Source: an uncultured Myxococcales bacterium (GTDB taxonomy: Bacteria; Myxococcota_A; UBA9042). From it: a stretch of 33,148 bases of DNA. The position numbers and the translations under genes were made by a program. Location of the stretch: positions 1 to 33,148 of the forward strand of contig CALGHC010000821.1 in NCBI GenBank assembly GCA_937915965.1, written 5' to 3'. Positions 1 to 33,148 of the stretch are shown piece by piece (the first letter of the stretch is position 1; each line of letters opens with the position of its first letter). The notes under the pieces were generated by a model. That model did not search any database. It saw only the letters and a list, made by a program, of their open reading frames with translations, and had not been told where the DNA came from.

Positions 1-13
1 GCGGCAGCGGGCG

Positions 14-34
14 CGGCGGCGGCGGCGGCGGCGG
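14..34. repeat. CGG triplet run at the window edge
   Basis: Seven perfect CGG triplets lie in a very GC-rich stretch. On the minus strand a GTG immediately follows the stop codon of the lipoprotein gene (GTG at 94-92) and opens a frame that reads through this run as polyproline to the window edge. It could be the start of another gene of the operon, but too little is visible to call it. Confidence 0.5.
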
Positions 35-94
35 GCGCCTCAGCCGTCGCCCATCGGTCCAGAATCGCCCGGCTGGCCGGGGGCGCCGGGTCAC

Positions 95-739
95 TCAGAA
101 CAGGAAGGCGATCCCGGCGTTGTAGAGCGTTCCGGTGTCTGCGGCGGTGCCGCGAAGCAGGTCGAGTTCGGGCATCACGGCGAAGCGTTCGGCCAGGCGG
201 AGCTTGATGCCCACCATGCCGCCATACAAGAGTCCCGCTGCCGTGTCTCTTTGGCCCGAACTTTCGCCCGAGAAGATCGCGTAGCCCACGCGCGCACCGA
301 TTGTCACCGTCGCGGCCCTCGTCGTAATGACGTCGGCGAGTAGGGGCAGCCACAGATAGGTGACGGTCAGGTTGTCGCTGTCGGTCTGTAGGCGGATCAA
401 GTTGACCCCGGGGTTGATGGCGACCACGACACTGTCGCTGGCCTCAACCATGAAGCTGCCGTCGAGGCCGATACCGAACGGGTAGACCTTGATGCCCAGG
501 TCGACATCGTCGCTCAGACCGTGGCGGAGTTGGAACTCCGCGGTTGGCAAGGCGCCACCGCCCCCATCGCCGTTGCGAACGCCATATAGCGCGGCGTTCA
601 CGCCGATCTCGGTCCTGCCGATCGGGGTCGTGCGCGCCGTGTGGAGCGTCGATAGCGACGGACAGCCCGCGAGACACAGGCCGATCAGCGGCGCAAGCAT
701 GCCGACCAGGCCGACCAGACTGCTGTGATGCGCGTTCAT
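95..739 (-). CDS. Small envelope lipoprotein, probable outer-membrane barrel
   Basis: The 214-residue product starts with a hydrophobic segment ending in a lipobox (Leu-Ala-Gly-Cys) near residue 25, so it should be a lipidated envelope protein. The rest is rich in alternating hydrophobic/polar strands with Gly and aromatic residues and ends in Phe-Leu-Phe, as many outer-membrane barrels do. I do not recognise a named family. The ATG at 739 is chosen over an upstream in-frame start because CAGGAG sits 6 nt before it. It is the last complete gene of the ftsE-ftsX-envC-like run, 47 bp after the envC-like stop, so it may be co-transcribed. A link to cell division is inference from position only. 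Confidence 0.7.
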   Translation of the reverse strand: MNAHHSSLVGLVGMLAPLIGLCLAGCPSLSTLHTARTTPIGRTEIGVNAALYGVRNGDGGGGALPTAEFQLRHGLSDDVDLGIKVYPFGIGLDGSFMVEASDSVVVAINPGVNLIRLQTDSDNLTVTYLWLPLLADVITTRAATVTIGARVGYAIFSGESSGQRDTAAGLLYGGMVGIKLRLAERFAVMPELDLLRGTAADTGTLYNAGIAFLF

Positions 740-786
740 GGGCGCTCCTGTGACCTGTTGGTTGCGCGGTCGGCGCCGTCGATGGC

Positions 787-1998
787 TCAGCGGAACCACT
801 CGCTAGGGTCGACCGGTTTGCCGTTGTAGCGGATCTCGAAATACAGATGGCGCCCCTTGATCGAGCCGGTCGAGCCGACGTTGGCGATTCGTTCGCGGCC
901 GCGCACGACGTCCTCGGTGCGCACCCGGATGCCGCTGAGGTGGGCGTAGACGCTGTGCCAGCCGCGGCCGTGATCGAGGATCACCGTCTCGCCATAGCCA
1001 GGCAGCCAGCCGGCGAAGGCGACGCGTGCCCAGAAGATCGCGCGAACCGCGAGGCGGCCGTTGACGTTGGGCACGAAATCCAGGCCGTGATGCATCGTCA
1101 CGGTACCAAAGCGCGGGTGGCGGACCATGCCATAGCCCACCTCGACCGGCGCATAGCTCACTGGCCGCATCAACTTGCCGCGGGTGAGCGAAAACGAGTA
1201 TTTGCGCTCCCGCCATTCCTTGAGGGTCTCGATGCGCTCGGTCAATGCGCGGTGTGCGGCTTCGAGATCACGGCGCGCGCGTTCGTTGTAGACCGGGTCT
1301 GAGCCAATCTGTACGAGCAGCCCCTGCTTGTCGTGGCGTTCGCGCTCAAGGCGTTGCTGTTCGGCATGCAGCTTGGTGTCGAGGTCCTTCAGCTGTTGAA
1401 GCGCCGTGTTGCGATCGCCGGTGACAGCCTCGAGACGCTCGAGCTGGGCGCGGTATCGGGCGAGGCGTTCGCGGTCGCCCGCGATCAGCCGCCGCAGCAA
1501 GTGGTCCTCCGCCACAGATCGGCCAAAGTCCTTCGCTGACCAGAAGAATTGAAGACCGGGCATTCGCCCCAGGCGCAGGAGCGCGCGCAGCCGGGCGCGC
1601 ACAGCGGATCGCATCTCGCCCAGGCGCTCCTCGGCCTCCTTTCGGCTGGCCTCGGCGGCGTGCAAACGCTCAGTCGCCTGGGCCCGCTGCAGCCCGAGGC
1701 GCGCGATGTCCACCGTGGTCGCTTCGACGTCGCGGTCAAGCTGGTCGAGCGCCTCGAGCAGGCCAAGCTCCCGGGCGAGCACCTCGGCGAAACGTGCGTT
1801 GAGCGACTGCCGCTCCGCCTTTGGCAGGCGATTGGGGATGGCCGTTTCGTCGGTCGCGCTGCGCGCGGGCAGAGCCTGATCATCGTCCGTAGAGGCCGCC
1901 GCCGATGCCAATGAGCCGCACACGACGAGTCCGACGACGACCGCCGCGCTCGCACGCCTCGCTCGCCTCGTCTCGTGTCGCTTGCCTCTGGCACCCAC
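787..1998 (-). CDS. envC: EnvC-like murein hydrolase activator (coiled coil + degenerate LytM/M23)
   Basis: The 403-residue secreted protein has an N-terminal Arg-rich stretch and hydrophobic signal segment, then a long Glu/Arg/Leu-rich coiled coil (about residues 50-270), then a C-terminal LytM/M23 domain. The domain keeps the first zinc motif (His-Gly-Leu-Asp, about residues 304-307) and Tyr-Ala-His (about 351-353). The final His-x-His motif reads His-Leu-Tyr (about 384-386), so a zinc ligand is replaced by Tyr. E. coli EnvC reads Leu-Tyr-Phe-Glu at the same place and activates amidases without being an enzyme. Lying just downstream of ftsX, it probably binds FtsX in the periplasm and activates a septal amidase. 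The GTG at 1998 is preferred because GGAGG lies 8 nt upstream; an in-frame TTG at 2025 is the alternative. Confidence 0.85.
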   Translation of the reverse strand: MGARGKRHETRRARRASAAVVVGLVVCGSLASAAASTDDDQALPARSATDETAIPNRLPKAERQSLNARFAEVLARELGLLEALDQLDRDVEATTVDIARLGLQRAQATERLHAAEASRKEAEERLGEMRSAVRARLRALLRLGRMPGLQFFWSAKDFGRSVAEDHLLRRLIAGDRERLARYRAQLERLEAVTGDRNTALQQLKDLDTKLHAEQQRLERERHDKQGLLVQIGSDPVYNERARRDLEAAHRALTERIETLKEWRERKYSFSLTRGKLMRPVSYAPVEVGYGMVRHPRFGTVTMHHGLDFVPNVNGRLAVRAIFWARVAFAGWLPGYGETVILDHGRGWHSVYAHLSGIRVRTEDVVRGRERIANVGSTGSIKGRHLYFEIRYNGKPVDPSEWFR

Positions 1999-2056
1999 TC
2001 GTTCCGCCTCCAGTCGCGAGTCCAACCTCTCGGCGCGAGTTCGTCCTCCGGTCGTC

Positions 2057-2946
2057 CTAGACGCGCAGGTGCCGCGCCACGCTCATACCGCTCGCGACGA
2101 AGCCGACAGCCGGACCGCCGACCAACAACCAGACGATCATCCCCGGCGGCAGCAGCGACCAGCCGACGTTGAGCATGTAGACGTCGCGGATCAGCCCGCG
2201 CAGCTCGAGGTGCAGCGCTCCGATCAGGGCCATCGCCACCAACGCGCCGACCAGGCCCTGCAAGACACCCTCAAGCAGGAAAGGCGTGCGCACGAAGGCC
2301 CGCGTGGCGCCGACCAGGGCGAGCACCTCGATCTCGGCACGCCGTGCGTAGACCGACAGTCGGATGATCGCGAAGACGAAGAACAGGGCGCTGGCGAGCA
2401 GCACCACGCTCAGGACGAAGCCGACGCTGCGGACGATCTCGACGAAGGCGAAGAGGAGACGCAGCCGCTCGGCGCCGAACGAGACCTCTTCAATCGACTC
2501 GACGCCCTCGAACTTCGTCGCCCAGGCCGCAAGCTCGTCGATGTCAGCCCGCGAGGCGAGGGCGCTGTCGAGTTCGACCTCGAGCACTGGCTGCCCCGGG
2601 ATCGCCTCCTCGTCCAGGCCCTCAAGCAGGTGCTTGTCGAGCATGCGGCGATTCCGTTCGCGGTCCATCTCCCGTGTCAGCATCTTCACCGAGACGACGC
2701 CGGGGTGCTCGCGCAGTTGGGTCTCCACCGCGCTCATGCGTGCGCGCGTCGTGCCGTCCTGCAGGTACACCGAGACGGTCAATGAGCGACCCAGGTCGTC
2801 GATCAACTGGTTGGCGTTGAAGAACGCGATCGCGAACAAGCCGACGAGGGCCAGCGCCATGGCGATGGTCAACACGCTGACCATTGAAAGCCAGGGCGAG
2901 GCGCGGGTGATCCGAAGCGCTTGGCGCAGGAAATAGGCCAGCCGAC

Positions 2947-2950
<4 letters not shown>
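2057..2950 (-). CDS. ftsX: Cell division protein FtsX
   Basis: The 297-residue inner-membrane protein has the FtsX plan: a short cytoplasmic N terminus, TM1 (about residues 22-44), a periplasmic domain of about 120 residues, then three TM helices in the C-terminal half. FtsX is the permease-like partner of FtsE; together they relay ATP hydrolysis to a periplasmic coiled-coil activator at the septum. The GTG start overlaps the ftsE stop (GTGA, 2947-2950), which indicates translational coupling. The EnvC-like gene follows 58 bp downstream when its GTG start is used, so the whole transducer is encoded together. Confidence 0.95.
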
Positions 2951-3705
<755 letters not shown>

Positions 3706-4150
3706 CGCGTCATCGTCGTTTTCAGCGCCATGCAGCCGGCGCGGAACGCTAGCACAGCGATTCCGAGGGCTACAAGCTGGCCTTCACGCCGAGCGCTGCC
3801 GGGCTTCGACGTGGCCATCCCGATTCCGCGACTTGGCGGTGACGCCCAGCCCAAGCCACTCCGCGGTGACCCCGAGGATCGCCAGCGCGAGCCGCGAAGA
3901 TGTTTGCTTTCACCGGTGTCTGTGGTATGTGGCCGGCGCCTTTCCGGCGGATCCGCGTCGATGCGTTATGGCATCGACATCCGGACCGCAACAGGCCGGA
4001 GGCAACGCTGCGCAGGCCCGTCCGCGAGACCGTTTCGGCGGCACCGCGGGTGAGACGGGTGGACGAGGAGAGAGAACCCGGACGAGCTTCTCGTCCGAGC
4101 TTCCGCCGCGGGAAATCATCCCGACGCGGGGAAACCTGACGGAGTAAGCC
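3706..4150. other. Divergent intergenic region, ftsE / outer-membrane protein gene
   Basis: These 445 bp lie between divergent genes and should carry promoters for both. A perfect hairpin of 8-bp arms and a 3-nt loop (4079-4097) lies in the probable leader of the downstream plus-strand gene. A plus-strand open frame over 3833-4147 ends just before that gene's ATG, but it has no recognisable product and I do not call it. Confidence 0.5.
4079..4097 (+). promoter_or_regulatory. Leader hairpin upstream of the barrel gene
   Basis: CGGACGAG-CTT-CTCGTCCG forms a perfect 8-bp stem with a 3-nt loop, ending 53 bp before the ATG at 4151. No U-run follows, so it is not a standard terminator. It could be an mRNA-stabilising 5' hairpin or an operator. 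Confidence 0.4.
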
Positions 4151-5500
4151 ATGAAGAGAACGCTCATCGCAGGTCTGGCCTGCACGCTGTGTCTGGCGGT
4201 GGCCGTGCCGGCCTTCGCAACGCGCAGCCGCACCAACGCCCTCGGCGCCGGCAACCCCGCGACGCCAAACTTTATCGCTGGCAAGGTGATCAACGAGAAG
4301 GAGCTCACGCTCACCGACTCGGCCAACACCTACCACCTTCCTCAGCTGCTGGTGAAGTACAAGAACAGCGTCGATACTGACGCTTCGTCGAACTACAACT
4401 ACGGCCGCTTCAACATCCGCTACGCGCTGACCGATGAGGCAGTGCTGTGGTTGTATGGCATCAGCTCCAAGTGGGAGCCAGTCGCTACGTCTCCGTCCCT
4501 CGGTGACGGCGCCGGCAACTTCGCGGCAGGCGACCCCGCCACGGTGGCCGGCTACGGCGCCGGTCAGGAGCCCACCAACCACCAGCTCGGCCTGGGCTTT
4601 GGCACCAACCTGGGCGAGGCGCTGCGCGTCGGCGCGGACCTGTCGATCGGCGGCGCGCGCGCTGACGGTACCCAGCAGAACCTCCACAACAACACGCTGA
4701 TCTACTTCGGCGCTGGCTTGGGCTTTGACCTTGGCGAGATGAACACGCTCGACTTCGGCCTGAAGATCCGCTTCGGCAGCTTCAACGAGCGCGTCAACAA
4801 CGTTGACGACTACCTCCCCGATTCGCTGATCAGCTTCACGCTGCTCGGTCGCGGTGAGTTCCAGGTCCACCAGATCGCCAAGCTGGTTCCGTACGTGCGC
4901 TTCCGCCTCGACAGCCGCAACGTCGTCGGCAGCGGCAGCGTCGAGAACCAGACGGGCCTGAACCCGAACCTGAAGTATGGCCAGCTCCAGGACACGATCT
5001 TCCAGTTGGGCACCGATCTCGCGATCAGCCCTGCCGAGAAGGTCCTGATCCAGCCTGGTCTGGGCTTCGCCTACCGTGGTTCGCTGCTCCAGGGCAACGC
5101 GATCGATCAGGAGAACCCCGGCACCAAGCAGCCGGCCCCCGGCGGCGTGGTCGAGGAGGCCTACGTGCTCATCCCCTACTACGGCTTCGCGGCAGAGGCC
5201 AAGGCCTTCGATTGGCTGACCCTGCGGTTCGGCGCCCGTCAGGTCATCCAGCAGACCAACGGCAACTTCAACCCGCCCGCCAACCAGGTCAAGCCGCCGC
5301 CGAACGACCAGGTTCCGCCGTCGGTGGAGTCGCACTTCTCGACGGTCAACAACTGGCTGACCGCTGGTGTCGGCATCAACCTGCGTGGTTGGAGCATCGA
5401 CATCAACATCAACCCGCAGTTCTACAACAACGCCGTCTTCGCCGTGACCGGCACGGGCGGTGTCTTCGGCACCGACTTCGCCGTCACCTACGACTGGTAG
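4151..5500 (+). CDS. Outer-membrane beta-barrel protein, family not recognised
   Basis: The 449-residue product begins with a textbook Sec signal peptide (Lys-Arg, hydrophobic core, cleavage after Ala-Phe-Ala near residue 23). The mature part is made of repeated amphipathic strands rich in Gly, Asn, Tyr and Phe and ends in Tyr-Asp-Trp, the C-terminal aromatic typical of BAM-assembled barrels. Wording such as 'GRFNIRYALTDEAVLWLYG' resembles porin-like or transport-type barrels, but I cannot assign a substrate. GGAG lies upstream of the ATG. Codon use is strongly biased to C/G-ending codons and a strong terminator follows, both consistent with high expression as a single-gene transcript. Confidence 0.8.
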   Translation: MKRTLIAGLACTLCLAVAVPAFATRSRTNALGAGNPATPNFIAGKVINEKELTLTDSANTYHLPQLLVKYKNSVDTDASSNYNYGRFNIRYALTDEAVLWLYGISSKWEPVATSPSLGDGAGNFAAGDPATVAGYGAGQEPTNHQLGLGFGTNLGEALRVGADLSIGGARADGTQQNLHNNTLIYFGAGLGFDLGEMNTLDFGLKIRFGSFNERVNNVDDYLPDSLISFTLLGRGEFQVHQIAKLVPYVRFRLDSRNVVGSGSVENQTGLNPNLKYGQLQDTIFQLGTDLAISPAEKVLIQPGLGFAYRGSLLQGNAIDQENPGTKQPAPGGVVEEAYVLIPYYGFAAEAKAFDWLTLRFGARQVIQQTNGNFNPPANQVKPPPNDQVPPSVESHFSTVNNWLTAGVGINLRGWSIDININPQFYNNAVFAVTGTGGVFGTDFAVTYDW

Positions 5501-5523
5501 TTTGAGGGCGCAGGATGAATCCT

Positions 5524-5568
5524 GCGGCGCCCCGCCGACCTTCGGGCCAGCGGGGCGCCGCTGTTTTT
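5524..5568 (+). terminator. Rho-independent terminator after the barrel gene
   Basis: A perfect 12-bp stem (GCGGCGCCCCGC at 5524-5535 with its complement at 5550-5561) encloses a 14-nt loop and is followed by TGTTTTT. It starts 23 bp after the stop codon. It isolates the barrel gene from the isomerase gene. Confidence 0.9.
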
Positions 5569-5834
5569 GCCCGGATGCGCGGGCTGACGCCCGCCGACCC
5601 GAACCTTCCAGCTCGGAAGAGGTGATTCTTCCGGCTCGCCCCCGTCCGCCACTGCCGTCCGTTGGCGTGGCCGGGCATCGACGCGGCCCCAGCGGTGTTG
5701 TCGGGACCTCGACCGTCAGCGGGGGCATCGTCTCGGCTCGTCGCGTTGTTTGACACTGGATGGGGGCGGGCGACACAATTCGGCCCGCCCTTGAGGCAAC
5801 CGGCGCTCGTGCGCCTCGACACTGGAACGAAAGC

Positions 5835-6926
5835 ATGGCTCGAATGTCTCTCGTCTGGATCCTGAGCCTCTGCGCCATCGTGCCGCTTGGCTGTGGGCGC
5901 AAGGGCGGCGACGCCGCCACCGCGTCGGGCGCGGGCGAAGGCAGCGCTGCCGTCGTACCTCCTTCGGCGGCGACTCCGACCGCCGCGGCGGACGAACCCG
6001 CCGGGGCCGCTGAACGGCCGCGCGCAGACATCCCCGGATTCGTTCGCCCCGTCGGACCGGTCGCCACCGTCAACGGGCGCCCCATCCCTGCTGCCCGCTT
6101 CAACGACGATTTCGATCGGCTGGTCGGCACGGGGGCGCGCATACCCGCGGGCCGAATTCGGCGCATCGCTCAGAACATACTCGACAAACTGATAGACAAC
6201 GAGCTGCGTGAGCAGGCCATCCGCGAGGCAAAGATCGAGCTGACCGAGGCCGAGTTCGAGTCCGCCTACGCCGAGTACACCAACCGCTACATCGGGCGCG
6301 ACGGTCGGTTTGACGAGAGGCAGTTTCGGGCCCACCTCGAGCGCAGTCGCCTGACCGTCGACGGCCTCAAAGCACAGATCCGCGAGCAGCGCTTGCACCG
6401 CAAGCTCGTCGAACGCACCGGCAATCTGCGCATCTCTGACGCGGATCTCAAGGCGTTCTACGACAAGAACCCGGCCGCGTGGGGCGAACCTGAGTCGCGC
6501 GACGTCCGGCCGATCATGGTCCGGATCCAGGGCGGCGGCGACGAGCCTTCGGTGCAGGCCGCGTTGGAGAAAGCGAACGAAGCCTGGCAGGCCCTGCGCA
6601 AGGGTGGTGACTTCGAACAAATATCAAAGGAGTACAGCGACATGCCGTTGTCGCCGGTCCACCTCACGCGCAGCTCTCCGGAGCAGGAGATGGTCAAGGC
6701 GGCGTTTGCCCTGAAGGTCGGCGAGGTGTCCAAGCCGATCCGAACGAAGTGGGGCTGGTATGTGCTGCGCCTCATCGAGAAGAACGACCAGCGGGTGCGC
6801 GGATTCGACGAGGTTCGCGACGAGATCGCCAAGACGATGCGGGCGCGGAAGTTCTACCTCGAGGACCGCCGAATCGTGCAGCTGCTGCGCAAGAAGGCTG
6901 CGATAAACGAAACGCTGCCGTTCTAG
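5835..6926 (+). CDS. SurA/PpiC-type peptidyl-prolyl isomerase lipoprotein
   Basis: The 363-residue protein has a signal segment with a lipobox (Pro-Leu-Gly-Cys, Cys20), then an Ala/Gly/Pro-rich linker to about residue 65. A SurA-like N-terminal chaperone region follows (about 70-200, beginning 'VATVNGRPIPAARFN'), then one parvulin domain (about 215-320, with the 'FEQISKEYSD' and 'TKWGWYVLRL' elements), then a C-terminal helix. Members of this family help fold outer-membrane proteins in the periplasm. Here it would be anchored to a membrane by lipid. The ATG at 5835 places the signal peptide at the terminus; an ATG at 5844 is also possible. It lies between a barrel gene and gcvPB, with no clear functional link to the latter. 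Confidence 0.9.
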   Translation: MARMSLVWILSLCAIVPLGCGRKGGDAATASGAGEGSAAVVPPSAATPTAAADEPAGAAERPRADIPGFVRPVGPVATVNGRPIPAARFNDDFDRLVGTGARIPAGRIRRIAQNILDKLIDNELREQAIREAKIELTEAEFESAYAEYTNRYIGRDGRFDERQFRAHLERSRLTVDGLKAQIREQRLHRKLVERTGNLRISDADLKAFYDKNPAAWGEPESRDVRPIMVRIQGGGDEPSVQAALEKANEAWQALRKGGDFEQISKEYSDMPLSPVHLTRSSPEQEMVKAAFALKVGEVSKPIRTKWGWYVLRLIEKNDQRVRGFDEVRDEIAKTMRARKFYLEDRRIVQLLRKKAAINETLPF

Positions 6927-6975
6927 ACCTGTATACCGGCCTCCGCTGTTCGAGGGGCCGACCTGGGAGCGACGC

Positions 6976-8475
6976 ATGACGGACGGGATCTCGGGCGCCG
7001 GCCGGGGCCTGGTGCATCACGAAGGGTTGATCTTTGAGCGCTCGGTGCCCGGGCGCGTTGGCCACGGATTGTCCGCTCGACGCTTCTCGGCCGAGGGCTC
7101 TGCGGCCGCGGATTTGCCGACGTCGGCGCTGCGGCAGGTGCCGCCGCGCTTGCCCGAGCTGAGCGAAGTCGATGTGGTGCGGCACTTTGTCCGCCTCTCG
7201 CGCTGGAACTACGCGGTCGACATTGGCACCTACCCGTTGGGTTCGTGCACGATGAAGTACAACCCCAAGATCAACGAGGACATGGCGCGTCTGCCCGGCT
7301 TCGCTGCGTTGCACCCCTACGCGCCGCACGCATGGACGCAAGGCGCCCTTGACTTGATGTGGCGGTTGGAGCGCCAGCTCGCAGCGGTCAGCGGCCTGCC
7401 GAACGTCACCTTGCAGCCTGCCGCTGGCGCCCATGGCGAGTTCACTGCGGTGATGATGATCCGCGCGCTGATCGCAGATCGCGGCGAGGTCCGCACCAAG
7501 GTGCTTATCCCCGACAGCGCCCACGGCACCAACCCGGCCAGCGTCGCCCTCAACGGCTACAAGGTTGTGCAGGTCCCCAGTGGCGACGATGGCTTGATCG
7601 ACATCGACGCCGTGCGCGCGGCGATGGGACCTGATGTGGCGGCCATCATGATCACCAACCCCAACACGCTGGGGCTCTTTGAGTCGAAGATCTCGGAGAT
7701 CGCGGAAATCATCCATGAAGGTGGCGGGTTCGTCTATCTCGACGGCGCCAACCTCAACGCGCTGATGGGAAAGGCACGGCCGGGGGACTTTGGCGCCGAC
7801 GTCATGCATATCAACCTGCACAAGACCTTCTCGACGCCGCACGGTGGCGGCGGCCCGGGAGCTGGGCCGGTGTGCGTCAGCGACGAGCTAGCGCCCTATC
7901 TGCCCGTGCCACGAGTCGCGCGCGTCGAGGCCGCCGATGGCAGCGTTCATTTTGAGCTACAGGCCAGCGCGCCGCTCTCGGTCGGGCGCGTCAAAGCGTT
8001 CTACGGCAACTTCGGCATGTTTGTCCGCGCCTTCACCTACATCACCGAGCTGGGTAGCGATGGCCTCGAGCGCGCGACGGAGATGGCCGTGCTCAACGCC
8101 AACTATCTCCGCGCGCGGCTGCGCGGCCACTACCATATCCCCTTTGATCGCACCTGCATGCACGAGGTTGTCCTCACGGACAAGACGCAGAAGGCGAACG
8201 GCGTCTCGACCATGGACGTCGCCAAGCGGCTCATCGACTACGGCTATCATCCGCCGACGGTGTATTTCCCGCTGTGCGTCCAGGGCGCGCTGATGGTCGA
8301 GCCGACTGAGTCCGAGTCGAAGGCCGAGCTCGACGCTTTCGCTGACGCGCTTATCGCGATCGCTGGCGAGGCACGTGACGAGCCGGATCGGTTGCACGAG
8401 TCACCGCAGTCGACGCATCTCGGCCGTCTCGACGAGGTCACAGCGGCTCGCAAGCCGGTGCTGGTGGCGCCGTAG
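6976..8475 (+). CDS. gcvPB: Glycine dehydrogenase (decarboxylating) subunit 2
   Basis: The 499-residue PLP enzyme matches the C-terminal half of the glycine cleavage P-protein, in the split two-subunit form. The PLP lysine motif 'NLHKTFSTPHGGGGPG' is present with Lys283, and 'SAHGTNPASVA' and 'YPLGSCTMKYNPKIN' are clear family signatures. With subunit 1 it decarboxylates glycine and passes the aminomethyl group to the lipoyl H protein. GGGAG lies upstream of the ATG. The partners (gcvPA, gcvH, gcvT) are not in this window, so they must be elsewhere. It ends 21 bp from the convergent aldo/keto reductase gene with no obvious terminator between. Confidence 0.96.
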   Translation: MTDGISGAGRGLVHHEGLIFERSVPGRVGHGLSARRFSAEGSAAADLPTSALRQVPPRLPELSEVDVVRHFVRLSRWNYAVDIGTYPLGSCTMKYNPKINEDMARLPGFAALHPYAPHAWTQGALDLMWRLERQLAAVSGLPNVTLQPAAGAHGEFTAVMMIRALIADRGEVRTKVLIPDSAHGTNPASVALNGYKVVQVPSGDDGLIDIDAVRAAMGPDVAAIMITNPNTLGLFESKISEIAEIIHEGGGFVYLDGANLNALMGKARPGDFGADVMHINLHKTFSTPHGGGGPGAGPVCVSDELAPYLPVPRVARVEAADGSVHFELQASAPLSVGRVKAFYGNFGMFVRAFTYITELGSDGLERATEMAVLNANYLRARLRGHYHIPFDRTCMHEVVLTDKTQKANGVSTMDVAKRLIDYGYHPPTVYFPLCVQGALMVEPTESESKAELDAFADALIAIAGEARDEPDRLHESPQSTHLGRLDEVTAARKPVLVAP

Positions 8476-8496
8476 GACGAGCCTCCCGGAGCCCGG

Positions 8497-9669
8497 TCAG
8501 CCGCCGAGCCCGCGCGCGGGCGTCGCGAAACGCTGCAGCAACGCTTCGACCCAGCTGCGTGTCGGTCGACCAGCCTTGAGGCTGGCGACGTTGGCGCGCA
8601 CGTGTTCGATGTCGGCCATGCCGACCAGCGCGGTCGTCACGCCGTCTACCGACCGGGCAAACTGCAGCGCGTCGTCCGCCGTCAGCAGTCGCTCGGGCCC
8701 ACCGGCGGCGTCGGGGATCAGCGGCAACGCGTCCGATGTGCCGTTGGTGGCGAGACGACCTTGATGCAACGTGCCGCTGGTGAAAGCGACCAGGCCAAGT
8801 TCGGCGGCCGCCTCGAGCGGGGTGAGCCACTGGCCCTTGACCGACTGGCAGCGGAAGGTCGCTGCCTCGGGCATGAGCACATTGAGCGGCAACTGGATCG
8901 CGCGGCAGCGGTGACGGCTGCCGGCGACCTCTTCTGCGCAGGCCAGGACCCGCTCCAGCGAGACATGATCGCGCTCGTCGGGACGCGCGCGCAGCCCCGA
9001 CCAGGTCGCGATGCCGTAGACCCTCACCTTGCCTTCGTCGGCAGCCTGTTCGAGGCGCGCAAAGGCGCGCCTCAGCCGTTCGTAGAAGACATCCGCAGTC
9101 AACTCGTGGAGTTGTGTTTCCGGGTTGTGCAGGAAGTAGACGTCCACAGTCTCAAGCCCGAGGTTGACCAGGCTGCGGTCGAGCGAGGCGGCGATGAAAT
9201 CCGGGGCGATGCAGTGGCAGCGTGCCATCAGCTCGTCGGGCGCGGCGAGGCCGTGGCCGACAGTGACCTCGACGCAGTGCTGGGCGCGGTCCCCGGGGAC
9301 GACCCCGTCGAACGCGACAAAGCCGGCCTTCGACGCGACCAGCAGCTCGCTTCGGTAGACCTCGCCCATCGCGATCAGCTGGCCGATGGCGACACCTACT
9401 GCGCGCTCTGAGCGCTGGTGGCGGTAGTTTGCCGCCGTGTCGATGACGTTGATGCCCTGTCTGACCGCCTCGACGACCGCTTCGATGTAGCTGACGTCGC
9501 CCTCGTCGGTCGCCGGGCCGAGGTACGTGCCTAGCCCCAGGGACGAGAGGTGCAACATACCGACGTGGCTGAACGCGTCGTCGGGACGTCCTTGGCTGTG
9601 GCGCTCGACGAAACGGCGCGTGCCGGCCTCGGTCGCGTAGGCGCGCTGATTGACGAGCTCGCTAACCAC
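8497..9669 (-). CDS. Aldo/keto reductase
   Basis: The product is about 390 residues, a TIM-barrel NAD(P)H-dependent oxidoreductase. The AKR catalytic residues can be placed: Asp in 'INVIDTAANYR', Tyr in the same segment, Lys in 'VASKAGF', and His in 'DVYFLHNPE'. The C-terminal 'VDGVTTALVGMADIEHVRANVA' matches the family cofactor-binding end. The substrate cannot be told. The start chosen is the GTG at 9669, which overlaps the rpe stop by 8 nt and has GGGGAG 10 nt upstream. A longer open frame (to 9762) lies inside rpe. The overlap suggests co-translation with rpe. Confidence 0.88.
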   Translation of the reverse strand: MVSELVNQRAYATEAGTRRFVERHSQGRPDDAFSHVGMLHLSSLGLGTYLGPATDEGDVSYIEAVVEAVRQGINVIDTAANYRHQRSERAVGVAIGQLIAMGEVYRSELLVASKAGFVAFDGVVPGDRAQHCVEVTVGHGLAAPDELMARCHCIAPDFIAASLDRSLVNLGLETVDVYFLHNPETQLHELTADVFYERLRRAFARLEQAADEGKVRVYGIATWSGLRARPDERDHVSLERVLACAEEVAGSRHRCRAIQLPLNVLMPEAATFRCQSVKGQWLTPLEAAAELGLVAFTSGTLHQGRLATNGTSDALPLIPDAAGGPERLLTADDALQFARSVDGVTTALVGMADIEHVRANVASLKAGRPTRSWVEALLQRFATPARGLGG

Positions 9670-10348
9670 GGTCGCTGAGCTCCCCGGCCGTGGCCGCTCG
9701 CCGCAGCGCAGCGATCGCGGCGCCTGGGTCCGCCTGGCCGAAGACCGCCGACCCGGCGACAAAGGTGTCGCAGCCAGCTGCGCGCGCGGCGCCGATCGTG
9801 TCGACGGTGATGCCGCCGTCGATCTCGATGCGCAGATCGGGGTGATGGCGGGCCCGCCAGGCGTCGAGCCAGCGGACCTTGTCGAGCACCGCCGGAATGA
9901 AGCGCTGGCCGCCGAAGCCGGGATTGACGCTCATGATCACCACGAAGTCGAGGTCGGGCAGGGTCGGCTCGAGGCCCGCCACAGCTGTGTGCGGGTTGAG
10001 CGCGACTCCGGGACTCATGCCCAGAGCGCGGACGCGCTGGACGGTGCGGTGGAGGTGCGGGCAGGCCTCCAGGTGAACGCTGAGGGTGCGCGCGCCGGCC
10101 TTCGCGAAGGCGTCGAGCAGGTCGTCTGGCCGGCTGACCATCAGGTGGCAGTCCAAAGGCAGATCAGTCGCGCGGGCCAGCGCTGCGGCGACCGCGGGGC
10201 CGATGGTGAGGTTGGGCACGAAGTGGCCATCCATGACATCGATGTGCAGCCAATCGGCGCCCCCGGCGCGGACTGTCTCCGCAGCGTCGGCCAGACGCGC
10301 GAAGTCGGCGCTCAAGATGGATGGTGCGATCAAGGTCGGATGCTGCAT
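9662..10348 (-). CDS. rpe: Ribulose-phosphate 3-epimerase
   Basis: The 228-residue TIM-barrel enzyme interconverts ribulose 5-phosphate and xylulose 5-phosphate in the pentose phosphate/Calvin pathways. All signatures are present: 'APSILSADFARL' at the N terminus, the metal-site 'HIDVMDGHFVPN', 'DCHLMV', 'MSVNPGFGGQRFIP', and 'EIDGGI' carrying the second catalytic Asp. Length is normal for the family. It overlaps the downstream aldo/keto reductase start by 8 nt and follows the lamin-tail lipoprotein gene after 61 bp. Confidence 0.97.
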   Translation of the reverse strand: MQHPTLIAPSILSADFARLADAAETVRAGGADWLHIDVMDGHFVPNLTIGPAVAAALARATDLPLDCHLMVSRPDDLLDAFAKAGARTLSVHLEACPHLHRTVQRVRALGMSPGVALNPHTAVAGLEPTLPDLDFVVIMSVNPGFGGQRFIPAVLDKVRWLDAWRARHHPDLRIEIDGGITVDTIGAARAAGCDTFVAGSAVFGQADPGAAIAALRRAATAGELSDRG

Positions 10349-10409
10349 CGGCGTGCCTTTCTTCTCCCGTTCTCCCGGCTGGCTGCTTCATCCAGGCTGG
10401 CCGTCTCTC

Positions 10410-11108
10410 TCAAGGCTGGTTGGCGGCGCTCGGGCTCGGCGCGGACATCGTCTTGAAGGTGTCGCTGCCGTCAGGAACTCGCCCCCAGCTCTGGCCATCG
10501 GGAGCGTCGCCTTCGATCCAATCGACCAGGTCGACGAGGGTGCCGTCTGGGGCCCACAGGACCGCAGCTTCGTCCTTCTTGAGCTTCTTGGGCACCGACG
10601 GCGTGCCCACGTCGGGCAGGGTCAGGTCGTTTTCGAAGTAGACGATGAAGTAGCCCTTGGCTGGCACGCTCAGTCCGTCCGGCAGAGGCCAGGCGGCGCC
10701 GAACCCGTCCTCAGGGCGGTCCCACACGCGGTAGCCGTCGAGCGAGACGTCCTTCGTGTCGCCGTTGTACAGTTCGATCCAGTCTGATGACGAGAGGTTG
10801 AAGCTGCCGATCGGCGCGCCCTTTGAGACGATCTCGTTGATCACCAGAGTCGTCTTCGTCGCGACATCAGCCCCGCTTGTCGTGTCGACGCCGACAACGC
10901 ACCCATCGGCCGCGCAGCCGCCGCCGTCGACCGAGGTGCCGCCGTCCGCCGCGCCGGCGTCGGTGCTGCCACCGTCGGTCGAGCAGGCAACGGTGGCCAT
11001 CACCAAGAGACCAGACAACGCGAAAGCCGGGTGATATCGGCGCCTATTCACTGGCAATTCGGCCGATCTCGCGTCACGGAAGGTCTGATGGCTAGCAGAT
11101 GGGAACAT
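10410..11108 (-). CDS. Lipoprotein with lamin-tail domain (LTD)
   Basis: The product is about 232 residues. After an Arg-rich N region and hydrophobic segment comes a lipobox (Thr-Val-Ala-Cys), then a low-complexity Asp/Gly/Ala linker, then one domain beginning 'LVINEIVSKG' with 'SDWIELYN', 'LDGYRVWD', 'GYFIVYF' and 'DLVDWIEGDAPDGQSWGR'. That series is the bacterial lamin-tail domain, an Ig-like fold of secreted proteins, often of adhesins or nucleases. Nothing catalytic is visible, so a surface-binding role is inference. The ATG at 11108 has GGAG 5 nt upstream; a GTG at 11051 would give a more ordinary signal length. Confidence 0.85.
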   Translation of the reverse strand: MFPSASHQTFRDARSAELPVNRRRYHPAFALSGLLVMATVACSTDGGSTDAGAADGGTSVDGGGCAADGCVVGVDTTSGADVATKTTLVINEIVSKGAPIGSFNLSSSDWIELYNGDTKDVSLDGYRVWDRPEDGFGAAWPLPDGLSVPAKGYFIVYFENDLTLPDVGTPSVPKKLKKDEAAVLWAPDGTLVDLVDWIEGDAPDGQSWGRVPDGSDTFKTMSAPSPSAANQP

Positions 11109-11308
11109 GGCGGCTCCAGTGGGCGACAGTCTCGTCGCGCGACGCAACATGGCAGGACTGTCGGTGCGCATCAAGATCTCAGCGGTGCGCCCGAGCCCTC
11201 GGCACCGATCTCGTCGTGCCCACGCGATTGACTCCGGAGGGCGCAGGCGGCAAAACGGCCGCCCCTTCGACGACCTGCCATGCCTCGACGGCCACCCAGG
11301 GAGCATCC

Positions 11309-12358
11309 ATGCCGACGACACCCACGCCCGCCTCCGACGTGCTTCCCTCGGCCAATGAGGCGAGCGTGCCCTCGCTGGTCACCCGGGGCCTGGTTGGCGG
11401 GACCTTCATGGGACTCGCCAACCTCGTGCCTGGCATCAGCGGCGGCACCATGCTGCTGGCGGTTGGTATCTACCCGCGCTTCATTCAGGCGATCGCCGAC
11501 GTGACGACGCTGAGGTTTCGTCTGCCGTCGATGGTCACCCTCGCCTCTGTCGCTCTCGCCGCCGCCCTCGCCATCGGGCTTCTCGCCGGCGTCGTCAAGG
11601 ACCTCGTCGTCTTTCATCGATGGGTCATGTACAGCCTCTTCATCGGATTGACTCTGGGCGGCGTGCCAGTCGTCTGGCGGATGGCGCGCCCAGCCAACCG
11701 CTCGCTGTGGGCGGGAGCGATCGCCGGCTTCCTCGTGATGGCGGCCTTGGCGGTCGCGCAGAGCAGCGGCATGGGCGAGTCGGGCGGGGGCGAAGGCGGC
11801 TGGCTGGGCCTCTTCGTTGCCGGCGTCGCCGGGGCGAGCGCGATGATCCTGCCCGGCGTCTCCGGCGGCTACCTGCTGCTCGTGCTCGGCCAGTACGTCG
11901 CCATCCTCAGCGGCATCGAGGCCTTCGTCCACGCCTTGAAGGACCGCGACATGGCGGCCCTGTGGGAGCCCCTCGTCGGCGTCGTCTTGCCGGTGGGCTT
12001 GGGGGTGATCGTCGGAGTCATCGTCGTCTCGAACCTGCTGAAGGTCCTGCTCGCGCGCTACGAGAAGCCGACGCTGGGCGTGCTGCTTGGCCTGCTGGTC
12101 GGCGCCGTGGTGGGCTTGTGGCCTTTCCAGCACGGCGTGCAGCCGGCCGTCGGTGCCCTCGTCAAGGGTCGGATCATGACCGCAGAGCTGATAGCTCAGA
12201 TGGCGCCGTCGAAGTACCCTACCGAGGTCTTTGGGCCTGACGCCGTCCAGATCGCCTCGGCCATCGGCTTGATCGCCCTCGGATTCGCGATCACCGTCCT
12301 CATCGCCCGGCTAGGCCGCGAGACGCCCGCGAACGCCGAGACGGCTGTCGACGCTTGA
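11309..12358 (+). CDS. popT: DUF368 polyprenyl-phosphate transporter (PopT family)
   Basis: The 349-residue polytopic inner-membrane protein has two copies of the DUF368 signature: Pro-Gly-Ile-Ser-Gly-Gly at residues 41-46 and Pro-Gly-Val-Ser-Gly-Gly at 182-187, so the fold is an internal inverted duplication. DUF368 proteins were identified as undecaprenyl-phosphate translocases that return the lipid carrier across the membrane for cell-wall and polysaccharide synthesis. The ATG at 11309 has AGGGAG upstream; the longer frame to 11099 lacks membrane character and overlaps the divergent lipoprotein start. The radical-SAM gene starts 31 bp downstream, so the two may be co-transcribed. Confidence 0.9.
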   Translation: MPTTPTPASDVLPSANEASVPSLVTRGLVGGTFMGLANLVPGISGGTMLLAVGIYPRFIQAIADVTTLRFRLPSMVTLASVALAAALAIGLLAGVVKDLVVFHRWVMYSLFIGLTLGGVPVVWRMARPANRSLWAGAIAGFLVMAALAVAQSSGMGESGGGEGGWLGLFVAGVAGASAMILPGVSGGYLLLVLGQYVAILSGIEAFVHALKDRDMAALWEPLVGVVLPVGLGVIVGVIVVSNLLKVLLARYEKPTLGVLLGLLVGAVVGLWPFQHGVQPAVGALVKGRIMTAELIAQMAPSKYPTEVFGPDAVQIASAIGLIALGFAITVLIARLGRETPANAETAVDA

Positions 12359-12389
12359 CGGCCTCGTCGCGAAAGCGTAGCGCAGAGGC

Positions 12390-14786
12390 GTGAGCGCGAC
12401 CCGATCGACCGCGACTGAGACCGTCCAGCTGGCCCTGCCGCGGCTGGCCGATCTGGGCGTCGCTTTTGTCTACCTGCACGCCCAGCAGGGTCCTGATTTC
12501 TTTGCAGATGTGCCGTTCTGCTGGGCTGCGGGCGAGCTCCGAGCGCTGGGCGTCGCCGCCGATGTCGTGCACGCCCGCCTGCCTCGCGGCGACCCGGCCG
12601 CCGCCGCGCCGCTGATCGACGAATTGATCGCCACGATCGGCCGCCTGGGCCACGGACTCGTCGTCTTCGAGCACCTCTGGCTCGCCGATCTCGTCTCGCG
12701 CATGCAGAGCGAGCTGGGCGCGCTGGTCTGCGAGACCGACGCCAACGCGGTCCTCGCTGGCCAACGGGTCGATTTTCGGCTGCGCTGGTTTGTTCAACAT
12801 CGTCAGCCCCTGCTCGACCTCGTCGCCGCGCTGCGTGCCGGCACCGATCTCATGGCGGTGCGCAACCTCGTCGCCTGGCCGCCGGAAGCGCCTGCGCCCC
12901 TGACCAGTCGCCGGCAGGAGCGCTTCCCCGCCGAGCCCGACTGGTTGCGCGCGTTTTGCCCCATTACCGACGCGATCGAGATCGGCGGGCTATCTGGCGG
13001 CAGCGACGCGCCGCTGCGCAAGACCCTCGACACCAACAGTGGCTGCCCGTACGCCCGCGATGTGCGCCGCAATCCGCATTTCGCTGACCTTGACCTCGAC
13101 GCCCTCGATCCCGTCTACGCCGTCACCCTCAAAGGGTGCTCCTTTTGCGAACTGGGTGGCGACTACCGCGCCCTCACAGCCGACCAGAGCGTCGCCGTTC
13201 ACGTCGCTCAGATCGGCTGGTATCAACGACATCTGGGGCGGCTCGACGAGGTCGTCCTGCGCGATCAGTCGGCGATCCGCTACCTGCCCGAGCTCATCGC
13301 CGCTTGTGTCGAGGAGGGGCTGGCGCCGTTGGGTTTCCTCGTCCCTGCCCGCGGTGACGCGATCTTGCGTGATGGCGAGCGTCTCGAAGCGGCTGCCCGG
13401 GCGGCGGCCGGCAGCGGCAACTGGTTCACTTTATACCTGATCGGCTTCGAGTCGTTCTCACAGTCGCAGCTCGATCTGTACAACAAAGGTGTCTCCGTCG
13501 CTGAATACGCTGCTGCCCTCGCCCAGATGCGAGATCTGCGCGATCGCTGGCCAGGCGTCTACCGAATGGAGGCCTACGGTGCGTCAAGCTTCATCCTCTT
13601 CAACCCGTGGACTCGACTCGAGGACCTGGATGAGACCGTGGCCTTCTGCAAGGACCACGGGGCGCACCAGCTGGCCCATGGCTGGACCCTGACTCGGCTG
13701 CGGTTGCAGCCCCACTTGCCGCTGTACTGGCGGGCCCGGGCCGACGGCCTGATCGTCGACTCTGCGCCGCACGCTGATCGCGGCGCCGCCTTCACCGGCT
13801 ACGGCGGTGAGAGCGCCTGGCGGTACCGGGAGGCGCGTGTCGGCGTGATCGAGGATGCAGAGCGGCGCCTTGCTCGCCACGTGCGGGTCGACGAGTCGGT
13901 CGGTTTGCTCGACACGGTGCTCGACTGGGCGCGAGCGCGTTGGCCCGATGCAGACGCGCCGGCCTCGACCCAGGACGGCGAACTCGAGGCGCTGGAGGCG
14001 GCCTGGCAGACGCTGCGAGGCCAGTGGCGGCCACAGGACGGGGTCTCGGGATCCGGCGCCGGCACCCGCGACGCGGGTCCGCTGCAGATCACCTTGGCGT
14101 CACCGCACTCGGACCCGGTCGCGGCACCACCAGTGGGTCTCCGCGCGCCAAGCGCCGGCCGCACAATCCTGCTCGGCGACGCGTGCAACAACCGTTGCCG
14201 CACCTGTCTGGGCGAACACGGCCGCTACGAGACTGGCGTCGCTCGGCTGCGTGCGGCGGTCGAGGCGGCCGCCCGTCGCCACGGTCGCGTGGTCCTGGCC
14301 GGCCGCGAACCGACCCTACAGCGCGCCTTGCCGCGCCTGATCCGCGCCGCGCGGGCCGCCGGCGCCAGCCGCATCGAGCTGGTCAGCAATGGTCGCGCGC
14401 TCGCCGCTTCCGGGGTCATCGAGCGCCTCGCCGCCGCCGGTCTGACCACACTCCTTCTCAAACGCCATCGTCTCGCGGACAGCGACGAAGACCGCTACGC
14501 CCAGGCCCAAGGAGCTGGCGCGCAGCTTTGGCTGGGACTCGCTCGGCTGGCTCAGGTCGCACCGCACATCAGCTGGACCCTGCTGCTGGTACCGACCCGC
14601 GACGCATTCGACGAAGCCCCAGCCCTGGTCGAGCGCGCCGCGGCGGCGGGGGCGTCTGCCGTGCAGATCCAGGTGCGCGCCGGCGAGGCGCCACTCGCTC
14701 ACCTCGCGGCCTTTGGCGCTGCCGTCACGGCTGCCCGTCGCCGCGCCGCCGAGCTCGGCCTGCGTGTCGATGTGGACGGATTCTAA
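12390..14786 (+). CDS. Double radical-SAM protein (B12-type half + canonical half)
   Basis: The 798-residue product appears to hold two radical-SAM modules. The N-terminal half begins with a cobalamin-binding-like Rossmann segment ('FFADVPFCWAAGELRALG'), followed by 'SGCPYARD' (Cys219) and 'KGCSFCELGGDY' (Cys250, Cys253). The cluster ligands would then be C-x30-C-x2-C, not the usual C-x3-C-x2-C. The C-terminal module starts near residue 588 and has a canonical cluster motif CNNRCRTC (Cys599, 603, 606), a 'GREPTLQRAL' Gly-Glu-type SAM motif and 'IELVSNGRAL'. An acidic/Gly-rich linker (about 510-585) joins them. The start is GTG with AGAGG close by. Function is unknown; the neighbour downstream is a Cys-rich lipoprotein. 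I infer two reactions or an electron-relay arrangement. Confidence 0.82.
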   Translation: MSATRSTATETVQLALPRLADLGVAFVYLHAQQGPDFFADVPFCWAAGELRALGVAADVVHARLPRGDPAAAAPLIDELIATIGRLGHGLVVFEHLWLADLVSRMQSELGALVCETDANAVLAGQRVDFRLRWFVQHRQPLLDLVAALRAGTDLMAVRNLVAWPPEAPAPLTSRRQERFPAEPDWLRAFCPITDAIEIGGLSGGSDAPLRKTLDTNSGCPYARDVRRNPHFADLDLDALDPVYAVTLKGCSFCELGGDYRALTADQSVAVHVAQIGWYQRHLGRLDEVVLRDQSAIRYLPELIAACVEEGLAPLGFLVPARGDAILRDGERLEAAARAAAGSGNWFTLYLIGFESFSQSQLDLYNKGVSVAEYAAALAQMRDLRDRWPGVYRMEAYGASSFILFNPWTRLEDLDETVAFCKDHGAHQLAHGWTLTRLRLQPHLPLYWRARADGLIVDSAPHADRGAAFTGYGGESAWRYREARVGVIEDAERRLARHVRVDESVGLLDTVLDWARARWPDADAPASTQDGELEALEAAWQTLRGQWRPQDGVSGSGAGTRDAGPLQITLASPHSDPVAAPPVGLRAPSAGRTILLGDACNNRCRTCLGEHGRYETGVARLRAAVEAAARRHGRVVLAGREPTLQRALPRLIRAARAAGASRIELVSNGRALAASGVIERLAAAGLTTLLLKRHRLADSDEDRYAQAQGAGAQLWLGLARLAQVAPHISWTLLLVPTRDAFDEAPALVERAAAAGASAVQIQVRAGEAPLAHLAAFGAAVTAARRRAAELGLRVDVDGF

Positions 14787-14928
14787 GCACACCGAGCGCT
14801 TCGTCGAGATCGGCACAGTCGAGGCCCGCTTTCGACAGGGGGCCGAGTCATCGATATCCTGCCAGGCCCGTCGCGCCCGCCCCACGCTTCGGTCCGCCGC
14901 GCATAGCGCTGCCGTCGAGGAGTCCGCC
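14787..14928 (+). other. Intergenic region before the Cys-rich lipoprotein gene
   Basis: These 142 bp hold the leader of the next gene, ending in GAGGAG 7 nt before its ATG. No terminator-like hairpin is evident, so the next gene could be partly read through from the radical-SAM gene. Confidence 0.4.
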
Positions 14929-17900
14929 ATGTCCGATCGCTCTCAGCACACCGTCGCGCCCCATCCCGCGCCGCGGATGTCGGCGTGCCCCTCATCCACG
15001 CGTCGCGTCGTCGCGTGGATGGTCACCTGCAGCCTCGCCCTGATGGGCGCATGCGGCGACAACGACGAAGCGGTGGTCGGGCCGGCGCCCGGCGCCGGGG
15101 ACGCCGCCACCTCTGGTGATGGCGGCGTCGGCGTCGGGGCGGTGGTTGACGGCGGTGCAGTCGACGGCGCGTCCGCTGATACAGCATCCGCTGACAGCGT
15201 GTCCGCTGACGGGGCGTCGGTTGACGCCGGGGTCGCCGAAGCGGGTCCGACGGACGCAGACGTGGTCACCGAGGGCTGCTCGGACACCAATCCGTGCCCG
15301 GCCGCACAGGGTCCTTGCACGCAGGCGTTCTGCCACGACGACGGCAGCTGCAGCGACGAGCCACAACCGGCGGGCGCGCCTTGCGACGACGGTGACGCGT
15401 GCTCGCTGGGCGATCAGTGCGCCGACGGGATCTGCAAACCCGGCGCGTCTGCCGGTTGCGACGATGGCAACGTTTGCACGGCCGACGCTTGCGCGGCGGC
15501 CAGCGGCTGCACCCACGACGTCACCGCTGGTCTTTGTAGCGACGGCGACGCTTGCACCAGCGGCGACGCGTGCAGCGAAGGTGCTTGCGCGTCTGGGGGC
15601 CCGGTCGGCTGCGACGATGGCAACCCCTGTTCCGCCGATAGCTGCGATCCTGGCTCGGGTTGTCTGCACGACCCGACTCCCGGCGACTGCGACGACGGCA
15701 ACGCCTGTACGACCACGGACAGTTGCAATGGCGCCCTGTGCATGCCGGGTGCGGTCGTCGACTGCGAGGACGGCAACGGCTGCACGGTCGACAGCTGCCA
15801 CCCGGTCGATGGCTGCATCCACGCCTCTTCCGCCGCCGCCTGTGATGACGGCGATGCTTGCACGACGGCCGACGCGTGCGCGGACGGCGCCTGCGCCGGC
15901 GGCAAGCAGGTCGCATGCAGCGACGGCAACCCGTGCACCACGGACAGCTGCGAGGCCTCGTCTGGCTGTGTCTTCGCCAACCACACCGACGCCTGCGATG
16001 ACGGCAACGCTTGCACGATCGCCGACGCGTGCCTCGCTGGCCTCTGCCTGCCGGGTGCGGCGACGGCCTGCGATGACGGTAACCCCTGCACGACGGACGC
16101 GTGCGCACCCAAGAGCGGCTGCCAGGCCACCGCCAACACGCTGCCCTGCGACGATGGCGACGCGTGCACCACCGGCGATGCCTGCGCTGGCGGTAGCTGT
16201 GGCGGTGGGCCGCCGCCCGTATGTGACGACGGCAACCCGTGCACCGACGACAGCTGCGGCGCTGTTGCCGGCTGTCAGCATCTCGTCAACGCCAAGGCTT
16301 GTGACGACGGCAACGCTTGTTCTGGCGATGACCACTGCACCGGCGGTGCGTGCAAGCCCGGCAAGCCCGCCGCCTGCGACGACGACAACCCTTGCACAAC
16401 GGAGACCTGTGACCCGGGCGAGGGCTGCAAGAACATCGCGAACCTCCAGCCATGCAGCGACGGTGACAGCTGCACCGAGGCGGACACCTGCGCCGAGGGC
16501 AGCTGCTCGGCCGGCGCACCGTTGAAGTGCGCCGACGGCAACCCGTGCACGACCGACGCCTGCGATCCCGCCAAGGGCTGTGTCTTCACCCAGTCCAGCG
16601 ACCCTTGCGATGACGGCAGCGCATGCACCACCGCCGACCTGTGCAAGGCGGGCGTCTGCAATGGCGGGCCGATCCTGGCTTGCGATGATGGCAACGTCTG
16701 CACGATCGACGCTTGCGAACCCGCACTTGGCTGCGGACACACAGACAGCGACCCGCCGTGCGACGACGGTAGCGTCTGCACGGTCGGAGACGCGTGCGCC
16801 GGCGGCGCGTGCCAGCCCGGCAAGCTGATGGCCTGCGACGACGGCAACGCGTGCACGGCCGATGCGTGCGACTCGGTCGCGGGCTGCAGCCACACGCCGA
16901 CGACCGCCGGCTGCGACGACGGCAACGTCTGCACGCTAGGCGACGTGTGCAAGGCCGGCGTCTGCAAGCCGGGGAATGCGATCGCCTGCGACGATGGCGA
17001 GGCATGCACCGCCGACACCTGCGACGCAGAAGCCGGCTGTGTCCACAGCGCCGTCACCGTGCCCTGCACGGATGGGGACGCCTGTACGGTCGGGGACGCT
17101 TGCCTCGTGGGCTCTTGCGAGCCGGGCGCCGAGGCGGCGTGCGACGACGGCAACGGCTGTACCGTGGACTCGTGCCTCGCCGCGAGCGGATGTGCGCACG
17201 TCGCGTCGAGCGCACCCTGCGACGACGGTGACGCCTGCACGGTCGGCGACGCCTGCGCAGGCGCGGCGTGCCAGCCGGGCGATTCGGTGGTCTGTGACGA
17301 CGAGGAGCACTGCACGACCGACTACTGCGACGGCAAGAAGGGCTGCCTCACCTTGGCGAACGCGCTGACCTGCACCGATGACGACGCATGCAGCGAGGAC
17401 GACGGCTGCGCGGGCGGCGCCTGTGTCGGCGCGACCGTCGACTGCGACGACGGCAACCCATGCACCGCCGACAGCTGCGAGGCCGAGGCAGGCTGCCAGC
17501 ACGGCGCGGTCGCCGATGAGACCACGTGTGGAGCCTCCGGGCTGTGCTACGGCGGCACCTGCTCGGTGGGCAGTGACATCAACCCGGCGCCGGACTGCCT
17601 CGCCATCGCCGAGACCCTGTCTGGCACCGCCAGCGGCCTGTACTGGCTCGATCCAGATGGCCCGGGCGGCGCTGACAAGTTCCAGACGTGGTGCGAGATG
17701 AAGCTCGCTGGCGGCGGCTGGACCCTGCTCGCTGTCGTTGGTGGCAGCGCGCGGCCGCAGCTGTGGACCGGCGGCGCACACCCCCAGCCGGGCGCGACCT
17801 GGTACGGCACGCCGGGCGCGGACCTGGGCGATATCCTCGACCCCGCAAAGAATGGCGGAGTCGTCGCCAACTTCAGCATCAACGGCGCCGCGATCTTCGC

Positions 17901-18315
17901 CGCATCCGCGAAGCGTGAGGTCCTCGCCTGGGTTGGCGGCAGCACCGACGACTACGTCCTGGTCGCCCTGCCGGATCTGTGCAACCCGTTTGATATTCTG
18001 ACGAATTGCAAGGAAAATACCGTCATGGGATTGAAGGTCATCGACGCAGGCGGCAACACCTTGACGACCAACGGTCAGCTCTGTGGCACGGATGGCGACC
18101 CGTGCGGCTTCAACGAAGCCGGCTTTCATCTGCTCGATGGCGTCGAGGACAACCCTTCGTGTGCATGCCACAACGGCGCAGCCGACAGCGGCAGTCAGGG
18201 CTGGGGCCGCATCTGGACGAGCTTCAATCGTTCCGACGGCGGCTACTGGAACAGCGGCGTGCACAGCGCTTGGAAGGGCGGCTACAACCAGCCAGGAGCG
18301 CTCTTGATTCGCTGA
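14929..18315 (+). CDS. Giant Cys-rich repeat lipoprotein with fibrinogen-like C-terminal domain
   Basis: The 1128-residue product has a signal peptide with lipobox (Met-Gly-Ala-Cys, about residue 46), an Ala/Asp/Gly/Val linker to about residue 125, and a short Cys-containing spacer. Then come 28 Cys-rich units from residue 152 to about 864. They alternate strictly: type A (about 25 residues, CDDGDACTxGDxC...GxCxPG) and type B (26 residues, CDDGNPCTxDxCxxxxGCxH), giving 14 A/B pairs of about 51 residues with four cysteines per unit. The last 245 residues are a fibrinogen-C-like domain ('SGLYWLDPDG', 'WCEMKLAGGGWTLL', 'GWGRIWTSF'). Such proteins are typical of predatory or social myxobacteria. 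A disulfide-rich stalk presenting a carbohydrate-binding tip is inferred. GAGGAG precedes the ATG. Confidence 0.9.
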   Translation: MSDRSQHTVAPHPAPRMSACPSSTRRVVAWMVTCSLALMGACGDNDEAVVGPAPGAGDAATSGDGGVGVGAVVDGGAVDGASADTASADSVSADGASVDAGVAEAGPTDADVVTEGCSDTNPCPAAQGPCTQAFCHDDGSCSDEPQPAGAPCDDGDACSLGDQCADGICKPGASAGCDDGNVCTADACAAASGCTHDVTAGLCSDGDACTSGDACSEGACASGGPVGCDDGNPCSADSCDPGSGCLHDPTPGDCDDGNACTTTDSCNGALCMPGAVVDCEDGNGCTVDSCHPVDGCIHASSAAACDDGDACTTADACADGACAGGKQVACSDGNPCTTDSCEASSGCVFANHTDACDDGNACTIADACLAGLCLPGAATACDDGNPCTTDACAPKSGCQATANTLPCDDGDACTTGDACAGGSCGGGPPPVCDDGNPCTDDSCGAVAGCQHLVNAKACDDGNACSGDDHCTGGACKPGKPAACDDDNPCTTETCDPGEGCKNIANLQPCSDGDSCTEADTCAEGSCSAGAPLKCADGNPCTTDACDPAKGCVFTQSSDPCDDGSACTTADLCKAGVCNGGPILACDDGNVCTIDACEPALGCGHTDSDPPCDDGSVCTVGDACAGGACQPGKLMACDDGNACTADACDSVAGCSHTPTTAGCDDGNVCTLGDVCKAGVCKPGNAIACDDGEACTADTCDAEAGCVHSAVTVPCTDGDACTVGDACLVGSCEPGAEAACDDGNGCTVDSCLAASGCAHVASSAPCDDGDACTVGDACAGAACQPGDSVVCDDEEHCTTDYCDGKKGCLTLANALTCTDDDACSEDDGCAGGACVGATVDCDDGNPCTADSCEAEAGCQHGAVADETTCGASGLCYGGTCSVGSDINPAPDCLAIAETLSGTASGLYWLDPDGPGGADKFQTWCEMKLAGGGWTLLAVVGGSARPQLWTGGAHPQPGATWYGTPGADLGDILDPAKNGGVVANFSINGAAIFAASAKREVLAWVGGSTDDYVLVALPDLCNPFDILTNCKENTVMGLKVIDAGGNTLTTNGQLCGTDGDPCGFNEAGFHLLDGVEDNPSCACHNGAADSGSQGWGRIWTSFNRSDGGYWNSGVHSAWKGGYNQPGALLIR
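15382..17520 (+). repeat. 14 tandem copies of a ~153-bp A/B coding repeat
   Basis: Inside the lipoprotein gene, 28 short Cys-rich units alternate in two types, so the true period is about 153 bp (51 residues; the 2139-bp tract is 14 periods, one codon short). Units are diverged, not identical, so the array is old or is kept diverse. Every unit begins Cys-(Asp/Ser/Thr/Ala/Glu)-Asp and has four Cys. Confidence 0.9.
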
Positions 18316-18372
18316 TCCGGGACGACGCGGGGCCGGCGCAGAGAGCGCCAAGCGCAGCGGTATCCGACGAGA

Positions 18373-18420
18373 CGCCGTCGCGCTGTCGCGCCGTCACGCC
18401 GTCACGCCCTCGCGCTGTCG
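18373..18420. repeat. Six 8-bp tandem repeats between convergent genes
   Basis: Six consecutive octamers lie head to tail: CGCCGTCG, CGCTGTCG, CGCCGTCA twice, CGCCCTCG and CGCTGTCG. The array ends 5 bp before the stop codon of the minus-strand LolA-like gene. The rest of the 110-bp gap shows no clear terminator. Confidence 0.85.
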
Positions 18421-18425
18421 CCAGA

Positions 18426-19217
18426 CTAGCGCCCGAGACTCGCAGGTTCGAAGATCGCCGCGGGGAAGCGCTTGTCCGCTTCGATCTTCTCGACAACCAC
18501 GGTCGTCACCGAGGCGCGCAGGTGGTTCTCCATGCGCAGCCGACGCAGGATCGGCTTGCCCGCGTTCGCTTCGATCTCCTCGACAGTCAGGGTCTTGGCG
18601 AGCTTGCCATCGCGATCGAAGAAGCGGATTCGCCGGGGCAGCTTGTCGCTGCGGTCGATCCACAACTCCAGCTTGCCGTACGCGGCCTGTGCGTCGTCGT
18701 GGAAGGTGACCCTGAGGTGGTGGCAGGTGGCTTTGGCGACAACCTCGTCGTCGAGCTTCACCACGTCGGACTGTGCCGCCCAGCCGCCTCCCTCGAGATC
18801 GGCAAAGCTGAAGTCGGTGCCCATGAAGGGAGCGTTGCGCTGGCTGCCGCCGATTCGACGCGTGCGCTTCGTCTTGGGCAGGTAGAGGTACTGCACGGCG
18901 TGCCCGTCGCCGCCCTCAAGCACAAGCAGCTCGACGCCGCGGCTGTCGGCGGGCTCAAGGAAGGTGGCTCGACTGCGCACGCGGCCCTGGTCGCGTACGC
19001 TGCGGGTGACCAGGACCCAGACGCGTTGTTTGCCGTTGGCCAGGGTCAACGTCAGCGACGTGCGCGCTTCGCCCCCCTGCCATCCGGTCGAGTGGCGTTT
19101 CTCCATCTCGGTGAGGAGGGCGCGGGCCTCGGCGTCGGCGGCGCGCGCCGGGCTGCCGACCGCGGCGACGGCGATGGCGATCAAGAAGGCAGCGAATTGG
19201 GCGTGAGCGCGTTGCAT
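18426..19217 (-). CDS. Outer-membrane lipoprotein-sorting (LolA-like) protein
   Basis: The 263-residue product has a Sec signal peptide (cleavage near Ala-Arg-Ala-Ala, residue 27). The mature domain has the pattern of the LolA-like family often annotated 'outer membrane lipoprotein-sorting protein': 'FLEPADSRGVELLVLEG', 'QYLYLPKTKRTRRIGGSQRNAPFMGTDF' (split motif), and 'KLELWIDRSDKLPRRIRFFDRDGKL'. These are periplasmic lipid-binding half-barrels, frequently working with RND/MMPL exporters; none is encoded here. GGAG lies 7 nt before the ATG. It lies 18 bp after the fibrinogen-like gene on the same strand, so the two are probably co-transcribed. Confidence 0.87.
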   Translation of the reverse strand: MQRAHAQFAAFLIAIAVAAVGSPARAADAEARALLTEMEKRHSTGWQGGEARTSLTLTLANGKQRVWVLVTRSVRDQGRVRSRATFLEPADSRGVELLVLEGGDGHAVQYLYLPKTKRTRRIGGSQRNAPFMGTDFSFADLEGGGWAAQSDVVKLDDEVVAKATCHHLRVTFHDDAQAAYGKLELWIDRSDKLPRRIRFFDRDGKLAKTLTVEEIEANAGKPILRRLRMENHLRASVTTVVVEKIEADKRFPAAIFEPASLGR

Positions 19218-19235
19218 GGGTTCTCCGTTCGAGGC

Positions 19236-21182
19236 TCAGCGGACCATCAGCCAGATCGGCGCCGCCTTGCAGTAGCCCGCGACGCACTTGTTGCCGTTGA
19301 GCGCGCCGTTGCCTTCGTTGTCGAGGTAGCCGTTGGTGCCGTCGACGGTTGACCAGATGTCGAGCCAGGCGTCCGTTCCACCGTGGCTCTCGGAGATGCC
19401 ATTGGCGGGATAGAAGTGAAGAGACGCGACCGTCGCCGGCCCCGTGGTCTTGCCGCCGACGACCTTGGAGAAGCCGCCGAAGGTCGGGCTGTCGTTGCCG
19501 CTCGCGCCCTGCAGATAGGCCGCGAAGCCGGCGTGGGCGCTCTTTTCCCAGACGACCCGCGGGTCAGCGGCGGTGGCAAACCGCCACATCGCCTGGGTCC
19601 AGGCGAGACCATCGGCGATCTTTGAGGCGCAGTCGTCGGACTTGCTGACGCCGCACGCCGCGGCGAACTTGGCGCTCCAGGCGACGAAGGCCGAGCTGAC
19701 CTTGGTGTTCACAAGCGTCCAACCGCCGCCGTCTGTGGTCATGTCGCAAAACACCTGGAACGCGACGTCCTTGGGCTTGAGCCAGTACAGGCCGTCGCCC
19801 TTGCCGTCGCCGGCTTGCTGGATCGCCAGGCACGAAGTCGCCGGGTTCGCCTCGGTGCCGACTGGCGTCGTGCAGCCGGTGGTCTTGAAGGCAGCGCAGC
19901 CGTCTTTGCAGCCGAGCACACCGATCCACTCGATGCCCAGAATCGTCGCGCAGGTCTCCAGGCCGACGTTCTTGCCGTCGCAGGTCTCGACCCCTGTTCG
20001 GATAAAGCCGTCGCCGCAGATCGCCTTCTGACAGGCGACGCACGCATCGGTCTGGTCGGTGTTGCCGTCGTCGCAGACCTCGACGCCGTCAAAGACCACG
20101 CCGTCCCCACAGACGTTCTTGTCGCACTTGTTGGTGCAGCTGTCGGTGTCGGTCTGGTTGCCGTCGTCGCAGGTCTCGGGCGGGTCGACCTCCTGATCGC
20201 CGCAGATCGGCACCAGGGCGAGCTGACGCCAGGCGCCCTTGCGGTGGATCCAGGTGTTGCCGGAGTCCTTGCGGTAGACGAGCTGGCCGTCCTTGGCCAC
20301 CTTGGCCATCTCGTCGTCGCTCGTCGCGATCCGCGTCATCAGGGCCGGCGCGCCGTCGACGCATGCGGTGCCGCCGTCGCTGGCCACGTCGAGGACGCAT
20401 GCGTCCGCGGGGAACTTGCCTACGCCGACACCAGCCATGAACGCGTTGGGTTTGGCGAAGGTGTTCTTGGTGTCAGTGCGCGCGTACGCGGCCAGGACCG
20501 CGGCGTCGAGGTGTTCCGCCGTGATGCAGCCTGTGCACTTGAGATCAGCCGCCTCGAGCGCCTCGAGAGCGGCGCCCTCCTTTTGATTGGCGGCGGCGTA
20601 GGCGAAGGCGAGGGCGCTGCCGGGCACCGAGGCCGGCAACAGCTGTTTGCCGTCGAGCGGGCCGGTCAGTTCGTCGGCGACCTTGGCATGCCAGGCCTGC
20701 GGCAGCCGCGCCAGAGGCCTGCGCGCGAGCTCTGGGTCGCCGCCGACCTGAACGCCGATCCACGGCGAGGCGTGATCGGTGAAGAACACGTCGGCGAGCG
20801 GGTTCTTCTTGTCGGCCGTGCCTACGTCGAGGGCGAAGCGACCCTGGACGACCGGCACCGCGACGTGGATCTCCTTCCACAGTGACTCCACCGCGTCGGC
20901 CGTCTCGTAGAGTTGCACGGTCAGGGCGTATTCGCCGTCCGCCACGGGGCCGCCCCCCACCGTCGTCAGCGCGCCTTGCATCGGGATCGACGCGGAAGCG
21001 GCGTAGGCGGTCTGGGGCGCGACGATCGCGGCCAAGACGGTGGCAATCAGGACGGTAGCGCTCAGGACGGTAGCGCTCAGGACGGTGGCGCTCCAGACGG
21101 TAGCGCTCAGGACGGTAGCGCTCCGGACGGGGGCGCTCAGGACGGTATCGACAGCGCAAACGTGGCCGGGCCGGTTGGACAT
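19236..21182 (-). CDS. Secreted Cys-rich protein with fibrinogen-like domain and repeat-built signal peptide
   Basis: The 648-residue product has an N-terminal region of about 61 residues whose hydrophobic core is built of an Ser-Ala-Thr-Val-Leu pentapeptide repeat. It ends in Thr-Ala-Tyr-Ala followed by Ala-Ser-Ala, a good signal peptidase I site. A structured region of about 260 residues follows ('GALTTVGGGPVADGEYALTV', split here by family wording only), seen in myxobacterial surface proteins. Then come DUF4215-type Cys-rich repeats (about 325-420, 'CDDGN', 'CGDGVV', 'CGDGFI') and a fibrinogen-C-like domain (about 440-648, 'DGLYWLKPKD', 'FCDMTTDGGGWTLV'). The ATG at 21182 has GGAG 8 nt upstream. 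It shares its C-terminal domain type with the giant lipoprotein at 14929-18315. Confidence 0.87.
   Translation of the reverse strand: MSNRPGHVCAVDTVLSAPVRSATVLSATVWSATVLSATVLSATVLIATVLAAIVAPQTAYAASASIPMQGALTTVGGGPVADGEYALTVQLYETADAVESLWKEIHVAVPVVQGRFALDVGTADKKNPLADVFFTDHASPWIGVQVGGDPELARRPLARLPQAWHAKVADELTGPLDGKQLLPASVPGSALAFAYAAANQKEGAALEALEAADLKCTGCITAEHLDAAVLAAYARTDTKNTFAKPNAFMAGVGVGKFPADACVLDVASDGGTACVDGAPALMTRIATSDDEMAKVAKDGQLVYRKDSGNTWIHRKGAWRQLALVPICGDQEVDPPETCDDGNQTDTDSCTNKCDKNVCGDGVVFDGVEVCDDGNTDQTDACVACQKAICGDGFIRTGVETCDGKNVGLETCATILGIEWIGVLGCKDGCAAFKTTGCTTPVGTEANPATSCLAIQQAGDGKGDGLYWLKPKDVAFQVFCDMTTDGGGWTLVNTKVSSAFVAWSAKFAAACGVSKSDDCASKIADGLAWTQAMWRFATAADPRVVWEKSAHAGFAAYLQGASGNDSPTFGGFSKVVGGKTTGPATVASLHFYPANGISESHGGTDAWLDIWSTVDGTNGYLDNEGNGALNGNKCVAGYCKAAPIWLMVR
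21036..21155 (-). repeat. Eight 15-bp tandem repeats forming a signal-peptide core
   Basis: Eight contiguous 15-bp units read GACGGTAGCGCTCAG on the plus strand with one to a few changes in some copies. On the coding (minus) strand each unit encodes one Leu-Ser-Ala-Thr-Val pentapeptide. They make up most of the hydrophobic core of the signal peptide of the 648-residue secreted protein. Confidence 0.93.
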
Positions 21183-21347
21183 GGTGGTACTCCAAGAGCC
21201 CGAATCGCGGGCGGGAACGTCGAACACACTACCGTCTGACCCGGGCTGCGGCAAACCGTCGTTGTCGCCGCGTGCCGGTCTTCTCGCCGTGCAGGCGCCC
21301 ATCCCTGGTTCGCAGGTCGCCCCCGCCGAGCGACCTCGCTCGGCGCG

Positions 21348-22166
21348 TTATTCCTCGTGGCCGTCAAAGGCGACGCCGTCGGGCAGCCACCTCTTGGTGC
21401 GGGCGTGCTCGCGGGTGCGGGTCGTGCGCTCGGTGCGGTAGCAGTGGCCACGGGCGGCGAGTTGGACGCGGTGGCTCGCACCGGGCAGCGCGCGCTTCAA
21501 CTCCGCGATCACGGCCTGGGGCTCAAAAAACCGGCACGAAAAGATGTCGAAGAAGGCGCGGCCGCTCGCTTCGTAGATGTGCAGCGCGATGTGGCTCTCG
21601 GCGATCATCGTCATCGCCGACAGCACGCCGCTGCCGTCGGCCAGGCGCGAGCGCAGGACATACGGTCGCATGATCGGCGTCATGTCGATGCGAGCGGGCA
21701 GGGTGTCGAAGAGCGCGAACAGGCCGTCCATCTCGCGTGGCCCGGCGTAGCCGTCGATGTCGATGAAGAGGTGCGGGCCGAAGTCTTCGTTGGCGTCGAC
21801 CGGCGGCGCTTGCCGGGTCTCGCGGCGCTCGGTCGTGATCGAGGTCTGCTCGCGTGTCGGCAGGCCCAGCCCGAAGAGGCGCACCGCCTCGCGCTCGTCG
21901 AAGGCCATCGGGCTGAGTAGATCAGCGAAGTAGCACTCGCGATACGAGAACGTATGCAAGGTGAGGTGGCCGCCGGGCAGGAAGACGAAGGCGGAGACGC
22001 CGCAGTCGTCGGGCTCGACGCCGTTGTAGTACGGCAGCAACATCGGCGGCATCGCAGCCGTCAAACCGAGCCGATCGGGCAGCTCCTCGACGAGCTCATG
22101 TACCAAACGGATGTCGTCGAAGCGCGAGCGGTGGCCGCCAAAGCCGTCGAGGGTCAGGTGCTGCAT
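21348..22166 (-). CDS. SpeD-like protein with two AdoMet-decarboxylase domains (N-terminal copy degenerate)
   Basis: The 272-residue product resembles two bacterial S-adenosylmethionine decarboxylase (SpeD) domains in tandem. The C-terminal copy (about residues 129-230) keeps 'GPHLFIDIDGY', the self-cleavage motif Ala-Glu-Ser-His with Ser191 (future pyruvoyl), 'LHIYEASGRAFFDIFSC' and Cys211. The N-terminal copy (about 4-90) has the same pattern, but the Ser position is Gly66 (Pro-Gly-Gly-His) and the Cys position is Pro86. Pyruvoyl SpeD makes decarboxylated AdoMet for spermidine; some SpeD-like homologues instead decarboxylate arginine or ornithine, so the substrate is uncertain. No spermidine synthase is adjacent. 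Its Shine-Dalgarno lies in a 12-bp tandem repeat. Confidence 0.85.
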   Translation of the reverse strand: MQHLTLDGFGGHRSRFDDIRLVHELVEELPDRLGLTAAMPPMLLPYYNGVEPDDCGVSAFVFLPGGHLTLHTFSYRECYFADLLSPMAFDEREAVRLFGLGLPTREQTSITTERRETRQAPPVDANEDFGPHLFIDIDGYAGPREMDGLFALFDTLPARIDMTPIMRPYVLRSRLADGSGVLSAMTMIAESHIALHIYEASGRAFFDIFSCRFFEPQAVIAELKRALPGASHRVQLAARGHCYRTERTTRTREHARTKRWLPDGVAFDGHEE

Positions 22167-22173
22167 CTTGGGT

Positions 22174-22209
22174 TCCCTATTGTCGTCCCTATTGCCGTCC
22201 CTATTGCCG
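22174..22209 (-). repeat. Three 12-bp repeats carrying Shine-Dalgarno sequences
   Basis: Three head-to-tail 12-bp units (TCCCTATTGTCG, then TCCCTATTGCCG twice on the plus strand). On the minus strand each ends in AGGGA, and the nearest AGGGA is 7 nt before the ATG at 22166. The repeat therefore multiplies the ribosome-binding site of the SpeD-like gene. Confidence 0.88.
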
Positions 22210-22246
22210 ACATGCCCGCCATCGTTGCGCTGCGGGACGGTGGATT

Positions 22247-23950
22247 GTGACCCAGGTCATCGCCGTGCCACAATCCCGCGTCGTGAACAGGTGCCACCAG
22301 CAGCTCAGGCCGCGACTCGGGCTGCCGCCTTGGCGGATGCTCTGGTCAGACCTTCGCGGCCGAGTTCGTTTGCCGTTCGCGCGGTTCGTGCGGTTCGTGC
22401 GGTTCGTGCGGTTCGTGCGGTTCGTGCGGTTCGTGTCGTTCGTGCCGTTCGTGGCGCTGTGCCTCGCCTCGCTGGCGGCGCTCGTGCTGGTCTGTGGGTC
22501 TGCACGCGTCGCCCGCGCCGACGGCTTTACGATCTTCCGTGGTCGCGCCGCCGCCGTCCTCGCCCTGGACTGGCAGGGGCAGGACCCGGCCGAGGACGTC
22601 GCCGATCTGGCCACCCGCCTCGACCTCGATCTGCGCCACCCGATCGACGAGTCGAGCCGGGTGCATCTGGGCGCGCGGCTGAGCTGGCGCGCGCTCGCAG
22701 GCCACCGCGATGGCGTGCCGCACGTGACCGCCGACTGGCCCGGCTTTGGTCTGCGCTACGACGCCCACGCCGAGCTTCGTGAGGCGACCCTTGAGTGGCT
22801 GCGGCCCTGGGGCAGGCTGACGTTGGGCAACGACGTCGTCGCTTGGGGTGCCGTCGAAGCCGGTAGCCCCCTGGACATCCTCAACCCAAAGGACTTCTCG
22901 TTGGGATTCGCCGCGGCGGGTGCCGGCGAACCGGGCAGCATGGCGCTGCCCGACCCGATGTTGCGCTATGAGCGTTCGTTCGCCACAGGCGCCCTCGCCG
23001 TCGTCTACCAGCCCTTCTTTGCAGGCCACCGCGTCAGCCCATTCGCCACCGACACCGCGATGTTGTCACCCGCAGCCGGCCCCGCCCTGCCGTCCTCGCT
23101 GCTGGTGCTGACCCGCAGCCTCGACCTGCGCCTCGATCGCCAGCTTGGCGAGGCGCTCACCACCGCGCTTGAACCACCCGCGGCCACCCCCTTGGCCGGA
23201 TCGGTCGCCGCGCGCTGGCGCATGCGCCTCGGTCCTGTCGACGTCGCCATCGACGCGATCGAGGCCTGGGACCGGATGCCGGCCCTTGTCTTTGACGACG
23301 ATGCCGCCACTGTCCTTGGCGCCGTTGGCGCCGCTGGTTTCGACCAGGGCGCGCTGGCGACCGCGTTTCTCGATCCACAGGTGCAAGCGGCGATGGGCCG
23401 GCTCGAGGCGACCGGCAAGGAGCCGACTGATCTCGTCACGGCCAGCTGGCACCGGCGGACGACGCTGGGCCTCGAGGTAGTTGCCGAGCTCGGCGAGGGC
23501 TGGATGCTGCGCGCCGACTTCGCCTTCACTCTGGCCAAAGTGCTGCTTGACGAGGATTTTGTCGCCTTCCGCTCGCCGCTCTCCCAGGTCGCCATGACGC
23601 TGGAGTACGCACCGGACGACGCGCTGGTGATCGTATTGCTTGTCACCGGCGACTGGATTCACCGCGCTCCCCCTGGCCGGGGTGTATTCCTGATGGCCGA
23701 AAAGGAGTTGGGTGTCGGCGGCGGGCTGGCTTGGTCGTTCGGAGACGGTCAGCTCTGGCGCCTGACTCTCGGCGGGCGCCACGGCGTGGTGCTTGGCGAC
23801 AGCGTCGCCACGGGTCGGCTGGGGTACCGTTTCGACGGCGGCCTCGACGCCGGCTTTGGTGCTCTGTGGCTCGCGGGGCCCCCGACGAGCCCCGCTGGTC
23901 TGTTTCGCGACAACGACCAGGTCGTATTCGACGTGCAGTATCCTTTCTAG
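22247..23950 (+). CDS. Outer-membrane protein, DUF1302-like
   Basis: The 567-residue product has an unusually long N-terminal export region: up to 45 residues, then Arg-Phe-Val six times, then Ser-Phe-Val, Pro-Phe-Val and a hydrophobic core ending in Ala-Arg-Ala before Asp-Gly-Phe. The mature part has barrel-type strands and the pattern 'NDVVAWGAVEAGSPLDILNP' plus 'LPDPMLRYE', which matches the DUF1302 outer-membrane family, and it ends in Tyr-Pro-Phe. The GTG at 22247 is the longest start; an ATG at 22337 would leave a 37-residue Arg-rich N region and may be the real one. Neither has a strong Shine-Dalgarno. Substrate is unknown. Confidence 0.75.
   Translation: MTQVIAVPQSRVVNRCHQQLRPRLGLPPWRMLWSDLRGRVRLPFARFVRFVRFVRFVRFVRFVSFVPFVALCLASLAALVLVCGSARVARADGFTIFRGRAAAVLALDWQGQDPAEDVADLATRLDLDLRHPIDESSRVHLGARLSWRALAGHRDGVPHVTADWPGFGLRYDAHAELREATLEWLRPWGRLTLGNDVVAWGAVEAGSPLDILNPKDFSLGFAAAGAGEPGSMALPDPMLRYERSFATGALAVVYQPFFAGHRVSPFATDTAMLSPAAGPALPSSLLVLTRSLDLRLDRQLGEALTTALEPPAATPLAGSVAARWRMRLGPVDVAIDAIEAWDRMPALVFDDDAATVLGAVGAAGFDQGALATAFLDPQVQAAMGRLEATGKEPTDLVTASWHRRTTLGLEVVAELGEGWMLRADFAFTLAKVLLDEDFVAFRSPLSQVAMTLEYAPDDALVIVLLVTGDWIHRAPPGRGVFLMAEKELGVGGGLAWSFGDGQLWRLTLGGRHGVVLGDSVATGRLGYRFDGGLDAGFGALWLAGPPTSPAGLFRDNDQVVFDVQYPF
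22373..22453 (+). repeat. Nine 9-bp tandem repeats encoding Arg-Phe-Val
   Basis: Nine contiguous nonamers: CCGTTCGCG, six identical CGGTTCGTG, then TCGTTCGTG and CCGTTCGTG. They are in frame and encode Pro-Phe-Ala, six Arg-Phe-Val, Ser-Phe-Val and Pro-Phe-Val just before the hydrophobic core of the signal peptide. Six perfect copies indicate recent expansion. Confidence 0.95.
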
Positions 23951-24053
23951 GCCGAGGCCAGCGCGAGGCGCGCCCCTAGGCTGAGCGGTTGCCCCGCCCT
24001 GCGCCCGGTGTCATGCTGCCGGCCGCGACCCCTAAAACTTGGATGGTGAACGG

Positions 24054-25073
24054 ATGGCATGGGACCCTTACGAACAGAAACCCGATGGCGCATCGGGCGG
24101 CGGCGGCTTCGAGACGCCCGAGATCAATGTGCCAAAGAATCTCTTTGTTTACATCCTGCTGGCTCTGGTCGGCCTGATGGCGGTGCTCGCTGTGCGCAGC
24201 GCGATCTACACCGTCGAAGCGCAGGAGCGCGCCGTCGTGCTGCGGCTTGGCGCCCTGAACTCGGTCGAAGGACCGGGGTTCCATTTCAAGCTGCCCTTCG
24301 GCATTGACCGCGCGCAGGTCTTTGAGACGGAACGGGTCCACAAAGAGGAGTTTGGCTTCCGAACCCTGAAGGCCGGCACCCGCACGGAGTACTCCAAGCA
24401 GCGCTTCGACGACGAGAAGCTGATGCTGACGGGGGACCTGAACATCGGCGACGTCGAGTGGATCGTGCAGTACCAGATCTCTGATCCGACGGACTATTGG
24501 TTCAACCTCGACGAGCCCGAGCAGACCGTGCGCGACCTCGCCGAGTCGGTGGTTCGCCAGGTCGTCGGCGACCGCGCAGTCGACCAGGTATTGACCGTGG
24601 GGCGTAGCGCCATCGAGGACCAAGCCCGCCGTGAGATGCAACAGATCCTCACCGAGTACCAGAGCGGCATCAAGATCGTCGCCTTGCAGCTTCAGAACGT
24701 GACTCCGCCTGAACCAGTGCAGCCGAGCTTCAACGACGTCAACCGTGCCGAGCAGGATCGCGAGAAGATGGAGAACGACGCCCTGTCGCAGCTCAACCGC
24801 GAGATCCCCAACGCCAAGGGTGAGGCGCAGCGCACCATCGCCCAGGCCGAGGGCTACCGCACCGACCGCATCAACCGGGCCCGCGGCAATACGGCTCGGT
24901 TCCTCGCCGTGCTGACCGAATACCGGCGCGCCCCCGAGGTGACCCGCCAGCGCATCTACCTTGAGTCGATCGCCGAGGTCATGCCGCACGTCAACGACAT
25001 CACGATCCTGGACGGCAAGAGCGGCGACCGCATCCTGCCTCACCTCGACCTCGGCCGAGGAGGTGCACGATGA
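24054..25073 (+). CDS. hflK: FtsH protease modulator HflK
   Basis: The 339-residue protein has a short Gly-rich cytoplasmic N terminus, one TM helix (about residues 28-48), then a stomatin/SPFH domain ('IYTVEAQERAVVLRLG', 'GPGFHFKLPFGIDRAQ', 'DPTDYWFN') and a long C-terminal coiled coil. HflK and HflC form a large periplasm-facing ring that encloses and regulates the FtsH membrane protease. The ATG at 24054 gives the family N terminus 'MAWDP'; an in-frame TTG lies at 24039. The stop overlaps the hflC start by 4 nt (ATGA), showing translational coupling. Confidence 0.95.
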   Translation: MAWDPYEQKPDGASGGGGFETPEINVPKNLFVYILLALVGLMAVLAVRSAIYTVEAQERAVVLRLGALNSVEGPGFHFKLPFGIDRAQVFETERVHKEEFGFRTLKAGTRTEYSKQRFDDEKLMLTGDLNIGDVEWIVQYQISDPTDYWFNLDEPEQTVRDLAESVVRQVVGDRAVDQVLTVGRSAIEDQARREMQQILTEYQSGIKIVALQLQNVTPPEPVQPSFNDVNRAEQDREKMENDALSQLNREIPNAKGEAQRTIAQAEGYRTDRINRARGNTARFLAVLTEYRRAPEVTRQRIYLESIAEVMPHVNDITILDGKSGDRILPHLDLGRGGAR

Positions 25074-26098
25074 GCAACCGCATCGCCATCTTCGCTATTG
25101 GCGCGATCGTCCTCGGCTACCTCGCCATCGCCAACTGCGTGCTCGTCGTCAACGAGTACGAACAGGTCATCCTCACCGCGTTCGGTGAGCCGGTTGGCGA
25201 ACCGATCGTCGAGCCCGGCCTGACCTTCGTGATGCCCTGGTACAGGCATCACACCTACTCCAAGCGGCTGCTGCGCTGGGACGGCGAACGCAGCCAGATC
25301 CCGACCAAGGACAAGCGTTTCATCTGGGTCGACGTCACCGCACGCTGGCGCATTACGGACCCGCTGAAGTTCCTGCAGTCACTCGGATCGTACAACCGCG
25401 CTCAGACACGCCTCGACGACATCATCGACTCCGAGGTGAGGACGATCGTCTCGGAGAACAACCTCATCGAGGTGGTGCGCAGCCGCGCCGGCGCTTTGGA
25501 GATGCCAGACGAGGCGACCGCGGCCGTTTCGCGCGGTGGCCAGCGCCTCAGCCAGCCACCGCTGATGGTCGCCAAGGGTCGTGAGGTCCTGCAGCGCGAG
25601 ATGGTCGCCAAGGCGACCGCCAAGACCTCGGAGAGCTTCGGCATCGACATCGTCGACGTGCGCCTCAAGCGCATCAACTACATCGACGAGGTCCAGCAGA
25701 ACATCTTCAAGCGGATGATCGCCGAGAGGCAGAAGGTGGCCGAGCAGTATCGATCGGAGGGCAAGGGCCGAGCCGCCGAGATCTTGGGCCGCATGGAGCG
25801 TCAACTAAAGGAGATCCGCTCCGAGGCCTACCGGAAGTCCAGCGAAATCAAGGGGGCGGCCGACGGCGAAGCCGCGCGGGTCTACGCCGACGCCTACAAC
25901 CAGGACCCCGAGTTCTACGCCTTTCAGAAGAGCCTCGAGGCCTACAAGCTGATCTTTGGCGCCGAGGGCAAGGGACGACGCTCGACCCTGCTGCTCTCGA
26001 CTGACTCCCAGCTGCTGCGCTACCTGCCCGACCCGTATGGCCGCAGCAAGACGCCGGCGGCGGTCGCGACGCCGCCGACCACCGCAGGCCACCGCTAG
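25070..26098 (+). CDS. hflC: FtsH protease modulator HflC
   Basis: The 342-residue protein has an N-terminal TM helix (about residues 5-24), an SPFH domain ('NEYEQVILTAFGEPVGEPI', 'DPLKFLQSLGSYNRAQTRL') and a C-terminal coiled coil with 'YRSEGKGRAAEILGRMERQL'. It partners HflK, with which it overlaps by 4 nt. The final 25 residues are a Pro/Ala/Thr-rich tail. It ends 35 bp from the convergent GDT1-family gene. Confidence 0.95.
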   Translation: MSNRIAIFAIGAIVLGYLAIANCVLVVNEYEQVILTAFGEPVGEPIVEPGLTFVMPWYRHHTYSKRLLRWDGERSQIPTKDKRFIWVDVTARWRITDPLKFLQSLGSYNRAQTRLDDIIDSEVRTIVSENNLIEVVRSRAGALEMPDEATAAVSRGGQRLSQPPLMVAKGREVLQREMVAKATAKTSESFGIDIVDVRLKRINYIDEVQQNIFKRMIAERQKVAEQYRSEGKGRAAEILGRMERQLKEIRSEAYRKSSEIKGAADGEAARVYADAYNQDPEFYAFQKSLEAYKLIFGAEGKGRRSTLLLSTDSQLLRYLPDPYGRSKTPAAVATPPTTAGHR

Positions 26099-26133
26099 CG
26101 GCCTCGGCGTGCGAGGTCAGACCAGGCTCGCCG

Positions 26134-26406
26134 TCAGCCTCGCCACAGCGTCCACGCGCCCACCGCGATGAAGCCCACGCCAGCGATCCGCGTCAGCACG
26201 GCCGGATCGACCAGCCTCGACACGCCAGCGCCGACCGCGACGCCGATCGCCGTCGCCGCCACCAGCGCCGCCGCGGCTCCGGCGAAGACCGTCAGCTTCG
26301 GATTGTCGCCCTTGGCGGCGTAGAGCATCGTCGCGAGCTGGGTCTTGTCGCCGAGCTCCGCGAGGAAGACGGTCACGAAGACCGTGGCCAGAAGCTTGGG
26401 GTCCAT
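26134..26406 (-). CDS. Half-size GDT1/TMEM165 (UPF0016) family transporter
   Basis: The 90-residue membrane protein carries one copy of the family motif Glu-Leu-Gly-Asp-Lys-Thr (about residues 17-22) and about three TM helices. GDT1-family proteins are cation (Mn2+/Ca2+) exporters or exchangers. Full-length members contain two such repeats (about 190-200 residues); single-repeat proteins must pair. No second half-gene is adjacent, so it would work as a homodimer or pair with a distant partner. The ATG at 26406 is chosen because the upstream frame has no membrane or family character. Confidence 0.88.
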   Translation of the reverse strand: MDPKLLATVFVTVFLAELGDKTQLATMLYAAKGDNPKLTVFAGAAAALVAATAIGVAVGAGVSRLVDPAVLTRIAGVGFIAVGAWTLWRG

Positions 26407-26473
26407 TGTTGAGTCCGTGGGATGGGGGTGAGTGAGGGTCGAGGGGCGCCGGCGATGCCGGGACGTCGCGAAG

Positions 26474-27115
26474 TCAGGACGTGGCGCTGCCGTCGCTGCG
26501 GTCGGCGCGTCGGCACAGGCAGGTGACGAACTCCTGGGCAGCGCCCCAGGGCGTGATGTGGGCATCGGTGGCACAGGTGACGCGCTCGAACTTCGCGTCG
26601 AAGACGCCGCTGAGCGCGTCGTCGTCGTAGCGGACCACCGGCAGGCCGCTGCATTTCTCCGGGCCGTTCGGACCGAAAGTCGAGATGATCAACCGGCCGC
26701 CCGGCCGCAGCGCCCGCTCTACCTGAGCGACGTAGGCCGCGCGGTCGTTTGGGTCGACGAGAAAGTGGAACACCGCGCGGTCGTGCCAAAGGCCGTAGCC
26801 CGCCGCCGGCAGCGCGACCTGGGTCACGTCGCCGACCAGCCAGCGCACCGCATGGCCCCGCTCGCCCATGGCGGCCCGCGCCTTCGCCAGGGCGGCCGCA
26901 GAGATGTCGAGCACCGTGACGTCGGTGAAGCCGCGATCGATCAGATCGGCCGTCAGCGTCGAGGCGCCGCCGCCGATGTCGATGATTGGCGCGCTACACG
27001 CGAGCCCGGCGGTATCGATCAGCTCGAGCGAGCGGGCGAGGTGCGGCGCGTACCAGCTCAGACCCTGCGGATCGCGGCTCTTGTAGACGTGGTCCCAGTG
27101 GTTGGCGCGGCTCAT
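26474..27115 (-). CDS. Class I SAM-dependent methyltransferase
   Basis: The 213-residue domain begins 'MSRANHWDHVYKS', has 'LSWYAPHLARSLELI', motif I Asp-Ile-Gly-Gly-Gly-Ala-Ser-Thr, 'VTVLDISAAALAKAR', 'LWHDRAVFHFLVDPNDRAAY' and 'GGRLIISTFGPNGPEKCSG'. This is a recognisable bacterial small-molecule-type methyltransferase family whose substrate I cannot name. The internal ATG at 27115 has no Shine-Dalgarno. The same frame is open upstream through a truncated HigA antitoxin (start 27379), so a 301-residue HigA-methyltransferase fusion may be the product actually made. Confidence 0.88.
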   Translation of the reverse strand: MSRANHWDHVYKSRDPQGLSWYAPHLARSLELIDTAGLACSAPIIDIGGGASTLTADLIDRGFTDVTVLDISAAALAKARAAMGERGHAVRWLVGDVTQVALPAAGYGLWHDRAVFHFLVDPNDRAAYVAQVERALRPGGRLIISTFGPNGPEKCSGLPVVRYDDDALSGVFDAKFERVTCATDAHITPWGAAQEFVTCLCRRADRSDGSATS

Positions 27116-27379
27116 GCGAGGAGAATGGCGCGCGGCGAGCCTGGCGGCAAGGTCGCCTGGGGCGAGGCGTGGTTGGCTTCCGGTCGTGCCGAGCGCCTGA
27201 GCCAGAAACCACGCCGTCTCCGACGCGACGCCGCGCTTGCCCTTGACGATCTCGTTGACTCGCTGGACGGGCACCCCGATGCGGCCGGCGAAGGCGACCT
27301 GGGTCAACCCGAGCGGCCGCAGGACCTCCTTGACCAGCACCTCGCCGGGGTGGGTTGGAATGCGCTGTTCGGGAAGCAT
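27116..27379 (-). pseudogene. higA: HigA-type XRE antitoxin, C-terminally truncated and in frame with the methyltransferase
   Basis: From the ATG at 27379 the frame reads a HigA/VapI-type HTH: 'IPTHPGEVL', 'LGLTQVAFAGRIGVPVQRVN' and 'GKRGVASETAWFLAQALGTT'. It is closely similar to the intact HigA at 29114-29401, but identity stops after Ala-Leu-Gly-Thr-Thr. The normal tail (Pro-Gln-Phe-Trp...) is replaced by about 22 unrelated residues leading straight into the methyltransferase with no stop. The HTH itself is intact and could still bind DNA. Confidence 0.85.
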
Positions 27380-27389
27380 GGTCGTCACC

Positions 27390-27430
27390 TCAGCGGTGGT
27401 CGACGAGCCGCACGTCGTCCGCGTCGGAGG
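27390..27430 (-). pseudogene. higB: Remnant of the higB 3' end
   Basis: In a frame different from the surrounding open frame, the minus strand reads Asp-Ala-Asp-Asp-Val-Arg-Leu-Val-Asp-His-Arg-stop. It is almost identical to the end of the intact HigB at 29412-29702 (Ala-Asp-Asp-Val-Arg-Leu-Val-Asp-Tyr-His). The spacing to the higA start is the same in both. The rest of higB is missing, so a deletion has fused GNAT-toxin sequence to the last dozen codons of higB. Confidence 0.8.
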
Positions 27431-27456
27431 CCGCTTCCGCCCGTTGGCCAGCTTGC

Positions 27457-27778
27457 GGCCCTGGGCGTCCTTGTGGACGGCCAGGCGGCCGATCAGAGCG
27501 ACGGGCAGCGGGTACCGTGGCAGTCGCTTCTTGATGGCCGTGCGAAGTCGCGTCGATTCTACGTTGGCCATCGACAGCGTGTAGAAGCCGAGGACCGACG
27601 GGTCCGCCGTGTCCGCGCCCGCCAGGACGAAGGTGCTGCCGATGCCGCGTTGGTGGTTGGCGACCGCGTGTGTGGCGAAGAAGCCGTCGAGGGCATCTTC
27701 GCCACACACAAAGCCACTGGCCGCGTCCGCGTCGGTGATCTGGCGGGTGAGCGGTCGAAGCGGGCGACCGTTGGCCAT
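27457..27778 (-). pseudogene. Truncated GNAT acetyltransferase toxin (TacT-like)
   Basis: About 105 residues match the N-terminal half of GNAT toxins paired with RHH antitoxins: 'FVCGEDALDGFFATHA', 'STFVLAGAD', 'VLGFYTLSMA', 'PLPVALIGRLAVHKDAQGR'. The sequence breaks at the acetyl-CoA pyrophosphate-binding motif, so Gly-x-Gly and the whole C-terminal half, with the catalytic Tyr, are lost. The frame continues through the higB remnant into higA. The ATG at 27778 overlaps the RHH antitoxin stop (TGATG). It is almost certainly inactive as an acetyltransferase. Confidence 0.85.
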
Positions 27779-27924
27779 CAACCCGCCCCGGTAAGTGCAG
27801 CCTTGAGGGCGTCGTTGGGCTCGGGCGGATCGTCGATGACCTGACTCTTGCTGAGGCCCAGCTGTTCAGCCAGTTCTTGCAGCGCCAGGGCTCTGCTGTC
27901 CGGTACTGTTGCTTCGACTTGCAT
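27778..27924 (-). CDS. Small RHH (DUF1778/CopG-like) antitoxin, shortened
   Basis: The 48-residue product begins 'MQVEATVPDSRALALQELA' and continues 'EQLGLSKSQVID', the ribbon-helix-helix pattern of antitoxins in TacA/AtaR-type pairs. It then ends after about 20 more residues, so the toxin-neutralising tail is short. It overlaps the GNAT start by one base and has AGGGG-type Shine-Dalgarno bases upstream. An 18-bp perfect palindrome lies 14 bp upstream and is the likely autoregulatory operator. With its toxin truncated it is an orphan, though its DNA-binding part looks complete. Confidence 0.75.
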   Translation of the reverse strand: MQVEATVPDSRALALQELAEQLGLSKSQVIDDPPEPNDALKAALTGAG

Positions 27925-27938
27925 GGTTGGCGCCCCTC

Positions 27939-27956
27939 TCCCTCAAATTTGAGGGA
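27939..27956 (-). promoter_or_regulatory. 18-bp perfect palindrome, probable RHH operator
   Basis: TCCCTCAAATTTGAGGGA is a perfect palindrome ending 14 bp before the antitoxin ATG. RHH antitoxins repress their own operons by binding such inverted repeats, so this is the likely operator. Confidence 0.7.
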
Positions 27957-28120
27957 AATCTCAGCGTACGGTCGAAGGCTGGCGGGGTCTGTGGCAGTCA
28001 AGGTCGAAGATGGCAACGTCGCCGAGCTCTTCGACCAGCGCCCATCGCCACGATGTGGTGCCTGGCGCCGGTCGCGGCACGCTCGCCGGCCGGCCCATTG
28101 TCCGGGTTCGAGGCGCGGAC

Positions 28121-28309
28121 GTGCACCATCTCAGTCCCCGATCCGCACGCCGGCTTGGCGTCACTCTTGTCGCGGTCACGGTCATGGCGGTGGCCTGCGC
28201 CGATGGCAACACGGCGGCGGACAACGATCCCGATACCGCCGGTGCGGTCGAGGACGCATCTGCAGGCGCGGTGGCTCAAACATTGAGCCGGAAGTTTGTC
28301 GCTCAGTAA
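28121..28309 (+). pseudogene. Truncated lipoprotein 5' end at the edge of the toxin-antitoxin array
   Basis: A GTG-started frame encodes a good lipoprotein signal: Arg-Arg, a hydrophobic segment and a lipobox (Met-Ala-Val-Ala-Cys), then an acidic Asp/Ala/Gly linker like those of the other lipoproteins here. About 27 residues after the Cys the frame runs into the first 68-bp repeat and stops at 28307-28309. The C-terminal domain is missing, so this looks like a gene cut by arrival of the cassette region or by a deletion. The GTG is a guess; the upstream frame stays open to 28010. Confidence 0.55.
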
Positions 28310-28347
28310 TTACGGAAGGTTGCGGGAGGAATCCCCAGCCTGTCCTC
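28280..28347 (+). repeat. 68-bp boundary repeat, copy 1
   Basis: Begins ACATTGAGCCGGAAGTTTG and ends near TGTCCTC. The first 19 bases are identical to copy 4, which also shares GTAATT, GGTTGCGG and the terminal GTTCGG. A hairpin GGCTCA-AACAT-TGAGCC straddles its left end. It lies 11 bp from the parE stop. Confidence 0.75.
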
Positions 28348-28358
28348 GTTCGGACCTA

Positions 28359-28673
28359 TCACGACCCATCGTTGTCGCCATCCGGCGCAACGCCCGGCGG
28401 GAACAGCCTGTGTCCCTCGAAGACGGTCAGCATATGCACCTCTTCGCCGAGCACCCGGTAGACGAGTCTGTAGGAACGTAGCAAGACCTCGCGCACGTCG
28501 TCTTGCTCCAACTCCGGTACGACGCGCCCGGCCATGGGCATGGAAGCGGCGTCCCTGGCGCGGGCTTGGAGGCGAGTCACCCAGTGGCGAGCCGCAGCCG
28601 CGTTGTCCCGGGCGATGTACCGACGAATCTCGTCGAGATCGCGCAGCGCAAGCGGTAGCCAACGGAGCTTCAT
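28359..28673 (-). CDS. parE: ParE/RelE-family toxin
   Basis: The 104-residue product has the ParE fold pattern: 'WLPLALRDLDEIRRYIARDN', 'AARHWVTRLQARA', 'PMAGRVVPEL', 'VREVLLRSYRLVYRV', 'VHMLTVFEGHRLFP'. Family members poison DNA gyrase or cleave ribosome-bound mRNA; which applies cannot be told from sequence. The start overlaps the antitoxin stop by 4 nt (ATGA), the usual antitoxin-first arrangement. It looks complete. Confidence 0.92.
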   Translation of the reverse strand: MKLRWLPLALRDLDEIRRYIARDNAAAARHWVTRLQARARDAASMPMAGRVVPELEQDDVREVLLRSYRLVYRVLGEEVHMLTVFEGHRLFPPGVAPDGDNDGS

Positions 28674-28966
28674 GGCGTGTCGAGATGCCCGAACTTGCCG
28701 TCGAGCAACGCGTTCAGGTCGTTGTCGTCGTCGATGGCCATGCCGGCCTCGGATTCCGCGAGCCCCTGATGAACCGCAGCGACGAATCGCTCCCGCTCGG
28801 TCAGGCGATCGTAGTCTTCTGGCGTGACCAGCACCCCGGCCGGTCGGCCATTCTGGGTGATGACCACCGGTCGGCTGTGCTCACGCAATCCACGCATGAT
28901 GCGGGATGCGTGGGTCTTGAACTCGCCGATGGGGATGATGTCGTCTTGGATGCTGATGGGCTTCAT
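28670..28966 (-). CDS. Phd/YefM-family antitoxin
   Basis: The 98-residue product has the Phd/YefM N-terminal DNA-binding fold ('IIPIGEFKTHASRIMRGLRE', 'RPVVITQNGRPAGVLVTPEDYDRL') and an acidic C-terminal tail expected to wrap the toxin. GGAGG lies 6 nt before the ATG. A promoter with TTGAAT and TAGAAT boxes separated by 18 bp lies upstream (28991-29020), with repeated TCAGAC/GTCTGA half-sites in and next to the spacer, consistent with autorepression by the antitoxin-toxin complex. Confidence 0.93.
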   Translation of the reverse strand: MKPISIQDDIIPIGEFKTHASRIMRGLREHSRPVVITQNGRPAGVLVTPEDYDRLTERERFVAAVHQGLAESEAGMAIDDDNDLNALLDGKFGHLDTP

Positions 28967-28990
28967 GGGTCCTCCGGAGCGGACCCTCGC

Positions 28991-29027
28991 ATTCTAGTCT
29001 GAATCGTGGTCTGAATTCAAGTCAGAC
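28991..29027 (-). promoter_or_regulatory. Promoter/operator of the Phd-ParE operon
   Basis: On the minus strand TTGAAT (29020-29015) and TAGAAT (28996-28991) are 18 bp apart. The spacer contains ATTCAGAC twice, and GTCTGA...TCAGAC (29009-29027) forms an inverted repeat over the -35 box. The right arm touches the start of 68-bp repeat copy 2. Confidence 0.65.
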
Positions 29028-29093
29028 ATTGAGCCGAAGTGTGGGCGTCCTGTGATTCCAAGCGCTTGGTGCGGAGATCCCCACTTTGTCACC
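29026..29093 (+). repeat. 68-bp boundary repeat, copy 2
   Basis: Begins ACATTGAGCCG and ends CCCCACTTTGTCACC. It contains the perfect palindrome CCAAGCGCTTGG in its centre. Its right half is most like copy 3. It lies between the Phd promoter and the higA stop. Confidence 0.8.
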
Positions 29094-29113
29094 ATGGAGC
29101 CCGCAGCCTCCGC

Positions 29114-29401
29114 TCATCCCGCCCGTGCTACGGGCTCCACCTCGTGGTCGGGGCGCCCCGTGGCGAGGTCGTAGCCGCTCTGGAGGTTCATCCAGAACTG
29201 CGGGGTCGTGCCCAGCGCCTGTGCCAGCAGCCAGGCTGTCTGCGACGTGACGCCTCGCTTGCCCTTGATGATCTCGTTGACCCGCTGGACGGGCACGCCG
29301 ATGTGTCGGGCGAAGGCCACCTGCGTCAGCTCCAGGGGACGCAGGAACTCTTCGAGCAGCACCTCGCCGGGGTGCGTCGGGACTCGGTTCTCGGGAAGCA
29401 T
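29114..29401 (-). CDS. higA: HigA-type antitoxin (XRE family)
   Basis: The 95-residue HTH antitoxin reads 'VPTHPGEVLLEEFLRPLELT', an XRE helix-turn-helix 'QVAFARHIGVPVQRVNEIIK', and the typical tail 'AQALGTTPQFWMNLQSGYDL'. It neutralises HigB and represses the operon. It is second in the operon, in the toxin-first order normal for higBA, 10 bp after the higB stop. A damaged paralogue lies at 27116-27379. Confidence 0.94.
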   Translation of the reverse strand: MLPENRVPTHPGEVLLEEFLRPLELTQVAFARHIGVPVQRVNEIIKGKRGVTSQTAWLLAQALGTTPQFWMNLQSGYDLATGRPDHEVEPVARAG

Positions 29402-29411
29402 GATCGTCACC

Positions 29412-29702
29412 TCAGTGGTAGTCCACGAGCCGCACGTCGTCGGCGCCGCCATCGGACCAGCGGAAGACAACCCGCCACTGGTCGTTCACCCGGATGCTGT
29501 GCAAGCCGGAGAGGTCGCCACCCAGAGCCTCCAGCCGGTTGCCCGGCGGTACCCGCAGGTCTTCCAGCCGAGCGGCAGCCTCGATCATGTCCAGCTTCCT
29601 CATGGCGGCCCGCACGAGTTTGCTGTCCAGCCTGCGGACCCTGCTGGTGGGGCGACCGTGGTACAGGTCCGCCGTGAGCTTGTCGTCGAACGTGCGGATC
29701 AT
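29412..29702 (-). CDS. higB: HigB-type mRNA interferase toxin
   Basis: The 96-residue product is a RelE-superfamily HigB: 'MIRTFDDKLTADLYHGR', 'KLVRAAMRKLDMIEAAARLEDL', 'PPGNRLEALGGDLSG', 'SIRVNDQWRVVFRW', and the basic/aromatic C terminus 'DDVRLVDYH'. Such toxins cleave mRNA on the ribosome. The ATG at 29702 has GAGGTGG upstream; an in-frame ATG at 29729 is also open. It looks complete. Confidence 0.93.
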   Translation of the reverse strand: MIRTFDDKLTADLYHGRPTSRVRRLDSKLVRAAMRKLDMIEAAARLEDLRVPPGNRLEALGGDLSGLHSIRVNDQWRVVFRWSDGGADDVRLVDYH

Positions 29703-29735
29703 GCAGGCCACCTCGCATCCTGAGTGCATCTTGCA

Positions 29736-29764
29736 TGATTACACGGCAACCGTGAAGGCATGAA
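29736..29764 (-). promoter_or_regulatory. higBA promoter with operator in the spacer
   Basis: On the minus strand TTCATG (29764-29759) and TAATCA (29741-29736) are exactly 17 bp apart. The spacer contains the inverted repeat CACGG-TTG-CCGTG (29742-29754). An operator in the promoter spacer is where HigA would block RNA polymerase. Confidence 0.6.
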
Positions 29765-29842
29765 TGTCGTGGCTGCATCGCCTGGAAATCCAAAGCCGAA
29801 TCGGACCGCGATTCTGTGGGGAGCCAGATGAAATTACAGCCA

Positions 29843-29861
29843 AACGTCTGCTTCAGACGTT
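29843..29861 (+). repeat. Perfect hairpin at the left end of boundary repeat 3
   Basis: AACGTCTG-CTT-CAGACGTT has 8-bp perfect arms and a 3-nt loop. An overlapping alternative, GCTTCA-GACGT-TGAAGC, is also perfect, so two structures compete at the repeat boundary. Confidence 0.7.
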
Positions 29862-29924
29862 GAAGCGTAGTGCAGGCTGTCTGTGATTGCGGGCACTTGG
29901 GGCGGCAATCCCCACTTTGTCACC
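29857..29924 (+). repeat. 68-bp boundary repeat, copy 3
   Basis: Begins ACGTTGAAGCG and ends CCCCACTTTGTCACC, 15 bases shared exactly with the end of copy 2. The centre holds GATTGC...GCAATC. It is the most diverged copy on its left side. It separates the higBA promoter from the AbiE promoter. Confidence 0.75.
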
Positions 29925-29966
29925 GTACGCTTCTCGAAAGCGACGAAAGGAGCGCAGGGACGCCCC

Positions 29967-29995
29967 TTGCAGTTTGCGCTCCGGTAGTGTTACAA
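29967..29995 (+). promoter_or_regulatory. Possible abiEi promoter
   Basis: TTGCAG (29967-29972) and TTACAA (29990-29995) are 17 bp apart, 43 bp before the AbiEi ATG. The match to consensus is moderate, and no clear palindrome overlaps it. Confidence 0.35.
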
Positions 29996-30037
29996 AACGT
30001 CGGCACATATAGGCAAAGGCAGACATTTAGACACGAC

Positions 30038-30658
30038 ATGGCTGACCACGACCGAGACATCTCCCCAGTCCAGCAGCGGGCTCTTGCCCTGGTTCGAGAG
30101 GTAGGTGTGCTGCGGCCCCGTGACCTCGATTGCCACGACATCCCCCGGGAGCACCTGCGGCGACTTCGGGACAAGGGGCTCCTCGAACAGGTGGGGCGAG
30201 GGCTCTACGTGCTCCCCGACGCCGATCTTGGAGCCCACTTCGGGCTCGTCACGGCCTGCAAGCGGGTACCACATGGCGTCGTCTGCCTGCTGTCCGCCCT
30301 GCGGTTTCACGAGATGACGACGCAGGCGCCGTTCGAGGTCTGGATGGCAGTTGACCGTCGAGCCCGACTCCCCAAGACGCCAGAGCTTCCCCTGCGCATC
30401 GTTCGGTTCTCCGGCAAGGCGCTTCGATTCGGGGTCGAGCAGCACGAGGTCGAGGGTGTCGCGGTCCGGGTGTACGGACCGGCCAAGACGGTGGCCGACT
30501 GCTTCAAGTACCGCAACAAGATCGGCGTCGATGTCGCCGTCGAGGCGCTGAGGGACTACTTTCGCCTTCGGAAGGGGACGGTCGACGACCTATGGATGTA
30601 CGCCGGGGCCTGCCGGGTCAAGTCTGTGATGCGCCCCTACATGGAGGCCCTGGCGTGA
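30038..30658 (+). CDS. abiEi: AbiEi-family antitoxin / transcriptional regulator
   Basis: The 206-residue product has an N-terminal winged helix ('LALVREVGVLRPRDLDCHDI', 'HLRRLRDKGLLEQVGRGLYV') and the AbiEi C-terminal domain ('VPHGVVCLLSALRFHEM', 'VYGPAKTVADCFKYRNKIG', 'DVAVEALRDYFR'). It is the antitoxin of a type IV AbiE system, acting as operon repressor and toxin antagonist. The ATG at 30038 starts at the conserved region. The stop overlaps the partner's GTG start by 4 nt (GTGA). It looks complete. Confidence 0.92.
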   Translation: MADHDRDISPVQQRALALVREVGVLRPRDLDCHDIPREHLRRLRDKGLLEQVGRGLYVLPDADLGAHFGLVTACKRVPHGVVCLLSALRFHEMTTQAPFEVWMAVDRRARLPKTPELPLRIVRFSGKALRFGVEQHEVEGVAVRVYGPAKTVADCFKYRNKIGVDVAVEALRDYFRLRKGTVDDLWMYAGACRVKSVMRPYMEALA

Positions 30659-31455
30659 CCTCGTCCAAGGTGAAGAACCTGCCCGCCTCCGTCCGTGCCC
30701 GCCTGCTGAACCTTGCCCGGGAGCGTGGAGAGGACTTCACCGGGCTGCTCACGAGGTACGTCCTGGAACGCTTCATGTTCCGGCTGGCCTCGTCGGAGTA
30801 CGCTGATCGCTTCGTCCTCAAGGGCGCCACGCTCTTCGCCATTTGGAGCGATCAACCGCACCGACCGACCCGAGACATCGACCTGCTGGGCTTCGGCGTG
30901 AACGACGTGCCCGCCCTGGTGGAGGTGTTCGGGCAGGTCTGTCAGCAGGATGTGGAGCCCGACGGCCTCGTCTTCGCCGCCGACTCTGTGCAGGGCGGAC
31001 TCATCCGAGAGGATCGGATCTACGAGGGCGTGCGAGTCACGCTGATGGAGGAGACCGTGGTGGCCGAGAAGCTCCAGGCGATGGTCGCTCTTGGCATCGT
31101 GAACAGCCGGATGAAGGACTTCTACGACATCTGGGTGCTGGCCCGAGACAACGCCTTCGAGGGTTCGGTGCTGAGCGAGGCTGTCCGCCGAACCTTTGCT
31201 CGGAGGCGTTCACCCTTGCAGTCGAGGCCGCCCGTGGCCCTGACTTTGGAGTTCTCGGACGACCCTGCGAAGGCAGTCCAGTGGCGAGCGTTCCTTCGTC
31301 GAGGTCGGCTCGTTGCGGGTGAACCCGGACTTCACGAGGTCGTCCAACTCCTTGCCGGGTTCCTGCTCCCGATGCTCGGCCTGTCCGAGTCCGGCGCTTC
31401 TGTCCACCAACAGTGGCCGCCCGGCGGGCCTTGGCGCTCGGTCCCGGGGCGCTGA
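30655..31455 (+). CDS. abiEii: AbiEii-family nucleotidyltransferase toxin with an internal deletion
   Basis: The 266-residue product has the AbiEii N-terminal part ('RLLNLARERGEDFTGLLTRY', 'LERFMFRLA', 'FVLKGATLFAIW' and Arg-Asp-Ile-Asp-Leu with the paired Asp residues). The late part is also present ('TVVAEKLQAMVALGIVNSRM', 'KDFYDIWVLA', 'WPPGGPW'). From memory of the family, a segment of about 45-50 residues, including the conserved Asp-Ile-Gly-Phe-Gly-Asp motif, normally lies between 'GVRV' and 'ETVVAEKL'. Here only Thr-Leu-Met-Glu lies between them. The deletion is in frame and removes a motif expected near the active site, so the toxin is probably inactive. The GTG start overlaps the abiEi stop. 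Confidence 0.88.
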   Translation: MTSSKVKNLPASVRARLLNLARERGEDFTGLLTRYVLERFMFRLASSEYADRFVLKGATLFAIWSDQPHRPTRDIDLLGFGVNDVPALVEVFGQVCQQDVEPDGLVFAADSVQGGLIREDRIYEGVRVTLMEETVVAEKLQAMVALGIVNSRMKDFYDIWVLARDNAFEGSVLSEAVRRTFARRRSPLQSRPPVALTLEFSDDPAKAVQWRAFLRRGRLVAGEPGLHEVVQLLAGFLLPMLGLSESGASVHQQWPPGGPWRSVPGR

Positions 31456-31545
31456 TCTGGGACGAACGGGGCCGACTCGGGCCGGATTCTGGACTTGGCG
31501 TCCGTCATAAGTGTTTGAAAATAGGGACCAAGCGAGCCGGTCTAG

Positions 31546-31613
31546 ACATTGAGCCGGAAGTTTGGCGGCTTGTAATTCCAAACGGTTGCGGCCGTTGTCT
31601 CCAGTTTGTCGCC
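31546..31613 (+). repeat. 68-bp boundary repeat, copy 4
   Basis: Begins ACATTGAGCCGGAAGTTTG (identical to copy 1) and ends CAGTTTGTCGCC, followed by GTTCGG as in copy 1. The palindrome GTCTAGAC crosses its left end and AACGG-TTGCGG-CCGTT forms a central hairpin. It separates the two AbiE modules. Confidence 0.8.
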
Positions 31614-31652
31614 GGTTCGGCTGAACAGAGCCTCGGGCCGAGCGGGGCCGTG

Positions 31653-31706
31653 GTTTCCTAAATGTGTCGAGTTTCCTTGCGAGGAAACTTGGTGTATAAA
31701 GGAAAC
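31653..31706 (+). promoter_or_regulatory. Nested four-site operator over the start of the second AbiE operon
   Basis: Two GTTTCCT heptamers (31653, 31671) and two AGGAAAC heptamers (31682, 31700) share one centre of symmetry (31679.5) and an 18-bp spacing within each pair. The inner pair forms the perfect repeat AGTTTCCT-TGCG-AGGAAACT (31670-31689). TATAAA (31695-31700) lies just before the last heptamer, and the ATG follows at 31707. Binding of a dimer or tetramer here would cover promoter and start codon together. Confidence 0.72.
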
Positions 31707-32747
31707 ATGAGCCAACTCGAACGACAGGCCGTCGACGAACTCCCCGCCCGCATCGAGGCCTGGCTCGGCGTGCCGGTTCGGGTCGAGCGAGAAGTCCGCA
31801 GGGCAGGCACCAAGTTCGACCTGGTCATCCATACATCGACCAGCGCCTTCGTCTTCGAGGTGAAGGGGCGAGACGACTTGGCGACCCTGGAGCGTGCGTA
31901 CCATCATCTCCGAGCGTACACCGAGTTGGACGCCAGCGCCGTCCCTGTTCTCGTCGTGCCCTTCATGGGGCCGACGGGCAGGGGGTGGGCCGAGGAGCGT
32001 GGCCTCGCCTGGATGGATCTGTCTGGGAACGCCGACGTCCGGGCTCCTGGCGTCCGGGTGTTGATCGAGGGCAAGTCCAACCTCTTCACCTCGCCGGGGA
32101 GGCCGTCGACCGCCTTCAGCCCGAAAGGATCCCGCCTCGCCCGGGTCCTGCTCGCCGACCCAGAGCGTGCGTGGCGACAGGTCGAGCTCGTGGGGGAGAC
32201 GGGACTCAGCGCCGGCTACGTCAGCAAGGTCGTTGGTCGGCTGCTCGACGACGGCCTGTTGGCGAGGAGAGGCGCCGGCGCCGTTCTGTCCCCAAAACCC
32301 GGCCTGCTCCTCGACGCCTGGGCACAGGACTACAACTTCAGCAAGCACGAGGTCCTGCGCTACCACATGGTCGGACGCACCGGCCTGAAGGTCTTGCGTG
32401 GACTTGCCGAGCGCCTTGGAGAGGTGGACGACCTGCAGTGGGCCGCCACTGGCTTGGCTGCCGCTTGGCTGCAGGACGGCTTTGCCGACTTCCGGCTCGT
32501 CTCGGCCTTCGTCTCACGGCCACCGGCCGAGCGCGAGGCCCCGGCGCTGCGGCGGGTCGACAAGGGGGAGAACGTCTGGCTGATCGTGCCCAACGACGAG
32601 GGGGTGTTCCACGGCGTCGCCGACAATGAGGGCGTCCCCTGTGTACTCCCGGTGCAAACGTGGCTGGACCTCGCTGGACATCCGGAGCGTTCCGAGGAGG
32701 CCGCCGAACACCTGCGGTCGAGCCGCCTGACTTGGAGCAACCGATGA
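31707..32747 (+). CDS. AbiEi-like regulator with N-terminal nuclease-like domain
   Basis: The 346-residue product has an N-terminal alpha/beta domain containing Asp-x12-Glu-x-Lys ('FDLVIHTS...FVFEVKGR'), the spacing of PD-(D/E)XK nuclease-like folds. A winged helix follows (about residues 150-190, 'VELVGETGLSAGYVSKVVGR', 'LLDDGLLARRG'), then a C-terminal alpha/beta domain. This plan matches AbiEi-type antitoxins (PF09952-like) that precede nucleotidyltransferase toxins. Its stop overlaps the start of such a gene by 4 nt (ATGA). The ATG at 31707 has AAAGGAAAC directly upstream, which is also part of the operator, so self-regulation is likely. Whether the nuclease-like site is active is unknown. 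Confidence 0.82.
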   Translation: MSQLERQAVDELPARIEAWLGVPVRVEREVRRAGTKFDLVIHTSTSAFVFEVKGRDDLATLERAYHHLRAYTELDASAVPVLVVPFMGPTGRGWAEERGLAWMDLSGNADVRAPGVRVLIEGKSNLFTSPGRPSTAFSPKGSRLARVLLADPERAWRQVELVGETGLSAGYVSKVVGRLLDDGLLARRGAGAVLSPKPGLLLDAWAQDYNFSKHEVLRYHMVGRTGLKVLRGLAERLGEVDDLQWAATGLAAAWLQDGFADFRLVSAFVSRPPAEREAPALRRVDKGENVWLIVPNDEGVFHGVADNEGVPCVLPVQTWLDLAGHPERSEEAAEHLRSSRLTWSNR

Positions 32748-33148
32748 CCGACCCGAAGTACGCCTCCGACTACGACAGGGGATTGGCTGGCGAGGCTCGC
32801 GGCTGTGCCTGACGGCGGCCACGATCCTGGGCGACCTTCTCGACGACATCGTTGTGGTCGGCGGGCTGGTGCCGTACCTCATCGTCGATCAGGAGCAAGC
32901 CGCCGAGCCGCACGTCGGCACCCGTGATCTGGATCTGGGCCTCGCCCTGGCCGTGCTCGATGGCGGGCGCTACGAGGAGATCAGCGAGAGCCTTCGTCGG
33001 GAGGGCTTCAAGGCAATGGTGATGGACGACGGCGGGATCCGGCGGCCCACTTGGGTGCTCCCGGGCACGCTCATCAGCATCGACTTTCTCATCTGCCACA
33101 GACCGCGCTATCTGATCCTCCCAAGGTCGCCTGAACTGATCACCCCCA
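32744..33148 (+). pseudogene. Nucleotidyltransferase toxin partner, frameshifted and cut by the window end
   Basis: The ATG at 32744 overlaps the regulator stop, and the first 22 codons read 'MTDPKYASDYDRGLAGEARG', Cys, Ala, then TGA (32810-32812). From 32809 another frame continues open to the window end as 'LTAATILGDLLDDIVVVGGL', 'VPYLIVDQ' and 'HVGTRDLDLGLALAVLD', a nucleotidyltransferase with Gly-Gly and Asp-x-Asp motifs, then 'ISIDFLI'. Removing one TG from the TGTG at 32804-32807 joins the two frames as ...Gly-Cys-Leu-Thr-Ala. The break is thus a 2-bp duplication: a real mutation, a slippage switch or a sequencing error. The C terminus is outside the window. Confidence 0.8.

Follow-up and report, generated by a model that had tools for sequence, protein, structure and literature searches.

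An in-frame 15-bp minisatellite runs through most of the signal peptide of a secreted mosaic protein encoded in the window, by which we mean the whole 33,148-nucleotide stretch of contig CALGHC010000821.1 that was analysed, and it is probably a product of minisatellite growth that occurs genome-wide and is tolerated in signal peptides when it is in frame and of suitable composition. In-frame arrays that arose independently in about 9% of the sampled signal peptides suggest a tolerated habit rather than a dedicated on/off switch. The features on which this reading rests are collected in the table below.

Table. Features of the window at and around the array-bearing gene (window positions)
Feature	Position	Strand	Remarks
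LolA-like lipoprotein-sorting protein	18426-19217	(-)	next after speD in relatives
Gene for 648-aa secreted mosaic protein, 1,947 bp	19236-21182	(-)	one of about 100 paralogues
Probable Sec signal peptide	21000-21182	(-)	~61 residues, ATG 21182 to ...QTAYA; strongest core 44-55
15-bp minisatellite	21036-21147	(-)	~7.5 copies, 8-9 with diverged edge units; TRF, unit table, shuffles
Ribosome binding site region, TTGGAG	21183-21200	(-)	upstream of ATG 21182
S-adenosylmethionine decarboxylase (speD-like)	21348-22166	(-)	conserved neighbour, synteny anchor
12-bp x3 repeat directly 5' of the speD-like start codon	22174-22209	(-)	TRF
Putative outer-membrane/secreted (OMP-like) protein, 537 aa, (RFV)n signal peptide	22337-23950	(+)	
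9-bp minisatellite x9.2, (RFV)n, N-terminal side of the neighbour signal peptide	22371-22453	(+)	TRF

The protein consists of the signal peptide, a conserved N-terminal domain, two DUF4215/myxo disulfide repeats and a fibrinogen-like GGGW domain. Matches to GGGWT_bact (1.8e-17), DUF4215 and, weakly, Fibrinogen_C (1.1e-5), together with the probable Sec signal peptide, bear out the original prediction that the product is Cys-rich, fibrinogen-like and secreted. The YCDxxxxGGGW domain scores 63 bits against NF040941, for which the curated cut-off is 30, the C-terminal part of the profile gives weak matches to a serum lectin and tenascin, and a search with the whole 648-aa protein returned no named relatives. 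Is the repeat translated at all? Translation from a downstream start, which would make the array 5' untranslated sequence, is hardly credible. A TTG codon is indeed present in the last unit, but ATG 21182 has a good Shine-Dalgarno sequence (TTGGAG-TACCACC-ATG, with TTGGAG seven bases 5' of the ATG) and was the start picked by a coding-potential gene finder. We rejected the downstream start because initiation at the TTG would lose the basic N-region, and translation through the repeat, as had been proposed, is upheld.

TRF describes the array with period 15, 7.5 copies, 84% matches and a score of 161, and an alternative call of the same array has period 45 and a score of 182, whereas the top TRF score in 100 dinucleotide shuffles of the window was 72. 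By eye 8 to 9 units can be counted. Array copy numbers come from short-read assembly, which may misstate them. The head-to-tail arrangement and the period, within the 6-100 bp range, are those of a minisatellite. Lying inside the open reading frame after the start codon, the array reads from ATG 21182 as AVDTV, LSAPV, RSATV, LSATV, WSATV, LSATV, LSATV, LIATV and LAAIV, which are residues 10-54 of the 648-aa ORF and conform largely to an in-frame (L/R/W)(S/I)A(T/P)V unit, with exact LSATV in three. The inner units are near-identical and those at the edges have diverged, as is usual when an array expands in the middle. An exact 20-mer search found no second site for the unit in the genome, and exchange of the array between paralogues was rejected because the unit is unique; a single allele was found in the assembly contigs examined. 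The prediction of in-frame 15-bp repeats encoding an LSATV-type run is thus confirmed, and so is its corollary: because in-frame 15-bp units lie inside the probable signal peptide, each copy gained or lost would lengthen or shorten it by five residues without a frameshift. The locus shares with contingency loci a simple tandem repeat in a gene, scoring far above the shuffles; the change of frame or promoter spacing that gives on/off switching at such loci is not expected here, since a period of 15 keeps the frame.

The units are followed by APQTAYA and then by the mature start ASASIPMQG, with cleavage placed after AYA by the -3,-1 rule and the signal peptide judged by rule and by eye. Basic residues R4 and R20, a hydrophobic core at residues 44-55 and A-Y-A before ASASIP are what is expected of a Sec signal peptide cleaved by SPase I, and its length of ~61 residues exceeds the usual range of about 20-35. 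In a hydropathy scan the best 12-residue core, residues 44-55 (VLIATVLAAIVA, KD 2.98), comes from the two diverged units at the end, and about half of it falls within TRF's array coordinates. The regular LSATV units precede this core and are only mildly hydrophobic, windows within residues 20-43 scoring about 0.55 to 1.7, and they are broken up by one tryptophan and one arginine unit. What the array adds is therefore, for the most part, an N-terminal extension to a signal peptide that is otherwise normal. The original prediction that the repeats make up most of the hydrophobic core was overstated, also in the light of 83 array-free paralogues that have a short signal peptide of equal core strength.

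These features suggest how the array may have come about. A minisatellite typical of this genome would have grown, in frame, within an ordinary Sec signal peptide, in its N-terminal part and the upstream part of its core. It probably started as a tandem duplication of local signal-peptide codons, given that LIATV and LAAIV, the diverged units of the core, keep the array register, and it would later have expanded by slippage or unequal exchange. The signal peptide would thereby have been lengthened to ~61 residues, with the final core and its distance to the mature protein unchanged. Such growth would be tolerated because all that a signal peptide needs is still there: a maintained frame, a basic N-terminus, a hydrophobic core and a suitably spaced cleavage site. 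The array is thus probably dispensable for export, and copy change, if any, would chiefly make the N-terminal extension longer or shorter and modulate export only mildly.

Relatives carry an OMP-like gene followed by speD and a LolA-like gene, the last two being adjacent, and a family gene between speD and the LolA-like gene was found only in the window; by this comparison of gene order the fibrinogen-like gene is a lineage-specific insertion (window 18426-22166). The named relatives reached by speD alignment are MAGs of uncultured Myxococcota, many of them named after lakes. The divergently transcribed OMP-like neighbour carries an array of its own, (RFV)n, which is absent from its orthologues in 12 relatives, whose N-termini are ordinary. 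If read in frame, the 12-bp x3 repeat before speD would give NRDGNRDDNREPK. A terminator-like hairpin, CGCCGAGCG-ACCT-CGCTCGGCG, lies at 21324-21345 between speD and the family gene, and the count of such hairpins is about chance level. A 153-bp repeat (16676-17053) lies in a Cys-rich ORF of 1,099 aa on the plus strand (15019-18315). A plasmid home was considered and rejected, there being no match. Contig CAMDBH010000029.1, labelled Klebsiella pneumoniae, has the myxobacterial OMP-speD-LolA block with a speD 67% identical, and is probably mislabelled.

How common are such arrays in this genome? To be counted, an array had to have a period of 5 or more, 3 or more copies and no less than 80% matches; gene starts came from a home-made finder and signal peptides from a crude rule. 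In the MAG (G000; 944 contigs, 5.83 Mb, 89.5% complete) there were 134 arrays in 678 kb, or 19.8 per 100 kb, in sampled stretches most of which were picked for containing family genes, and an unselected contig sample with masked ones removed gave 16.3 per 100 kb. Arrays are 4- to more than 20-fold rarer in genomes of the same family (in small samples of these relatives, 4.9 per 100 kb in G008 and 0-2.5 in six others). Within the MAG, density falls from 10.45 arrays per 10 kb in intergenic DNA to 3.06 over the first 60 codons and 0.55 over the remaining CDS, and the period was a multiple of three in all 23 N-terminal arrays versus 41 of 82 intergenic ones (p 2e-6). Among 202 genes with a predicted signal peptide, 18 (about 9%) have an array inside it. 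The original prediction took no account of these genes or of the OMP-like neighbour (22337-23950), in which the same is seen. At 8.8 arrays per 10 kb, signal-peptide coding DNA is about as array-dense as intergenic DNA (ratio 0.84, p 0.62) and 12-fold denser than the remaining CDS (p 2e-12). This equality, which general tolerance explains, weakens the idea that phase variation of an unusual form is at work. The frame used is the most hydrophobic of the six in 11 of the 18 signal-peptide arrays (mean 0.84 versus -1.28, p 4e-5), as expected if arrays grow from signal-peptide sequence or if only compatible ones survive.

What might explain the abundance of repeats in this genome? Loss of mismatch repair was rejected as the cause because MutS, MutL and RecJ are present. 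No full-length copy of SbcC or SbcD was found in G000, G008, G001 or G014, SbcC is present in most relatives, and G000 and G008 are the array-rich genomes among the well-sampled ones. However, G017, a relative that has both SbcC and SbcD, shows 4 arrays in 14.6 kb, so that SbcCD loss as a cause is only a lead.

The paralogues provide a comparison within one genome. With the first 325 residues as query, 124 matches corresponding to about 100 genes were found in the MAG, and the same family is present in most genomes of the same taxonomic family. In 16 aligned members the N-terminal half is common, DUF4215 repeats are shared by most, and the C-termini are unrelated (fibrinogen-like, TLDc, endostatin-like or DUF1554); the ~100 paralogues are a large modular surface-protein family with interchangeable C-terminal domains. 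An in-frame array in the signal-peptide region is found in 16 of the 99 members with a callable start, including four added by hand where the automatic filter had kept another TRF row or, once, a later start, and 83 have none. The units are unlike between paralogues (ARS, TS, LRSRIG, VASL, LAP, FSVRPV, VGL, ATV, FSTRL, MTKP and AVPAVR). The median signal-peptide length to the mature domain is 55 residues with an array and 34 without (p 1e-5), and the core starts at residue 32 versus 11 (p 5e-6), whereas neither the hydrophobicity of the core (2.69 versus 2.57, p 0.33) nor its distance to the domain (10 versus 11, p 0.86) differs. A longer signal peptide with unchanged core strength and spacing indicates that the arrays add sequence before or within the core and keep the working geometry. 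At the end of one contig (L118:5444-5498), a 12-bp array encodes MTKPMTKPMTKPMTKP, which would place a possible ATG start of a family gene in every unit.

Two observations count against tolerated growth as the whole explanation. Signal peptides exceed cytosolic N-termini in array density (8.8 versus 3.5 per 10 kb, 2.5 times, p 0.02; by genes with an N-terminal array, 18/202 versus 9/217, p 0.07), so a factor beyond N-terminal tolerance could act. In some genes the array itself is the hydrophobic core, namely L125 (5254-5316), where it is (VGL)7, L072 (10811-10890), a lipoprotein whose array reads VNVANVANVA...GC, L095 (1259-1307) and L077 (9135-9191), and there copy number could matter. The original idea would fit genes of the L125 and L072 type better than the gene in the window, and all the genes just listed would make better test cases for copy-number tuning.

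Adaptive tuning of export, in which a hypervariable copy number would set the exported amount in five-residue steps, is unlikely for the window gene. The protein whose signal peptide holds the in-frame array does belong to a large surface-protein family, the excess over cytosolic N-termini speaks for tuning, and in the human CNDP1 gene the length of a signal-peptide repeat can alter secretion (PMC13116943). In a synthetic yeast system the number of hydrophobic core residues affects secretion (PMC4347551), so an export effect of the array is conceivable. Contig ends lie inside tandem arrays more often than random points do (12.3% versus 4.5%, p 1e-4), as tuning would predict if arrays are long or heterogeneous, an enrichment that fits plain assembly limits equally well. 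Against tuning, the regular units do not include the strongest core, which is found at the C-terminal edge, array-bearing paralogues keep core strength and spacing, intergenic DNA is just as array-dense, and in the contigs examined of this one MAG a single allele and no copy-number variant was seen. The broader proposal that the minisatellites in ~9% of signal peptides are frame-preserving export rheostats, serving as lineage-wide bet-hedging in which simultaneous copy changes in many signal peptides diversify the display of ~100 related surface proteins, is distinctly doubtful.

It is very improbable that length itself was selected, with the array merely the means and the N-terminal extension slowing or rerouting export as in the extended signal peptides of autotransporters. 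Array-bearing signal peptides do mostly measure 45-79 residues to the domain, but the extensions are unrelated (LSATV, ARS, TS, FSTRL, MTKP) and share no common motif, and most paralogues, 83 of 99, manage without one. We give next to no credence to a role of the repeat as DNA or RNA, for example in paralogue recombination or translation control. About 100 paralogues and the closeness of the array to the start codon could be cited for it, but the unit occurs at the 21036-21147 locus only, the RNA fold is nothing unusual (z -1.04) and the frame is strictly kept. Growth of a minisatellite that the signal peptide tolerates accounts for these observations with the highest probability.

The looseness of signal-peptide sequence is already known, and here it becomes measurable: in one bacterial genome, signal-peptide coding DNA matches non-coding DNA in minisatellite density and yet keeps the frame strictly. 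The ~100 paralogues with and without arrays form a natural experiment on which signal-peptide features are held (core strength and core-to-cleavage distance) and which drift (length and N-region). Should copy number vary, these genes would also test tuning of bacterial export via signal-peptide length, and if it is constant, the set of arrays remains informative on how new N-terminal sequence comes about.

We found no description in the open-access literature of signal peptides as a genome-wide site of minisatellites. The domain content is that of the Myxococcota GGGWT_bact/DUF4215 mosaic secreted proteins, but that family at large needs no array, which is specific to this copy and this genome. 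In bacterial surface proteins, coding VNTRs, for example the staphylococcal SD repeats (PMC3324548), are likewise in-frame minisatellites with possible copy-number change, but they sit in the surface protein itself, unlike the arrays described here, which lie in a signal peptide that is removed. The closest precedents are the human CNDP1 leucine repeat and the leader repeats of Neisseria opa. In CNDP1, a (CTG)n leucine repeat lies in frame within the carnosinase signal peptide, as here, and its length changes hydrophobicity and secretion (PMC13116943); that repeat, however, is a eukaryotic, polymorphic trinucleotide leucine run, whereas the regular units in the window gene mostly precede the strongest core. 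In Neisseria opa, a (CTCTT)n repeat codes for the leader peptide of a many-membered surface protein family and drives phase variation by frameshift at ~1e-3 per cell per generation (PMC3960869). The present family is reminiscent of opa in having tandem repeats in the 5' coding part, in a leader peptide and in a many-membered surface family, but in place of a pentamer that switches by frameshift, the window gene has a period of 15 that stays in frame, and the unit differs from gene to gene.
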